Below are positions 1 through 64,000 of a stretch of 64,000 nucleotides of DNA, piece by piece (the stretch's first letter is position 1; each line of letters opens with the position of its first letter). The stretch covers positions 806,001 through 870,000 of the forward strand of contig NZ_CP061274.1 in NCBI RefSeq assembly GCF_014775655.1, written 5' to 3'. The notes beneath the pieces are model-generated. The model made no database searches. It saw only the letters and a list, made by a program, of their open reading frames with translations, and was not told where the DNA came from. The stretch comes from Clavibacter zhangzhiyongii. GTDB taxonomy: Bacteria; Actinomycetota; Actinomycetes; Actinomycetales; Microbacteriaceae. The translations under genes were made by a program, and so were the position numbers.

Positions 1-29
1 GGCCTGAGCCCGGATCCGGGCGGGTCGGG

Positions 30-794
30 TCAGGACCGCGCGTCCAGCAGCTGCTGCATGTAGAGGATCTCCTTGTCCTGCACCATGACCATGCCGGTGG
101 CGAGGTCGGCGACGAGGGGGTTCCGCGACCGGTCGAGGAGGGCCTGCGCCATCTCCACGCCGCCGCGGTGGTGGGCGATCATGAGCGTGAGGTACTTCCG
201 CTCCGCCTCGACGCCCGTCAGGCCCTGCAGCTCGTCGAGGTCGGCCTGCGACGCGAGGCCCGGCATGGTGGCGCCGGGCGTCATGTCCATGGCCGAGTGG
301 TCGGCCTCGCCGTCGAGCGTCGGCAGCGTCATCCACGTCATGCGCGGCTGCGACGGCGCCTGGTCGAGGCCCCACGAGGTGAGGAAGGCGTACATCTGCC
401 CGGCCTGCTGGGCCTGCGCCTGCGCGATGTCCTGCGCGATGAGCTTGACCTCGGGGTCGTCCGTGCGGTCGATGATCATGAGCGACATCTGCACGGCCTG
501 CTCGTGGTGCACCTGCATGTCGCGGGAGAACCCCGCCTCGGCGCTGTTCGTGCTCGGGGTGAGCGCCGACACGGGCGCCGTGACGCGACCCACGAGGAGC
601 CCGGCGACCACGAGCGCGACCGCGACGATGCCGGCGGCGAGGCCGATGCGGATCCGGCGGCCGCGGGCGCGCGACTCCTCGCCGTGCGCGACGAGGCCCT
701 GGAGCTCCTCCTCGCGGATGTCGTCGTCCGGGACGTGGTCGACGACCACGTCGCCGTCCGGCCGGTCGACGGCGTCGGACCCGCGGTCGGCCAC
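30..794 (-). CDS. DUF305 family membrane-anchored protein
   Basis: A 254-residue protein with an acidic cytoplasmic N-terminus, one membrane helix near residues 50-70 and an extracytoplasmic DUF305 domain. The two family signatures are visible: SRDMQVHHEQAVQMS near residue 90 and YLTLMIAHHRGGVEMAQ near residue 195. DUF305 proteins have a ferritin-like four-helix fold, and their paired histidines suggest metal binding; the exact role is not established. The GTG start was chosen because it sits 2 nt after the stop of the DUF3105 gene, which implies translational coupling. The open frame continues far upstream but only as a shadow of that gene. Confidence 0.85.
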   Translation of the reverse strand: MADRGSDAVDRPDGDVVVDHVPDDDIREEELQGLVAHGEESRARGRRIRIGLAAGIVAVALVVAGLLVGRVTAPVSALTPSTNSAEAGFSRDMQVHHEQAVQMSLMIIDRTDDPEVKLIAQDIAQAQAQQAGQMYAFLTSWGLDQAPSQPRMTWMTLPTLDGEADHSAMDMTPGATMPGLASQADLDELQGLTGVEAERKYLTLMIAHHRGGVEMAQALLDRSRNPLVADLATGMVMVQDKEILYMQQLLDARS

Positions 795-796
795 GA

Positions 797-1540
797 TCAG
801 CTGACCCGGCCCTCGCCCTCGAGGGCGCCGGTGCACGCGGCACCGGCCTCGGGGGCGTTCGGGCTCTTCCAGTACTTGGCCATGAAGTCCTTGATGCGCT
901 GGTCGTCGACCGAGTCGACCTTGACCTGCGCGCCCCACGCCGACAGCGCGATGGGGGTGTCGAGGCCCTCGTACGGCGACATGGTGACGTAGCCGCCGAA
1001 CGACTCCGCGTACTTCTGGAGGTCCGACAGGTCGTCGCCCGTGACCTTCGCGGCGTCGTAGGTGATCCACACGGCGCCGTGCTCGAGGTCGTGCACCGCG
1101 TTCTCGTTCGGCTGCGGCTGGTCGTAGACGCCGCAGTTCAGCCACATGGCGTTGTGCTCGCCGCCGGCCGGCGGGCTCATGCCGTCGTACTTCGCGGCGT
1201 AGTCGACGGTGCCCTGCACGTGCGTGCTGGGGAGCGAGTCCCACGTCTGCAGGCCCTGGATGGAGATGTCGTCCGGGTCCTGCTTCGGCGTGCCGCTCGA
1301 GACGACGACGCCGATGACGATCGCCACCACGGCGACGGCCGCCACGGATCCCGTGATGATGCCGATGAGCCGGTTGCGGCGCGCGCGGTCCTGCTGCTTC
1401 TTGAGGGCCGCCACCTTCTCGGCGCGGCGGGCCTCGCGCTGCTGCTTGACCGTGAGGTCCTTCTGGGCCTGCTTGGCGGTCGGCGGGACGGGCCGTCCGC
1501 TCGTGTCGCCGGAGGGCGTGGTGTCGTCGCGTCGCGCCAC
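797..1540 (-). CDS. DUF3105 family membrane protein
   Basis: A 247-residue protein: a charged, lysine/arginine-rich N-terminus of about 65 residues, a single membrane helix (LIGIITGSVAAVAVVAIVIG) and an extracytoplasmic DUF3105 domain. The conserved HDLEHGAVWITY segment and the single Cys in MWLNCGVYDQP are visible. The GTG at 1540 was chosen because AGAAGGA lies just upstream; the open frame runs further to 1708 without a better site. DUF3105 next to DUF305 is a recurring actinobacterial pairing, and both predicted domains are histidine-rich and exported. Copper or other metal handling is a guess from that, not shown. Confidence 0.85.
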   Translation of the reverse strand: MARRDDTTPSGDTSGRPVPPTAKQAQKDLTVKQQREARRAEKVAALKKQQDRARRNRLIGIITGSVAAVAVVAIVIGVVVSSGTPKQDPDDISIQGLQTWDSLPSTHVQGTVDYAAKYDGMSPPAGGEHNAMWLNCGVYDQPQPNENAVHDLEHGAVWITYDAAKVTGDDLSDLQKYAESFGGYVTMSPYEGLDTPIALSAWGAQVKVDSVDDQRIKDFMAKYWKSPNAPEAGAACTGALEGEGRVS

Positions 1541-1650
1541 GGAGGGTCCTTCTCTGCTGGGGGAATGTGCGCCCAGGGTACCGGCTCGGGCTGGGCGGAC
1601 CCTGCTCGGGTGCCGCCCGGACGCCCCGTAACACGGCGCGGGGGCGCGCC

Positions 1651-1656
1651 TAGACT
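1651..1656 (+). promoter_or_regulatory. -10 box TAGACT upstream of the cystathionine beta-synthase gene
   Basis: TAGACT matches the actinobacterial TANNNT -10 consensus and sits about 55 nt before the GTG start, giving a short leader. No convincing -35 is visible. Confidence 0.45.
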
Positions 1657-1710
1657 GGATGAGCGGGGCCCGCCGGACCGCACACCTCATACCCGGGAGC
1701 ACCACCACAC

Positions 1711-3075
1711 GTGAAGTACGCCGACACGATCCTCGACCTCATCGGGAACACCCCGCTCGTGAAGCTCAACAAGGTGGTCGAGGGCATCTCGGCGACCGTC
1801 CTGGTGAAGGTCGAGTACCTCAACCCGGGCGGCAGCGCCAAGGACCGCATCGCCACGCGCATCATCGACGCGGCCGAGCGCGACGGGAAGCTCCAGCCCG
1901 GCGGCACGATCGTCGAGCCGACCTCGGGCAACACGGGCGTCGGCCTCGCGCTCGTCGCGCAGCAGCGCGGCTACCGCTGCGTGTTCGTGCTGCCCGACAA
2001 GGTCGGCGAGGACAAGCGCAACGTGCTCACGGCGTACGGCGCCGAGATCGTCGTCACGCCCACCTCGGTCGCGCCCGACCACCCCGACTCCTACTACTCG
2101 GTGAGCGACCGGCTCGCGCGCGAGATCCCCGGGGCCTTCAAGCCCGACCAGTACTCCAACCCCAACGGGCCGCTCAGCCACTACGAGACCACGGGTCCCG
2201 AGATCTGGCGCGACACCGAGGGCGAGATCACGCACTTCGTCGCGGGCGTCGGCACGGGCGGCACCATCAGCGGCGTCGGCCGGTACCTCAAGGAGGTGTC
2301 GGAGGGGCGCGTGCGCATCGTCGGCGCCGACCCCGAGGGCTCGGTCTACTCCGGCGGCACCGGCCGCCCGTACCTCGTCGAGGGCGTGGGCGAGGACTTC
2401 TGGCCGGCCGCGTACGACCCCGACGTCGTCGACGAGGTCATCGCGTCGAGCGACCAGGAGTCGTTCGACATGACCCTGCGGCTCGCCCGCGAGGAGGGCC
2501 TGCTCGTCGGCGGATCCAGCGGCATGGCCGTGGTCGCCGGGCTCAAGGCCGCGAAGCACCTCGGCCCCGACGACGTGATGGTGATCCTCCTGCCCGACGG
2601 CGGCCGCGGCTACCTCGGCAAGATCTTCAACGAGAGGTGGATGCAGTCGTACGGCTTCGCCCGCGTCAACGGCCAGCGCACGGTCGCCGACGTCATGAGC
2701 GCCAAGACCGGCAGCCTCCCCGACCTCGTGCACGCGCACCCGAGCGACACCATCCGCGACGCGATCCGCATCATGACCGAGTACGACGTCTCGCAGCTCC
2801 CCGTCCTCTCGGCCGAGCCGCCCGTCGTGATGGGCGAGGTCGCCGGCGCGGTCGACGAGCGCAGCCTCCTGGAGCTCGTCTTCAGCGGCCGCGCCCAGCT
2901 CACCGACCGGGTCGGCGCGTTCACGGGCGAGCCGTTCGGGCTCATCGGCGTGAACGAGACGGTCCCCGACGCGTGGAGCGCGCTCGGGACCGCCGACGCC
3001 CTCATGGTGAGCGACGGCGGCAAGCCCGTGGGCGTCCTCACGCGGCACGACCTCCTCACCTACCTCACCGACTGA
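1711..3075 (+). CDS. cbs: cystathionine beta-synthase
   Basis: A PLP enzyme of 454 residues that condenses homocysteine with serine to cystathionine, the first step of reverse transsulfuration. The catalytic fold-type II domain covers about residues 1-320: NPGGSAKDR with the PLP lysine at K44, the phosphate-binding PTSGNTGVGLA loop, and GVGTGGTISGVG. Two C-terminal CBS (Bateman) motifs occupy about 330-454, as in full-length regulatory forms, whereas plain cysteine synthases stop at about 310 residues. GTG start with GGGAG 12 nt upstream. A cystathionine gamma-synthase/lyase gene follows after 43 nt, so the two probably form one operon covering both steps. Confidence 0.93.
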   Translation: MKYADTILDLIGNTPLVKLNKVVEGISATVLVKVEYLNPGGSAKDRIATRIIDAAERDGKLQPGGTIVEPTSGNTGVGLALVAQQRGYRCVFVLPDKVGEDKRNVLTAYGAEIVVTPTSVAPDHPDSYYSVSDRLAREIPGAFKPDQYSNPNGPLSHYETTGPEIWRDTEGEITHFVAGVGTGGTISGVGRYLKEVSEGRVRIVGADPEGSVYSGGTGRPYLVEGVGEDFWPAAYDPDVVDEVIASSDQESFDMTLRLAREEGLLVGGSSGMAVVAGLKAAKHLGPDDVMVILLPDGGRGYLGKIFNERWMQSYGFARVNGQRTVADVMSAKTGSLPDLVHAHPSDTIRDAIRIMTEYDVSQLPVLSAEPPVVMGEVAGAVDERSLLELVFSGRAQLTDRVGAFTGEPFGLIGVNETVPDAWSALGTADALMVSDGGKPVGVLTRHDLLTYLTD

Positions 3076-3118
3076 TCCGCCGGCCCCGGCCCGCATCCCG
3101 ACCACAGAGACGAGCACC

Positions 3119-4291
3119 GTGAGCGACAAGCACGACTTCGACACCCGCGCGATCCACGCCGGCCAGGACCCGGATCCCACCACCGGGGCGGTCATCCCGC
3201 CGCTGTACCTCACGAGCACCTTCGTGCAGGACGGCATCGGCGGGCTCCGCGGCGGCTACGAGTACGCGCGGAGCGCCAACCCCACGCGCACGGGCCTGCA
3301 GGCGCTGCTCGCCTCGCTGGAGCAGGGGAAGCACGCGTTCTCGTTCGCGTCCGGCCTCGCCGCCGAGGACACGCTGCTGCGCGCCATCACCCGCCCGGGC
3401 GACCGCATCGTCCTGAGCGACGACGTGTACGGCGGCACCTACCGCCTGCTGACGCGCGTCCTCGGCGACTGGGGGATCGTCGTCGAGACGGTCGACATGA
3501 GCGACCTCGCCGCCGTCGAGCGCGTGCTCGGATCCGGACCCGCGAAGGTCCTCTGGGTCGAGACGCCGAGCAACCCGCTCATGAAGATCAGCGACATCCG
3601 CGCGCTCGCGGACCTCGGCCACGCCGCCGGAGCCACGGTCGTCGTCGACAACACCTTCGCCTCGCCGTACCTGCAGCAGCCGCTCACGCTCGGCGCCGAC
3701 GTGGTCGTGCACTCGACCACCAAGTACCTCGGCGGCCACTCCGACGTGCTCGGCGGAGCGGTGATCCTCGACGACGACGCCATGGCGGAGAAGGTCGGCT
3801 TCCTGCAGTTCGCGATCGGCGCGGTCTCGGGTCCCATGGACGCCTGGCTCACCACCCGCGGCATCAAGACGCTCGCCGTGCGCGTCGAGCGCCACTCCGC
3901 CAACGCGGAGGAGATCGCCTCGTTCCTGCAGCAGCACCCCGACGTCACGGCCGTGCACTACCCGGGCCTCCCGGAGCACCCGGGCCACGACATCGCCAAG
4001 TCGCAGATGTCCGGCTTCGGCGGCATGATCTCGTTCCAGGTGCGCGGGGGAGCGAAGGCCGCCCGCCGCGTGGTCGAGGGCACCCGGGTGTTCCAGCTCG
4101 CGGAGTCGCTGGGCGGCGTCGAGTCGCTCATCAGCTACCCGTCCGAGATGACGCACGCGTCCGTCAAGGGCACGCCGCTCGAGGTGCCGGACGACCTGGT
4201 GCGCCTGTCGGTCGGCATCGAGGCCGTCGAGGACCTCGTGGTCGATCTGGAGCGCGCGCTCGGCAAGGCGCTCAAGCAGGGCAAGCACTAG
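3119..4291 (+). CDS. metB: cystathionine gamma-synthase / gamma-lyase
   Basis: A 390-residue Cys/Met-metabolism PLP enzyme. The PLP lysine is K202 in HSTTKYLGGHSDV, and the family landmarks YEYARSANPTR and VETPSNPLMKI are present. Family members make cystathionine from O-acyl-homoserine plus cysteine, or split cystathionine to cysteine; sequence alone does not separate the two. Pairing with a cystathionine beta-synthase makes the lyase direction (reverse transsulfuration) plausible here. GTG start; length is normal for the family. Confidence 0.9.
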   Translation: MSDKHDFDTRAIHAGQDPDPTTGAVIPPLYLTSTFVQDGIGGLRGGYEYARSANPTRTGLQALLASLEQGKHAFSFASGLAAEDTLLRAITRPGDRIVLSDDVYGGTYRLLTRVLGDWGIVVETVDMSDLAAVERVLGSGPAKVLWVETPSNPLMKISDIRALADLGHAAGATVVVDNTFASPYLQQPLTLGADVVVHSTTKYLGGHSDVLGGAVILDDDAMAEKVGFLQFAIGAVSGPMDAWLTTRGIKTLAVRVERHSANAEEIASFLQQHPDVTAVHYPGLPEHPGHDIAKSQMSGFGGMISFQVRGGAKAARRVVEGTRVFQLAESLGGVESLISYPSEMTHASVKGTPLEVPDDLVRLSVGIEAVEDLVVDLERALGKALKQGKH

Positions 4292-4337
4292 CGGCGGACC
4301 GGTGCGGCGCGCCTCCGCGCCGCACCGTCCCGCGGGA

Positions 4338-5090
4338 TCAGGGCAGCAGCAGCCGCACGGCCTCGTCGACGCTGACCCCGCGGTCGCGCGCGAGGGCGCT
4401 GAGGCGCGCCATGGCGTCGCGGTCGAGCGCGATGGTCAGGGTGGTGTCGCCGGGCTCCGGCGCGACCTCCTCGTCGAACGCGTCGAAGTCGAACAGGCCC
4501 GGCTGCGCGGGCGCGTCGGCCTCGAGGGCCTCCGCCTCGGCCACCACGGGATCCGCGGCGGCGTCGGCCTCGGCCTCGACGGCCGCCGTGCCCTCGGTCT
4601 CCCGGGCGGCGGATCCGCCCGCCTCGTGCCCCGCCCAGCCCGGCCCCTCGGGGATCGGGCGTCGCCCCTGGAACGCGGTCGCGACGGCGCGGGCCCGGTC
4701 GTCGGCGGCCTCGTTGAGCGGGTGGGCCGCATGTCCCTTGACCCACTCGAAGCGGTAGCGGCGGCCCTGGATCTCGGCGTCGATCTCCTTCAGCAGCTCC
4801 ACGTTGAGCACCGGCTTGCCGTCGCCCTTGCGCCAGCCCTTGCGCTTCCAGCCGGGCATCCACTTCGTGACCGAGTTGATGACGTACTGGCTGTCGCAGA
4901 GCACGAGCAGGTCGTCGTCGAGGTGCGCGGTCGCGCGGAACAGCTCGAGCACCGCCTTCAGCTCGCCCTGGTTGTTCGTCGCGTGCGCCCATCCGCCCGC
5001 GCCCCAGTGCTCGTCGTCGACGTACCAGGCCCAGCCGGCGGGTCCGGGGTTGCCGAGCGCGGATCCGTCTGCCGCGGCGGTGATCGTCAC
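4338..5090 (-). CDS. rnhA: ribonuclease HI with C-terminal ribbon-helix-helix-like extension
   Basis: RNase HI cuts RNA in RNA:DNA hybrids. The catalytic domain (residues 1-140) shows the acidic set D8 (TAAADGS), E43 (NNQGELKAV), D66 (LCDSQYV) and D130/131 (NEAADDRA), plus H120 in the flexible loop WVKGHAAHP. At 250 residues it is about 100 longer than bacterial RNase HI. An Ala/Glu-rich linker is followed by about 35 terminal residues with a beta-helix-helix pattern (TLTIALD, AMARLSALARDRG, SVDEAVRLLL) like a CopG/ParD ribbon-helix-helix. The GTG start has AGAGG upstream. It is divergent from the LacI-family gene. Confidence 0.9.
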   Translation of the reverse strand: MTITAAADGSALGNPGPAGWAWYVDDEHWGAGGWAHATNNQGELKAVLELFRATAHLDDDLLVLCDSQYVINSVTKWMPGWKRKGWRKGDGKPVLNVELLKEIDAEIQGRRYRFEWVKGHAAHPLNEAADDRARAVATAFQGRRPIPEGPGWAGHEAGGSAARETEGTAAVEAEADAAADPVVAEAEALEADAPAQPGLFDFDAFDEEVAPEPGDTTLTIALDRDAMARLSALARDRGVSVDEAVRLLLP

Positions 5091-5187
5091 AGGTGGTGCC
5101 TCTCGTCGGGTGGACGACCAGTCTGCCGCAGCCGCACGACCTCCCGTGCCCCCGCTCCCGGCCCCGCGGGCGGCCGCCCCTGGTCCC

Positions 5188-5217
5188 GTGTGACAGTCAC
5201 ATGTGACAATGTGACAC
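5188..5217. promoter_or_regulatory. clustered TGTGAC operator half-sites upstream of the LacI-family gene
   Basis: Four TGTGAC/GTCACA half-sites are packed in 30 bp: TGTGACAGTCACA is a 13-nt inverted repeat (5189-5201), and two more direct ATGTGAC copies follow at 5201 and 5209. The same half-site builds the palindrome in front of araB, so this is a likely autoregulatory site of the LacI-type regulator, 52 nt upstream of its start. It lies between divergent genes and could also touch the RNase HI promoter. Confidence 0.6.
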
Positions 5218-5268
5218 CTGCGCCGCACGGCGCGGACGGGGCCGGGCCCCGCAGGGACGGGGTCGAGG

Positions 5269-6288
5269 ATGACGACGGAGACGCCGCGCGGCAGGGCGCC
5301 GAGCATCCGCGACGTCGCGCGCCTGGCGGGCGTCTCGCACCAGACGGTGTCCCGCGTGCTCAACGACTCGCCCTCGCTCCGCGCCGAGACCCGCCAGCGC
5401 GTGCTCGACGTGATGGAGCAGGTGCAGTACCGGCCGAACCGCGCCGCCCGGGCGCTCGTGACGAGCCGCTCGCGCACCATCGGCGTCCTCACGTCGCAGA
5501 GCTCCCAGTACGGGCCCGCCTCCTCCATCGCGGCCATCGAGTCGGCCGCGCGCGAGGCCGGCTACCTCGTCACGACCACCAACCTCGCGTCCTCCGACGA
5601 GGCGGCGATCCAGGTCGCCCTCGGCCACCTCGTGGACCAGGCGGTGGAGGGCCTCGTGGTCGTGGCGCCGCAGGTGCGCGTGCGGGAGGTCATCGCGAGC
5701 ATGTCGCTCGACGTCCCGTACGTCACGATGCAGAGCGACGGCCGGGAGGACGCGCACGACCTCTCGGTCGACCAGATCGCGGGCGCGCGCCTGGCCACCC
5801 GGCATCTGCTCGACCTCGGCCACCGGGACATCTACCACCTCGCCGGCCCCCAGGACTGGATCGAGGCGGAGGCGCGGATGCGCGGCTTCCTCGACGCGAT
5901 GTCGGCCGCCGACGTCCCCACGACCGCGCCCATCCTCGGCGACTGGACCGCGGAGTTCGGCTTCTACGCGGGCCGCGAGATGCTGCGGCTCCGCGACTTC
6001 ACGGCGATCTTCTCCAGCAACGACCAGATGGCACTCGGCCTCATCCACGCCGTCCGCGACGCCGGGCTCGACGTGCCGCGCGACGTGAGCATCGTCGGCT
6101 TCGACGACATCCCGGAGGCCGCGCACTTCTGGCCGCCGCTCACGACCGTGCGCCAGGACTTCGCCGAGGTCGGCCGCCGCTGCGTCGCGCTCCTGCTCGA
6201 CGGGATGGGCGGCACGGGCGACAGGTACCGCGGCACCATCACGCCCGAGCTCGTCGTCCGCGCCTCCACGGGCGCGCCCTCGTACTGA
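5269..6288 (+). CDS. LacI-family transcriptional regulator, probably of arabinose use
   Basis: A 339-residue regulator with an N-terminal LacI helix-turn-helix and hinge (SIRDVARLAGVSHQTVSRVLN, starting near residue 11) and a periplasmic-binding-protein-like sensor domain ending in the usual TPELVVRAS. Family members repress sugar operons and leave the operator when a sugar ligand binds. It lies directly upstream of araBDA in the same orientation, and the same TGTGA half-site occurs upstream of both. I infer it is the arabinose regulator (AraR-like function from a LacI fold). ATG start; length is typical. Confidence 0.88.
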   Translation: MTTETPRGRAPSIRDVARLAGVSHQTVSRVLNDSPSLRAETRQRVLDVMEQVQYRPNRAARALVTSRSRTIGVLTSQSSQYGPASSIAAIESAAREAGYLVTTTNLASSDEAAIQVALGHLVDQAVEGLVVVAPQVRVREVIASMSLDVPYVTMQSDGREDAHDLSVDQIAGARLATRHLLDLGHRDIYHLAGPQDWIEAEARMRGFLDAMSAADVPTTAPILGDWTAEFGFYAGREMLRLRDFTAIFSSNDQMALGLIHAVRDAGLDVPRDVSIVGFDDIPEAAHFWPPLTTVRQDFAEVGRRCVALLLDGMGGTGDRYRGTITPELVVRASTGAPSY

Positions 6289-6355
6289 TCCGGCGGTGCG
6301 GCGGGTCCCTCCCCAGCCCGTTCGGCCCCACTTCGAGGGGAGGGGCCCTCTCGGG

Positions 6356-6386
6356 TTGACAGGTCGATCCCGCGCGTGTGTAGAGT
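6356..6386 (+). promoter_or_regulatory. araB promoter
   Basis: TTGACA (6356-6361) and TAGAGT (6381-6386, preceded by TGTG as an extended -10) form a good -35/-10 pair with a 19-nt spacer. Transcription would start near 6393, immediately before the palindromic operator. Confidence 0.6.
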
Positions 6387-6397
6387 GACATCCGCCG

Positions 6398-6413
6398 ATG
6401 TGACCGTTCACAT
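6398..6413. promoter_or_regulatory. palindromic LacI-type operator before araB
   Basis: ATGTGACCGTTCACAT is an inverted repeat with 6-bp perfect arms and a central CG, the classic layout for LacI-family operators. It overlaps the predicted transcription start, a position that blocks initiation. Half-sites match those at 5188-5217. Confidence 0.7.
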
Positions 6414-6462
6414 CCCACGCGGTCTTCCCGGACCGCGGTGCATCAGACGAAGGAGTCGATCC

Positions 6463-8169
6463 GTGCCCAGCGCCCCCGCGAGCAGCGAAGCCCCCGCCGA
6501 GAAGGCCGGGTCGCCGGCAGAGCAGTACGTCATCGGCGTCGACTACGGCACCCTCTCCGGCCGCGCCGTCGTCGTGCGCGTCTCGGATGGCGTCGAGCTC
6601 GGCTCCGGCGTCCTCGACTACCCGCACGCGGTGATGGACGACACGCTCGCCGCCACCGGTGCGCAGCTCCCGCCCGAGTGGGCCCTCCAGGTCCCGAGCG
6701 ACTACGTGGACGTGCTCAAGCAGGCCGTGCCCGCCGCCATCCGCGAGGCCGGCATCGACCCCGCGCAGGTCATCGGCATCGGCACCGACTTCACCGCGTG
6801 CACGATGGTCCCCACGCTCGCCGACGGCACCCCGCTCAACGAGGTCGAGGGGTACGCCGACCGCCCGCACGCGTACGTCAAGCTCTGGAAGCACCACGCC
6901 GCGCAGTCGCACGCCGACCGCATCAACGCGCTGGCCGAGGAGCGCGGCGAGGAGTGGCTGGCCCGCTACGGCGGCCTCATCTCCAGCGAGTGGGAGTTCG
7001 CCAAGGGCCTCCAGCTCCTCGAGGAGGACCCCGAGCTCTACGGCCTCATGGACCACTGGGTCGAGGCGGCCGACTGGATCGTCTGGCAGCTCACCGGCAG
7101 CTACGTCCGCAACGCCTGCACGGCCGGCTACAAGGGCATCCTCCAGGACGGCGAGTACCCGACGGCCGAGTTCCTCGGCGCCCTGAACCCCGACTTCGCC
7201 TCCTTCGCCGAGGACAAGGTCGCGCACGAGATCGGCCAGCTCGGATCCGCCGCCGGCACGCTCTCCGCCGAGGCCGCCGCCTGGACGGGCCTGCCCGAGG
7301 GCATCGCCGTGGCGGTCGGCAACGTCGACGCGCACGTCACCGCCCCCGTCGCCCGCGCCGTCGAGCCCGGCCAGATGGTCGCGATCATGGGCACGAGCAC
7401 CTGCCACGTCATGAACAGCGACGTGCTCACCGAGGTCCCCGGCATGTGCGGCGTCGTCGACGGCGGCATCGTCTCCGGCCTCTACGGCTACGAGGCCGGC
7501 CAGTCCGGCGTCGGCGACATCTTCGCCTGGTACGTCAAGAACCAGGTGCCCGCGCGCTACGCCGAGGAGGCGGCGGCCGCCGGCAAGAGCGTCCACCAGC
7601 ACCTCACCGACCTCGCGGCCGACCAGCCCGTCGGCGGACACGGCCTGGTCGCGCTCGACTGGCACTCGGGCAACCGCTCGGTGCTCGTCGACCACGAGCT
7701 CTCCGGCCTCGTCATCGGCACCACGCTCACCACGCGCACCGAGGAGGTCTACCGGGCGCTGCTCGAGGCCACCGCGTTCGGCACGCGCAAGATCGTCGAG
7801 ACGTTCAACGCGTCGGGTGTGCCCGTCACCGAGTTCATCGTCGCGGGCGGCCTGCTGAAGAACGCGTTCCTCATGCAGGCGTACAGCGACATCCTGCGCC
7901 TCCCCATCTCGGTCATCACGAGCGAGCAGGGCCCGGCCCTCGGCTCCGCCATCCACGCGGCCGTCGCCGCCGGCGCCTACCCCGACGTGCGCGTCGCGGG
8001 CGACGCGATGGGCAAGGTCGAGCGCGGCCGCTACCAGCCGGACGAGACCCGCGCCCTCGCCTACGACCGCCTCTACGAGGAGTACTCGACGCTGCACGAC
8101 CACTTCGGTCGCGGCGCCAACGACGTCATGAAGCGGCTCAAGTCGCTGAAGAGGGAGGCACGCGCGTGA
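6463..8169 (+). CDS. araB: ribulokinase
   Basis: A FGGY-family sugar kinase of 568 residues that phosphorylates L-ribulose to L-ribulose 5-phosphate. The N-terminal [17 protein letters not shown] is the ATPase phosphate-1 motif, [11 protein letters not shown] is typical of ribulokinase, and the C-terminal FGGY region contains [17 protein letters not shown]. The GTG at 6463 was chosen because AAGGAG lies 8 nt upstream; the frame stays open upstream into the operator, which cannot be coding. The stop overlaps the araD start by 4 nt (GTGA). Confidence 0.95.
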
Positions 8170-8876
8170 GCACCTACGCACCCGAGATCGAGGTCGCGGT
8201 CGCCCGCGTCCGCTCCGAGGTCTCCCGCCTGCACGGCGAGCTCGTGCGCTACGGCCTCGTGGTCTGGACCGGCGGCAACGTCTCCGGCCGCGTCCCCGGC
8301 GCCGACCTCTTCGTCATCAAGCCGTCCGGCGTGAGCTACGACGACCTGAGCCCCGAGAACATGATCCTCTGCGACCTCGACGGCAACGTGATCCCGGACA
8401 CCCCCGGCTCGCGCAACGCCCCCTCGAGCGACACGGCGGCGCACGCCTACGTGTACCGCAACATGCCCGAGGTGGGCGGCGTGGTCCACACGCACTCCAC
8501 CTACGCGGTCGCCTGGGCGGCCCGACGCGAGCCCATCCCGTGCGTCATCACCGCGATGGCCGACGAGTTCGGCGGCGAGATCCCCGTCGGCCCGTTCGCC
8601 ATCATCGGCGACGACTCGATCGGCCGCGGCATCGTCGAGACCCTCACGGGGCACCGCTCGCGCGCCGTGCTCATGGCCGGCCACGGCCCCTTCACCATCG
8701 GCAAGGACGCGAAGGACGCCGTGAAGGCGGCCGTCATGGTCGAGGACGTGGCGCGCACCGTGCACATCTCCCGCCAGCTCGGCGAGCCCGCGCCCCTCCC
8801 CGTCGAGGCCGTCGACTCCCTGTTCGACCGCTACCAGAACGTCTACGGACAAGCACCCCAAGGAGCCCTGAAGTGA
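8166..8876 (+). CDS. araD: L-ribulose-5-phosphate 4-epimerase
   Basis: A class II aldolase/epimerase of 236 residues that converts L-ribulose 5-phosphate to D-xylulose 5-phosphate, feeding the pentose phosphate pathway. Key features are [11 protein letters not shown] and [10 protein letters not shown] for phosphate binding, [11 protein letters not shown] with two zinc-ligand histidines, and the later [10 protein letters not shown] histidine. It is translationally coupled on both sides: GTGA overlaps with araB and araA. Order araB-araD-araA is common in actinobacteria. Confidence 0.95.
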
Positions 8877-10390
8877 CCCGCATCACCACGTCCCTCGACC
8901 ACTACGAGGTCTGGTTCCTCACCGGCAGCCAGAACCTCTACGGCGAGGAGACGCTGCAGCAGGTCGCCGAGCAGTCGCAGGAGATCGCCCGGCAGCTGGA
9001 GGAGGCGTCGGACGTGCCCGTGCGCGTCGTGTGGAAGCCCGTCCTCAAGGACTCCGACAGCATCCGCCGCATGGCCCTCGAGGCCAACGCGAGCGACCGC
9101 ACCATCGGCCTCATCGCGTGGATGCACACGTTCAGCCCCGCGAAGATGTGGATCCAGGGCCTCGACGCCCTGCAGAAGCCCTTCCTCCACCTGCACACCC
9201 AGGCCAACGTCGCGCTCCCGTGGAGCACCATCGACATGGACTTCATGAACCTGAACCAGGCCGCGCACGGCGACCGCGAGTTCGGCTACATCCAGTCGCG
9301 CCTCGGCGTCACCCGCAAGACCGTAGTCGGCCACGTGAGCACGGAGGCCGTCCGCCAGGGCATCGCCACGTGGATGCGCGCCGCCGCCGGCTGGGCCGCC
9401 GTGCACGAGCTGAAGGTCGCCCGCTTCGGCGACAACATGCGCAACGTCGCGGTCACCGAGGGCGACAAGACCGAGGCCGAGCTCAAGTTCGGCGTCAGCG
9501 TCAACACCTGGGGCGTCAACGACCTCGTCGAGCGCGTGGACGCGGCGACCGACGCCGAGATCGACGCGCTGGTCGACGAGTACGAGCGCCTCTACGACAT
9601 CGCCCCGGAGCTGCAGCGCGGCGCCGAGCGCCACGAGTCGCTCCGCTACGGCGCGGCCATCGAGGTCGGGCTCCGCTCGTTCCTGGAGGAGGGCGGCTTC
9701 GGCGCCTTCACCACGAGCTTCGAGGACCTCGGCGGCCTCCGCCAGCTCCCCGGCCTCGCCGTCCAGCGGCTCATGGCCGAGGGCTACGGCTTCGGCGCCG
9801 AGGGCGACTGGAAGACGGCGGTGCTCATCCGCGCGGCCAAGGTCATGGGCGCGGGCCTCCCCGGGGGCGCGAGCCTCATGGAGGACTACACGTACCACCT
9901 CGTCCCCGGCGAGGAGAAGATCCTGGGCGCGCACATGCTCGAGATCTGCCCCACCCTCACCACGAGCCGGCCGAGCCTCGAGATCCACCCGCTCGGCATC
10001 GGGGGCCGCGAGGACCCCGTGCGCCTCGTCTTCGACACCGACCCCGGCCCCGCGGTCGTCGTCGCCATGTCGGACATGCGCGACCGCTTCCGCATCGTCG
10101 CGAACGTCGTGGAGGTCGTGCCGCTCGACGAGCCGCTCCCGAACCTGCCCGTCGCCCGTGCCGTGTGGAAGCCCGCGCCGGATCTCGCGACGAGCGCCGC
10201 GGCCTGGCTCACGGCCGGCGCCGCCCACCACACGGTCATGAGCACGCAGGTCGGCGTCGAGGTCTTCGAGGACTTCGCCGAGATCGCGCGCACCGAGCTC
10301 CTCGTCATCGACGAGGACACGACCCTCAAGGGTTTCACCAAGGAAGTCCGCTGGAACCAGGCGTACCACCGCCTGGCCCAGGGCCTGTAA
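8873..10390 (+). CDS. araA: L-arabinose isomerase
   Basis: A 505-residue isomerase converting L-arabinose to L-ribulose, the entry step of the pathway. The N-terminus [17 protein letters not shown] is diagnostic for the family, and [20 protein letters not shown] and EDYTYHL belong to the Mn-dependent active site. Length matches the E. coli enzyme (about 500). GTG start overlaps the araD stop by 4 nt, with AAGGAG upstream. Confidence 0.96.
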
Positions 10391-10466
10391 CACCCACACC
10401 AGGGGAGCGGGCCGGCGCAGATGCCGGCACCGCGACTCACAGCAGCAGTACGAAAGGAACACGACC

Positions 10467-11594
10467 GTGAAGATGAAGAAGGTCCTCGTCGGCATCGCCG
10501 CCACGAGCATCGCCGTCTCGCTCGCCGCCTGCTCCAGCGGCAGCGGAGGCCGCGGCGGCAGCGCCGGCGGCGCTGAGGACAACAAGGGCGCCCTCGTCGG
10601 CGTCGCCATGCCCACCAAGACGAGCGAGCGCTGGGTCGACGACGGCAACAACGTCAACGACCAGCTCACCAAGCTCGGCTACAAGGTCGACCTGCAGTAC
10701 GCGAACGACAAGGTGCAGGACCAGATCTCGCAGATCGAGACCATGCTCAACAAGGGCGCCAAGGCGCTCATCGTCGCGTCGATCGACGGCACCGCGCTGA
10801 CCCAGGTCCTCAAGACCGCGGCCGACGACGGCGTCAAGGTCATCGCGTACGACCGCCTGATCAACGGCACCGAGGACGTCGACTTCTACACGACGTTCGA
10901 CAACCAGCAGGTCGGCGTGCTCCAGGGCAACTCCCTCCTGCAGGGCCTCGGCCTCGTCGACGCCGACGGCAAGAAGACGGACAGCACCGAGAAGAAGACC
11001 ATCGAGGTCTTCGCGGGCAGCCCCGACGACAACAACGCGCAGTTCTTCTACGACGGCGCGATGAGCGTCCTGAAGCCCTTCCTCGACTCCGGCCAGATCA
11101 CCATCGGCTCGGGCCAGCAGGACTTCAGCCAGGTCGCGATCCAGCAGTGGAAGCAGGAGGGCGCCCAGGCCCGCATGGAGAACCTGCTCTCGGGCTCGTA
11201 CCCGGGCGGCGCCAAGCCGGACGGCATCCTGTCGCCCTACGACGGCCTGTCGCGCGGCATCATCCAGGCCCTGACCTCGGCCGGCGTCGCCACCGACGCC
11301 ATGCCGATCATCACCGGCCAGGACGGCGAGAAGGCGTCCGACAAGCTGATCCTCGACGGCGTCCAGTACTCGACGATCTTCAAGGACACGCGCCTGCTCG
11401 GCAAGGAGGCCGTCACGATGGTCGACGACCTGCTCACCGGCGGCACCCCGGACGCGCCCGACTCCTACAACAACAAGGTCAAGGACGTCCCGACCAAGCA
11501 GTTCGCCCCCGTGACCGTGACGAAGGACAACCTCGTCGAGGTCATCGTGGACAGCGGCTACTACACGCAGGACGAGATCGACAAGGGCGAGTAG
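10467..11594 (+). CDS. sugar ABC transporter substrate-binding lipoprotein (ChvE-like)
   Basis: A 375-residue binding protein with a lipoprotein signal peptide (lipobox LAAC, acylated C22) and a type I periplasmic-binding fold (GVAMPTKTSERWVDDG near the mature N-terminus; GKDV-type D/N-rich loops). It resembles the ChvE/multiple-sugar binding proteins of Agrobacterium, which take arabinose, xylose and other sugars. GTG start with GAAAGGA 8 nt upstream. It follows araA by 76 nt with no strong terminator between, so I place it in the arabinose operon. Confidence 0.9.
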   Translation: MKMKKVLVGIAATSIAVSLAACSSGSGGRGGSAGGAEDNKGALVGVAMPTKTSERWVDDGNNVNDQLTKLGYKVDLQYANDKVQDQISQIETMLNKGAKALIVASIDGTALTQVLKTAADDGVKVIAYDRLINGTEDVDFYTTFDNQQVGVLQGNSLLQGLGLVDADGKKTDSTEKKTIEVFAGSPDDNNAQFFYDGAMSVLKPFLDSGQITIGSGQQDFSQVAIQQWKQEGAQARMENLLSGSYPGGAKPDGILSPYDGLSRGIIQALTSAGVATDAMPIITGQDGEKASDKLILDGVQYSTIFKDTRLLGKEAVTMVDDLLTGGTPDAPDSYNNKVKDVPTKQFAPVTVTKDNLVEVIVDSGYYTQDEIDKGE

Positions 11595-11600
11595 CCCTCC

Positions 11601-11689
11601 GCGCCGCTCCGGCGGCGCACCCCGCCGGTCGACGTCCGCGTCGACCGGCCACCCACCGGGTCGGGCCGGCCGTGCACCACGGCCGGCCC
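11601..11689 (+). terminator. three consecutive stem-loops between binding-protein and ATPase genes
   Basis: Three hairpins follow one another: GCGCCGC-TCCG-GCGGCGC (11601-11618), an 11-bp stem GCCGGTCGACG with loop TCCG (11624-11649) and a 12-bp stem GGGCCGGCCGTG with loop CAC (11663-11689). None has a U-run. Such intercistronic stems after a binding-protein gene usually protect the upstream mRNA or terminate only part of the transcripts, so that binding protein is made in excess. Confidence 0.55.
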
Positions 11690-11768
11690 GTCTCCGGGCG
11701 GCGTCCACCGCCGCCCGCGCACCACCGCCGGGAACCCGGCACCACCATCCACACAAGTGAGGCAGGCC

Positions 11769-13298
11769 ATGGCCAACCACATTCTCGAGATGCGCGGCAT
11801 CACCAAGACGTTCCCCGGCGTCAAGGCGCTGCAGGACGTCACTCTCGAGGTCACGCGCGGCACGTGCCACGCGATCTGCGGCGAGAACGGCGCGGGCAAG
11901 TCGACCCTGATGAAGGTCCTCTCGGGCGTCTACCCGGCCGGCTCCTACGACGGCGACATCGTCCTCGAGGACCAGGTCGTCAAGTTCTCCAGCATCCGCG
12001 ACAGCGAGAAGTCGGGCGTGGTGATCATCCACCAGGAGCTCGCGCTCAGTCCCTACCTCTCCATCGCGGAGAACATCTTCCTCGGCAACGAGATCTCCAA
12101 GGGCGGCTTCATCGACTGGAACGCCACCAACGTGGAGGCCGCGAAGCTCCTCGCCCGCGTCGGGCTGAGCGACAACCCGGCCACCAAGATCGCCGACATC
12201 GGCGTGGGCAAGCAGCAGCTCGTGGAGATCGCGAAGGCCCTCTCCAAGGAGGTGAAGCTCCTCATCCTCGACGAGCCCACCGCGGCGCTCAACGACGAGG
12301 ACTCGGCCCACCTGCTCGACCTGATCAAGCACCTGAAGGGCCAGGGCATCACGAGCATCATCATCAGCCACAAGCTGAACGAGATCAAGGCGATCGCCGA
12401 CGCCGTGACGATCATCCGCGACGGCAAGACCATCGAGACCCTCGACCTCGGGCGCGACGCCATCAGCGAGGAGCGCATCATCAAGGGCATGGTCGGCCGC
12501 GACCTCCAGAGCCGCTACCCCGACCGCACCCCGGACATCGGCGAGGAGGTGCTCCGCATCGAGGACTGGACGGTCCACCACCCGCAGGAGCACTCCCGCG
12601 TCATCGTCGACCACGCGAACCTCAACGTCCGCGCGGGCGAGGTCGTCGGCATCGCCGGCCTCATGGGCGCGGGTCGCACCGAGCTCGCGATGAGCGTCTT
12701 CGGCCGCTCCTACGGCGCCAACATCTCCGGCAAGCTCTACAAGCGCGGCAAGGAGATCACGGCCCGCACGGTGGGCGAGGCCATCAGGAACGGCCTCGCG
12801 TACGCCACCGAGGACCGCAAGCACTACGGCCTCAACCTCATCGACGACATCAAGCGCAACGTCTCCGGCGCCGCGCTCGACAAGCTGGCGAAGGCCGGCT
12901 GGGTCGACGCCAACCAGGAGTACGTGGTGGCCGACGGCTACCGGAAGTCGATGAACATCAAGGCCCCGAGCGTGGGCGCCATCACCGGGAAGCTCTCCGG
13001 CGGCAACCAGCAGAAGGTCGTCCTCTCCAAGTGGATGTTCTCCGACCCGGACGTGCTGATCCTCGACGAGCCCACCCGCGGCATCGACGTCGGCGCCAAG
13101 TACGAGATCTACACGATCATCAACGCGCTCGCCGCGCAGGGGAAGGCCGTGATCGTGATCTCCAGCGAGCTGCCCGAGCTGCTCGGCATCTGCGACCGCA
13201 TCTACGCGCTCTCCGCCGGCCGGATCACGGGACAGCTCCCGATCTCCGAGGCGACCCCCGAGAGCCTCATGACCTACATGACCAAGGAAAAGGAATAG
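11769..13298 (+). CDS. sugar ABC transporter ATP-binding protein (GguA/XylG-like)
   Basis: A 509-residue ATPase with two ABC domains in tandem, the form used for monosaccharide (CUT2) importers. The first domain has a full Walker A (GENGAGKST); the second has a degenerate one (GLMGAGRTE) but an intact signature LSGGNQQKV and Walker [14 protein letters not shown]. This asymmetry is normal for RbsA/XylG/GguA. ATG at 11769 with GAGGCAGG upstream. The permease starts 5 nt after its stop. Confidence 0.93.
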
Positions 13299-13303
13299 TC
13301 ACC

Positions 13304-14491
13304 ATGTCCAGTCTCAGCAGTGTGGCGGGTTTCCTCGTCAGTCGCCTCAGGCAGATCGGCATCTTCATCGCGCTGATCCTGATCGTGGTGCTGTTCCAGA
13401 TCCTCACCGACGGGACGCTCCTGGAGCCCCGCAACGTCACGAGCATCGTCGTCCAGAACGCGTACATCCTGATCCTCGCGATCGGCATGGTGATGATCAT
13501 CATCGCCGGCCACATCGACCTGTCGGTCGGGTCCGTCGTCGCCCTCGTCGGCGCCGTCTCCGGCGTGTTCGCGGTGAACTGGGGCTGGCCCTGGTGGGCG
13601 TCCATCATCGCGAGCCTCGTCATCGGCGGCCTCATCGGCGCCTGGCAGGGCTTCTGGGTGGCGTACGTCGGGATCCCCGCGTTCATCGTGACCCTGGCCG
13701 GCATGCTCACCTTCCGCGGCCTCGCGCAGATCGTCCTGGAGAACCGCCCCATCACGCCGTTCCCGGACGAGTACGTGGCCGTCGGCGCGGGCTTCCTGCC
13801 GGACCCCACGGACCGGCAGGCCATCCTCGAGCCGATCACCGTGGCGCTCGGCGTCATCGCCGCCCTCTTCCTCGTCCTGTCCGCGGTGCGCGAGCGTCGC
13901 GCCCGGGTCAAGCTGAACCTCGAGGACGAGCCGTTCTCGTGGTTCATCACCAAGCTCGCGACCATCGCGCTGCTCGTGCTCGGCATCACGTACCTGCTCG
14001 CGAGCTACAACGGCACGCCGATCGTCCTCGTGATCCTCGCGGTCCTGGTGCTCGTCTACACCGCGGTGATGGGGCGCAGCATCTTCGGTCGCCACATCTA
14101 CGCCCGAGGCGGCAACCTCAACGCGGCGCAGCTGTCCGGCATCAACACGAAGCGCGTGGACTTCCTGCTCTTCGTGAACATGGGCTTCCTGGCTGCACTC
14201 GCCGGCATCGCCTTCACCGCCCGCAGCAACTCGGCCCTCCCCGGCGCCGGCAACGGCTTCGAGCTCGACGCGATCGCCGCGGTGTTCATCGGCGGCGCGG
14301 CCGTCACGGGCGGCATCGGCACGGTCACCGGCGCGATGGTCGGTGGTCTGATCATGGGCGTGCTCAACAACGGCATGTCGCTGCTCGGCCTCGGCACGGA
14401 GTACCAGCAGCTCATCAAGGGCCTCGTGCTCCTGCTGGCCGTCGCGTTCGACGTGTTCAACAAGAGCCGCGGATCCAAGTCCGCGACCTGA
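13304..14491 (+). CDS. sugar ABC transporter permease (GguB/XylH-like)
   Basis: A 395-residue integral membrane protein with about 10-12 predicted helices and the CUT2 permease signatures MVMIIIAGHIDLSVGSV and the loop YARGGNLNAAQLSGINTK, where the ATPase docks. It completes a binding protein, ATPase and permease set for pentose or multiple-sugar uptake. It is longer than RbsC (about 320), consistent with the GguB/XylH group. Last gene of the apparent arabinose operon; followed by two strong hairpins. Confidence 0.93.
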   Translation: MSSLSSVAGFLVSRLRQIGIFIALILIVVLFQILTDGTLLEPRNVTSIVVQNAYILILAIGMVMIIIAGHIDLSVGSVVALVGAVSGVFAVNWGWPWWASIIASLVIGGLIGAWQGFWVAYVGIPAFIVTLAGMLTFRGLAQIVLENRPITPFPDEYVAVGAGFLPDPTDRQAILEPITVALGVIAALFLVLSAVRERRARVKLNLEDEPFSWFITKLATIALLVLGITYLLASYNGTPIVLVILAVLVLVYTAVMGRSIFGRHIYARGGNLNAAQLSGINTKRVDFLLFVNMGFLAALAGIAFTARSNSALPGAGNGFELDAIAAVFIGGAAVTGGIGTVTGAMVGGLIMGVLNNGMSLLGLGTEYQQLIKGLVLLLAVAFDVFNKSRGSKSAT

Positions 14492-14524
14492 TCCACCCGC
14501 ACCACCCGCGCTGACGCGCACGAG

Positions 14525-14554
14525 GGGCCCGGCATCCGCGAGGATGCCGGGCCC
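14525..14554 (+). terminator. terminator hairpin after the arabinose transporter operon
   Basis: A 13-bp perfect stem (GGGCCCGGCATCC / GGATGCCGGGCCC) with a GCGA loop, 34 nt after the permease stop. Confidence 0.75.
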
Positions 14555-14672
14555 GTCCGCGTTCCCGCGGCGGCGTGGATGCATCGTCACGCCGGCCACC
14601 GGCCGCGCCCCGGACGTCTCACGCCGCGCGTGAGGAGCCGTGCGGACCCCGGGCGCCGACCCCGCGGACGAC

Positions 14673-14708
14673 GGAGGGCCCGGCATCCACGTGGATGCCG
14701 GGCCCTCC
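14673..14708. terminator. 36-bp perfect palindrome, bidirectional terminator before xylA end
   Basis: GGAGGGCCCGGCATCCAC is followed at once by its exact reverse complement. It lies 17 nt after the xylA stop (minus strand) and shares its GGGCCCGGCATCC core with the neighbouring hairpin at 14525. It probably terminates xylA and backs up the convergent arabinose operon. Confidence 0.75.
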
Positions 14709-14725
14709 GGTCGTGCGGGGGAGCG

Positions 14726-15919
14726 CTAGGAGCGCGCGCCCATCAGGTGCTCGAGCGCCAGCTGGTTGAGGCGGACGAAGCCGAAGCCCTTGCCGTCGAA
14801 GTACTCGTCGGCGGCGAAGTCCTCGTAGGAGGAGCGGTCGGCGAGGATGTCGTCGTAGGACTCGCCCTCGTTCAGCGTCGGGGTGTCGATCTCGGCGACC
14901 TTGGCGGCGGCGAGCGCCTCCTGGACCTCGGGGTCGGCGCGGAACGCCTGCGCGCGCTCCTTGAGGAGCAGGTACATGCGCATGTTCGCGGCGGCCGAGT
15001 CCCACACGCCCGTGATGTCCTCGGTGCGGCTGGGCTTGTAGTCGAAGTGACGGGGGCCGTCGTACGAGCGGCCGCCGCCCACGCCGCCGTTCTCCAGCAG
15101 GTCGACGAGCGAGAACGCGTTCTGCAGGTCGCCGTGGCCGAAGACGAGGTCCTGGTCGTACTTGATGCCGCGCTGGCCGTTGAGGTCGATGTGGAAGAGC
15201 TTGCCCTGGTACAGCGCCTGCATGATGCCGGCGGTGAAGTTGAGGCCCGCCATCTGCTCGTGGCCGACCTCGGGGTTCACGCCGACGAGCTCGGGGCGCT
15301 CGAGGGTCTCGATGAAGGCGAGCGCGTGGCCGAGCGTCGGCAGCAGGATGTCGCCGCGGGGCTCGTTGGGCTTCGGCTCGATCGCGAAGCGGATGTCGTA
15401 GCCCTTGTCGGTGACGTAGTCGCCGAGCAGGTTGACGGCCTCGCGGTAGCGCTCGAGCGCGCCGCGGACGTCCTTGGCGGAGTCGTACTCGGCGCCCTCG
15501 CGGCCGCCCCACATGACGAAGGTCTTCGCGCCGAGCTCGGCGGCGAGGTCGATGTTGCGGAGGACCTTCCGGATCGCGAACCGGCGGACGGCGCGGTCGT
15601 TGGAGGTGAAGCCGCCGTCCTTGAAGACGGGCGCGGAGAAGAGGTTCGTGGTGACCATCGGCACCTCGATGCCGGTGTCGCTGAGCGCGCCCTTGAGGCG
15701 GTCGATCTGCTTCTGGCGCTCAGCGTCGGTGGATCCGAACGCGAACAGGTCGTCGTCGTGGAAGGTGAGGCCGTAGGCGCCCAGCTCCGAGATGCGCTCG
15801 ACGCCCTCGACCACGTCGAGGTCGGAGCGGGTCGGGCCGCCGAAGGGGTCGGCCCCGGTGTATCCGATGGTCCAGAGTCCGAACGAGAACTTGTCCTCGC
15901 GGGTGGGGGTGAGCGCCAT
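14726..15919 (-). CDS. xylA: xylose isomerase
   Basis: A 397-residue enzyme interconverting D-xylose and D-xylulose (and glucose/fructose). The catalytic and metal-binding segments are visible: [34 protein letters not shown] and [12 protein letters not shown]. Length fits the class I enzymes of actinobacteria. ATG start with AGGAG 7 nt upstream. It is transcribed divergently from the GH1 beta-glucosidase; no xylulokinase gene is present in this window. Confidence 0.96.
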
Positions 15920-15947
15920 GGTGTCTCCTGTCAGCGTCGTCGGTGAT

Positions 15948-15990
15948 TTGTTGCTAGCTACAACCTAATCGGCGGGCGTCCTGCGCGCAA
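15948..15990 (-). promoter_or_regulatory. xylA promoter with overlapping XylR-like operator
   Basis: On the minus strand TTGCGC (15990-15985) and TAGGTT (15967-15962) are spaced 17 nt apart. The inverted repeat TTGTTGCTAGCTACAA (15948-15963, one mismatched pair) overlaps the -10 and the start point. It resembles operators of ROK-family XylR repressors (TTTGTT/AACAAA-type arms). No XylR gene is in the window. Confidence 0.55.
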
Positions 15991-16127
15991 CGCCGACACG
16001 GCCGCGGGGGCGGTCGGCTGGACGCACGCGCCGCGGCCCGGGCAGGATGGCGGGAGGCCGCGGCCGACCGGGCGCGCGAGCGCGGGTCGCGCGGACGCCC
16101 ACCCCGACGGAGAGGTCCCCGCACGCC

Positions 16128-17612
16128 ATGACCGACGCATCGCCCGACGCCCGCGCCGACGACCGGGGGACCGGCCTCGACTTCCCGCCCGGCTTCCTCT
16201 TCGGATCCGCCACCGCCGCCTACCAGGTCGAGGGCGCCGTCGCCGAGGGCGGGCGCGGTCCCTCCATCTGGGACGTCTTCAGCCGCACGCCCGGCAAGGT
16301 CCTCGGCGGCGACACGGGCGACGTGGCCGACGACCACTACCACCGGCTCGAGTCCGACCTCGACCTGATGCAGGAGCTGGGCCTCGAGGCGTACCGGTTC
16401 TCGATCGCGTGGCCGCGGATCCAGCCGACGGGCCGCGGCCCCGCGAACCCGGAGGGGCTCGCGTTCTACGGGCGGCTCGTGGACGGCCTCGTGGCGCGCG
16501 GGATCACGCCCATCGCGACGCTGTACCACTGGGACCTGCCGCAGGCGCTCGAGGACGAGGGCGGCTGGACGAACCGCGACACCGCGTACGCCTTCGCCGA
16601 CTACGCGCGGATCATGGGCGAGGCCCTCGGCGACCGCATCGGCACCTGGACGACGCTCAACGAGCCGTGGTGCTCGGCGTACCTCGGCTACGCGGCGGGC
16701 GTGCACGCTCCCGGCCGCACGGACGCCGAGGACTCGTTCCGCGCGGTCCACCACCTCAACCTCGCGCACGGCCTGGCCGTGGCCGCGCTCAAGGAGGTCG
16801 TGCCGGCCGACGCGCTGTTCTCCATCACGCTGAACCTGCACGTGATCCGCGGGGAGGGCGACACGGGCGCCGAGGCCGTGCGCCGCGTCGACGGCGTGGG
16901 CAACCGCGTCTTCCTCGACCCGCTGCTGCACGGTGAGTACCCCGAGGACGTGCTCGCGGACACCGCCGGGATCACCGACTGGTCGTTCGTGCTGCCGGGC
17001 GACACGGAGCTCATCCGCCAGCCGCTCGACCTGCTCGGCGTCAACTACTACAACACCAGCCGGGTGCGCATGCGCGACGGCGCGTCCGCGGCGGGCGGCA
17101 CGTCCATCCACGGCGACGTGGCCGCGTCGCCCTTCCCCGGCACCGACGACGTCGACTTCCTCGAGCAGCCGGGCCCCTACACGGCGATGGGCTGGAACAT
17201 CGAGCCGCAGGGCCTCGAGGACCTGCTCGTGTCGCTGCACGAGGAGTTCCCGGGCCTGCCGCTCATGGTCACGGAGAACGGCGCCGCGTTCGACGACGAG
17301 GTCACGGTGGAGGGCGGCGTGCGCGCCGTGCACGACCCGGAGCGCATCGACTACCTCACCCGCCACTTCGCGGCCGCGCACCGCGCCATGGCCCGCGGCG
17401 TCGACCTCCGCGGCTACCAGGTGTGGTCGCTGCTCGACAACTTCGAGTGGGCGTACGGGTACTCCAAGCGGTTCGGGATCGTGCACGTCGACTACGCCAC
17501 GCAGGAGCGGACGCCGAAGGACAGCGCGCTCTGGTACGCGCGGCTCATCGCCGACCGGCGGATCCCCGCGCCCGAGGACCGTCCCGAGCGCGACGTGCGC
17601 CCCGGGGCGTGA
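16128..17612 (+). CDS. GH1 family beta-glucosidase
   Basis: A 494-residue glycoside hydrolase family 1 enzyme that cleaves beta-linked glucosides such as cellobiose or plant glycosides. The acid/base glutamate is in TLNEPW and the nucleophile in VTENG; the N-terminal [14 protein letters not shown] and [12 protein letters not shown] near the end are family landmarks. No signal peptide, so it acts in the cytoplasm. ATG at 16128 was chosen (GGAGAGG 12 nt upstream). A GNAT gene overlaps its stop by 4 nt. Confidence 0.93.
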
Positions 17613-18175
17613 GCGGGCCCCTGCCCGGCACGGACGAGCGCGTCGAGCTCGCCGCCGGCGTCGTGATGCGGCCGGCGCGGATCACCGACGCGGCCGCGCT
17701 CGCGGAGGCGTACCGCGCCAACCGGGAGCACCTCCGCCCCTTCGAGCCGGCGCGCACGGACGCGTTCTTCACGTCCGCCGGGCAGCGCGCGCAGCTCGCG
17801 GGGCGGGTCGCCGAGCGGGCGGCCGGATCCGGGCTGCCGTACCTCGTCGTCGAGGGCGACCGGGTCATCGGCCGCTGCGACCTGTTCGCGGTGAAGCGCG
17901 GCGCCGCGCAGAGCGCGAGCCTCGGCTACTGGATCGACCGCGAGCGGCAGGGCCGGGGGCTGGCGACGGCGGCGGCCGCGCACGCCGTCCGCATCGCGCG
18001 CGCGGCCGGGCTGCACCGGCTGGAGGCGTCGACGCTCGTCGGCAACGGGGGATCCGAGGCGGTGCTCACCCGCGCCGGCTTCGCGGCGATCGGGGTCGCC
18101 CCGGCGTACCTCCGGATCGACGGCACGTGGCGCGACCACACGCTGTGGCAGCGCGTGGTCGACGGGGCGCGCTGA
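17609..18175 (+). CDS. GNAT family N-acetyltransferase (RimJ/RimL type)
   Basis: A 188-residue acetyltransferase. The acetyl-CoA loop is [16 protein letters not shown], preceded by LGYWIDRE and followed by [24 protein letters not shown], the RimJ/RimL pattern. These enzymes acetylate protein N-termini or small molecules; the substrate cannot be read from sequence. The GTG start overlaps the beta-glucosidase stop (GTGA), so it is co-translated, but no functional link is obvious. Confidence 0.88.
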
Positions 18176-18209
18176 CGCGACCGCCGGTCGCCACGGCGGA
18201 CGGCGGACG

Positions 18210-18647
18210 TCAGGCGTCGAGCAGCAGGTCCGTCATGCTCCGCAGGCGCGCCTGGGCGCTCGAGTCGGCGCCGCTGCGGGTGACGACCTCGTCGTGCACC
18301 GTGTCGGCGACGCGCAGGAGGTCGGGCAGGATCCCGCGTCCGCGCTCGGTGAGCGCGATGAGCAGGCGGCGCTCGTCGGCCTGGTCCCGCTGGCGCGTGA
18401 TGTAGCCGAGGAGCTCGAGGCGCTTGAACAGCGGCGAGAGCGTGCCCGGCGTGAGCTGCACGGCGTCGCTCAGGTCGCCCGCGCGGCGCGGGTCGCGCTC
18501 GTGCAGGGCGAGCATGACGAGGTACTGCGGATGCGTGAGGTGGTAGGGCTTCAACAACGGCCGGTAGAGGGAGATCACTGCCCGGGACGCGGCGGCGAGC
18601 AGCAGTCCCATGTCGCGGTCGAGCAGCGCTCCGTCGTGGTCCGTCAT
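18210..18647 (-). CDS. MarR family transcriptional regulator
   Basis: A 145-residue winged-helix regulator. The DNA-binding region reads AGDLSDAVQLTPGTLSPLFKRLELLGYITRQ followed by the wing ADERRLLIALTERG, closest to the OhrR/organic-peroxide type of MarR. There is no cysteine at the N-terminal position used by OhrR for sensing, and in fact no Cys at all, so peroxide sensing by that route is unlikely. ATG start with AGGAGG 6 nt upstream. The neighbours give no clear target. Confidence 0.9.
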   Translation of the reverse strand: MTDHDGALLDRDMGLLLAAASRAVISLYRPLLKPYHLTHPQYLVMLALHERDPRRAGDLSDAVQLTPGTLSPLFKRLELLGYITRQRDQADERRLLIALTERGRGILPDLLRVADTVHDEVVTRSGADSSAQARLRSMTDLLLDA

Positions 18648-18769
18648 GTGTCCTCCTGGCCGTGCGCGGGACCTCGTCCCCGACGGCCTGATCCCTTCGG
18701 ACGCTACTCCCGCATCGGAGCGGCGGCGCGGGATGGCGCGTCACGCACAGCGGGCACGGAGGGTCGGGG

Positions 18770-19117
18770 TCAGTCGGTGCCGGGAGGCATCCAGCCCTGC
18801 TCCATCTGGTGCCGCCGGACGAGCTCCACGGCCCGGTCGGCATCGACCGGCACGGCACCCCAGAGGATCCCCGACCCGTCGAGCCAGCCCAGCGCGAGCA
18901 TGGCGTCGGCGAGGTCCTCGACGAACATGGCGACCGTCGTGCCCTGCGAGCGGATGAGGTCGCCGTGCAGGCTCCAGCCGAAGTACGCGGACAGGTAGCG
19001 CGCCTGCTCGGAGTCGCTGCGCTGGAGGTGGCGGTTCAGCCGCTCCGTGGACTGGCCCGAGGCCTGCACCTCGTCCTGGAGCTCCTCCTGGAGCTCGTCG
19101 CCGTGCTCGTCCGGCAT
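18770..19117 (-). CDS. hypothetical small acidic protein
   Basis: A 115-residue soluble protein I do not recognise. It begins with an acidic, Glu/Gln-rich helical stretch (EHGDELQEELQDEVQ), then RYLSAYFGWSLHGDLIRSQG and ends GWMPPGTD. No signal peptide or membrane helix. The ATG at 19117 was preferred over an upstream in-frame ATG at 19180 because GAGGA lies 4-8 nt before it. Codon use is normal for the region. Confidence 0.65.
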   Translation of the reverse strand: MPDEHGDELQEELQDEVQASGQSTERLNRHLQRSDSEQARYLSAYFGWSLHGDLIRSQGTTVAMFVEDLADAMLALGWLDGSGILWGAVPVDADRAVELVRRHQMEQGWMPPGTD

Positions 19118-19243
19118 GCGTCCTCGTTCCTCCGTGTCAGGGCGCCGTCGGCGGGCGCCGCAGGCAGACCACTCCGACATTACGGACAGCCCCCGACATC
19201 CGCATCCGCATCGGCGTCCCCGCAGTGTCCGGGACGCGGGTGA

Positions 19244-20200
19244 TCACGCTCGGCGGAGCTCCCAGTCGCCCACGCGGAGCCGACCGAGCGCCTGCACGGC
19301 GGCCTGCACGGCGGCCGACCCGGATCCGCCGGGCGCGGTGACCACGTGCACCGCGCGCTCGCCGACGTCGGCCACCCTCCGCCGCACGACGCCGCGGGGG
19401 AGGGGCGCGGAGGCCAGCGCGAGGGAGGGGAGCAGCGCCACGCCGAGCCCCGCGTGCACCATGCCGACGGCCGCCGCCGCGTTGTCGGTCTCGAAGGACG
19501 TGCGGGGCGCGAAGCCGCTGCGGGCGCACGCGCTCACCAGGTGCCGGCGGCAGCGGACGCAGCCCGCGATCCACCGATCGTCCGCGAGGTCGCGCAGCGC
19601 GAGCGGGCCGCGGTGGCGGAGCGCGCGGTCCTCCGGGAGCACCGCCCACAGCGTCTCCCGCCAGAGCGGCCGCGCCTCGAGGCCGTCGAGGGCGCGGGCG
19701 GCGGGATCGTCGGGGTCGTCCGGGTAGGAGAAGGTCACCGCGACGTCGGCCTCGCGCGCACGGACGGCCGCCACCGCCTCGGGCGGCTCGGCCTCCAGGT
19801 AGCCGAAGGACAGGCCCGGGTGCGCGGACGCGAGCCCGCCGAGGAGGCGCGGCACGACGGTGGACGACGCGGAGGGGAACGCCGCGAGCCGCACGGAGCC
19901 CGCGCGGAGGCCGCGCAGGTCGTCGAGCTCGTCGGCGGCCGCGTCGATCGCGTGCACGACCGTCTCCGCGTGCCGGGCGAGCACGCGGCCGGCCTCGGTG
20001 AGCACCACGCCGCGGCCCGCGCGCGCCGTGACGGGCGCGCCGATGCGGGATTCCAAGCGGCGGAGCGTCTGCGAGAGGGCGGGCTGGCTCACGCCGAGCG
20101 AGGCCGCGGCGGCGGTGATCGACCCGCGGACGGCGAGGGCGTGCACGGCGGCGAGCGCGGCCGAGTCGAGGTCGCGGGCCGTGCCCCGTGCATCCGTCAT
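19244..20200 (-). CDS. LysR family transcriptional regulator
   Basis: A 318-residue LysR regulator. The winged helix-turn-helix is ALAVRGSITAAAASLGVSQPALSQTLRRLE (residues 20-50 approx.), followed by the two-lobed effector domain. The effector domain carries a CVRC motif plus a third nearby Cys, a pattern seen in one subgroup of actinobacterial LysR proteins and possibly redox-sensitive. It is divergent from a PLP enzyme gene and a Bcr/CflA exporter, with a LysR-type box between them; those two genes are its likely targets. Confidence 0.9.
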   Translation of the reverse strand: MTDARGTARDLDSAALAAVHALAVRGSITAAAASLGVSQPALSQTLRRLESRIGAPVTARAGRGVVLTEAGRVLARHAETVVHAIDAAADELDDLRGLRAGSVRLAAFPSASSTVVPRLLGGLASAHPGLSFGYLEAEPPEAVAAVRAREADVAVTFSYPDDPDDPAARALDGLEARPLWRETLWAVLPEDRALRHRGPLALRDLADDRWIAGCVRCRRHLVSACARSGFAPRTSFETDNAAAAVGMVHAGLGVALLPSLALASAPLPRGVVRRRVADVGERAVHVVTAPGGSGSAAVQAAVQALGRLRVGDWELRRA

Positions 20201-20207
20201 GTGCGGA

Positions 20208-20226
20208 GCATAACGTGCGCTTATGC
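20208..20226. promoter_or_regulatory. LysR-type operator in divergent promoter
   Basis: GCATAA-CGTGCGC-TTATGC: perfect 6-bp arms separated by 7 nt, containing the T-N11-A core of LysR boxes. It lies 8 nt upstream of the LysR start codon and 56 nt upstream of the PLP-enzyme gene, as expected for autoregulation plus activation of the divergent gene. Confidence 0.7.
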
Positions 20227-20281
20227 GTCACATGCCGGCCGCGGGCTTGATCGACGGAGGCGGGCTCGACACGCTGGGGGC

Positions 20282-21349
20282 ATGACCGCGACCGACGCCC
20301 CCGCCCCGCTGCCCGCGGACCACCGCGACCTGTTCGAGGCCGGCCCCGGCTACCTCTCCGCCTGCACCATGGGCCTGCCGACGCGCGAGACGGTGGCGCG
20401 CCTGCGGGACGACCTGACGACGTGGTCGGCCGGCGGATCCACGGCCCACGGCTACGGCGGGATCGTCGAGGGGGTGCGCGCGTCGTACGCGGGGCTCGTC
20501 GGCGTGCCCGTCGGATCCGTCGCCATCGGCTCGCAGACCGCCTCCTTCGTGAGCGTGCTCGCCGCCGCCGTGCCCGCGGGCGCCGAGGTGCTGTGCGTCG
20601 CGGGCGACTTCAGCTCGCTCACCTACCCCTTCGTCGTGGCGGAGGCGCGGGGCGTCGTCGTGCGGCACGTGCCGCTGGAGGAGCTCGCCGCGGAGATCGG
20701 GCCGCGCACGCACCTCGTGGCGTTCTCGCTCGTCCAGTCGGCGGACGGCCGGGTGGCGGACGTCGCGGCCGTCCGGGAGGCCGCACGGATCCACGGGGCC
20801 TTCACCCTCTGCGACACCACGCAGGCCGCGGGCGCGATGCCCGTGGACGCGAGCCTGTTCGACGCCACCGCCTGCCACGCCTACAAGTGGCTCTGCGCGC
20901 CCCGGGGCGCCGCGTTCCTCACGCTGTCCGACCGCTACCGCGCGACCCTCGTGCCCGTGCAGGCCAACTGGTACGCCGGCGCCGACGTGTGGGCCTCCTG
21001 CTACGGCCCCGCGATGGCGCTCGCCGAGGATGCCCGCGCCTTCGACCTGTCGCCCGCGTTCGGCGCGTGGGTGGGCGCGGCGCCCGCGATCGCGCTCTTC
21101 GCCCGGCTCGACCTCGACGCCGTGCACCGCCGGAACGCGGAGCTCGGCGACCTCGTGAGCCGGGGCCTCGGCATCGAGCCGCGCGGGCAGGCGATCGTCA
21201 CCTGGCCGGACGCCGACGGCACCGACCTCGCCGCGCTCGGGGCGGCCGGGATCGTCGCGTCGGGCCGCGCCGGCCGCGCCCGCATCGCGTTCCACCTCTG
21301 GAACGACGAGGACGACGTCGAGCGCGTCGTGGCGGCGCTGCGGCGCTGA
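20282..21349 (+). CDS. class V aminotransferase-fold PLP enzyme
   Basis: A 355-residue PLP enzyme of fold type I, class V (kynureninase / isopenicillin epimerase / cysteine desulfurase relatives). The PLP lysine lies in ACHAYKWLCAPRGAAFL, and FTLCDTTQAAGAMPVD is the cofactor-binding aspartate region. The exact reaction is not determinable; the SYLSA-type N-terminus (GYLSACTMGLPT) suggests a small-molecule lyase or epimerase. Regulated, I infer, by the divergent LysR. A Bcr/CflA exporter follows 132 nt downstream. Confidence 0.85.
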   Translation: MTATDAPAPLPADHRDLFEAGPGYLSACTMGLPTRETVARLRDDLTTWSAGGSTAHGYGGIVEGVRASYAGLVGVPVGSVAIGSQTASFVSVLAAAVPAGAEVLCVAGDFSSLTYPFVVAEARGVVVRHVPLEELAAEIGPRTHLVAFSLVQSADGRVADVAAVREAARIHGAFTLCDTTQAAGAMPVDASLFDATACHAYKWLCAPRGAAFLTLSDRYRATLVPVQANWYAGADVWASCYGPAMALAEDARAFDLSPAFGAWVGAAPAIALFARLDLDAVHRRNAELGDLVSRGLGIEPRGQAIVTWPDADGTDLAALGAAGIVASGRAGRARIAFHLWNDEDDVERVVAALRR

Positions 21350-21481
21350 CGGATCCGCGGAACGCAATTCTTCGAGCTGGGAATACGCCGGGCGCGCACC
21401 AGTTGGACATCGAGTCGGTCCACGCCGGCCGCCCCCGTCCCGCGGCGCCCCGCGCCCCCGCGAATCCCGAAGGAACGCTCC

Positions 21482-22717
21482 GTGTCGTCTGCCGTCCTCC
21501 ACCCCGGCGACGCGCTCTCCCGCCGGGAGCGCATCGTCTACATCATCGTGCTGGGTGCCCTCGTCGGCCTCGGGCCCTTCACGATCGACCTCTACCTGCC
21601 GGCCTTCCCGGTGCTCAAGGACGAGTTCGGCGTCTCGGACGCGGCGATCCAGCTCACCCTCACCGGCACGACCATCGGCTTCGCGCTCGGCCAGCTCGTG
21701 GTGGGGCCGTGGAGCGACCGGGTGGGCCGGCGGCTCCCGCTCATCGTCGCCTCGACCGGCCACATCCTCGCGTCGCTCGGCGCCGCGCTCTCGACGGACG
21801 TCTCGATGCTGCTCGTCTTCCGCGTGCTCCAGGGCGCGGGCGCGGCGGCCGGCGCGGTCGTCGCGATGGCCATGGTGCGCGACCTCTTCGGCGGCCGTCC
21901 GCTGGTGCGGATGCTGTCCCGGCTCGCGCTCGTGACCGGCCTCGCGCCGATCCTCGCGCCCGTGATCGGCTCGCAGCTGCTCCGGATCGTCGACTGGCGC
22001 GGCGTCTTCTACGCGCTCGCCGCGTACGGCATCGCCGTCGTCATCGCCGTGGTCTTCCTCATCGTCGAGACCCTGCCCCGCGAGGACGTCGTCGTCGAGG
22101 AGAAGGGCGCGCTCCTGCGCCGCTACCGCAACGTGCTCAGGGACCGCGTGTTCGTCGGCGTCGCGATCATCGGCGGCATGCAGTTCGCCGGGCTCTTCTC
22201 CTACCTCTCGAGCTCGTCGTTCCTGTTCCAGGACGTGTACGGGTTCGACGCGCAGCAGTTCGGGATCCTGTTCGGCGTCAACTCGCTCGGCATCGTGATC
22301 GGCAACCAGGTGGCCGCGCGCCTGACCCGGTACGTCGGCCCGCAGTGGATCCTCGCGGGCGTCGTCGTCGTGCAGTTCGTCTCGAGCGCCCTCATCGTGC
22401 TGCTCGGCACGTTCACCGACGCCGGGCTCCTCGGCACGCTGATCCCGCTGTTCTTCTTCATCCTCGCCTGCGGCTTCGGCTTCCCCTGCGTGCAGGTGCT
22501 CGGCCTCGTCAACCACGGGCACGAGGCGGGCACGGCGGCGTCGCTGCTCGGTGCCGTGAACTTCGGCCTCGCCGGCGCGATCTCGCCCATCGTGGGCGTG
22601 CTCGGCATCACCTCGGGCGTGCCCATGGCGTCCGTGATGGGCGCGTGCGCGGTCGTCTCCATCCTCGCGATGTGGCTCATCGTCCAGCCGCGGACGGTGC
22701 CGGCGCTCTCCAACTGA
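21482..22717 (+). CDS. Bcr/CflA family MFS drug efflux transporter
   Basis: A 411-residue major facilitator with about 12 helices. Helix 1 region GLGPFTIDLYLPAFPVL and motif A GPWSDRVGRRLPLI are the Bcr/CflA signatures; the helix 5 region ALVTGLAPILAPVIGSQL is the antiporter motif C of drug/proton antiporters. GTG start with AAGGAA upstream. With the LysR and PLP enzyme it looks like a small regulated detoxification or export unit. The substrate is unknown. Confidence 0.92.
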   Translation: MSSAVLHPGDALSRRERIVYIIVLGALVGLGPFTIDLYLPAFPVLKDEFGVSDAAIQLTLTGTTIGFALGQLVVGPWSDRVGRRLPLIVASTGHILASLGAALSTDVSMLLVFRVLQGAGAAAGAVVAMAMVRDLFGGRPLVRMLSRLALVTGLAPILAPVIGSQLLRIVDWRGVFYALAAYGIAVVIAVVFLIVETLPREDVVVEEKGALLRRYRNVLRDRVFVGVAIIGGMQFAGLFSYLSSSSFLFQDVYGFDAQQFGILFGVNSLGIVIGNQVAARLTRYVGPQWILAGVVVVQFVSSALIVLLGTFTDAGLLGTLIPLFFFILACGFGFPCVQVLGLVNHGHEAGTAASLLGAVNFGLAGAISPIVGVLGITSGVPMASVMGACAVVSILAMWLIVQPRTVPALSN

Positions 22718-22757
22718 CGCCCGCGGATCCCGGCGGACGGCTGGGTAGGGTGAGGCC

Positions 22758-23837
22758 ATGAGCCCCGCCCGCGACCCGGCCCGCCTCCGGGGGGTCGACG
22801 CCGCGCGCGGGCTCGCGGTCCTCGGGATGATGGCGGCGCACGTCGCCGTGCCGCGCGTCCTCGCGCTGGACGACCCGGCGTCGTGGCTCGCCATCACGGA
22901 CGGGCGCTCGTCCATCCTGTTCGCGACGCTCGCCGGCGTGTCCATCGCCCTGATGTCGGGGCGCGACCGGCCGGTGGAGGGGAGCGACCTCGCGCGGGCG
23001 CGGCTGCGGATCCTCGTGCGCGCCGCGTGCCTGTTCCTCGTCGGCGGGCTCCTCGCCTCCCTCGAGACGTACGTCGCGGTGATCCTCGAGGTCTATGCCG
23101 TGCTCTTCGTGCTCGTGCTGCCGCTGCTGCGCTGGCGCGCGTCCCGCCTGCTCGCGCTCGCCGCGGTCGCCGCCGTCGTGCTGCCGGTCGCGACCACCGC
23201 GCTCACCATCCACTTCGACGCGTCGCTCATGCGGCCGGATCCGCTCGTGATCCTCGTCGTCACCGGCCACTACCCGGCGCTCACCTGGGTGGTGTTCGCC
23301 GTCGCGGGCCTCGGGATCGGGCGGCTCGCGCTCGGGTCGGCGCGCGTGCAGCTGCTGCTCGTCACCGTGGGCGCGGGCCTCGCGGTGCTCGCGTACGGCG
23401 GCTCCGCGCTCGTGGTGCAGGCCGTGAAGGCGCCGCCGCCCGGGTGGGAGTACATCCTCTCCACGACGCCGCACGAGGGGTCGCCGTTCGAGGTCGTGGG
23501 ATCCGGCGGGTTCGCGATCGCCGTCCTCGGCCTGTGCCTGCGCGTCGCCGCGCTCCTGCCCGCGGTGCTCGTGCCGCTCGAGGCGGTGGGGCAGCTCGCG
23601 CTCACGGTGTACGTGGTGCACATCGTCGTGATCGACCTCGTCGCGCCCGAGGGCGAGCTCATCGCGGACGACGGGGCGTACCTCGCGTTCGCGCTCGTGA
23701 CGGTCGTGCTGTGCCTGCTCTGGACGCGGATCCTCGGGCGCGGGCCGCTCGAGCGCGCGCTGACCGCGATCGCGGGACGGACCGCAGGGCCGTCGCCGCG
23801 GGACGCCGCTACGCGCGAGCGCGCGGGCGTCCGCTAG
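22758..23837 (+). CDS. HGSNAT/DUF418-like multi-pass membrane protein
   Basis: A 359-residue membrane protein with about 8-10 helices. The N-terminus RLRGVDAARGLAVLGMMAAHVA matches the heparan-alpha-glucosaminide N-acetyltransferase catalytic-domain family (DUF1624) and the related DUF418 group; ALTVYVVHIVVIDL near the C-terminus fits too. Family members may transfer acyl groups across the membrane. A TAGGGT box ends 6 nt before the ATG, so the mRNA is probably leaderless. Its stop shares a CTAG with the convergent kinase gene. Confidence 0.82.
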   Translation: MSPARDPARLRGVDAARGLAVLGMMAAHVAVPRVLALDDPASWLAITDGRSSILFATLAGVSIALMSGRDRPVEGSDLARARLRILVRAACLFLVGGLLASLETYVAVILEVYAVLFVLVLPLLRWRASRLLALAAVAAVVLPVATTALTIHFDASLMRPDPLVILVVTGHYPALTWVVFAVAGLGIGRLALGSARVQLLLVTVGAGLAVLAYGGSALVVQAVKAPPPGWEYILSTTPHEGSPFEVVGSGGFAIAVLGLCLRVAALLPAVLVPLEAVGQLALTVYVVHIVVIDLVAPEGELIADDGAYLAFALVTVVLCLLWTRILGRGPLERALTAIAGRTAGPSPRDAATRERAGVR

Positions 23838-24703
23838 AGCGGGCGGGCGGATCCCGGGCGGGCGTCGCGCGCCACGCCGCCCAGCCGCAGCATCGCGGCC
23901 ACGCGGGTCGCGCGCGTGGGCTCGTCGACGTCCCATGCCGCCGAGAGCGCGCACCACGCCTCGGCCCAGGCGAGGACGGCGTCGAGGTCGGCGCCGGTCT
24001 CCTCGGCGATGACGCGCGCGCGGCGGGCGAGGCGCCCGGGGCGGAGGGCGTTCGTCGGCGTCGGGTTGGCGAGGACGTTCGCCGTGTCGAAGGCCGGATG
24101 ACCGACGAGGCCCTTGGGGTCGATCGCGCGCCAGTCGTCCTCGCCGTCGAAGCGCAGGACGTTGCCGTGGTGGACGTCCCCGTGCAGGACCGCGACCGGC
24201 CCCGGCGTCGCGAGGAGCTCGCGGGCGACGGCGGCCCCGCGGGCGAGGCCGCGGGGGAGAGGGCGGTCGGGATCCACGAGCGCCCGGAACCACGTGCCGA
24301 GCGGGACGGCCTCGGCCGTCACACGCGCGTCGACCGGGACGCGGTGCAGCCGTGACGCCGAGCGGGCGAGGATCCGCGTGGCCGCGTCATCGCGTGCGTC
24401 CGCGTCCGGGACCTCCGCCGCCGCCTCGCGGGCCAGGATCCCCGGATCGTCCGCGCGCGCGAGGAGCAGGGCGCCGTCCGCGTCCGAGGCGAGCACGGGT
24501 GCGGCGCCGCGCCCGTCCCACGCGGCCATCAGTCGTCCGCCGCGCCGCTCCTCCTCCACGAGCGGGACCTTGAGGACCAGGCGCGCGCCGTCCCGCCGGA
24601 CCGGCGCGAGCGCGCTGCTGGCCGTGCGCCGAGGCGGGCCGTCCGGCTGCAGCCCCCAGCGCCCCAGGTACGGCGCGAGCGCACCGTCGGCCGCCGCGCT
24701 CAG
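23834..24703 (-). CDS. streptomycin/hydroxyurea kinase-like aminoglycoside phosphotransferase (APH_6_hur)
   Basis: A protein of about 289 residues with a kinase core: VAVLHGDVHHGNVLRF (catalytic HGD loop) and AIDPKGLVGHPAFDTANVL (metal-binding D), the pattern of APH(6)/hydroxyurea phosphotransferases. Whether it confers resistance or acts on another small molecule is unknown. No ATG or GTG occurs near the expected N-terminus; CTG at 24703 overlaps the upstream stop as CTGA and gives a normal length, so I propose a CTG start. The stop overlaps tail-to-tail with the convergent membrane gene. Confidence 0.8.
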   Translation of the reverse strand: MSAAADGALAPYLGRWGLQPDGPPRRTASSALAPVRRDGARLVLKVPLVEEERRGGRLMAAWDGRGAAPVLASDADGALLLARADDPGILAREAAAEVPDADARDDAATRILARSASRLHRVPVDARVTAEAVPLGTWFRALVDPDRPLPRGLARGAAVARELLATPGPVAVLHGDVHHGNVLRFDGEDDWRAIDPKGLVGHPAFDTANVLANPTPTNALRPGRLARRARVIAEETGADLDAVLAWAEAWCALSAAWDVDEPTRATRVAAMLRLGGVARDARPGSARPL

Positions 24704-25344
24704 AGCCGCACCGCCAGCGGCACGCCCGAGAGCGCCATGATGCCGATGATCGCGCCGATCACGCCGACCCCGAGGAGCACGATCACCGCGGCGAGCGACA
24801 GGAGCGAGCGCTCGTACCAGGGCAGAACGCCGGGGCGCGCGTCGCGGAGCTGCGCCATCGTCACCATGCGCGTCTGCTCGGTGAGGGGACGGTCGAGGTC
24901 CTCGGCGAGGGACCGCATGGTCCACAGGTCGTAGACGTGGCCGCTCAGCCGGAGGAGCAGCCGGCCGTCGGCGTCGAGGACGAAGAGGCGCGGCTGCGTG
25001 TCGAGCGTGAGGCCCTGGTACACGTGCACCACCAGGAGCGCGTGCACGGCGCTCCCCGGCACGCGGCGGTGCCGGCCGAGGAAGCGCGACTCGACGTCGC
25101 CGGTGGCGGTGGAGATCCGCACGTACGAGGTCAGGTAGAGGACGGCCAGCACGAGGCCGACCAGCACGACCGCGCCCATGCCGAGGAGCACGGCCGCGGC
25201 GTTGCCCGTGGGGACGGCGAGCACGAGCAGGGCGGCCCCGAGCGGGACGACGAGGGCCAGGGTCGCGAGCGCGAGCTGGTGCAGGAGGGCCGGGCGGGGG
25301 CGGATGAGGGTGGTCGCGCCGTCGTCCCCGTGGTCGTGGTGCAC
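24700..25344 (-). CDS. uncharacterised membrane protein
   Basis: A 214-residue protein with two N-terminal helices (about residues 22-75), a soluble beta-rich central region (YVRISTATGDVESRFLG ... LFVLDADGRLLLRLSGHVYD, reminiscent of a bacterial PH-like fold) and one or two C-terminal helices (LLSLAAVIVLLGVGVIG). GTG start with GGAGG 4 nt upstream. Translationally coupled to the downstream kinase gene. I do not recognise the family with certainty. Confidence 0.75.
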   Translation of the reverse strand: MHHDHGDDGATTLIRPRPALLHQLALATLALVVPLGAALLVLAVPTGNAAAVLLGMGAVVLVGLVLAVLYLTSYVRISTATGDVESRFLGRHRRVPGSAVHALLVVHVYQGLTLDTQPRLFVLDADGRLLLRLSGHVYDLWTMRSLAEDLDRPLTEQTRMVTMAQLRDARPGVLPWYERSLLSLAAVIVLLGVGVIGAIIGIMALSGVPLAVRL

Positions 25345-25574
25345 GTCGCCTCCGGTCGTCGTCCGACGCCGTCCACGCGCCCTGCGTCGTCCTGCCTCGC
25401 CTCACGGCGCACGGCGTCCGCGGGTACGGGTCGGACGATCGTCCCAGCCTAGGCGCGTGCGGCCGGAGGACGGGTGGGCGCGATGGGGGACACCGGGCCG
25501 ATGGTCGGGGTACAGCCGGCGGGCCTCGCGCGCGGGCGATGGCGGTGCCGAGACCGCGCGGCCCGCCCCGCACG

Positions 25575-25615
25575 ACGAGAGCCCCGCCGGACCGCTGGTC
25601 CGTCGGGGCTCTCGT
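25575..25615 (-). terminator. terminator of tRNA-Ser
   Basis: A 19-bp stem with one mismatch (left ACGAGAGCCCCGCCGGACC, loop GCT) starting 6 nt beyond the tRNA 3' end on the minus strand. The rest of the 276-nt stretch 25345-25620 shows no other feature. Confidence 0.75.
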
Positions 25616-25620
25616 GCATC

Positions 25621-25708
25621 TGGCGGAGGATAGGGGATTCGAACCCCTGAGGGCTTTCACCCAACACGCTTTCCAAGCGTGCGCCATAGGCCACTAGGCG
25701 AATCCTCC
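25621..25708 (-). tRNA. tRNA-Ser (anticodon GGA)
   Basis: An 88-nt tRNA with an encoded CCA end. Acceptor stem GGAGGAT/ATCCTCC, T-arm GGTTCGAATCCC-type loop (GGGGTTCGAATCCCC), a long serine-type variable arm, and the anticodon loop CTTGGAAAG giving GGA, which reads UCC/UCU serine codons. Confidence 0.95.
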
Positions 25709-25754
25709 AGGACGCATGCCGCAGGCGTCAGGAACGCGGCGGCACCCGTCGATA

Positions 25755-28541
25755 CTACCTGCCCGCGAGCAGGCTCGATGCACCCGGGGTCTCCAGGAGC
25801 CCCGCGAGGGCCCGGCGGGAGGGCGCGCCGAGCTTCGCGCGCGCCTGGTAGAGGTGCGACTCGACCGTGCGGACCGACAGGAACAGGCGCCCCGCGATCT
25901 CCCGGTTGCTCAGCCCCTGCGCCGCCAGCACGCCGATCTCCAGCTCCCGCCGGGTCAGCATGCTCACGTCGAGGACGGGGGCCACGGGGGCGGCGGCGGC
26001 CGCGGGCGCGCCCCGGTCGATGCGCCCCTGGATCCGCGCCAGGGCCGCGCGCGCCTGGCCGAGACCGGGCGCGGTGTCGTCGTCGGCCCGCATGCGCACC
26101 AGTTCCTCGCACGCGGTGCGGGCCTGCTGGGGGAGCCCCGCCTCCTCGAGCGTCCGCACGCCCTGCTCGACGAGCGCGGAGTCGCCGGTGCGGGATCCCT
26201 CGACCACCTCGGCCATGCCGTGCAGCGCGGGGACGTCGGTGCGCTCGCGCACCAGGCGGGCGCCGGCGACGAGGCGCGGGTCGGTGGATCCGAGCGTCCA
26301 GGCCCGGAAGAGCATCCCGGCCCGGAGCGCGTGCGCGTCGCCGCTGAGCTCGCCCAGGTCGAGGAGCAGGTCCGCCGCCTCGTCCGGCCGGCCGCGCGAC
26401 GCGAGGATCTCCACCCGCACGCCCTCCGCGAGCATGCGCTGGTAGGGGTAGCGCGGGTCGGCGCGGTGCGCGAGCTCCGCCGCGATCCGCTCGGCCTCGT
26501 CGGTGCGGCCGCGGAGCGCGAGCACGCGGGCGCGCTGCATCCCCACCCAGAGCCGCCACGTGCCGATGTCCGGGCCGATGAGGCGGTCGTCGGCGAGGGC
26601 GAGCTCGGCCTCCGCGCGGTCGAGCCGGCCGAGGTCGAGGGCGACGCCGCCCGCGATGGCGCCGAGCACGGGGATGAACCACTGCGCGTCCTGCGCGACG
26701 GCCGACTCCACCCACGCGTCCAGCTCCCGCTCCAGGTCGGGCAGGTCGAGGCGGCAGAGGCGGCGGGCGAAGGCGCTGGCCGAGAGCATCTCCAGGCGCG
26801 CCTCCTCCAGCAGGAGGTCGTCGTAGGTGCCGCGGCGGTCGGCGCGCCCCGCGACGAGGCCGAGGCCGGCGTCGATGGCGTCGCCGAGCTCCGCGCCGCG
26901 CCCCAGGTGGCCGAGCGCGAGGACGACCGAGCGCTGCGCCCGGAGGCGCACGAGCGCGCTGGTCGACAGGGACGTCGCCTCGCGTGCCGCCACGAGGGCG
27001 TCCTCCCACTCCATCTGCCCGAGGGACATGGCCGACCCGATGACCGCGGCCTGCGCGCGCGTCTCCGCGTCCCCGTCGGATGCCGTGAGGGCCTCGTCCA
27101 GGAGCCGGCGGACGCGGTCGGTCCCGGGCAGGGCGGCGTGGGCGGAGAGCACCTGCCGCTGGAGGACCTCGACGCGCTCGGCGGACGTCGCGATCCGGTC
27201 CCCGAGGGCGTCCAGCACCTCCACCGCGCGGCCGGGGTTGCCCAGCACCGTGAGCGCGCGTGCCGTCTCGCAGGCGGCGTACGCGGCGGATCCGCCGTCG
27301 GCGGCGACCTCCGCGAAGGCGAGGGCGTCGTGGGTCATGCCCACGTCGTTCGCGAGGCGCGCGGCCACGAGGTGCACGGCGGCGAGCGTGTCGGCGCCGA
27401 AGCGCTCGACGGCGTCGCGGCGGTCCTCCTCGCCGAGCGTGCGGGCGATGAGGAGGCTCTCCTTGGGGCTGAGCGGCACGCCGAGCGCGGCCTCCTGCAG
27501 CAGCGACCGCACCACGCGGCGGGTGAGGGCGTCGACGGCGTCGGGATCCGTGCGGGCGAGCGCGGCCTCCGCCTCGAGCAGGTCGGCGCGGAGCACAGCG
27601 TCGCCCTGCCCCTGCGCGCGCACGAGCCCGCGGGCGCCGAGCACCCGCAGGATCGTCTCGCCGAAGAGGCGCGCGGCCCGCTGGTACGGCACGCCGTCGA
27701 GCCGGGCCAGCAGGACGAGCGTGCTGCGCTCGTCGTCGGCGAGCATCGACACGCGCGAGGAGACGAGCTCGAGGATCCGGGCGCGCGGCGCGTGCGCGCT
27801 GGGGAAGGCGTAGCCGCTGCTCGCGCGTCCCGTCACGTCCGTCTCGAGCGCCTCGAAGGTCAGCTCGCGCACGAGGAACGGTCGGCCGGCGCTCCGGCGC
27901 TGGATGTGCACGCGCGTCGCCTGGTCGAGCGCCACCGAGCCGGCGATGGAGTCGATCATCTCGTCGACCTCGGCCGGGCCGAGCGGGGAGAGGTCGAGCC
28001 GCTCCGCGTATCCGGTGCGCCAGAGCCCGAGGATCTCGTGGGCGGCCTGCGCGTGGCGCGCGGTCGCCTCGCCGCCCTCCGCGGCGTCGCGCGTGCGGGG
28101 CTGCCGCGCCTCGCTCCCGCTGTCGTCGATGGTGACGAGCAGGGTGCAGCGCTCGCCGGTGCGGGCGTCGACGAGGGCGGCGCGGAGGTCGTGCGGCATG
28201 AGGTGCGCGTCGTCGATGACGACGACCGGCCGCGAGGCGGGCAGCGGGCGCGGGACGCGGATCCCCGGGCCGTCGCCGAGGACGCGGCGGAGGACGTCGG
28301 CGAGGTCCGGGGTGGACGCGTGGGCGCGGATCACGCTGACGCCGCCGCGGGTGAGGGCGTCGGCGACGCGGCCGGCGACGTGGCTGCGGCCGGAGCCGAC
28401 GCTCCCCGTGACGACGGCGCTGGTGCCGGCGGAGAGCCAGCGCTCGAGGGTCTCCAGGTCGCGGGCGCGGCCCCCGCGTCCGGGCAGGGCCGAGGCCGGC
28501 CGTGTGCTCGCCCGGCTGTAGGTGCGCGTCATCTGCTTCAT
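25755..28541 (-). CDS. large LuxR-family ATPase regulator (LAL type) with altered P-loop
   Basis: A 928-residue regulator: an N-terminal AAA-like ATPase (P-loop region GSVGSGRSH at residues 46-54; Walker B PVVVIDDAH), a long helical repeat middle and a C-terminal LuxR helix-turn-helix (MLTRRELEIGVLAAQGLSNREIAGRLFLSVRTVESHL without break in conserved positions). The invariant Walker A lysine is Arg here (GSVGSGRS), which should weaken ATP hydrolysis. ATG at 28541 chosen; a second ATG three codons later is possible. No obvious target next to it; an inverted repeat lies about 115 nt upstream. Confidence 0.88.
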   Translation of the reverse strand: MKQMTRTYSRASTRPASALPGRGGRARDLETLERWLSAGTSAVVTGSVGSGRSHVAGRVADALTRGGVSVIRAHASTPDLADVLRRVLGDGPGIRVPRPLPASRPVVVIDDAHLMPHDLRAALVDARTGERCTLLVTIDDSGSEARQPRTRDAAEGGEATARHAQAAHEILGLWRTGYAERLDLSPLGPAEVDEMIDSIAGSVALDQATRVHIQRRSAGRPFLVRELTFEALETDVTGRASSGYAFPSAHAPRARILELVSSRVSMLADDERSTLVLLARLDGVPYQRAARLFGETILRVLGARGLVRAQGQGDAVLRADLLEAEAALARTDPDAVDALTRRVVRSLLQEAALGVPLSPKESLLIARTLGEEDRRDAVERFGADTLAAVHLVAARLANDVGMTHDALAFAEVAADGGSAAYAACETARALTVLGNPGRAVEVLDALGDRIATSAERVEVLQRQVLSAHAALPGTDRVRRLLDEALTASDGDAETRAQAAVIGSAMSLGQMEWEDALVAAREATSLSTSALVRLRAQRSVVLALGHLGRGAELGDAIDAGLGLVAGRADRRGTYDDLLLEEARLEMLSASAFARRLCRLDLPDLERELDAWVESAVAQDAQWFIPVLGAIAGGVALDLGRLDRAEAELALADDRLIGPDIGTWRLWVGMQRARVLALRGRTDEAERIAAELAHRADPRYPYQRMLAEGVRVEILASRGRPDEAADLLLDLGELSGDAHALRAGMLFRAWTLGSTDPRLVAGARLVRERTDVPALHGMAEVVEGSRTGDSALVEQGVRTLEEAGLPQQARTACEELVRMRADDDTAPGLGQARAALARIQGRIDRGAPAAAAAPVAPVLDVSMLTRRELEIGVLAAQGLSNREIAGRLFLSVRTVESHLYQARAKLGAPSRRALAGLLETPGASSLLAGR

Positions 28542-28654
28542 GTGACCCCCGGTCGCGGAAAGCGGAGGACCGCGCGGCATCCCCCGAGGCTGCGCGGACC
28601 GTGTGCCTCCCATCTTGCGCGGTTCCCGGCGGTCGGACCAGCCGCACCGGCTGT

Positions 28655-28684
28655 TACTTATCCAGCAGGCCGTGGAAATAAGTA
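28655..28684. promoter_or_regulatory. inverted repeat TACTTAT-N16-ATAAGTA
   Basis: Perfect 7-bp arms separated by 16 nt in an otherwise very GC-rich stretch. It lies 114 nt upstream of the LuxR-family gene on its promoter side, so it may be an operator or contain promoter elements. Confidence 0.4.
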
Positions 28685-28864
28685 GTCCGCACTGTGGGGG
28701 ACACGGCGCGCGGCTCCTAGCGTGGTCTCCACGTCCGGGCATGGGGATGCTCCGGACGGTGCGCTCCGGCGCACGATGCGCTCGACGCGCGGGACGACGG
28801 CTTCGGGTGCCGTCGACCGCAGACGTCGGCGCGGCACGACCCGGGTGCCCAGCAGCCCCGGAAG

Positions 28865-28906
28865 CGGATGACGGCCCCTCTCCGGGGAGGAGGGGGCCGT
28901 CATCCG
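28865..28906 (-). terminator. terminator of the NAD(P)-binding protein gene
   Basis: A perfect 14-bp stem CGGATGACGGCCCC with a 14-nt loop, beginning 35 nt beyond the gene's stop on the minus strand. Confidence 0.7.
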
Positions 28907-28940
28907 ATGGGGCGCCGCGCGCCCGGTGGTGCGGGAGGCG

Positions 28941-29594
28941 CTAGTAGCGCAGCCCCGCGATGGCCTCGGCGACGGGCTCCTCGCCCGAGATCGCCTCGAA
29001 CTGGACGCGGACGCCCGTGCCGTCGATGAGCGCGGTCGCGACGATCTCGGCCACGTCGGCGCGGGGGATGGTGCCGCGTCCGGTGGAGGTGCCGACCTGG
29101 ATCCGGCCGGTGCCCGGGTCGTCGGTGAGGCCGCCGGGACGCACGATGGTCCAGTCGAGGTCGCGGGCCCGGAGGTCGGCGTCCGCCTCGGACTTCGCGC
29201 GCTGGTAGATCTCGTAGGTGTCGTCGCTGTCGGGGTCGAAGCCGTCGACGGCCATGGCCGAGATCATCACGTAGCGGGTGACGCCGGCGCGCTGGGCCGC
29301 GTCCGCCAGCAGGATCGCGCCGTCGCGGTCGATGGTGAGCTTGCGCTCGGGGCCCGAGTCGGGCCCGCCGCCTGCCGCGAAGACCACGGCGTCGGCGCCC
29401 TGGAGCGCCTCGGCCACCTGGCCCGCGTCGCTCTTCTCGAGGTCGAGCACGAGGGCCTCGGCCCCGGCGTCGGCGAGGTCGGACGCGTGGTCCGGGTTGC
29501 GGACGATGCCGACGGGCTGGTGGCCCGCGTCGGCGAGGCGTCGTTCGAGCAGTCGGGCGATCTGGCCGTGTCCTCCGGCGATGACTATGCGCAT
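28941..29594 (-). CDS. NAD(P)-binding atypical short-chain dehydrogenase
   Basis: A 217-residue Rossmann protein of the NAD(P)H-binding (SDR_a5) type. The dinucleotide motif is at the very N-terminus (MRIVIAGGHGQIARLLERRL), GADAVVFAAGGG follows at strand 4, and the IYQRAKSEADADLR Tyr/Lys pair replaces the classical YxxxK. Such proteins are often NADPH sensors or quinone/flavin reductases; no partner is evident. ATG start 29594. It stands alone, divergent from the SRP RNA gene. Confidence 0.88.
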   Translation of the reverse strand: MRIVIAGGHGQIARLLERRLADAGHQPVGIVRNPDHASDLADAGAEALVLDLEKSDAGQVAEALQGADAVVFAAGGGPDSGPERKLTIDRDGAILLADAAQRAGVTRYVMISAMAVDGFDPDSDDTYEIYQRAKSEADADLRARDLDWTIVRPGGLTDDPGTGRIQVGTSTGRGTIPRADVAEIVATALIDGTGVRVQFEAISGEEPVAEAIAGLRY

Positions 29595-29681
29595 GGGATC
29601 CACGGTACGCGCGGTTCGTGACCGGCTCCTGGGCGAGGCGGCACCGACCGGTGCGCCTCCCGCGTCGGGTACACTCGGTGT

Positions 29682-29779
29682 CGGCTCCTCGCGTGGTGCC
29701 ATCCAGGTGAACTCCCCCAGGGCGGAGACGCAGCAAGGGCAGCCGGGCTCTGGCAGGTGCGCGAGGGGTCTTCTCTTTT
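29682..29779 (+). ncRNA. ffs: signal recognition particle RNA (4.5S type)
   Basis: Small bacterial SRP RNA. The conserved core AGGTGAACTCCCCCAGGGC ... GCAGCAAGGG is present with a GNRA-type GAGA tetraloop; the ends CCTCGCG (29687-29693) and CGCGAGG (29760-29766) pair to close the hairpin. A -10 box TACACT at 29670-29675 fits a start near 29682, and a T-rich run TTCTCTTTTT ends the gene at about 29780. It binds Ffh to target membrane and secreted proteins. Ends are approximate by a few nt. Confidence 0.9.
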
Positions 29780-29879
29780 TAACCGGCCGTCGTGACCGGC
29801 CGTCGCCGTGCGCCGCCGCGGTCGCCGCCGTCCAGCCGGGACCCGGCCGCCTGGCAGGCGACGCCCATAGGCTTGCCGC

Positions 29880-31997
29880 ATGGCTCGGAGCATCTACATC
29901 ACGTCCGCCGAAGGGCACTCGGGCAAGTCGACGGTCGCGCTGGGGGTGCTCGACACCCTCACCCACCAGATCCAGCGCGTGGGCGTGTTCCGGCCCATCG
30001 CCCGCTCCATCGTCGAGCGCGACTACGTGCTCGAGGCGCTGCTCTCGCACGACGGCGTGGACCTCGACTACGACGAGTGCGTGGGCGTCACCTACGACGA
30101 CGTGCACGCGGATCCCGAGGCCGCCCTCTCCCGCATCGTCGAGCGCTACAAGGCCGTCGAGGCGAAGTGCGACGCGGTCGTCATCGTCGGCAGCGACTAC
30201 ACCGACGTCGGCAGCCCCACCGAGCTGTCCTTCAACGCGCGCATCGCCGCGAACCTCGGCGCGCCCGTGCTCCTCGTGCTCACGGGCCGGCGCACCGACG
30301 AGTCGGGCGGCCGCAGCCCCGACGAGATGCGCCAGATCGCCGACCTCGCGATCCCCGAGCTCGTCACCGCGCACGCGGGCCTCCTCGGCGTCGTCGTGAA
30401 CCGGGCCGACCCCGACGCCCTCGAGGCGATCACGGCCGCCATCCCCGCCGCGGTGCCCGCCTCCCTCCAGGCGCGGAGCACGCACGTGCCCGTGTGGGCG
30501 ATCCCGGAGGACGCGTTCCTCGTGGCCCCGACCGTGGCCGAGCTGCTCGCGGCCGTCGACGGCGAGCTCGTCAAGGGCGACCCGGCCCTCCTCAGCCGCG
30601 AGGCGCTCGGCGTCGTCGTCTCCGCCATGTCGATGGAGAACGTGCTCGCGCGCCTCACCGAGGGCGCCATCGTCGTGATCCCCGGCGACCGCAGCGAGGT
30701 CCTGCTCGGCGTGCTCACGGCGCACGCCTCGGAGACCTTCCCCACCGTCGCGGGGATCGTGCTGAACGGCGGGTTCGCGCTGTCGCCCACCATCGAGACG
30801 CTCGTCTCCGGCCTCGACCAGACCCTGCCCATCATCTCCACGGAGCTCGGCACCTACGAGACCGCGAAGCGCATCACGCAGACGCGCGGCCGGCTCTCGC
30901 CCGAGTCGTCCCGGAAGATGGACACGGCGCTCGCCGCGTTCGAGCAGCACGTCGACACGTCGCGGCTGCTGGAGCTGCTCGACGTCAGCCGCTCCGAGGT
31001 CGTCACGCCGCTCATGTTCGAGTACGGCCTCATCGAGCGGGCCAGGAAGGCCGGCAAGCGCATCGTGCTGCCCGAGGGCACCGACGACCGCGTGCTGCGG
31101 GCGGCCGGCACGATCCTCAGCCGCGGCATCGCCGACGTCACGATCCTCGGCGAGGAGATCGAGGTGCGCTCCCGTGCCATCGGCCTCGGCATCGACATCG
31201 GCCGCGCGACGGTGCTGAGCCCCTTCGACGCGGTGCTCCGCGAGCGGTTCGCCGAGGAGTACGTGCGGCTGCGGGCCCACAAGGGCATGGTGCTCGACAT
31301 CGCGCGCGAGACCGTCACCGACGTCTCCTACTTCGGCACGATGATGGTGCAGCTCGGCCTCGCCGACGGCATGGTGTCGGGCGCCGCGCACACGACGGCG
31401 CACACCATCCGGCCGGGCTTCGAGATCATCAAGACCACGGCCGGCGTCTCCGTCGTCTCGTCCGTGTTCCTCATGGCCCTCGCCGACCGCGTGCTCGTCT
31501 ACGGCGACTGCGCCGTGAACCCCGATCCCACGGCCGACCAGCTCGCCGACATCGCCATCTCGTCCGCCGCGACGGCTGCCCAGTTCGGCATCGAGCCGCG
31601 CATCGCGATGCTGTCGTACTCGACGGGGGAGTCGGGCGCGGGCGCCGACGTCGAGAAGGTGCGCCAGGCGACCGCCCGCGTGCGGGAGCTGCGGCCGGAC
31701 CTCGCGGTCGAGGGCCCCATCCAGTACGACGCAGCGGCCGACGCGGCCGTCGCGGCCACGAAGATGCCGGGATCCGCGGTCGCCGGGCGCGCGACGGTGT
31801 TCATCTTCCCCGACCTCAACACCGGCAACAACACGTACAAGGCCGTGCAGCGCTCGGCCGGCGCGGTCGCCATCGGACCCGTGCTGCAGGGGCTCCGCAA
31901 GCCCATCAACGACCTGTCCCGCGGCGCGCTCGTGCAGGACATCGTGAACACCGTCGCCATCACCGCCATCCAGGCCGAGGGGATCGAGGCGGGCTGA
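29880..31997 (+). CDS. pta: phosphate acetyltransferase (long form)
   Basis: A 705-residue Pta converting acetyl-CoA and phosphate to acetyl phosphate. The N-terminal BioD/cobyrinate-like P-loop domain (ITSAEGHSGKSTVALG) and central DRTGG domain (residues about 220-330) precede the catalytic PTA_PTB domain (from about 375: ARKAGKRIVLPEGTDDR; later GMVSGAAHTTAHTIRPG). The N-terminal domains are regulatory in long-form enzymes. A TAGGCT box ends 6 nt before the ATG, suggesting a leaderless mRNA. ackA follows 71 nt downstream. Confidence 0.95.
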   Translation: MARSIYITSAEGHSGKSTVALGVLDTLTHQIQRVGVFRPIARSIVERDYVLEALLSHDGVDLDYDECVGVTYDDVHADPEAALSRIVERYKAVEAKCDAVVIVGSDYTDVGSPTELSFNARIAANLGAPVLLVLTGRRTDESGGRSPDEMRQIADLAIPELVTAHAGLLGVVVNRADPDALEAITAAIPAAVPASLQARSTHVPVWAIPEDAFLVAPTVAELLAAVDGELVKGDPALLSREALGVVVSAMSMENVLARLTEGAIVVIPGDRSEVLLGVLTAHASETFPTVAGIVLNGGFALSPTIETLVSGLDQTLPIISTELGTYETAKRITQTRGRLSPESSRKMDTALAAFEQHVDTSRLLELLDVSRSEVVTPLMFEYGLIERARKAGKRIVLPEGTDDRVLRAAGTILSRGIADVTILGEEIEVRSRAIGLGIDIGRATVLSPFDAVLRERFAEEYVRLRAHKGMVLDIARETVTDVSYFGTMMVQLGLADGMVSGAAHTTAHTIRPGFEIIKTTAGVSVVSSVFLMALADRVLVYGDCAVNPDPTADQLADIAISSAATAAQFGIEPRIAMLSYSTGESGAGADVEKVRQATARVRELRPDLAVEGPIQYDAAADAAVAATKMPGSAVAGRATVFIFPDLNTGNNTYKAVQRSAGAVAIGPVLQGLRKPINDLSRGALVQDIVNTVAITAIQAEGIEAG

Positions 31998-32068
31998 GCC
32001 CGTCGCGTCCGTCCTCGTCCGTCCGCTCGCCGTCCGTCCCGTCCGCCGCACCCGTCAGGAGCCCGCCC

Positions 32069-33259
32069 GTGCCCGTCGTCCTCGTCGTCAACTCCGGATC
32101 GTCGTCCTTCAAGTACCAGCTCGTCGAGATGGAGACCGAGACCGTGCTCGCCTCCGGGCTCGTGGAGCGCATCGGGGAGGCGACCGGATCCACGCGCCAC
32201 ACGGCGGGCGGCGACTCGTCGGTCCGCGAGCTGCCCATCGCCGACCACACGGCCGGGTTCCAGGCGATGCTCGACGCGTTCGCCGAGCACGGGCCCTCGC
32301 TCGAGGAGGGGCCGCCCGTCGCGGTCGGCCACCGCGTGGTGCACGGCGGTGACGTCTTCGTGGAGCCCACCGTGGTCACCGACCGGGTGAAGGCCGACAT
32401 CGACGACCTCTCCGCGCTCGCGCCGCTGCACAACCCCGGCGCGCTGCAGGGGATCGAGGCGGCGCAGACCGCGTTCCCGGACGTGCCGCACGTGGCCGTC
32501 TTCGACACCGCGTTCCACCAGACGCTGCCGGCCGAGGCGTACACGTACGCGATCGACCGGGAGCTGGCGGCCGCGCACCGCATCCGCCGCTACGGCTTCC
32601 ACGGCACGAGCCACAAGTACGTGTCCGAGGCCGCCGCGCGGCTGCTCGGGAAGCCGCTCGAGGAGACGCGGATCATCGTGCTGCACCTCGGCAACGGGGC
32701 GTCGGCCGCGGCCGTGCAGGGCGGGCGCTCCATCGACACGTCCATGGGCCTCACGCCGCTCGAGGGCCTCGTGATGGGGACCCGCTCGGGCGACATCGAC
32801 CCGGCGATCCTCTTCCACCTCGCCCGGCACACCGACCTCGGGCTCGACGAGCTCGAGACGCTGCTCAACCGTCGGAGCGGGCTCCTCGGCCTCACCGGGC
32901 TGGGTGACATGCGCGACGTGCAGCGCGCCGCGGCCGACGGCGACGAGGCCGCGCAGACGGCGCTCGGCGTGTACCGGCACCGCATCCGCCACTACGTCGG
33001 CGCGTACGCGGCGCAGCTCGGCGGCGTCGACGCGGTCGTGTTCACCGCGGGCGTGGGCGAGAACAACCCGCTCGTGCGCCGCCGGTCGCTCGCCGGGCTC
33101 GAGTTCATGGGCATCGGCATCGACGACGACCGCAACGAGCTCATCAGCTCCGAGGCGCGATTCGTGAGCCCCGAGGGGTCGCCCGTCGCCGTGCTCGTGA
33201 TCCCCACCGACGAGGAGCTCGAGATCGCGCGCCAGTCGCTCGCGGCCACCGGGAGCTGA
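32069..33259 (+). CDS. ackA: acetate kinase
   Basis: A 396-residue kinase making ATP and acetate from acetyl phosphate, partner of Pta. Motifs in order: VLVVNSGSSSFKYQLVE, VGHRVVHGGDVF, VAVFDTAFHQTLP with the catalytic arginine region RRYGFHGTSHKYV, and VLHLGNGASAAAV. GTG start with CAGGA 10 nt upstream; the frame is open far upstream only as a shadow of pta. Ends before a strong terminator. Confidence 0.95.
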   Translation: MPVVLVVNSGSSSFKYQLVEMETETVLASGLVERIGEATGSTRHTAGGDSSVRELPIADHTAGFQAMLDAFAEHGPSLEEGPPVAVGHRVVHGGDVFVEPTVVTDRVKADIDDLSALAPLHNPGALQGIEAAQTAFPDVPHVAVFDTAFHQTLPAEAYTYAIDRELAAAHRIRRYGFHGTSHKYVSEAAARLLGKPLEETRIIVLHLGNGASAAAVQGGRSIDTSMGLTPLEGLVMGTRSGDIDPAILFHLARHTDLGLDELETLLNRRSGLLGLTGLGDMRDVQRAAADGDEAAQTALGVYRHRIRHYVGAYAAQLGGVDAVVFTAGVGENNPLVRRRSLAGLEFMGIGIDDDRNELISSEARFVSPEGSPVAVLVIPTDEELEIARQSLAATGS

Positions 33260-33275
33260 GCCGGACCATCCGCTC

Positions 33276-33312
33276 GAGAGGCCCGCGATCCACGCCGGAT
33301 CGCGGGCCTCTC
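33276..33312 (+). terminator. terminator of pta-ackA
   Basis: A 16-bp perfect stem (GAGAGGCCCGCGATCC, loop ACGCC) 16 nt after the ackA stop. Confidence 0.8.
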
Positions 33313-33530
33313 CTCGTCGTGCCCGAGACGCCCGCCCGCCCTCGCGCCACGGGGATGACCACTGGGCCCGCTACCTAGACGGCATCCGCACCGGACCAGT
33401 GGCGCGCAGTGTTGTCGGCCCCGCGACCGGATGCGAGCCTCAGACGACCGTGCGAGTGGTGGGGGCCGCCCCGCGGGATGCACGGCCGCGCCCACGATCG
33501 CGGCCGGCCACGCAATCGAGGGGAACGCAC

Positions 33531-36500
33531 ATGGCTCTACACATGCCCAGGCGCAGAGGCAGCCTGGCGACCGCGACGGCCTTCGGGCTCGCCGCGGCGA
33601 TCGTCGCGTTCGGGGGCACCGCGCCCGCGAACGCCGCACCGGGGGACACGGCGGAGGCCGAGGGCCGACTGCTCACGCTGTCCGGCACCCCCGACCTGTC
33701 GGACCTGGTGGCGCTGTCCGGCGCCTACACCGGGTTCGCGCCGGGCGAGCCCGACCCGCAGCTGGACCGCAGCGCCATCGACGCCAGCGTGCTCGGCGGC
33801 GTGCTGGACGCGCAGATCGCGGCCGGCGTCCAGCTGGGCGACATCCTCACCCTCGACCGGGCGGTCGCGGCCGGCGCGGTCGACCAGTTCGCCTCGGCGG
33901 GCAGCGCGGGCGCCACCGGATCCGCGGGCCTGCTCGACGGCGACGGCGGAATCGTGGTGAACGACGGCACGGGCGACGAGGTCACGCTCGACCTGACGCC
34001 GCTCCTGGCGACCGCGGGCGCGAGCGGGGAGATCTCCGACCTCTCGCTCCAGCTCGGGGTCCTCTCGGCGACCGCCACCGACCCCGGCACCGGTCCTGTC
34101 GTCTCCGACTACCGGATCGCATCCGCGGACGCTGACATCAGCAGCCCGCTCGTCGGCGACGTCGCGACCGGCGTCGAAGCCGCGGTAGCCGCCCTCGCAT
34201 CCGACATCGACGCGCAGATCGCGCTCGGCGCCGACGTCGACGGCCTCCTCACCGGCGTCATCGACGGACTCCTCGCGGGCGTCATCTCGGTCGGCACGCC
34301 CACCGGTGACATCCGCCTCACCGTGAACACGACCCAGGCGGTGAACGCGGTCCTCACGCAGCCCCTGACCAGCGGCGGTGTCACCATCGACCTCGCCGCC
34401 GGCACGGTCACGGTCGACATCGACGAGCTCGTCGCGCTCAACGACCTCCCCGCGAACACGCAGATCCTCGACGCGGACGTCATCGCCGGCCTGGTGCAGG
34501 AGATCCTGACGGACGCCCTGCCCGCCGTGGTCCTGGAAGCCGTCCTCGACTCCACCCGCGTCCTCGTCACCGTGGACGCCGGGGTGTCGCTCCTCCCGAT
34601 CGTCGGGAGCGGCGTCCCCCTCGGGGCGGTGTCCGTCGACATCGACACGACGCTCGCGAACCTGCTCAACCCCACGGGTCCCGGGAACTCGGCGCCTCAG
34701 CTCGTCATCGGCACCACGGTGGCCGGGCTCGACGTCGACGACCTGGCCCAGCCTCTCGTCGACGGCCTCCTCCCCTCCCTCCGCACCTCGATCGGCGACG
34801 TCCTCACGCTCTCCGACGTCACCGCGCTCACCACGCCCCTGATCGGATCGCTGGATCCCGTCTTCGACGTGCTCGGGGACGTCGTGCAGCTGACCGCCAA
34901 CGTGCAGGACGGCTCCGGGTTCGTCGACCCGGCCGGAGCTGCCCCCGGCACCGACACCTTCACGGTCACGGCCCTCCGCGTCGCTCTCCTGCCCGGCACC
35001 GGCCCGACCCTCGACCTCGCGTCGGCCACGGTCCGCGCGGTCGCGATCCCCACGGCCACGCCGGTGCTGATCACGTCCCCCACCCCGGGCCAGGTCATCG
35101 ACCTCGCGGCCGGGCAGTCGACGGTCGTCGTGCCGATCGTCGGGACGGCCGACCCGGACGGCTCGGTCACGCTGACGCTGGACGGCCAGACCGTCGGACC
35201 CGTCGAGATCGGACCGGACGGCCGGTTCACGCTGACGCCCGGCGCGCTCCCCGCGGGCACCTACACGGCGACGGTCACGCAGACCGTCCCCGGTGAGCTC
35301 GCCGGAGCACCTGCCACGGTGACCTTCACGATCGCCCCCGCGGCGACCGACATCACCATCACGACGCCGACGCCCGGTCAGATCTTCCTGACCACGCCGG
35401 CGGACCCGACCGTCGACGTGCCGGTGGAAGGCGCGGCGGACACCGAGGCCACGGTCACCGTGACCATCGACGGACAGGACCCCCGGACCGACGTCGTCGG
35501 CGCGGACGGCCGCTACGCCGTCTCCTTCGCCGACCTGCCGGTCGGCACGTACACCGCGACCGCGACCCAGTCGATCGACGGCATCGTCCGCGGCACCGAG
35601 ACGGTCACCTTCACGGTGGGCGCCCCGGCGGAGGCGATCACGATCGACTCGCCGACCGACGGACAGGAGATCCCGAGCAGCGGGACCGGGCCGAACCCGA
35701 CCGCTGACGTCCCCGTGACCGGAACCGCGGACCCCCGCGCCTCCGTGACGGTGACGGTCCCGGGTCGTGCGTCGCAGACCGACGCGACCGTCACGGACGG
35801 CCGCTTCGACGTCCTGTTCCCGAACCTCCCCGTGGGCCTCTACACCGCCACGGCGACGCAGACGATCGGCGGTGTCGTGGTCGGCACGGACCAGGTCGCC
35901 TTCGAGGTGGGCGCGCCCGCAGAGGACGTGGTCATCGACACGCCGGACGACGGACAGACGTTCACGATCCCGGCGGGCGGCACCACGACCGACGTGATCG
36001 TGAACGGCAGCGCCGACCCCCGCGCCACGGTGGTCATCTCGCTCCCGGGACGCGATGACGTGACGCAGGTCGTCGGCGAGGACGGTCGCTTTGAGACCAC
36101 CTTCACCGGCCTCCCGGCCACGTCGTACGAGGTGACCGTCACGCAGTCCATCGACGGCGCACCCGCCGGCTCGGACACCGCGGCCTTCACCGTCGAGATC
36201 GCCGGGATCGAGCAGGTCGTCATCGAGACGCCGGAGGACGGGGACTTCATCCCGCTGCCCGCCGGCGACACGACGATCGTCGTCCCCTTCACGGGCACGG
36301 CCGACCCGGCCGCGACGGTGACCTTGACCGTCGGCGGCACCACGACGGGCCCGGTGGAGGTGGACGACGACGGCGGCTTCACCCTGACGCCGCCCGCCCT
36401 GCCGGCCGGTGCCTACACGGGCACCGTCACCCAGACCATCGGCGGTCAGCCTGTGGGATCCGAGACGGTGACCTTCACGATCGGCGTGCCGGTGACCATC

Positions 36501-38645
36501 ACGGAGCCGACCGTCGGTCAGGTCTACACGCTGCCCACCGGCGAGACCGGGGTCGACGTGGTCGTCTCCGGCCGGGCCGACCCGATCGGCACCGTCACGG
36601 TGACGATCACCGGTCGCACCCCGGTCGAGGTCGAGGTCGGTGATGACGGCACGTACAGCACCACCTTCACGGGCGTGCCGGAGGGGTCCTTCACGGCCAC
36701 CGTCACCCAGGAGATCGGTGGAGCTGCCGCTGGGTCGGCCGGCCCGGTGCAGTTCACCGTGACCGCCGGCACCGCTGACGCGGGCGCCGACGGCACCGCC
36801 GGTACGGACGCGGCTGGTACGGACGCGGCCGGGACTGACGCGGCTGGTACGGATGCTGCTGGAACTGACGCGGCTGGTACGGACGCGGCTGGTACGGACG
36901 CTGCTGGGACCGACGCGGCTGGAACGGACGCGGCTGGAACGGACGCTGCTGGGACGGACGCTGCTGGGACGGACGCTGCTGGGACCGACGCTGCCGGGAC
37001 CGATGCTGCTGGAACCGATGCTGCCGGAACCGATGCTGCCGGTACGGATGCGGCTGGTACGGACGCTGCCGGAACGGACGCGGCTGGAACCGACGCTGCC
37101 GGGACCGACGCTGCTGGTACGGACGCTGCCGGTACGGACGCGGCTGGTACGGATGCGGCTGGAACCGACGCTGCCGGAACGGATGCAGCTGGAACCGACG
37201 CTGCGGGTACGGACGCTGCTGGTACGGACGCGGCTGGTACGGACGCTGCCGGGACGGACGCCGCTGGAACCGACGCGGCTGGTACGGATGCTGCCGGGAC
37301 TGACGCTGCCGGGACGGACGCGGCCGGAACTGACGCGGCTGGTACGGATGCGGCTGGTACGGATGCGGCTGGAACCGACGCTGCCGGGACGGACGCTGCC
37401 GGGACGGACGCGGCTGGTACGGACGCGGCTGGTACGGACGCGGCTGGTACGGACGCGGCTGGTACGGACGCGGCTGGAACCGACGCTGCCGGAACCGACG
37501 CGGCTGGGACTGACGCTGCCGGGACGGATGCGGCTGGGACCGACGCTGCCGGTACGGACGCGGCTGGGACTGACGCGGCTGGTACGGATGCGGCTGGTAC
37601 GGATGCGGCTGGTACGGATGCGGCTGGTACGGATGCGGCTGGTACGGATGCGGCTGGTACGGACGCGGCTGGTACGGATGCGGCTGGTACGGACGCGGCT
37701 GGTACGGACGCGGCTGGTACGGACGCGGCTGGAACCGACGCTGCCGGAACCGACGCGGCTGGTACGGACGCGGCTGGTACGGATGCGGCTGGTACGGACG
37801 CTGCCGGGACGGACGCGGCTGGTACGGACGCTGCCGGGACGGACGCGGCTGGAACCGACGCTGCCGGAACCGACGCGGCTGGCACTGACGCGGCTGGAAC
37901 CGACGCTGCCGGAAACGACGCTGCCGGGACGGACGCTGCTGGTACGGACGCGGCTGGAACCGATGCGGCTGGAACCGATGCGGCTGGTACGGACGCTGCC
38001 GGGACGGACGCGGCTGGCACTGATGCGGCTGGTACCGACGCTGCCGGGACGGACGCCGCTGGTACCGACGCTGCCGGAACGGACGCGGCTGGCACTGACG
38101 CGGCCGGTACCGACGCCGCCGGCGTCGACGCGACGGACGCCGCCGGCGCCGACGCGTCCGACGCCACCGACGGATCCACCGACGGCGCCGACACCCCCAC
38201 CCGGGCTGTCGTCCGCTTCACGGAGATCGTCCGAGGGAACGGCTCGATGCAGATGGTCGACGCCGTCGGCTTCATCCCCGGTGAGACGATCAACGCGACG
38301 GTGTTCTCCACGCCGAAGCCGCTCGCGCCGATGGTCGCGGACGCCGAGGGACGCGCGACGTTCGTCTTCGAGATCGGTCCGGACTTCGAGCTCGGCGACC
38401 ACACGGTCGACGTGATCGGGGTCGACTCCGGCATGGCGGACGAGATGATCACGCGGTTCCGGGTCGTGGGATCCACCGTCCCTGCGGGCCAGCCCGGCAC
38501 GCCGATCAGCGGCGGCTACGGCGGCGGCATCCTCCCGATCACGGGCGGCGACGGTGACGGGATGCTGCTGCTCGGCGGCATCGCGCTCCTGATGATGCTG
38601 ACCGGCGCCGGTGCCCTGCACCGCGGCCGCAGCCGTCGGGTGTGA
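33531..38645 (+). CDS. giant sortase-type surface protein with (TDAAG)88 stalk
   Basis: A 1704-residue secreted protein. Signal peptide at residues 1-32 (cleavage near NAA|PGD); an N-terminal domain of about 480 residues resembling 'choice-of-anchor G' proteins; six Ig-like repeats of about 95 residues starting near 512, 607, 702, 799, 894 and 987, each ending in TYTATVTQ and TVTFTIG-type strands; 88 tandem pentapeptides at 1092-1531; a C-terminal domain of about 135 residues; then LPITGG (1668-1673), a membrane helix and the basic tail RGRSRRV. ATG with GAGGGGA 7 nt upstream. The pentapeptide block adds one Asp per unit and has no Pro or aromatic residues. Likely a wall-attached stalk that displays the N-terminal domains; the binding partner is unknown. 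Confidence 0.9.
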   Translation: MALHMPRRRGSLATATAFGLAAAIVAFGGTAPANAAPGDTAEAEGRLLTLSGTPDLSDLVALSGAYTGFAPGEPDPQLDRSAIDASVLGGVLDAQIAAGVQLGDILTLDRAVAAGAVDQFASAGSAGATGSAGLLDGDGGIVVNDGTGDEVTLDLTPLLATAGASGEISDLSLQLGVLSATATDPGTGPVVSDYRIASADADISSPLVGDVATGVEAAVAALASDIDAQIALGADVDGLLTGVIDGLLAGVISVGTPTGDIRLTVNTTQAVNAVLTQPLTSGGVTIDLAAGTVTVDIDELVALNDLPANTQILDADVIAGLVQEILTDALPAVVLEAVLDSTRVLVTVDAGVSLLPIVGSGVPLGAVSVDIDTTLANLLNPTGPGNSAPQLVIGTTVAGLDVDDLAQPLVDGLLPSLRTSIGDVLTLSDVTALTTPLIGSLDPVFDVLGDVVQLTANVQDGSGFVDPAGAAPGTDTFTVTALRVALLPGTGPTLDLASATVRAVAIPTATPVLITSPTPGQVIDLAAGQSTVVVPIVGTADPDGSVTLTLDGQTVGPVEIGPDGRFTLTPGALPAGTYTATVTQTVPGELAGAPATVTFTIAPAATDITITTPTPGQIFLTTPADPTVDVPVEGAADTEATVTVTIDGQDPRTDVVGADGRYAVSFADLPVGTYTATATQSIDGIVRGTETVTFTVGAPAEAITIDSPTDGQEIPSSGTGPNPTADVPVTGTADPRASVTVTVPGRASQTDATVTDGRFDVLFPNLPVGLYTATATQTIGGVVVGTDQVAFEVGAPAEDVVIDTPDDGQTFTIPAGGTTTDVIVNGSADPRATVVISLPGRDDVTQVVGEDGRFETTFTGLPATSYEVTVTQSIDGAPAGSDTAAFTVEIAGIEQVVIETPEDGDFIPLPAGDTTIVVPFTGTADPAATVTLTVGGTTTGPVEVDDDGGFTLTPPALPAGAYTGTVTQTIGGQPVGSETVTFTIGVPVTITEPTVGQVYTLPTGETGVDVVVSGRADPIGTVTVTITGRTPVEVEVGDDGTYSTTFTGVPEGSFTATVTQEIGGAAAGSAGPVQFTVTAGTADAGADGTAGTDAAGTDAAGTDAAGTDAAGTDAAGTDAAGTDAAGTDAAGTDAAGTDAAGTDAAGTDAAGTDAAGTDAAGTDAAGTDAAGTDAAGTDAAGTDAAGTDAAGTDAAGTDAAGTDAAGTDAAGTDAAGTDAAGTDAAGTDAAGTDAAGTDAAGTDAAGTDAAGTDAAGTDAAGTDAAGTDAAGTDAAGTDAAGTDAAGTDAAGTDAAGTDAAGTDAAGTDAAGTDAAGTDAAGTDAAGTDAAGTDAAGTDAAGTDAAGTDAAGTDAAGTDAAGTDAAGTDAAGTDAAGTDAAGTDAAGTDAAGTDAAGTDAAGTDAAGTDAAGTDAAGTDAAGTDAAGTDAAGTDAAGTDAAGTDAAGTDAAGTDAAGTDAAGNDAAGTDAAGTDAAGTDAAGTDAAGTDAAGTDAAGTDAAGTDAAGTDAAGTDAAGTDAAGTDAAGTDAAGVDATDAAGADASDATDGSTDGADTPTRAVVRFTEIVRGNGSMQMVDAVGFIPGETINATVFSTPKPLAPMVADAEGRATFVFEIGPDFELGDHTVDVIGVDSGMADEMITRFRVVGSTVPAGQPGTPISGGYGGGILPITGGDGDGMLLLGGIALLMMLTGAGALHRGRSRRV
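36804..38123 (+). repeat. 88-copy 15-bp tandem repeat encoding TDAAG
   Basis: Exactly 1320 bp, that is 88 units of 15 bp with no frame break. All but one encode Thr-Asp-Ala-Ala-Gly (one has Asn for Thr, near 37913). Codons vary at third positions (ACG/ACC/ACT, GAC/GAT, GGT/GGA/GGG/GGC), but blocks of identical units occur, for example the GGTACGGATGCGGCT run around 37585-37665 and the GGTACGGACGCGGCT run around 37410-37470. Such blocks indicate recent slippage or unequal exchange. Confidence 0.97.
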
Positions 38646-38670
38646 TGCCCCGGCACTGAGCAGAGAGGGG

Positions 38671-38703
38671 CGGGCGGCCCGGCAGACGATGCCGGGCCGC
38701 CCG
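38671..38703 (+). terminator. terminator of the giant surface protein gene
   Basis: A 13-bp stem (CGGGCGGCCCGGC, loop AGACGAT) 25 nt after the stop codon. Confidence 0.75.
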
Positions 38704-38788
38704 TCCCGCTCGCACGATCCGCACGACCGCACGACCGCACGACCCGCACGACCCGAGACCCACCCGACGCACGAAGGGGACGGCGCAG

Positions 38789-39703
38789 ATGACCGACACG
38801 AAGCACGAGCACGGGGCCGAGGCGGATCTCGACGAGACCGCCGCGCCCATCGCCGGTTCCCCTTCGCAGGCGGATGCCGCGGACGAGCATCCCGACGAGC
38901 ACCAGACCGTCGGCCCGCACGATGCGCCGACGGCCCCCGCCTCCACGCCCCCCGGCCTCACCCGCGGCGCCCGCATCGGGTCGGCGGTGGCCGCCGCCGC
39001 CGTCGCGATCTACGTGGCCACCTCGATCCTCATGGTCGTGCCGCAGGGCGACGCGACCCGTGCCCTCACGGCCGCCGCACGTCCGTACTTCAGCCAGCAG
39101 TGGAACGTGTTCGCCCCGTCCATCCAGAAGACCAACCGCCACCTCGAGATGCAGGCGCAGTGGCGCGACGCGTCCGGCACCCTGGTCAAGAGCGACTGGG
39201 CCGACATCACCGGCGTCGAGTACGCCGCAGGGGAGGGGACGCTGCAGGGATCCCGCACGGTGAAGCAGAGCGCCAACCTGCTCAAGACGTACACCGAGCG
39301 GTTCCAGGCGCTCACGCCCGAGCAGAGGACCATCGTGCAGGACACTTTCATCCGCCGGGCGGACACCGACTCCGGCTTCGCCGCGAAGTCGGACACGTCC
39401 CTCATCGATCAGCTCACCGCGCTGGACGAGGGGAGCCAGGGGCGCGTCATCCGGCTGCTCCGCGCGGACTACGTGATGAAGGAGTTCACGACCTACTGGG
39501 CGACCGCCTGGTTCGGCCGCGACATCGAGCGCGTGCGCTGGCGGGTCGTGACCGACAGGCCCAACGACTTCGCGCACCGGGACGACGCCACGCAGCAGTT
39601 CACGCAGAACGTGCTCCCGTTCGGATGGCGGGAGGCGGACGACGTCGTCGATCCGCAGGCGCTCAGCGTCTACCAGGGAGTGATGGAGAGGTACGGGCGA
39701 TGA
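38789..39703 (+). CDS. DUF5819 family membrane protein, SdpA-like
   Basis: A 304-residue protein: an acidic, His/Asp/Pro-rich cytoplasmic N-terminus (about 60 residues), one membrane helix (VAAAAVAIYVATSILMVV) and an extracytoplasmic region beginning RPYFSQQWNVFAPSIQK, the DUF5819 signature. SdpA of the Bacillus sporulation-delaying-protein system has the same layout and a comparable aromatic W-FxxxP motif. ATG with GAAGGGG 9 nt upstream; the stop overlaps the HTTM gene start (ATGA), so both products are made together. Confidence 0.8.
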   Translation: MTDTKHEHGAEADLDETAAPIAGSPSQADAADEHPDEHQTVGPHDAPTAPASTPPGLTRGARIGSAVAAAAVAIYVATSILMVVPQGDATRALTAAARPYFSQQWNVFAPSIQKTNRHLEMQAQWRDASGTLVKSDWADITGVEYAAGEGTLQGSRTVKQSANLLKTYTERFQALTPEQRTIVQDTFIRRADTDSGFAAKSDTSLIDQLTALDEGSQGRVIRLLRADYVMKEFTTYWATAWFGRDIERVRWRVVTDRPNDFAHRDDATQQFTQNVLPFGWREADDVVDPQALSVYQGVMERYGR

Positions 39704-41022
39704 GCGCGCATCGGCACGAGTCCGCGCGGTCTGCGGCCGCAACCACCTCCGCGGAGCCGTCGAGCTCGGCCGCCTCCACGACGAAGCCGACGAAGCGGAC
39801 GAAGGCGCCCGAGGCGAAGGCTCCGGCCGCGGGATCCTGGACCGGTCGCCGCGCTCCCCGCACCGCGTCGTCGCGGCCACGCGGCCGCGGCGCGGGCCGG
39901 CTCTCCGGCGCCCGCGCCGCCCGCCTCCGCCAGATGCTCCAGGACCGCGAGCTCCTGACGGCCCTGAAGCACCCGCGCGACTGGCCGCGCGGCATCGCGA
40001 CGTGGATGACGGAGCGCGAGCACGCCACCTACAGCTTCGCGGCCTTCCGCATCACGATCGGCGCCGTGATCCTCATGGTGCTCGTGACGTGCTTCAGCGA
40101 CCGCCACTACCTCTGGGGCGTGGGCGCCCGCTTCATCGACCCCGAGTCCACGCGCCGCGGATGGCTGCCTGCGTTCACCGGCCTCTTCTCCAAGACCGAC
40201 GCGACGCTCTTCGACCTGACGTACCTCCTGCTCGTGGTCCTGGCCGCCCTGTTCACGCTCGGCTGGCGGACGCGCGTCGTGACCCCGTTCCTCCTCCTGC
40301 TCTGGGTCGGCCTGTCCACCAACAGCACGCTGCTCACCAACGGGGGCGACACCGTGCTGCGGCTCACGCTGTTCTTCGCGCTCTTCGCCGACCTGTCGCG
40401 GCACTTCTCGCTGGACGCCCTGCGGCGACGGCGGGCGCCGGTCGCGGCGGCGGGCGGGACGCCGGTCGGGCTCGCGCAGGTCGCCCGCGCGCAGGTCGAC
40501 CGCATCCCGCGACCGGTCCCCGTGCTCCTGCACAACACGGCGCTGGTGCTCTGCGCGTACCAGATCATGCTCGTGTACGTGAACTCGGCCATCCTCAAGC
40601 TGCAGGGTGCGGAGTGGCGCGACGGGACCGCGACGTACTACTCGCTCCTCCTCGAGGGCTACCGCCCCTGGCCGTGGATCAACGACCTCCTCGTGCAGTC
40701 GAGCCTCGGCATCGTGGTCGCGAGCTTCGTCGCCGTGGCCTTCCAGGGCCTCTTCCCGCTCCTCATCCTGTGGCGTCCCACGCGGATCGTCGCGCTCATC
40801 GCCATCACCGGGATGCACCTGATGATCGGGCTGCTGCTCGGACTCTGGCCGTTCTCCCTCGCGATGATCGCGCTCGACTTCCTCTTCATCCGCGACGCCA
40901 CCTGGCGCGAGGGGCTGGCGCTCCTCGGGCGGTGGAGCGCGGGCGCATCCGACCGGCTCGGGGCGGCGCACGCGCGCCGCTCCTCCCCGACGCCGGCAGC
41001 GGGGGTGCCGTCCGAGGTATGA
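39700..41022 (+). CDS. HTTM domain membrane protein, SdpB-like
   Basis: A 440-residue protein with a basic, Ala/Ser/Thr-rich tail of about 85 residues, then an HTTM (horizontally transferred transmembrane) domain with about 7 helices: SFAAFRITIGAVILMVLVTC, TYLLLVVLAALFTLGW, LCAYQIMLVYVNSAILKLQG (the conserved Y-hydrophobic-K segment) and the final FSLAMIALDFLFI. HTTM includes vitamin-K-dependent carboxylase N-termini and SdpB, a membrane factor that matures SdpC toxin. No carboxylase domain follows here, so it is closer to SdpB in size. The ATG overlaps the upstream stop. Its stop overlaps an in-frame ATG of dnaX. Confidence 0.85.
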   Translation: MSAHRHESARSAAATTSAEPSSSAASTTKPTKRTKAPEAKAPAAGSWTGRRAPRTASSRPRGRGAGRLSGARAARLRQMLQDRELLTALKHPRDWPRGIATWMTEREHATYSFAAFRITIGAVILMVLVTCFSDRHYLWGVGARFIDPESTRRGWLPAFTGLFSKTDATLFDLTYLLLVVLAALFTLGWRTRVVTPFLLLLWVGLSTNSTLLTNGGDTVLRLTLFFALFADLSRHFSLDALRRRRAPVAAAGGTPVGLAQVARAQVDRIPRPVPVLLHNTALVLCAYQIMLVYVNSAILKLQGAEWRDGTATYYSLLLEGYRPWPWINDLLVQSSLGIVVASFVAVAFQGLFPLLILWRPTRIVALIAITGMHLMIGLLLGLWPFSLAMIALDFLFIRDATWREGLALLGRWSAGASDRLGAAHARRSSPTPAAGVPSEV

Positions 41023-41069
41023 CGCCCCGGACGGCCGGACGGTCGGAGGTGCCCGGTATCCTCAGGTCC

Positions 41070-43487
41070 GTGGTCACCGCCCTGTATCGCCGTTACCGGC
41101 CAGAGAACTTCGCCGAGCTCATCGGCCAGATGCAGGTGACGGACCCGCTGCGCACGGCCCTCCGCACCAACCGCGTCAACCACGCGTACCTGTTCAGCGG
41201 CCCGCGCGGCTGCGGCAAGACCACGTCCGCGCGCATCCTCGCGCGCTGCCTCAACTGCGCCGAGGGCCCCACCGACACCCCGTGCGGCGTCTGCCCCAGC
41301 TGCGTCGAGCTCAGCCGCGACGGCAGCGGGTCGCTCGACGTCGTCGAGATCGACGCGGCCAGCCACAACGGCGTCGACGACGCGCGCGACATCCGCGAGC
41401 GCGCGGTCTTCGCGCCGGCGCGCGACCGCTACAAGATCTTCATCCTCGACGAGGCGCACATGGTCACGCCGCAGGGCTTCAACGCGCTGCTGAAGATCGT
41501 GGAGGAGCCCCCGGAGCACGTGAAGTTCATCTTCGCCACCACCGAGCCCGACAAGGTCATCGGCACCATCCGCTCGCGCACGCACCACTACCCGTTCCGC
41601 CTCGTGCCGCCCGCGCAGATGCTCGACTACGTGGAGCACCTGTCGCGCGAGGAGAGCGTGCAGGTCGCGCCCGGCGTGCTCCCGCTCGTCGTGCGCGCGG
41701 GCGGCGGCTCCGTGCGCGACACCCTCTCCCTGCTCGACCAGCTCATCGCCGGCTCGGAGGACGAGAGCGTCGAGTACGAGCGCGCGGTCGCGCTGCTCGG
41801 CTACACGCACGCCGCCCTGCTCGACGAGGTCATCGACGCGGTCGCCCGGCACGACGCCGCGGCGGCGTTCGCGGGCGTCGACCGCGTCATCCAGACCGGC
41901 CAGGATCCGCGCCGGTTCGTGGAGGACCTCCTCGAGCGCCTGCGCGACCTCATCATCGTGGGCGCCACCTCGGTCGAGGGCGCGGCCGCCGTGCTGCGCG
42001 GCACCCCGGAGGACGAGCTCGAGCGGATGCGTGCGCAGGCCATGGCGTTCGGCGCCGTCGAGCTGTCCCGCGCGGCCGACGTGGTCAACGCCGCGCTCAC
42101 CGAGATGACCGGCGCCACCTCGCCGCGCCTGCACCTCGAGCTCCTCGTCGCCCGCGTGCTCGTCCCCGCGAGCGACGACACGCACCGCGGCGCCCTCGCC
42201 CGTGTCGAGCGCCTCGAGCGCCGCGTCGGCGTGGCCGACGGGGGAGCGGATCCTGCACCCGCCGCGTCGTCCGCCGCCCCGACGGTGCCCGCGCCCGCGG
42301 CTCCCGCTCCCGTCGCGACGCCCGATCCGGCGCCCGCCGCGCCCGCACCCGCGTCCGCACCCGCTCCCGACACGGCCCCGACGCCGTCGGGGTCCGGCGA
42401 TGCGGTGGAGGCGAACCCGGCGCCCGCGCCCGCCGCGACCCCGGCGCCCGTCGGCCCGGTCACGTTCGAGCAGCTCCGCGACTCCTGGCCGTCGGTCGTC
42501 GAGGCCGTCGAGAAGGCGAAGCGGAGCGCCTGGCTCGTCGCCGTCACGGCCACGCCGCGCGCCCTCGCCGGCGACGTGCTCACGCTCGGGTTCATCAGCG
42601 CCAACGACGCCGAGAAGTTCAAGGAGCGCGGCGCCCCCGGCCAGGGGGTCAGCGACATCCTCCGCACCGCGATCCTCGACGTGCTCGGCCTCCGCGTGAA
42701 GTTCATCGCGCGCGTCGAGCCGCACGGCGGCACCGCGGCACCGGCCACCGGCGGATCCGCGCCCACGGCCCCCGCCTCGTCCCCGTCGGACGCCTCCCGT
42801 GCCCCGGCCTCGCGGCCGGCCGCGGGCGGCTCCCGCACCGGCGGCGACGGCGCCGCCCCCGCCCCGCGGTCCGCGCCGCCCGCCGTACGGGCGTCCGCGG
42901 CCGCCGCACCTGCGGCTGCGCCTCCCGCGAAGGCACCCGCGAAGGCCCCTCCGGCGGGTGGCGGATGGGCCACCGTCGCCATCCCCACCTCCGACCCCGG
43001 CGCGTCGGAGGCCCCCGCGGATCGCCGCGCGCCCGCCTCCCGGCCGGAGCGGGCGGCGCCCCCCGCGGCGACCGCCCCCGCCGCATCGCCCACGCCGCCG
43101 CGCGCGTCCGCCGCTCCGAGCGCACCGGCCCGCGGATCCGCCGTCGTCCCGGACGCGCACGTCCCCGACTTCGAGGAGCCCGAGCCCGACGAGTTCGGCC
43201 CCGCCGAGCCCGGCTGGGCCACGGGCGGGTCGTCGCCCGACGCGGCTCCGCCCGTCGCGCGCTCCGTCCCCGCCCAGCGGTCGGCGCCGGCGACGAGCCG
43301 CCCCGCGTCGTCGGCCGCACCAGCCGCGCCTGCCGCCGCGCCCGCCGCGAAGGCGCCCCCGGCAGCCGCCGCCCCGCAGCGCTACGGCGAGTCCGTCGTC
43401 CGCGAGATCCTGCAGGCGAGCTTCATCGAGGAGAAGCCCGTCGAGCGCAAGGCCCGCCCCACCATCCGCCCCACAGGTCAGGACTAG
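41070..43487 (+). CDS. dnaX: DNA polymerase III subunits gamma and tau
   Basis: The clamp-loader ATPase, 805 residues. Walker A GPRGCGKT (44-51), four zinc-ligand cysteines (C63, C72, C75, C78 region), DEAH box at 127-130 and the sensor region [13 protein letters not shown]. After about residue 380 a long Ala/Pro-rich linker separates the C-terminal tau region, which ends [17 protein letters not shown] at 41070 gives the family N-terminus [14 protein letters not shown], and a TATCCT box 7 nt upstream suggests a leaderless mRNA. An in-frame ATG at 41019, overlapping the upstream stop, would add 17 residues. Confidence 0.95.
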
Positions 43488-43493
43488 CGCCGC

Positions 43494-44093
43494 ATGTACG
43501 AGGGAATCGTCCAGGAGCTCATCGACGAGCTCGGCCGCCTGCCGGGCATCGGCCCGAAGTCCGCCCAGCGCATCGCGTTCCACATCCTCCAGACGGAGAC
43601 CTTCGACGTCTCGCGCCTCGCCGAGGTGCTCACGGTCGTCCGCGACAAGGTGCGGTTCTGCGCCATCTGCGGCAACGTCAGCGAGGAGGAGACCTGCGGC
43701 ATCTGCCGGGATCCCCGCCGCAGCCCCGCCACCATCTGCGTGGTCGAGGAGGCCAAGGACGTCGTCGCCATCGAGCGCACGCGCGAGTTCCGCGGGCTCT
43801 ACCATGTCCTCGGCGGGGCCATCAGCCCCATCGACGGCATCGGACCGGACGACCTCCGCATCCGCCAGCTCATGCAGCGCCTCGCCGACGCCACGGTCAC
43901 CGAGGTCATCATCGCCACGGACCCGAACCTGGAGGGCGAGGCGACCGCCACCTACCTCTCGCGGCTGCTCTCCACCTTCGACATCCGCGTCACGCGCCTC
44001 GCCTCCGGCCTCCCCGTCGGCGGCGACCTCGAGTACGCCGACGAGGTCACCCTCGGCCGCGCCTTCGAGGGCCGGCGCCTCGTGGGGGAGTGA
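43494..44093 (+). CDS. recR: recombination mediator RecR
   Basis: A 199-residue RecF-pathway protein: helix-hairpin-helix [20 protein letters not shown] at the N-terminus, C4 zinc finger ([16 protein letters not shown]), TOPRIM domain ([14 protein letters not shown]) and Walker-like C-terminus. It lies 6 nt after dnaX, the usual dnaX-recR order. ATG start. Confidence 0.97.
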
Positions 44094-44145
44094 GCGGCGC
44101 GGCCGCACCCGGCGTCATGCGCCGGATCCCCGAGCACCCCCGCCG

Positions 44146-44151
44146 TACAAT
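44146..44151 (+). promoter_or_regulatory. -10 box of lysC
   Basis: TACAAT, 45 nt before the GTG start; predicted leader about 40 nt. No riboswitch fold is evident in it. Confidence 0.45.
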
Positions 44152-44156
44152 CGTGA

Positions 44157-46610
<2,454 letters not shown>

Positions 46611-46697
46611 CCCCCGCGGGCCGGCGCTCGTGAGGGTGCCCGTACCACGGTCGGCCGCTCCGGGAGGGGCTCCGGAGGGCGGGCGTACACTGATCCG

Positions 46698-48176
46698 GTG
46701 AGTGAATCAGCGGAACCGGTAGACGTCGTCCTCGTCGGCGGCGGGATCATGAGCGCGACGCTCGGGACCCTCATCAAGCAGCTCGAGCCCGACTGGACCA
46801 TCCAGATCTTCGAGCGCCTCGGCGAGGTCGCGATGGAGTCGAGCAACCCGTGGAACAACGCGGGCACGGGCCACGCGGCCCTGTGCGAGCTCAACTACAC
46901 GCCGGAGAAGGACGGGAAGATCGAGATCGGGTCCGCGACCCGCATCAACGAGCAGTTCCAGCTGTCCCGCCAGTTCTGGGCGCACCTCGTCACCGCGGGC
47001 GCCGTGCCGGAGCCCAAGGAGTTCATCAACCCCACCCCGCACATGACCTTCGTGCGCGGTCAGGAGAACGCCGACTACCTGCGCCGCCGCTACGACGCGC
47101 TCCGCGCGCACCCCCTCTTCGCCGACATGGAGTACTCGGAGGACCCCGCGGTCATCCACTCCTGGGCCCCGCTCCTCGTCCTGCAGCGCGACAAGTCCGA
47201 GGTCATCGCGGCCACCCGCTTCGAGGGCGGCACGGACGTCGACTTCGGCTCCCTCACGAACAAGCTCGTCGACTACCTCACCGAGCACGGCGCGGCCCTC
47301 CACCTCAACCACGACGTCCGCCGCATCTCGAAGAACGCGGACGGCACCTGGCACCTCGACGTCCGCAAGGAGGTCGGCCGCTCCACGGTGCGCGTCGACG
47401 CCAAGTTCGTCTTCATCGGCGCGGGCGGCGGCGCCCTGCACCTGCTGCAGAAGGCCGGCATCCCCGAGATCCGCGGCTTCGGGGGCTTCCCCATCAGCGG
47501 CGAGTTCCTCCGCACCGACGACCCCACCATCGTCGCCCAGCACCAGGCGAAGGTCTACGGCAAGGCCGCCGTGGGATCCCCGCCCATGTCGGTCCCGCAC
47601 CTCGACACCCGCGTGGTCGACGGCCAGGCGTCGCTGCTCTTCGGCCCCTACGCCGGCTTCAGCCCGCGCTTCCTCAAGAAGGGCTCGCTCCTCGACCTCT
47701 TCACGTCGATCCGCCCGCACAACATCGTCCCCATGCTCGCGGTCGCGAAGGACAACCTGAGCCTCATCAAGTACCTCGTGAGCCAGCTCCTCGCCTCCAA
47801 GGAGACGAAGTTCGACGCGCTGCGGGAGTTCATGCCCACGGCCGACCCGAAGGACTGGTACCCGATCACGGCGGGTCAGCGCGTGCAGGTCATGAAGAAG
47901 GACGCGAAGAAGGGCGGCGTGCTGCAGTTCGGCACCGAGGTCGTCGCCGCGGCCGACGGCAGCATCGCGGGGCTCCTCGGCGCGTCGCCGGGCGCGTCCA
48001 CGGCCGTGCCGATCATGCTCGACGTGCTCGAGCGCTGCTTCCCGGAGCGCATGGACGGCTGGCGCAAGCCCCTCACGCGCATGATCCCGAACTACGGCAC
48101 GCTCGTCGCGTCGGACCCCCGGAAGACGCCGAGGATCGTCGCGGAGACCGCGGAGGTCCTCGAGCTCCAGCACTGA
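46698..48176 (+). CDS. mqo: malate:quinone oxidoreductase
   Basis: A 492-residue FAD-dependent peripheral membrane enzyme that oxidises malate to oxaloacetate and reduces quinone, bypassing NAD malate dehydrogenase. The FAD motif is [42 protein letters not shown] is diagnostic for Mqo. A TACACT box (46686-46691) ends 6 nt before the GTG, so the message is probably leaderless. Length is normal. Confidence 0.96.
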
Positions 48177-48183
48177 CGGACGG

Positions 48184-48210
48184 ACGGGCGGGCGCACGGC
48201 GTCCGCCCGT
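48184..48210 (+). terminator. weak terminator after mqo
   Basis: A stem ACGGGCGG/CCGCCCGT extended by a G-U and a G-C pair, with an 11-nt loop, close after the mqo stop. Confidence 0.4.
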
Positions 48211-48243
48211 TCCGCATCCGCCGTGCCGCCGTTCGCGCTCGAT

Positions 48244-48259
48244 TCGAAAGTGTGTTCGA
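48244..48259. promoter_or_regulatory. LexA (SOS) box
   Basis: TCGAAAGTGTGTTCGA differs at one position from the actinobacterial SOS consensus TCGAAC-N4-GTTCGA. It ends 8 nt before the ATG of the radical SAM gene, a position that would block its transcription. Confidence 0.75.
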
Positions 48260-48267
48260 ATGAGCGC

Positions 48268-49440
48268 ATGAGATGGAGCGCACAGAAGCTGTCGGACGCG
48301 AGCGCCGACGCGCTCCCCGGGCTGGCCCGCCTGAGCAACCTCGTGCAGAGCGTGCGCACGCCGGAGTTCCAGGGCGTGACGTTCCACGAGGTGCTCGCGA
48401 AGTCCGCGCTCAACCGCGTGCCGGGGGAGTCGAAGGTCATGCCGTATGGCTGGACCATCAACCCCTACCGGGGCTGCACGCATGCGTGCGTCTACTGCTT
48501 CGCGCGCCCGACGCACGAGTACCTCGACCTCGACGGCGGCCGCGACTTCGACGACCAGATCGTCGTCAAGGTCAACGTCGCGGAGGTCCTCACCCGGGAG
48601 CTCGCGAAGCCCACCTGGACGCACGACGCGGTCGCCCTCGGCACCAACACGGATCCCTACCAGCGCGCGGAGGGCCGCTACGCGCTCATGCCCGGCATCA
48701 TCGCCGCGCTCGCCTCCTCCGGCACGCCCCTGTCCATCCTCACGAAGGGCACGCTCCTCCGGCGCGACCTGCCGCTCCTCGCCGAGGCGTCGGCGAGTGT
48801 GCCGGTCGACCTGGCGATGAGCATCGCGGTGCTCGACGACGACCTGCAGCAGTCGGTCGAGCCGGGCACCCCCACCACGGCGGCGCGCCTCGCGACCGTC
48901 ACGGCCATCCGCGAGGCCGGCCTCGACTGCACCGTCTTCATGATGCCGATCCTGCCGATGCTCACCGACTCCGTGGAGCACCTCGACCACGCGCTCACGC
49001 GCATCCGGGAGGCGGGCGGCACGCGCGTCCTGTACTCGGCGCTCTACCTCAAGCCCGGGGTGAAGGAGTGGTACCTCGAGTGGCTCGAGCGCGAGCGCCC
49101 CGACCTCGTGGGCCGCTACGCGGACCTCTACGCGCGCGGGGCCTACGCGCCCGAGGCGTACCGGGCGTGGCTGAAGGCGCGCATGGATCCGCTGGTCCGG
49201 CGCCACGGGCTCGGCGGCGGCCGGGTCGACCCGCGCACCGGCGGCGTCCTCTCGCGCGCCGACCTGCCCGGCGTCCAGGGCGGCGGAGGGCGTCCGCGCC
49301 CGGGGTGGAGCCAGGAGGGCGCCGACAGCCGCGCGGTCACCTCCCGCGGACGCCGCAGCTGGACCCAGGCGCCCGCCCCCGGGCCGCTCGTCGCCGCGGC
49401 GCTGCCGCCGTCGCGCGACACCCAGGCCACGCTCTTCTGA
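48268..49440 (+). CDS. radical SAM protein of the Rv2578c/SplB family
   Basis: A 390-residue radical SAM enzyme. The cluster motif is C70-x3-C74-x2-C77 in YRGCTHACVYCFARPTHEY, the signature shared with spore photoproduct lyase-like proteins. The core ends near residue 300; the last 85 residues are Gly/Arg/Pro-rich and poorly structured. In Mycobacterium tuberculosis the homologous gene (Rv2578c, splB) belongs to the LexA regulon, and a LexA box is present here too, so a DNA-repair or damage-response role is likely. Substrate unknown. ATG at 48268 is the only good start after the box. Confidence 0.9.
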   Translation: MRWSAQKLSDASADALPGLARLSNLVQSVRTPEFQGVTFHEVLAKSALNRVPGESKVMPYGWTINPYRGCTHACVYCFARPTHEYLDLDGGRDFDDQIVVKVNVAEVLTRELAKPTWTHDAVALGTNTDPYQRAEGRYALMPGIIAALASSGTPLSILTKGTLLRRDLPLLAEASASVPVDLAMSIAVLDDDLQQSVEPGTPTTAARLATVTAIREAGLDCTVFMMPILPMLTDSVEHLDHALTRIREAGGTRVLYSALYLKPGVKEWYLEWLERERPDLVGRYADLYARGAYAPEAYRAWLKARMDPLVRRHGLGGGRVDPRTGGVLSRADLPGVQGGGGRPRPGWSQEGADSRAVTSRGRRSWTQAPAPGPLVAAALPPSRDTQATLF

Positions 49441-49510
49441 CGCGGGATGCCCGGTGTCCGCCCACGACACGCGGGATCGGCGCGACCCCGGCGCTGGCTA
49501 CAGTTCTCCC

Positions 49511-50230
49511 ATGACCACCCTGCGCGAGCCCGGGGCGGGCACGCGCGGCGCCACCGGTCGCCAGGTCGCGGAGCCCGTCCGCGTCGGCGTGCTCATGGGG
49601 AACGAGTCGGCGCTCGACGAGGTCTGTGCGATCCTCCGGCACCGCGCCCCCGAGGTCGAGGTCGTCGTGAGCACCACCGGCTGGCTGCAGCTGGTCCGGT
49701 CGCCCCGCTTCCCGACCGACGTCGCGGTCATCGACTACGACCTCGCCGACGCCGTGAGCCTCGAGGGGCGGGTGCGCTCCTGCCGGGCGGCCGGCGTCGC
49801 GGTCGTCGTGCTGTCGCGGTCGGGCAGCGACGAGGTCAGGCGCCGCGTGCTGGATGCCGGAGCGGCGGCGCTCCTGACCGGGCCGGTGCCGGCCGGGGAC
49901 ATCGTCAGCGCGGTGCGCGCGGTGGTCGCGAGCGCGCGCGACAGCCGGCAGCGCGCGACATCGGCGGCCGACCGCGCGGCGGACGAGGCCGCCGCCGAGG
50001 CCGCCCTCGCCTTCACGAGCCCCCGGCTCAGCCAGGGTGAGGAGCAGGCCCTGCGCCTCTACGTCACCGGCCGCTCGACGCTGGCCGTGGCGCAGGCGAT
50101 GAACGTCCAGTACGAGACGGCGAAGACCTACCTCCGCCGGGTCCGCGCGAAGTACCGCCTGGTCGGGCGGGAGGCCGGGCGACGGGCCGACCTGATCGAG
50201 CGGGCCGTCGAGGACGGCTACGTTCGGTAG
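49511..50230 (+). CDS. LuxR-type response regulator
   Basis: A 239-residue regulator with a receiver-like N-terminal domain (VRVGVLMGNESALDEV; phosphoacceptor candidate in VAVIDYDLAD) and a C-terminal helix-turn-helix (SQGEEQALRLYVTGRSTLAVAQAMNV, then YETAKTYLRRVRAKYR). A histidine-kinase partner is not adjacent. A TACAGT box ends 6 nt before the ATG (leaderless candidate). Its stop abuts the thymidine kinase ATG. Confidence 0.85.
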   Translation: MTTLREPGAGTRGATGRQVAEPVRVGVLMGNESALDEVCAILRHRAPEVEVVVSTTGWLQLVRSPRFPTDVAVIDYDLADAVSLEGRVRSCRAAGVAVVVLSRSGSDEVRRRVLDAGAAALLTGPVPAGDIVSAVRAVVASARDSRQRATSAADRAADEAAAEAALAFTSPRLSQGEEQALRLYVTGRSTLAVAQAMNVQYETAKTYLRRVRAKYRLVGREAGRRADLIERAVEDGYVR

Positions 50231-50905
50231 ATGGCCAAGCTCTACTTCCGATTCGGCGCGATGAACAGCGGCAAGAGCACGTCGATGCTCCAGGCCGCCT
50301 ACAACTACGAGGAGCGCGGGCAGCACGTGCTGCTCACGAAGCCCGTCATCGACACGAAGGGCGACCGCGACATCGTCTCCCGCCTCGGCGTCCGCCGACC
50401 CGTCGACTTCCTGCTCGAGCCGGACGCCGACGTCTGGCAGGAGTTCGGGATCCACCGCGACCGCGTGCTGCAGGACATGGGCGGCCCGACCGCCTGCCTG
50501 CTGGTCGACGAGGCGCAGTTCCTCCGCGAGTCCCAGGTCGACGACCTGCTGCGGATCGCGATCCTGCAGGACGTCCCCGTCATCGCCTACGGGATCCGCA
50601 CCGACTTCCAGACCGTGGCGTTCCCGGGCAGCAGGCGCCTGCTGGAGATCGCGCACAGCCTCGAGGAGATGAAGACCATCTGCCGCTGCGGTCGCAAGGC
50701 CGTGTTCAACGCGCGCCAGGTCGGCGACCGCTTCATCTTCGACGGCGCGCAGGTCGCCATCGACGGCGCCGACGTCACCTACATGTCGCTCTGCGGCGCG
50801 TGCTACCTCGCCGAGAGCGGGGGAGCGCTCAGCAGCGGGCGGCCCGTCGAGCCGAGCGCGTCGGTCTTCGGCTATCCCGCGGGACCGGACGCCGACTTCG
50901 CCTGA
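50231..50905 (+). CDS. tdk: thymidine kinase
   Basis: A 224-residue type II thymidine kinase (salvage of thymidine to dTMP). P-loop RFGAMNSGKSTSML at residues 7-20, DEAQFL (catalytic Asp/Glu region) near 95, and two zinc CxxC-type pairs (CRCGRKAVFNAR; CGACY). It starts directly at the stop of the upstream regulator; TACGTT lies 6 nt before the ATG, so a separate leaderless transcript is also possible. Confidence 0.93.
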   Translation: MAKLYFRFGAMNSGKSTSMLQAAYNYEERGQHVLLTKPVIDTKGDRDIVSRLGVRRPVDFLLEPDADVWQEFGIHRDRVLQDMGGPTACLLVDEAQFLRESQVDDLLRIAILQDVPVIAYGIRTDFQTVAFPGSRRLLEIAHSLEEMKTICRCGRKAVFNARQVGDRFIFDGAQVAIDGADVTYMSLCGACYLAESGGALSSGRPVEPSASVFGYPAGPDADFA

Positions 50906-50932
50906 GCCGGCATCGGGCTGGCCGGGGCGCGC

Positions 50933-51025
50933 TCAATCGCGCAGGAAGCGGAGCCCGTAGGCGGTGAACGCCCCGGTGATCAGCAGGATGGCGAGGGGCA
51001 GCAGGGCAGCGCAGACGTCGAGCAT
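50933..51025 (-). CDS. possible 30-residue membrane peptide
   Basis: A short frame encoding one hydrophobic helix (VCAALLPLAILLITGAFTAYG) flanked by MLD and a basic RFLRD end, the shape of a single-span membrane peptide. GAAGAGAAGA lies 12-21 nt before the ATG, a weak ribosome site. It stands alone in the 348-nt interval 50906-51253; apart from it I see nothing there except the leader of the following gene. Could be chance. Confidence 0.35.
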   Translation of the reverse strand: MLDVCAALLPLAILLITGAFTAYGLRFLRD

Positions 51026-51253
51026 GGGTGTCCGGATCTTCTCTTCGGGTGAGCGTACGGGCGGGGGCAGGTGGGTGGCCTGGCCTCCGTCCACGCTAGC
51101 CGGTACCCGCGGCGACGACCGTGCCCCACTTGCTGGGGCGCGGTCCCCGCATGGCCGCTCGCGGCGCGAGGGGACCGGAGGGGGCTCCCGGCTGTGGGAG
51201 CATGGGCACGGACGCCGCTGGGGGGCGTGCCATCGACGAGGGGGAGTCGCCTG

Positions 51254-52648
51254 TTGGAACTGCGTGAGTACATCCGGATCCTGCGACGCTCGTGGGTGCT
51301 GATCCTGCTCGTCCTGCTGCTCGGGGTGGGGGCCGCCGCCGGCTACTCGCTGGTGCAGACGCCCGAGTACCGGGCCTCGGCCAAGGTGTTCGTCTCGACG
51401 CAGTCGGCCGGCACCGTGCAGGACCTGAGCCAGGGCAGCAGCTTCACCCAGCAGGCCGTGAAGAGCTACGCGGACGTCGTGTCGACGCCCGTCGTGCTCG
51501 AGCCGGTCATCGCGCGGCTGGGCCTCGACGCGACCGCGGACTCGCTCGCCCCGCGGGTGACGGCCACCGCCGCCGTCGACACGGTGATCATCGAGATCGC
51601 GGTGCAGGACGAGCAGGCCGAGTCGGCCGCCGCCATCGCCAACGCCGTGGCGGGGAGCTTCACCGACGTCGTCGCCGAGCTGACGCCGGTCGACTCCAAC
51701 GGGCAGCCGCAGGTCAAGATCACCACGCTGAAGGAGGCCCGCATCCCGGGCGCCCCGGTCTCGCCCCGCGTGCCGCTGAACCTCGCGCTGGGCGGCCTCG
51801 TGGGCCTCGCCCTCGGCATCGCCGTCTCGGTGCTCCGCTCCACGCTCGACACGCGCATCCGCGGGGAGCGCGACCTGCGGCTCGTCACGCACGCGCCCAT
51901 CCTCGGCGGCATCGCCTACGACCCGAAGGCCAAGGAGCGCCCGCTCATCGTCCAGTCGGACCCGCGCAGCCCGCGCGCCGAGTCCTTCCGGAGCCTCCGC
52001 ACCAACCTGCAGTTCCTCGACTTCGGCGGCCGCGCGCGCAGCTTCGTGATCACGAGCGCCGTCGAGTCCGAGGGCAAGTCCACGACGAGCGCCAACCTCG
52101 CCATCGCCCTCAGCGACGCGGGTGCCCGGGTCGCCGTCATCGACGCCGACCTCCGTCGCCCGAAGCTCGCGTCGTACCTCGGGCTCGAGGGCGCCGTGGG
52201 CCTCACCGACGTGCTCATCGGGCGCGCGCAGCTGAAGGACGTGCTGCAGCCCTGGGGCAACCGCAACATGTTCGTGCTCCCGGCCGGCCAGATCCCGCCG
52301 AACCCCAGCGAGCTGCTCGGCTCGCGCACCATGGTCACGCTCCTCAAGGAGCTCGAGGCCGAGTTCGACACCGTGCTCATCGATGCGCCGCCGCTGCTCC
52401 CCGTGACCGACAGCGCCGTGCTCTCCAAGAGCGCCGGCGGGGCCATCCTCGTGGTCTCCTCCGGCCGCGCCCACCGCGGTCAGGTCCACGCGGCGATCGA
52501 GTCGCTGAACAGCGTCGGCGCCGAGGTGCTCGGCGTCGTGCTGACGATGCTGCCCACCAAGGGCCCGGACGCCTACGGGTACGGCCAGTACGGCTACTCG
52601 TACGTCCGCCCCGAGGGCGCGGACGCCGCCAGCCCCGCCACGTCCTGA
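51254..52648 (+). CDS. polysaccharide chain-length regulator / BY-kinase (CpsD-CapB type)
   Basis: A 464-residue two-domain protein. The N-terminal Wzz domain has helices near 14-33 and around 180-200 (LNLALGGLVGLALGIAVSVL). The C-terminal P-loop tyrosine kinase has Walker A ITSAVESEGKSTTSANLA near residue 270, Walker A' VAVIDADLRRPK, Walker B TVLIDAPPLLP and a tyrosine cluster YGYGQYGYSYV at the end for autophosphorylation. These proteins control export and length of extracellular polysaccharide. TTG start chosen because GAGGGGGAG lies 7 nt upstream; a CTG precedes it. Confidence 0.88.
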   Translation: MELREYIRILRRSWVLILLVLLLGVGAAAGYSLVQTPEYRASAKVFVSTQSAGTVQDLSQGSSFTQQAVKSYADVVSTPVVLEPVIARLGLDATADSLAPRVTATAAVDTVIIEIAVQDEQAESAAAIANAVAGSFTDVVAELTPVDSNGQPQVKITTLKEARIPGAPVSPRVPLNLALGGLVGLALGIAVSVLRSTLDTRIRGERDLRLVTHAPILGGIAYDPKAKERPLIVQSDPRSPRAESFRSLRTNLQFLDFGGRARSFVITSAVESEGKSTTSANLAIALSDAGARVAVIDADLRRPKLASYLGLEGAVGLTDVLIGRAQLKDVLQPWGNRNMFVLPAGQIPPNPSELLGSRTMVTLLKELEAEFDTVLIDAPPLLPVTDSAVLSKSAGGAILVVSSGRAHRGQVHAAIESLNSVGAEVLGVVLTMLPTKGPDAYGYGQYGYSYVRPEGADAASPATS

Positions 52649-52868
52649 CCCGGTGGCCGCCCGTGTCGTGCCGTCCCGCCGCGCGCGGGGCTGTACCATC
52701 CGGGTGACACCACCGCTCGACCCCGCATCCCCCGCTGCGCGGACCGCGGACCCGTGCTCCGTCGCCGGAGCGGGTCGCGGCCCGTCCTCGGGGCGCGGAC
52801 CGCATCCGGCCGCCCGCGAGGGAGCGCCGACCGCGTGCCGCACGATGCCCGCCATACCGGGAGACACC

Positions 52869-52961
52869 ATGTCGGCTCACGCCGAGGCGCGACCGCGCCG
52901 CTCCGGAGGACGCCCCTCCGGCCCCCGCGCCCCTCGGACCGCGGGTGCCGCGCGTGGCTAG
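52869..52961 (+). CDS. possible 30-residue basic leader peptide
   Basis: ATG with GGGAGA 5 nt upstream opens a 30-codon frame rich in Arg, Gly, Pro and Ala; it ends TAG overlapping the next gene's GTG by 8 nt (GTGGCTAG). It may set translation of the Asp-box protein. Composition is low in complexity, so this may be a chance frame. A TACCAT box lies at 52694. The rest of the 305-nt interval from 52649 holds nothing else I recognise. Confidence 0.3.
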   Translation: MSAHAEARPRRSGGRPSGPRAPRTAGAARG

Positions 52962-53949
52962 GACAGCTCCCGGCGGCCGGAAGCCCATGGCCGTCACCGG
53001 CCGCGCCAAGCGCCGCCGTCCCGCGCTCGGCCGCCTGCTCCCCGGCGTGGGGGTGACCGCCGTGGTCGCGTTCCTCGTCATCGACCTGATCCTCGTGTCG
53101 GCCGCCGTCACCCGCACCGACGCCGGTCCCGCGGACGCGGGCTCCGCCGCTCCCGCCCCGTCCGCCAGCGCGGACGCGGCGCCCTCCGCGGATCCGACGC
53201 CGACGCCCGAGCCCAGCGCCACGACGCCCGCGACGACCGTCGCGGCGCCGACCGTCCTCCTCGCGGCGGGCGACGGCGAGGTCGCGTGGCGCACCACGGC
53301 CGGCTCCTGCACGGGCGAGCCCGCCCGCATCCAGACCACCATCGACCGGGGCCGCACCTGGGACACCCGCACGACGGGCGCCTTCGACGCCCGGCGCGTC
53401 CTCGCGCTCCAGGTGGAGAGCCCCGACGTGGGCAGCATCGTCGCCGACGTCACCGCCGCGTGCTCGCGCACCACCCTGCAGAGCTTCACCGGTGGCGAGT
53501 TCTGGCGCGACGCCCCGGCGCGGACCGCCACCACCGCGTTCGTCGACCCGGCCCAGCCCGGCACCGTGCGCCTCGTCCAGGGCGAGCAGGACGCGCCGTG
53601 CGACGACGCCGTGCAGGTCGTCGACAGCGGCCAGGCGGCCGCCGTGCTCTGCGGATCCGGAGAGCTGCACGTGCGCTCGGGCAGCGGTGACTTCCGCCGC
53701 ATCGACGCCCCCGGCGTGCTCGCGCTGGCGCTCGGGAGCGACGGGATCCTCACGGCCGGCACCGCCGGCTCGTGCGCGGGCACCGCCGTCGGCCTCATCG
53801 TGCCCGCGTCCGGCGCCGTCAGCACGCTCGGCTGCGCGTCCGCCGCCCCCACCAGCGGGGCCGTGGCCATCTCGGCCGCCGGCCGCGACGTCTGGCTCCT
53901 CACGGGCGACGCCGTCAGCGTCTCCACCGACGGCGGGGCCACCTGGTGA
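52954..53949 (+). CDS. membrane-anchored Asp-box (BNR-like) protein
   Basis: A 331-residue protein: basic cytoplasmic N-terminus, one helix (residues 31-52, GVTAVVAFLVIDLILVSA), a Pro/Ser/Ala/Thr linker of about 35 residues, then a beta-propeller-like part with Asp-box motifs (TIDRGRTWDT; the C-terminus is STDGGATW). Six cysteines likely form disulfides. The function is unknown; the Asp-box is structural in sialidase-like propellers. The stop overlaps the DUF4012 gene by 4 nt, so the two are coupled. Confidence 0.75.
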   Translation: MARTAPGGRKPMAVTGRAKRRRPALGRLLPGVGVTAVVAFLVIDLILVSAAVTRTDAGPADAGSAAPAPSASADAAPSADPTPTPEPSATTPATTVAAPTVLLAAGDGEVAWRTTAGSCTGEPARIQTTIDRGRTWDTRTTGAFDARRVLALQVESPDVGSIVADVTAACSRTTLQSFTGGEFWRDAPARTATTAFVDPAQPGTVRLVQGEQDAPCDDAVQVVDSGQAAAVLCGSGELHVRSGSGDFRRIDAPGVLALALGSDGILTAGTAGSCAGTAVGLIVPASGAVSTLGCASAAPTSGAVAISAAGRDVWLLTGDAVSVSTDGGATW

Positions 53950-55751
53950 CCTCCCCGAGCCGCGTCGCCTCGTCGCGGCGGCGGCCCTGGACGCGGCGCC
54001 GCGTCCTCGTGGTCGCGGGCGCCGCCCTCGCCGTGCTGCTGGTGCTCTGGATCGCGTGGATCGCCGCCCGCGCCCTGCTCGCGCGGGGCGAGCTGGAGCA
54101 GGCGGTCCCGCTCGCGTCGACCGTGCAGCGCGACCTCCTCGCGGGCGACTCCGCGGGGGCCGCGTCCGGCGTCGCACAGCTCCGCGACCACTCCTCGCGC
54201 GCCGTGTCCCTGACGGGCGACCCCGTCTGGGCCGTCACCGAGCACGTGCCCCTCGTGGGCCCGAACCTCCGGGCGTTCCGCGAGGTGTCCGGCATCGTCG
54301 ACCGCATCGGCGGGGACGCGCTGCAGCCCGTCGTCGGCATCGCGGGCACCCTCGACGTCGGCAGCCTGACCCCGAAGGACGGGCGCCTCGACCTCGACCC
54401 CATCGTCGCCGCCCAGGAACCCGTCCGCCAGGCCGACGACGCGCTCGTCACGGCCCTCGACGACGTGACCGCGATCGACACCGGCGCGACGATCCGACCT
54501 GTCGCCGACGCGGTCTCGCGTCTCCGCGAGACGGTCGGGAAGGCGGCGGACACCCTCGCGGTCGTCCGCCACGTCACCGACCTCGCGCCGGCCATGCTCG
54601 GTGCGGACGGCGACCGCAGCTACCTCCTCATGTTCCAGAACAACGCCGAGGTGCGCTCCACGGGCGGGATCCCGGGCGCCCTCGCGCTGGTCCGCACGGG
54701 CGACGGCGCGTTCTCGCTCGCCTCGCAGGACTCCGCGCGCGCCTTCCCCCGGCTCGCCCAGCCGGCGCTGCCCCTGGATCCGCAGACCGCCGGTCTCTAC
54801 GGCACCATCACCGGGCGCTACATGCAGGACGTCACCCTGACGCCCGAGTTCCCGCAGGCCGCACCGCTCGCCGCGGAGATGTGGCGGTTGAAGCACGGCG
54901 ACCAGGTGGACGGCGTCATCAGCATCGATCCCGTCGCGCTCTCGTACCTGCTCGAGGCGACGGGCCCCATCACCCTCCCCACGGGAGACGTGCTCCGCTC
55001 CGACGACGCCGTCGACCTGCTCCTCCACGACGTCTACCTCCGCTACACGAACCCCGACGTGCAGGACGCCGTCTTCGCGAGCGTCGCGGACTCCGTCTTC
55101 GCGAAGGTGTCCTCGGGCGACGTGGATCCCGCGGCCCTGGTGCGCGCGCTCGGCCGCGCCGCCGAGGAGCGCCGGATCCTCATCTGGAGCTCCCGCGCGG
55201 ACGAGCAGGCCACGCTCGCCGGCACCACCTTCGAGGGCTCGCTGCCGACCACCAACGACGAGTCGACCGTCTTCGGGGTGTTCCTGAACGACTCCACCGG
55301 CGCGAAGATGGACTACTTCCTGTCCCTGGCGACCACGCAGGGCATGGCCATGTGCCGCGACGACGGGCGACCCGACTACCGTACCGAGGTCACGCTGACC
55401 TCGGACGCGCCGGCCGACGCCGCCTCCCTCCCGCTCACCATCACCGGCGGCGGGGTCTACGGCGTGGCCCCGGGCGACATCAAGACGCGCGTCGCGGTCT
55501 ACGGACCCCCGGGGACGGTGCCGCTCCGCGTCCTCGTCGACGGCCAGGAGACGCAGTTCCAGCCCGAGGTGGTGGGCGGCCGCGCGGTCGCGCAGGTCGA
55601 GGTGACGCTGACGCCCGGCCAGCAGGTCCGCATCACGGTGGACACGCTGGGGGACAAAAAGACCGACACGCCGCTCACGATCGTCACGACCCCGGTCATT
55701 AACACGATCGCAACACAATTCCGCTCGCTGTCCTGCGACGCATCCCAGTAG
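53946..55751 (+). CDS. DUF4012 domain protein
   Basis: A 601-residue protein with an Arg-rich N-terminus, one helix (VLVVAGAALAVLLVLWIAWIA), then an extracytoplasmic DUF4012 region: RSYLLMFQNNAEVRSTGGIPGAL (read in shorter pieces), DGVISIDPVALSYLLEATGPI, YLRYTNPDVQDAVF. Such proteins occur beside polysaccharide and surface-assembly genes; the DUF4012 fold resembles the LytR-CpsA-Psr partner enzymes but lacks their catalytic residues as far as I can see. GTG start overlaps the upstream stop (GTGA). The 3' end has a marked drop in GC. Confidence 0.85.
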   Translation: MTSPSRVASSRRRPWTRRRVLVVAGAALAVLLVLWIAWIAARALLARGELEQAVPLASTVQRDLLAGDSAGAASGVAQLRDHSSRAVSLTGDPVWAVTEHVPLVGPNLRAFREVSGIVDRIGGDALQPVVGIAGTLDVGSLTPKDGRLDLDPIVAAQEPVRQADDALVTALDDVTAIDTGATIRPVADAVSRLRETVGKAADTLAVVRHVTDLAPAMLGADGDRSYLLMFQNNAEVRSTGGIPGALALVRTGDGAFSLASQDSARAFPRLAQPALPLDPQTAGLYGTITGRYMQDVTLTPEFPQAAPLAAEMWRLKHGDQVDGVISIDPVALSYLLEATGPITLPTGDVLRSDDAVDLLLHDVYLRYTNPDVQDAVFASVADSVFAKVSSGDVDPAALVRALGRAAEERRILIWSSRADEQATLAGTTFEGSLPTTNDESTVFGVFLNDSTGAKMDYFLSLATTQGMAMCRDDGRPDYRTEVTLTSDAPADAASLPLTITGGGVYGVAPGDIKTRVAVYGPPGTVPLRVLVDGQETQFQPEVVGGRAVAQVEVTLTPGQQVRITVDTLGDKKTDTPLTIVTTPVINTIATQFRSLSCDASQ

Positions 55752-55753
55752 TC

Positions 55754-55768
55754 TTCCCCGTGGGGGAA
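55754..55768. promoter_or_regulatory. inverted repeat TTCCCC-GTG-GGGGAA
   Basis: Perfect 6-bp arms and a GTG centre, 3 nt after the DUF4012 stop and 71 nt before the next gene's start. It may be an operator for the surface-protein gene or a short terminator; no T-run follows. Confidence 0.4.
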
Positions 55769-55838
55769 TGATCGACGGCGGACCCGAGTCCGTCTTGTGA
55801 CCCCTGTGCACCAGAGAAACTCTTACAGGGGGAACCAC

Positions 55839-56435
55839 ATGCTCAAGAAGATCATCGCCGGAGCGGCCATCGCTCTCGCCGCGACGTTCACCGTCTCCAC
55901 CGCCGCCACGGCTGCGCCCTACACGCCCGAGGGCGGCGTCACGGTCAGCGACCCGACCGTCGCGCCCGGCCAGAGCACGGTCCTGTCCTTCGCGGACGGC
56001 TCCTTCGCTCCCGTCGTCCCCGTCACCATCACCATCACCGGTGAGGACGCGGCCAACGCCACGCTGGCCTCCTTCCGCACGGCCCCCATGGCCGTGACGT
56101 CCAACTCCATCACCAAGAACTCGACCAGCGCCGGCGGCCTCCGCGTCACCGTCACGCTGCCCGCCGGTTCCGCCTCGGGCTCCTACGCCCTGACCGGCAC
56201 CGACACGCAGGGCAACACCGTCTCCACGACCATCTCGGTCGTCGCGGCTGCCGGCAACGGCACCTCGACCGGTGGCGCGAACGCCGGTGGCAACGCCGCC
56301 GACGGCTCGGCGCTCCCCGTCACGGGTGGCCAGATCCCCGTCGTCCTCATCTGGACCGGCGGCGGCCTGCTGCTGCTCGGCGCCGCGCTCGTGGGCGTCC
56401 TCGCCACGGTCCGTCGCCAGCGCGCGTCGGTCTGA
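55839..56435 (+). CDS. small sortase-type surface protein (LPVTGG)
   Basis: A 198-residue exported protein: signal peptide (KKIIAGAAIALAATFTVSTA, cleavage near TAA|PYT), a beta-sandwich-like middle (VTVSDPTVAPGQSTVLSF; VTVTLPAGSASGSYALTG), a Gly/Asn/Ala linker, LPVTGG, a membrane helix (IPVVLIWTGGGLLLLGAALVG) and basic end RRQRASV. That is a wall-sorting signal. ATG at 55839 has AGGGGGAA 6 nt upstream; an in-frame ATG at 55797 lacks a site. Related in plan to the next gene. Confidence 0.85.
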   Translation: MLKKIIAGAAIALAATFTVSTAATAAPYTPEGGVTVSDPTVAPGQSTVLSFADGSFAPVVPVTITITGEDAANATLASFRTAPMAVTSNSITKNSTSAGGLRVTVTLPAGSASGSYALTGTDTQGNTVSTTISVVAAAGNGTSTGGANAGGNAADGSALPVTGGQIPVVLIWTGGGLLLLGAALVGVLATVRRQRASV

Positions 56436-56758
56436 TCCGCATCACGACCCGCGTCGCCTGACTCCCTCCGGAGCGGTGCGACGGAAGGCCCCGAGGCAAC
56501 CGCCTCGGGGCCTTCCGCCGTCTCCGGGTGCCCGGCGCCGAGCCCGCCCGGCGTGACCCCAATCCGGGGTCCATCGGGCTCCGGGGCCTTCGCGGGGGTG
56601 CGAGACGCCGATAGCATCGCCGACGTGGGTTTACCCGACCCGCTGTCCGCCCTTGGCGCCGACCCGAAATCGCGCGCCGCGGACACCACCGCCCCGAGGC
56701 GATACCCGTCGTGCCCCCGCACGTCCGTCTCGGGCGTATCAGCGAAGGCACACCCGAG
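56436..56758. other. 323-nt intergenic stretch
   Basis: Holds the strong terminator at 56482-56517 and a TAGCAT box (56612-56617) that may be the -10 of the following gene. No gene seen. Confidence 0.6.
56482..56517 (+). terminator. terminator of the LPVTGG protein gene
   Basis: A perfect 16-bp stem CGGAAGGCCCCGAGGC with loop AACC. Confidence 0.85.
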
Positions 56759-57301
56759 ATGCTCTCCAAGACCCTGGCGGGCGCGTTCGTCGCGCTCGCG
56801 ATCGCCGTTTCCGCTCCTCTCGCCGCCCAGGCGGAGAACTACGTCCCCAAGGACTCGCTCCTCGCGTGCGGCGGCATGTCCGCCACGCCCGCGGCCGTCG
56901 CGCCCGGCGGGTCCGTCACCGTCACCGGCGCCGCCGGCTCGTTCCAGGCGGGCGAGTCCGTCGCCCTCCGCCTCTCCGCCACCGCCGGCGCGGCCCCCGT
57001 CGCCGGCGACCCGGCCGCCACGGTGACCGCAGCCGCCGACGGATCGCTCACGGGCACGCTCGTCGTCCCGACGACCGCCACCGGCACCTGGCGCGCGAAC
57101 GAGACCGCCGCGTCCGGCGACCACTGGTGCGGCGTCGTCTCCGTGGTCCCCGCCAGCACGCGCACCGCCGCGGAGAGCGGGACGCTCCCCATCACGGGCG
57201 GCACGCTGCCGACCGGCCTCGCGATCACCGGCGGCGGCCTGCTCCTCGCCGGCGCCGCGGCTGCGGGCATCGCGACGGCCCGCCGTCGCCGCGCCTCCTG
57301 A
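56759..57301 (+). CDS. small sortase-type surface protein (LPITGG)
   Basis: A 180-residue exported protein: signal peptide (LSKTLAGAFVALAIAVSAPL, cleavage near AQA|ENY), a short beta domain with two cysteines (LLACGGM; HWCGVV) that may pair, LPITGG, a membrane helix and the basic end ARRRRAS. Same plan as the LPVTGG protein, so probably a duplicated type of small surface protein. ATG at 56759 was chosen over one at 56711 because the signal peptide starts there; GAAGG lies 11 nt upstream. Confidence 0.82.
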   Translation: MLSKTLAGAFVALAIAVSAPLAAQAENYVPKDSLLACGGMSATPAAVAPGGSVTVTGAAGSFQAGESVALRLSATAGAAPVAGDPAATVTAAADGSLTGTLVVPTTATGTWRANETAASGDHWCGVVSVVPASTRTAAESGTLPITGGTLPTGLAITGGGLLLAGAAAAGIATARRRRAS

Positions 57302-57340
57302 CGCCCGGCACCGCATGACCCGCGACGCGGGCGGATCCGA

Positions 57341-57868
57341 TCACGACCGGAGCCGCCCGCGTCGCCGCGTCCGGGCCGCGGACAGCCCGCAGACCGCCAC
57401 GCCGACGAGCGCGCCCAGCCCGTTGGCGGCGACGTCGGTGACGGACGCCACGCGTCCCGGCAGGAACGCCGCCTGCACGAGCTCGACCGAGCCGGAGAGC
57501 ACGGTGCCCGTGAGCACGACGGCCCACCACCGTCCGAGGCCCAGCGCCAGGATGCCCAGCATCCCGAGCGGCACGAAGAGCACCACGTTGGCGGCCTCCT
57601 CGATCATCGAGTACCGGAACCACGGGGTGCCGTGGTACTGGAGGAAGAGCACCCCGCGCATGAGGTGGGGGTAGACGCCCCGGTCGACGCTGTCGGGCGT
57701 GAGCGTGACGAGCGCGATGAGCGCGACGTACGCCGCCAGCAGTCCCGCCGCCCGCGTGCGTCGCCGCCGACGCGTCTCCCGGTCCTGCCGCTCGCCCCAG
57801 GGGGAGCGCGTGGCGGGTGCGCCGCCGTCCGCCGCGCCGCGCGGGGGAGAGGGGGCGACGGGGTCCAT
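57341..57868 (-). CDS. VanZ family protein
   Basis: A 175-residue membrane protein with a Pro/Arg-rich N-terminus and about four helices. LIALVTLTPDS opens the first helix region, EEAANVVLFVPLGMLGILAL and the terminal SVTDVAANGLGALVGVAV are VanZ landmarks. In enterococci VanZ lowers teicoplanin susceptibility; the role of most homologues is unknown. ATG start at 57868. Divergent from the LLM oxidoreductase gene. Confidence 0.88.
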   Translation of the reverse strand: MDPVAPSPPRGAADGGAPATRSPWGERQDRETRRRRRTRAAGLLAAYVALIALVTLTPDSVDRGVYPHLMRGVLFLQYHGTPWFRYSMIEEAANVVLFVPLGMLGILALGLGRWWAVVLTGTVLSGSVELVQAAFLPGRVASVTDVAANGLGALVGVAVCGLSAARTRRRGRLRS

Positions 57869-57937
57869 GTGGCCCGCAGCCTAGCAACGCCCCGCGCGCG
57901 CGGGAATGCGCCGCGGATCCGCCCGGTTCCCCCCGGC

Positions 57938-58969
57938 GTGACCCACCTCGACCGCGTCTCCCTGGATGTCCTGGACCTCGCCCCGCGCCCCTTCGGCGGA
58001 ACCAACGCGGACGCCGTCGCCGGCAGCGTCCGGCTCGCGCAGGAGGCGGAGGCGGCCGGCTACTCCCGGTTCTGGGTCGCGGAGCACCACGGCATGCCCG
58101 GCATCGCGAGCTCGGCGCCCGCCGTCCTCCTCGCGGGGATCGCCGCGCGCACCTCCACCATCCGCGTGGGCAGCGGCGGGGTGATGCTGCCGAACCACAC
58201 GCCGCTCGTCGTCGCCGAGCAGTTCGGCACCCTGCGCGCGCTCTACGGCGACCGGGTCGACCTCGGCATCGGCCGCGCCCCCGGCACCGACGGCGCGACG
58301 GCCCTGGCCCTCCGCCGCAGCGAGGCGGGCCTCGGCGCGGACGACTTCCCGCAGCAGCTCGTCGACCTCATGGGCTTCTTCTCCGGCGACATGGCGGACG
58401 ACAACCCGCTCCGCGGCATCACGGCCGTGCCCGGGCTCGGCGACGCGCCGCAGATGTGGCTCCTCGGATCGAGCGGCTACTCCGCGCAGGTCGCCGCCGC
58501 CCTCGGCATCCGCTTCGCCTTCGCGCACCACTTCGCGGGCGACCGCACCGAGCAGGCCCTCGAGATGTACCGCGACAGGTTCCGCCCGAGCGCGGACCTC
58601 GCCGCGCCCCACAGCGCCATCGCCGTGAGCGTCATCGTCGACGAGGACCCCGAGGTGGTCGACCGCGAGTCCCTCGCCGGCAGCCTCACCTTCCTCCGCA
58701 TGCGCCAGGGCGGTCGACCCCAGCCGGTGGATCCCGCGGAGGCCGCCGCCCACGAGTTCAGCGACCTCGAGCGCGAGATCATCGGGGCCAGGAACCGACG
58801 CCAGGCCATCGGCTCACCGGAGGCCGTGCGGATCGGCCTCGAGCGGCTCCTCGCGAGCACGCGCGCCGACGAGCTCATCGTCGCGCCGTCGTCCACGAGC
58901 CTCGAGCACCGCATCCGGACCCTCCGCACGGTGCGCGACCTGGCCTCCGCCGAGGCCCGCGCGGCCTGA
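57938..58969 (+). CDS. LLM class flavin-dependent oxidoreductase
   Basis: A 343-residue luciferase-like monooxygenase (MsnO8 group). Landmarks: FWVAEHHGMPGIASSAPAVLL, TIRVGSGGVMLPNHTPLVVAEQFGTL, and PQMWLLGSSGYSAQVAA. It uses FMNH2 and oxygen on an unknown substrate. GTG start chosen just after the non-coding gap; the frame is open upstream as a shadow. Stands alone. Confidence 0.88.
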   Translation: MTHLDRVSLDVLDLAPRPFGGTNADAVAGSVRLAQEAEAAGYSRFWVAEHHGMPGIASSAPAVLLAGIAARTSTIRVGSGGVMLPNHTPLVVAEQFGTLRALYGDRVDLGIGRAPGTDGATALALRRSEAGLGADDFPQQLVDLMGFFSGDMADDNPLRGITAVPGLGDAPQMWLLGSSGYSAQVAAALGIRFAFAHHFAGDRTEQALEMYRDRFRPSADLAAPHSAIAVSVIVDEDPEVVDRESLAGSLTFLRMRQGGRPQPVDPAEAAAHEFSDLEREIIGARNRRQAIGSPEAVRIGLERLLASTRADELIVAPSSTSLEHRIRTLRTVRDLASAEARAA

Positions 58970-59061
58970 TCGGTAGTGCACTCATCACATTTCGGCCACG
59001 GGGAGCTGGGACCATACCTGAGGCGGACGCGAGGCCCCGGAGCGCGGGTTAGATTCGTAGC

Positions 59062-61311
59062 ATGAGGAAAACTGACCTGACCATCTCGACCCGGTTGGGC
59101 GCGTTCCTCGGACTCGTCGGCATGAGCACCATCGCCGGCGTCCTCGTGGCCGCCATGGTGACCCCCGCCATCGCCGTCTCCGGCATCGCGGCCAACAGCA
59201 CCATCGGCGTGTTCGAGGACATCCCCGACAACCTGCAGATCGACAACCTGGCGCAGAAGACCGTCCTGTTCGCCAAGCAGGGCGACCAGCAGGTGCCCTT
59301 CGCCGAGTTCTTCTCGCAGGACCGCGAGGAGGTCCCGTGGGAGGCCGTCTCGCAGTACGCGAAGGACGCCGCCATCGCGACCGAGGACCCCCGCTACTAC
59401 GAGCACGGCGGCGTCGACGTCCTCTCGGCCGCCCGTGCCCTCGCGCAGAACGTCCTCAACAAGGAGGTCCAGTCCGGCGCCTCCACCATCACCATGCAGT
59501 ACGTCCGCAACGTCCTGGTCCAGAAGGCCCAGAACATGGTCGACTCCTCCGACGAGGAGACGCAGGCCGCGGGCCGGAAGGCCTTCACCGAGGCGACCCA
59601 GCCCGACATGCCCCGCAAGCTCAAGGAGATGCGGATGGCGATCGGGGTGGAGAAGAAGTACTCCAAGAACGAGATCCTCCTCGCGTACCTCAACATCGCG
59701 AACTTCGGCAGCCGCGTGTACGGCATCGAGTCGGCGGCCCGCTACTACTTCAACGTCTCGGCGGCCGACCTCAACCTCGAGCAGGCCGCGAGCCTCATCG
59801 CGACCGTCAACGCCCCCGAGATCTACAAGATCGACAACACCGACAACCTCGAGCGCAACAAGGGCCGGCGCGATCTGCTGCTGAGCAACATGCTCAAGGA
59901 GCAGAAGATCACGCAGGAGCAGTACGACGCGGCCGCGGCCGCGCCGGTCGCGCCGACCATCACGCCCTCCACGAGCGGCTGCATCCAGGCGAACCCGATC
60001 TCGGCCGCGTACTTCTGCGACTACGTGAAGAACGAGATCCTCACCAACGAGGAGTTCGGCGAGACGGCCGCCGACCGGGACGCGCTGCTCAAGCGCGGCG
60101 GCATGCAGGTCTACACGACGCTCGACCTCGACATCCAGGCGAACGCCGCCGAGCAGATGCGCAAGCAGGTGCCGACGACGGCGCGCTTCACGAAGATCGG
60201 CGGATCCGTCGTCTCGCGCGAGGTGAAGACCGGCCGCGTCATCGCGATGGCGCAGAACACCGACTACGGCGTCGCGCAGGACCAGGCGGGCGTGACCGAG
60301 ATCAACTACTCGGCGGACAAGGCGCACGGCGGCTCCGCCGGGTTCCAGGTCGGGTCGACGTACAAGATCTTCACGCTGGTCGACTGGCTGAAGAGCGGCA
60401 AGTCGATCTACCAGACGGTGAACGCGTCGAAGACCCAGTGGAACCAGTCGGAGTTCCGCGCCTGCGGCGAGCGGATCGGATCCGACTCGTACAAGGTGAC
60501 CAACGACCGCAACACCGGGGCGACCGCGAACCAGACGGTCCTGCAGGCGACCGTGGCCTCCGTGAACTCGGCCTTCATCGCCATGGCCAGCCAGCTCGAC
60601 ATCTGCGAGATCAACCAGACGGCCAAGGACATGGGCGTCTACAACGCGGACCAGCGCGAGCTCCAGGCCTTCCCGCCGGACGTGGTCGGCTCGGGCGGCA
60701 ACAACGTCGCCCCGCTCCAGATGGCCACCGCCTTCTCCTCCGTCGCGAACCAGGGCACCACCTGCCCGCCCATCGCGATCGACAAGGTCGTGCTCCCGGA
60801 CGACTCCGAGCTCGTCACGCCGAAGAGCCAGTGCGCCCAGGCCATGAGCCCCGAGGTCGCGAACACGGCCGCCTTCACGCTCAAGGCGGTCATGGGCGGC
60901 ACGGGCGCGGCGTCGAACCCCCGCGACGGCACCGAGATCATGGGCAAGACCGGCACGACCGACGCGTCGAAGGACACGTGGTTCGTCGGATCCTCGACCG
61001 AGGTCACCACCGCGGTCTGGGTAGGCAACGTGGAGGGCTTCGCGTCCATGCGCCGCAACAGCCTCAACGGCGCCGCCGCGGACAGCGCGCGTCACCGCAT
61101 CTTCAAGCCGCTGCAGACCTTCATCGACGACCGCTACCCGGCGGAGGGGTTCCCCGCGCCGAGCAGCTCGCTGACGAAGCGGCCCTACGTGCCGCCGGCA
61201 CCGAAGCCCACGCAGTCCGCGGCGCCCACGGCACCCCAGGCCCCCGCGGCTCCCGCCGCTCCCGCCCAGCCGGCACCGCCCGCTCCTCCCGCCGACGACA
61301 CGGAGGACTGA
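59062..61311 (+). CDS. class A penicillin-binding protein (glycosyltransferase/transpeptidase)
   Basis: A 749-residue bifunctional peptidoglycan synthase. A single N-terminal membrane helix (GMSTIAGVLVAAMVTPAIAV), the GT51 domain with catalytic glutamate in IATEDPRYYEHGGVD near residue 107, then the transpeptidase: S432-x-x-K435 (VGSTYKIFT), SVNSAF (SxN) and KTGTT near 629. A Pro/Ala-rich tail of about 40 residues ends the protein; no PASTA domain. A TAGATT box ends 6 nt before the ATG (leaderless candidate). Confidence 0.93.
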   Translation: MRKTDLTISTRLGAFLGLVGMSTIAGVLVAAMVTPAIAVSGIAANSTIGVFEDIPDNLQIDNLAQKTVLFAKQGDQQVPFAEFFSQDREEVPWEAVSQYAKDAAIATEDPRYYEHGGVDVLSAARALAQNVLNKEVQSGASTITMQYVRNVLVQKAQNMVDSSDEETQAAGRKAFTEATQPDMPRKLKEMRMAIGVEKKYSKNEILLAYLNIANFGSRVYGIESAARYYFNVSAADLNLEQAASLIATVNAPEIYKIDNTDNLERNKGRRDLLLSNMLKEQKITQEQYDAAAAAPVAPTITPSTSGCIQANPISAAYFCDYVKNEILTNEEFGETAADRDALLKRGGMQVYTTLDLDIQANAAEQMRKQVPTTARFTKIGGSVVSREVKTGRVIAMAQNTDYGVAQDQAGVTEINYSADKAHGGSAGFQVGSTYKIFTLVDWLKSGKSIYQTVNASKTQWNQSEFRACGERIGSDSYKVTNDRNTGATANQTVLQATVASVNSAFIAMASQLDICEINQTAKDMGVYNADQRELQAFPPDVVGSGGNNVAPLQMATAFSSVANQGTTCPPIAIDKVVLPDDSELVTPKSQCAQAMSPEVANTAAFTLKAVMGGTGAASNPRDGTEIMGKTGTTDASKDTWFVGSSTEVTTAVWVGNVEGFASMRRNSLNGAAADSARHRIFKPLQTFIDDRYPAEGFPAPSSSLTKRPYVPPAPKPTQSAAPTAPQAPAAPAAPAQPAPPAPPADDTED

Positions 61312-61337
61312 ACCCGCGCTCGATGGGGAGCGCGCGC

Positions 61338-61370
61338 CGACGGCCGTCACCTGACAGGTGGCGGCCGTCG
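61338..61370 (+). terminator. terminator after the penicillin-binding protein gene
   Basis: A 15-bp stem with one G-U pair (CGACGGCCGTCACCT, loop GAC). Confidence 0.7.
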
Positions 61371-61450
61371 TGCCGTCCGCCGCACCGAGCTCCACGACGG
61401 CGCCCTCGTAGACTGGACGACCGCCGCACCACCGACCCGGGGAGGCCATC

Positions 61451-62662
61451 ATGACCGGGACCCCGACGTCCGCGCCCGCGCCCGCACGCGTGCGCACGCT
61501 CCTGCCCGGCATCGAGGGACTCCGCGGCCTCGCGGCCGTCGCCGTGCTGCTGTACCACGTGCAGCGCCAGCTCGCCCGGCCCACGACCGACGTCCCGCTC
61601 GTGGGGGAGGTGGCGTTCTTCAGCCACGGCGTTACGCTCTTCTTCGTCCTCAGCGGCTTCCTGCTGTTCCTGCCGTTCGCACGCGGCCTCGTCGACGGCG
61701 GGACGATGCCGCGGCTCTCGCGCTACGCCGCCAACCGCGCGCTGCGGGTCTTCCCGGGCTACGTCGTCGTGCTGCTGATCGTGAGCCTCGTCCTGCGCGT
61801 CGCGATCCTGCCGCGGGAGACGCGCGACGCCGGCATCTCCGTGGGCGCCCTCGGGCCCGTCGACACCGTCGTGAACGCGCTGCTCCTCCAGGGGTACGCC
61901 CCGCGGACCCTGCGCAGCGGCATCGAGGTCGCGTGGACCCTGTCGGTGGAGGTGTCCTTCTACGTGGTCCTGCCCGTCGTGGCGCTCCTCGCGGCGCGGC
62001 TCCTCCGCGGGCGGCCGACGTGGATCCGCGCGCTCGCACCCGCCGCGGCCCTGCTGCTCGTCGGCGTGGCCGGCAAGGTCTGGTCGATGGTCGCGCAGGC
62101 GCCGCTGAGCCACCGCGGGCGCCTCGCGAGCGAGTGGGGCGTCACGTGGGAGGCGGTGGCGAACCGCAGCATCCTGGTGCACGCCGACCTGTTCGCCTAC
62201 GGCATGGCGGCGGCCGTGATCCTGCTCACCCTCTCCGCCGACGAGGGCCTGCGCGACCGCGTGGCGGCCTGGCGCATCCCGGCGGGCATCGTGGCCGCCG
62301 GCCTCATCGTCGTCGCCTCCGAGGCGCCCGTGGGGGCGTTCGAGGAGAGCATCGTGGCGGCCGCCTGCGCGACGCTCCTGCTCCTCGTGGCCCTGCCGCG
62401 CCGGGGCGGTTCCCTCGGCCCCGTGACGCGCTTCCTCGAGCTCCGGTGGATCGCCTGGCTCGGCACGATCTCGTTCAGCGTCTACCTCTGGCACCTGCCG
62501 GTGATCCGCTTCCTCCGCCGCGCGGGCCTCGTGCTGCCGGACACGCTCGCGGGCTTCGCCCTCAACACCCTCGTGGTCGGCGCGGTCACGCTCGTGCTCT
62601 CGGCGGCGACGTACTACGCGATCGAGCGGCCGGCGCTGCGGCTGAAGCCCGGCTCGCGGTAG
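61451..62662 (+). CDS. acyltransferase family 3 membrane protein (OafA-like)
   Basis: A 403-residue protein with about 10 helices. The N-terminal LPGIEGLRGLAAVAVLLYHV contains the catalytic histidine of Acyl_transf_3, FSHGVTLFFVLSGFLLFLPFARG follows, and WTLSVEVSFYVVLPVVALL and WHLPVIRFL are conserved later. These enzymes O-acylate surface sugars or peptidoglycan. The ATG has GGGGAGG 7 nt upstream, with a TAGACT -10 box at 61409-61414. A surface-glycan role fits the polysaccharide genes upstream but is not shown. Confidence 0.9.
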   Translation: MTGTPTSAPAPARVRTLLPGIEGLRGLAAVAVLLYHVQRQLARPTTDVPLVGEVAFFSHGVTLFFVLSGFLLFLPFARGLVDGGTMPRLSRYAANRALRVFPGYVVVLLIVSLVLRVAILPRETRDAGISVGALGPVDTVVNALLLQGYAPRTLRSGIEVAWTLSVEVSFYVVLPVVALLAARLLRGRPTWIRALAPAAALLLVGVAGKVWSMVAQAPLSHRGRLASEWGVTWEAVANRSILVHADLFAYGMAAAVILLTLSADEGLRDRVAAWRIPAGIVAAGLIVVASEAPVGAFEESIVAAACATLLLLVALPRRGGSLGPVTRFLELRWIAWLGTISFSVYLWHLPVIRFLRRAGLVLPDTLAGFALNTLVVGAVTLVLSAATYYAIERPALRLKPGSR

Positions 62663-62705
62663 GCGCCCGGCGCATGGACGAGGGCGCGGGCGCCGAGGAC
62701 GACGA

Positions 62706-62731
62706 AGGGCCGCTCCCGGGGGAGCGGCCCT
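62706..62731. terminator. terminator between acyltransferase and tRNA-Pro genes
   Basis: An 11-bp stem AGGGCCGCTCC/GGAGCGGCCCT with a CGGG loop, 44 nt after the acyltransferase stop and 46 nt past the tRNA end; it can serve both convergent transcripts. Confidence 0.7.
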
Positions 62732-62776
62732 GTCGCGTTCTGCCTGTCGTGCTGTGCCTCCTGAGGAGGTGGTGTG

Positions 62777-62850
<74 letters not shown>

Positions 62851-62912
62851 ATGGCCCGAGGGCCGGGCTCTACGATACCCGATGTTCCGGGCTCCCGAGT
62901 ACGCCCGGACGG

Positions 62913-63857
62913 TCAGACCGCCGTGAGCGTGAGCAGCGTCGCCTCGGGGTAGCAGGCGAAGCGCACCGGCGCGTAGATCGAGGTGCCGAGACCCGCGCTC
63001 ACGTGCAGGTGCGCAGCCCGGTCGGCGTGCGGCCAGACGCTGAGGCCCTTCACCTGGCGACGCGGGATGTCGCAGTTGGTGACGAGGGCGCCGTAGCCCG
63101 GCACGCACACCTGACCGCCGTGCGTGTGGCCCGCGAAGACCATGCGGGCGCCGTTGGTCACGAACGAGTCGAGCACCCGGCGGTATGGCGCGTGGGCGAC
63201 GCCCACGGACACGACAGGCGCATCCGACGCCGCCTGGTACGCGTCGTCGTCCTCACGCAGCGCGTCGAGCGCGCCGGGGAGGGCGTCGAGGCGGTCGAAG
63301 TCGCGGTGCGGGTCGTCGACGCCGAAGAACTCGAGCAGCGTGCCGTTCACCTCGATCGCGCCGGCGGCGTTGTTGAGGTCGAGCCAGCCGAGCGAGGCGT
63401 ACAGGCGCTCGAGCCGGGGGAGGTCGAGGTCCGCCGGGCGCTGCGTGGCGTGCGTGTCGGCCGTGAAGTACTTGAACGGGTTCTTCATCATCGGGCCGTA
63501 GTAGTCGTTCGAGCCGTGCACGAAGACCCCGGGGATCCCGCGGAACGCCTCGAGCGTCTCCTCGACGGCGACGATGCCCTGCTCGTGCCCCGTGTTGTCG
63601 CCGGTGTCGACGACGAGGTCGGGCTCGAGCGCGGCCAGCTCGCGCACCCAGCGCTGCTTCTTGTGCTGCCACGGCGCCATGTGCATGTCCGAGAGGTGGA
63701 GCACGCGGATGGGGTCGGCTCCCACGGGGAGCACGGGCACCGTGACCTCACGGAGCGTGAAGCGACGGCGCTCGTAGAAGGAGGCGTAGGCGAAGACCGC
63801 GGCACCGACGGCCGCGAGACCGCCGGCGGTGCGGGCGACCGTGCCGATCACGCCCAT
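62913..63857 (-). CDS. membrane-anchored metallophosphoesterase
   Basis: A 314-residue calcineurin-like phosphoesterase with one N-terminal helix ([18 protein letters not shown]). Metal-binding motifs in order: [28 protein letters not shown] (GNH-type box with SND) and [11 protein letters not shown]. Related YkuE/YaeI-type proteins act on UDP-sugars or lipids near the membrane; the substrate is not known here. The ATG overlaps the upstream gene's stop by one base (TGATG), so it is coupled to the PASTA gene. Confidence 0.9.
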
Positions 63858-64000
63858 CAGCTGCGCCCGATGTAGAGCGTCACGGCGCCGTTGGCCGGCT
63901 GGCCCGCGGCCGGATCCGTGCGGGTCGCCTTGCCGATCTGCGAGTTGTCCGGCACCGACTCCTGAGCCATGGTCACGTCGAAGCCGGCCGCGCGCAGCGT
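63857..64000 (-). CDS. C-terminal PASTA domain of a cell-wall protein (partial, runs off the window)
   Basis: The last 47 codons of a frame whose start lies beyond the window. The visible part is a PASTA repeat: FDVTMAQESVPDNSQIG, ATRTDPAAGQPANGAVTLYIGRS. PASTA repeats bind peptidoglycan and end class A penicillin-binding proteins (PonA-type) and Ser/Thr kinases. A penicillin-binding protein is most likely because ponA followed by a metallophosphoesterase is a common actinobacterial order. Confidence 0.75.
   Translation of the reverse strand, partial: TLRAAGFDVTMAQESVPDNSQIGKATRTDPAAGQPANGAVTLYIGRS

What the first reader, a model, noticed from the sequence alone, without database searches (positions are those of the whole stretch)
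33531..38645. A 1704-residue surface protein with 88 uninterrupted TDAAG repeats
One quarter of the protein (440 residues) is a single pentapeptide repeated 88 times with only one substitution (Asn for Thr). It sits between Ig-like repeats and a sortase-type anchor, the position of a stalk. Each unit adds an Asp, so the stalk carries about 88 negative charges, with a Thr every fifth residue that could be glycosylated. I know of no described structure for (TDAAG)n. Possible roles: a spacer that pushes the N-terminal domains away from the wall, an ion-binding or hydrating layer, or a ligand for host surfaces.
Basis: partly seen in the sequence, partly recalled or inferred. Interest (0 to 1): 0.85.

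Follow-up and report, generated by a model that had tools for sequence, protein, structure and literature searches.

The report
Acidic bacterial stalk beside HTTM genes
A wall-anchored surface protein of a Clavibacter bacterium carries an 88-unit acidic repeat stalk whose repeat type varies between species together with two neighbouring genes, one related to the human vitamin K-dependent carboxylase, which suggests those two genes serve the stalk.

Summary
Observation confirmed: 33531-38645 encodes 1704 residues with 88 in-register units (87 TDAAG, one NDAAG). It is neither chance nor artefact: 40 DNA spellings, almost no amino-acid change (pN/pS 0.006), and the gene occurs in 18 of 18 Clavibacter genomes searched, each with an Asp-rich stalk whose unit varies by species (5-mer, 8-mer, 3-mer, V/L-rich). 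New point: DUF5819 and HTTM (gamma-carboxylase-like) genes follow it. In Clavibacter their trees group by stalk type; upstream ackA does not, and the intervening C-terminal domain separates the two TDAAG species. In other Microbacteriaceae, 11 of 60 choice_anch_G loci examined have the pair, all 11 with a low-complexity stalk. The lysine aligned with GGCX Lys218 is Lys in 89 of 89 HTTM rows. Best reading: an extended acidic spacer matured or modified by a dedicated DUF5819-HTTM module; the spacer is likely, the module's role is inferred. Against: 26 of 88 HTTM loci show no such stalk nearby, 17 of the 62 stalks found are not acidic, and independent origins are not established.

The parts
33531..38645 (+). 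gene for the 1704-residue surface protein
   Evidence: orthologs in 18 of 18 Clavibacter genomes including its own
33531..33638 (+). signal peptide (residues 1-36), read by eye
   Evidence: sequence; similar start in orthologs; no signal predictor run
33645..34466 (+). choice-of-anchor G domain (residues 39-312)
   Evidence: NCBIfam NF033766 E 4.9e-56, 190.8 bits against cut-off 45
35037..36761 (+). Ig-like/prealbumin-like repeats of about 85 residues (by eye)
   Evidence: Pfam SpaA PF17802 at residues 657-705, 25.7 bits against 23.1; the other repeats by eye only
36804..38123 (+). 88-unit TDAAG array (stalk)
   Evidence: pN/pS 0.006
38196..38531 (+). wall-proximal C-terminal domain
   Evidence: alignment with three Clavibacter orthologs and a Goekera protein
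38532..38642 (+). wall-sorting signal: LPITGG, hydrophobic stretch, basic tail
   Evidence: sequence; two sortase genes in the genome
38789..39703 (+). DUF5819 protein, 304 aa
   Evidence: PF19136 E 8.3e-22
39700..41022 (+). HTTM protein, 440 aa from a start chosen by eye; that start overlaps the DUF5819 stop by 4 bases (ATGA)
   Evidence: PF05090 E 1.1e-9; TIGR04033 SdpB family E 3.1e-11 but below its cut-off; GGCX in PDB sequences E 2e-4; only PF05090 match in this genome
40597..40599 (+). codon of HTTM Lys300, aligned with GGCX Lys218
   Evidence: Lys in 89 of 89 HTTM rows; that Lys218 is the GGCX base is recalled
32063..33259 (+). ackA, upstream flank used as the linkage control (not part of the system)
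   Evidence: PF00871 E 9e-150; tree

Best explanation
The protein is exported, sortase-anchored and holds its choice_anch_G and Ig-like head away from the wall on a long, highly acidic, repeat-built stalk (TDAAG here; other Asp-rich units in sister species). Selection keeps the repeated amino-acid pattern within a species, while arrays are replaced by other Asp-spaced units between species. The two genes behind it, DUF5819 and HTTM, form a membrane module whose client is this class of low-complexity stalk protein; by analogy with SdpA/SdpB (processing of SdpC) and the gamma-carboxylase fold of HTTM, the module probably matures or chemically modifies the stalk. Shown here: anatomy, array selection, genus-wide presence, co-segregation of stalk type with DUF5819/HTTM alleles, conserved lysine. 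Inferred: spacer function, the client relation, and any chemistry.
For: Array purifying selection: pN/pS 0.006 (window) and 0.020 (L041); seven 8-mer arrays 0.03-0.30. 18 of 18 Clavibacter genomes, stalk Asp 20-37%. DUF5819 and HTTM lie in the same locus in 16 of 17 other Clavibacter loci holding the gene's start; the 17th, L057, ends at a contig end, and its other half L058 has the pair. DUF5819 and HTTM DNA trees: the 5-mer species (window, L041) 100/100 in both; the five VL-rich species 95/94 and 100/100; the ten others (nine 8-mer plus mixed L051) 100/99 in HTTM; ackA gives none of these groups. The C-terminal domain between stalk and DUF5819 puts the window inside the 8-mer species (100/98) with L041 outside (100/99). 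250-base tiles: window-L041 identity 95-97% in two of three DUF5819 tiles (others 73-87) and 89-92% in four tiles of the Ig repeats next to the stalk (others 69-83), but 76-82% in the C-terminal domain, where the 8-mer species have 86-93%. Other Microbacteriaceae: 11 of 60 choice_anch_G loci examined have the pair, all 11 with a low-complexity stalk. 87-row table: 39 both, 46 neither, 2 mismatches that are threshold or filter cases. All 8 PDB sequences that HTTM matches are gamma-carboxylase; Lys in 89 of 89.
Against: Of 88 HTTM loci, 26 have no low-complexity stalk within 3.2 kb: 12 of 19 outside the family and 14 of 52 in Microbacteriaceae outside Clavibacter (five of these 14, L237, L248, L250, L251, L252, are cut at a contig or locus end or masked). 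Among the 7 positives outside the family, L194 counts twice and in L189 the stretch lies in the DUF5819 frame itself. Random anchors give 15% (664 of 4415) by the same lenient filter. Of the 62 stalks found, 17 are not acidic, including (GTTTP)n and (GTATA)n, so no single residue is a universal target. On the HTTM tree, stalk class is clustered (22 changes, shuffled 36.8) but starred branches still force 9-11 changes per class, with long-branch warnings: outside Clavibacter the match of enzyme clade and stalk class is loose. The choice_anch_G tree needs 7 changes of the pair, but starred branches force only 1 and give 1 independent pair. Within Clavibacter the co-segregation is partly physical linkage; only the window/L041 C-terminal swap argues against pure linkage (n = 1), and the first DUF5819 tile (86% to L041, others 81-89) does not favour L041. 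HTTM is under the SdpB-family cut-off (43 against 178 bits) and DUF5819 hits no NCBIfam model.
Confidence: 0.5

Rival explanations
1. Plain spacer: a wall-anchored acidic stalk that only pushes the head outward, like staphylococcal SD repeats; DUF5819/HTTM are mere operon neighbours whose alleles travel with it by linkage.
For: Position between head and anchor; stalk length 193-1064 residues across species; pair and stalk gene are adjacent; few independent events.
Against: The swapped C-terminal domain between stalk and pair; choice_anch_G rows without such a stalk lack the pair in 46 of 47 (the 47th, L052, does have a stalk that my filter rejected); gene order differs (pair before the gene in L247, L256, L259).
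Confidence: 0.3
2. Ion-binding, hydrating or glycosylated brush: the stalk's function lies in its charges or in sugars on Thr, not in length.
For: Asp 20-37%, no Lys/Arg and 0-2 Glu in the stalks of 18 Clavibacter genomes; DxDxDG-like stretches in L051 and L056; a PF02366 protein in the genome.
Against: The TDAAG array lacks a DxDxDG site; T+S falls to 7-9% in six of 18 rows; neutral stalks occur beside the same gene pair elsewhere; PF02366 also rings in 8 of 14 control genomes.
Confidence: 0.14
3. Slippage by-product without function: a repeat that expanded neutrally.
For: Tandem 15-base units; a four-unit block repeated exactly (units 43-46 = 60-63).
Against: pN/pS 0.006 with 40 DNA spellings; little local similarity between neighbouring units (lag-1 z 1.6), so no recent expansion; Asp-rich stalk kept in 18 of 18 genomes.
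Confidence: 0.03
4. Codon-level effect only: the array's odd codons (GC3 0.60 against 0.94 in the rest) reflect selection on mRNA or DNA structure, and the peptide is secondary.
For: GC3 lower in the stalk in 20 of 20 rows; RNA folding weaker than gene-codon resamples in 35 of 37 segments, z of 2 or more in 27.
Against: Against synonymous permutation within the stretch, folding is stronger, not weaker, in 28 of 37, so codon order is not minimising structure; amino-acid constancy still needs protein-level selection.
Confidence: 0.03

Closest known systems
Staphylococcal Sdr proteins (ClfA, SdrC/D/E) with SD-repeat stalk and SdgA/SdgB
   Same: LPXTG-anchored, acidic low-complexity repeat between head and wall; 25-275 SD repeats; modifying-enzyme genes sdgA/sdgB adjacent to sdr genes (PMC3794999, abstract and passages seen)
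   Different: Unit TDAAG and other Asp units, not SD; head is choice_anch_G, not the ligand-binding A domain; neighbours are DUF5819/HTTM, not glycosyltransferases
Choice-of-anchor G family (NCBIfam NF033766)
   Same: N-terminal domain hit at 190.8 bits against cut-off 45
   Different: 49 of 60 family loci examined outside the Clavibacter stalk gene lack the gene pair and, with few exceptions, such a stalk; by eye they end in Ig/TIG-like repeats or a short tail
B. subtilis SdpA/SdpB with SdpC
   Same: HTTM-type membrane protein paired with a second protein beside a secreted client; SdpA and SdpB are required to process SdpC (PMC6818787, passages seen)
   Different: HTTM is under the SdpB model cut-off; DUF5819 hits no NCBIfam model; the client proposed here is a wall-anchored stalk protein, not a toxin precursor
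Vitamin K-dependent gamma-carboxylase (GGCX)
   Same: HTTM transmembrane domain; Lys aligned with Lys218
   Different: Only chain 86-286 of 696 aligns; similarity is weak (E 2e-4)
Periscope proteins
   Same: Length-variable repeat stalks on bacterial surface proteins (PMC9704523, passages seen)
   Different: Their repeats are individually folding domains forming rods; a 5-residue unit is not such a domain

Membership tests
Choice-of-anchor G family | NF033766 match above curated cut-off | tested here: met
   190.8 bits against 45
Sortase-anchored LPXTG proteins | signal peptide, LPXTG-like motif, hydrophobic stretch, basic tail, sortase in genome | tested here: met
   LPITGG...RSRRV at the C-terminus, signal peptide by eye; two sortase matches over cut-off; anchoring itself not tested
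Sdr (SD-repeat) family | serine-aspartate dipeptide stalk | tested here: not met
   unit is TDAAG
Sdr (SD-repeat) family | glycosyltransferases SdgA/SdgB next to the gene | tested here: not met
   the two downstream neighbours are DUF5819 and HTTM, the upstream one ackA
[quoted passage not shown]
   5-residue unit; Pfam and NCBIfam show no domain over the array
Periscope proteins | repeat number varies between strains of one species | not testable with these tools
   one genome per species held
Pentapeptide-repeat (Rfr-fold) proteins | A(D/N)LXX-type unit with central Leu/Phe (recalled) | tested here: not met
   the residue after Asp is Ala in all 88 units; no Pfam pentapeptide hit
SdpB family (TIGR04033), for HTTM | score above curated cut-off | tested here: not met
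   43.4 bits against 178.4
Gamma-carboxylase, for HTTM | Lys218 equivalent | tested here: met
   aligned Lys, 89 of 89 rows; its catalytic role is recalled
Gamma-carboxylase, for HTTM | region beyond the HTTM domain | tested here: not met
   440 aa only; alignment covers GGCX chain 86-286 of 696
Gamma-carboxylase, for HTTM | carboxylase activity | not testable with these tools
   needs an assay

The most novel reading that the evidence does not exclude
DUF5819 and HTTM form a bacterial, quinol-dependent (menaquinol) modification system of the gamma-carboxylase fold whose substrates are the low-complexity stalks of wall-anchored surface proteins; in Clavibacter each stalk repeat type is matched to its own enzyme allele, so the stalk would be a heavily modified biopolymer rather than a bare peptide.
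Probability: 0.15. Interest if true: 0.92.

Novelty: new variant of a known kind. Interest (0 to 1): 0.62.

Why it matters
Bacterial HTTM proteins are gamma-carboxylase relatives; for the linaridin clusters, one paper calls the exact mechanism unclear (PMC9927463, one passage seen). A co-varying client made of a few residues repeated hundreds of times would make that function directly testable by mass spectrometry. The stalk family is also a clean natural case in which a repeat region is rewritten between species while Asp-rich spacing is kept and, within a species, the exact peptide is held by selection.

Tried and rejected
Artefact: rejected (single contig; separate array in L041). Chance: rejected (synonymous-only variation). 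Antisense ORF 33537-38732: taken as a high-GC by-product, not followed. RNA element upstream: nothing at gathering level near the gene; two sub-threshold matches in 33200-33640 ignored. Sigma-70/terminator pattern scan of 33200-38900: none found. TDAAG elsewhere: 5 of the 16 non-Clavibacter loci have a frame with 4-6 occurrences of [TNASVG]DAAG (L005, L006, L008, L010, L011), otherwise unrelated. Carboxylation of Asp as the universal chemistry: not supported, because neutral stalks exist beside the pair. Family-wide independent origins: not shown. Structure of (TDAAG)n: not obtained.

Paper searches: 'choice-of-anchor G' 0 papers; 'choice-of-anchor' with Microbacteriaceae 0; DUF5819 in none of the 20 listed of 102 papers holding HTTM, SdpB or DUF5819 (the other 82 not seen). 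TDAAG itself was not searched in papers, so I make no claim that it is absent from print.

Rows and parts left out: of 75 choice_anch_G matches, three are Clavibacter stalk genes; I fetched 60 of the other 72, the 12 not fetched being among the weaker ones. by entropy alone: of the 49 loci without the pair, L102, L109, L121, L126 and L132 also have a 100-residue stretch under 2.72 bits (Gly/Pro tails in L102 and L109, Arg-rich frame in L126); 5 of 92 rows dropped (gene or flank cut off), and L102's Gly/Pro tail was set to 'no stalk' by my filter; one of 89 HTTM rows dropped (under 180 residues). DUF5819 hits G704, G580, G627 (one genus) and most sub-cut-off hits were not fetched. My own choice_anch_G profile missed L098 and L109. 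The 89 HTTM rows were gathered with a profile grown from the window's HTTM. Frames are stop to stop without a gene finder; 'dnaX' downstream is a label by eye, never scanned. The output was cut, so part of its rows (from L179 into L181) were not seen.

Full report
What is there. The gene 33531-38645 (+) encodes 1704 residues: signal peptide (by eye), choice-of-anchor G domain (NF033766, residues 39-312), Ig-like repeats (one SpaA hit above cut-off), 88 in-register [TN]DAAG units (residues 1092-1531), a C-terminal domain and an LPITGG sorting signal. The genome is a single 3,098,336-base contig with two sortase matches and one PF02366 match. The species is not known.

The array is real and selected. 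The 88 units have 40 DNA spellings; apart from one T-to-N change every difference is synonymous. Unit-to-unit pN/pS is 0.006 here, 0.020 in L041, and 0.03-0.30 in seven 8-mer arrays. Neighbouring units are barely more alike than shuffled ones (lag-1 z 1.6; longest exactly repeated block 4 units), so this is not a recent expansion. Codon use in the stalk is unusual: GC3 0.60 against 0.94 in the rest of the gene, and lower in the stalk in 20 of 20 rows from the genus. RNA folding of stalk segments is weaker than with the gene's ordinary codons in 35 of 37 segments (z of 2 or more in 27), but stronger than within-stretch synonymous permutation in 28 of 37. The cause of the codon shift is open.

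The unit is not conserved; an Asp-rich stalk is. All 18 Clavibacter genomes searched have the gene. At the same place, orthologs carry TDAAG (window, L041), TDATDAAG (nine loci), VDADGA plus 8-mers (L051), DAA/DGT 3-mers (L047) or V/L-rich Asp stretches (L046, L054-L058, five genomes); stalk lengths 193-1064 residues leaving out the two split genes' pieces; Asp 20-37%, Glu 0-2 residues, no Lys/Arg. The head is mosaic: the window's N-domain is 81% identical to L047, 67% to L043/L045/L051 and 42-49% to the rest, while eight loci form another type (84-92% to L050), and the V/L-rich species are 45-49% from both.

The neighbours. Behind the gene lie DUF5819 (PF19136) and an HTTM protein (PF05090) whose likely start overlaps the DUF5819 stop; it is the only PF05090 match in this genome. 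HTTM matches the SdpB model below cut-off, and all 8 PDB sequences it matches are gamma-carboxylase (E from 2e-4). Window Lys300 aligns with chain residue 187 of 9wfn, i.e. 218 by the 31-residue offset to the 758-residue chain; it is Lys in 89 of 89 HTTM rows gathered here. That Lys218 is the carboxylase base is recalled; the one GGCX review searched does not mention it.

Association. Of 72 choice_anch_G matches outside the Clavibacter stalk genes in 150 Microbacteriaceae genomes, 60 were examined. The pair is present in 11, and all 11 have low-complexity Ala/Asp/Glu/Ser-rich stalks. Among the 49 without it, only L132 (contig ends just after) has such a stalk; L102 and L109 have Gly/Pro tails, and L121 and L126 have other low-entropy stretches. 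A wider table of 93 choice_anch_G ORFs: in Clavibacter 16 stalk+pair and 1 cut off; outside it 22 stalk+pair, 34 neither, 5 pair without a 100-residue stalk (L142 99 and L194 90 residues; L248, L251, L252 cut off), 2 stalk without pair (L132; L102's tail), 13 neither but with short flanks. On the 87 rows used with the tree: 39 both, 46 neither, 1 and 1 mismatched; these are L052 (a real stalk that my text filter rejected) and L124 (97-residue Pro/Asp/Gly tail). Against independence: 7 changes of the pair on the best tree (shuffled mean 29), but starred branches force 1 and give 1 independent pair.

Reverse view. DUF5819 occurs in 63 of 398 Microbacteriaceae genomes and 20 of 396 across the phylum. 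In 60 fetched DUF5819 regions my profiles found HTTM in 60 and DUF5819 in 59. Of 88 HTTM loci, 45 have an acidic stalk within 3.2 kb, 17 a neutral one, 26 none; by group: Clavibacter 17 of 17, other Microbacteriaceae 38 of 52, other families 7 of 19 (L194 counted twice, L189's stretch inside the DUF5819 frame); random anchors give 15%. The 52 include the 11 loci found through choice_anch_G. On the HTTM tree stalk class is clustered but changes often (22 changes, shuffled 36.8; starred branches force 9-11 per class; long-branch warnings). Some stalk proteins beside the pair show no choice_anch_G domain by my profile (for example L195, (GTDNS)n), and gene order varies.

Co-segregation in Clavibacter. 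DUF5819 and HTTM trees recover the stalk classes (5-mer 100/100 in both; V/L-rich 95/94 and 100/100; the nine 8-mer loci plus L051 100/99 in HTTM, 97/97 without L042 in DUF5819), whereas ackA, immediately upstream, does not (L041 with L051+L045, L054 with L053). The C-terminal domain, between stalk and DUF5819, puts the window with the 8-mer species (100/98) and L041 outside (100/99). Tiles show the window most like L041 in four Ig-repeat tiles, two of three DUF5819 tiles and, alone or tied, five of six HTTM tiles; most like the 8-mer species in the C-terminal domain; most like L047 in the later N-domain tiles; and like every species in the first tiles downstream of HTTM. The first DUF5819 tile does not favour L041. 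So stalk and pair stayed matched through a swap of the piece between them. It is one event and needs more strains.

Mechanism. I commit to an extended acidic spacer, as with staphylococcal SD repeats (PMC3794999, abstract and passages), handled by a dedicated DUF5819-HTTM membrane module. SdpA and SdpB are required to process SdpC (PMC6818787, passages), and an HTTM protein is assumed to take part in linaridin maturation (PMC9927463, one passage). [quoted passage not shown] michiganensis (PMC10501053, passages, citing earlier work), so sortase-displayed proteins matter in this genus. The chemistry is unknown; carboxylation of Asp/Glu is possible only for the acidic stalks.

Verdict. Observation confirmed; interpretation partly supported. 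The array alone is a new member of a known kind of stalk; its coupling to DUF5819-HTTM is what makes it a new variant and worth testing.

Noticed in passing
window 36804-38123 and stalks of L041-L058: Stalk codons depart strongly from the gene's codon use (GC3 0.49-0.88 against 0.85-0.98, lower in the stalk in 20 of 20 rows), in arrays of different repeat type.
   Followed up: partly
window 33639-35036: The N-terminal domain exists in at least two types only 42-46% alike that are distributed among Clavibacter species without regard to stalk type or C-terminal domain, as in a surface protein under domain exchange.
   Followed up: partly
L126 (G001:C1:270500-284800): A second choice_anch_G gene in one Clavibacter genome without a stalk and without the DUF5819-HTTM pair.
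   Followed up: no
L194 (G378:C1:2492000-2509000): Two DUF5819-HTTM pairs, one on each side of a choice_anch_G gene with an Ala/Asp/Gln stalk, in a genome of another family.
   Followed up: no
L256 and L259: Pentapeptide arrays (GTTTP/GTTTA)n and (GTATA/GTATS)n in choice_anch_G genes placed after HTTM: neutral five-residue analogues of TDAAG.
   Followed up: no
L182, L184, L187: In large genomes of another family, some DUF5819-HTTM pairs follow an ORF with (TTTG)n, Asn/Thr/Gly or (SSG)n repeats; most pairs there have none.
   Followed up: partly
window 29680-29776: Bacterial small SRP RNA (RF00169).
   Followed up: no
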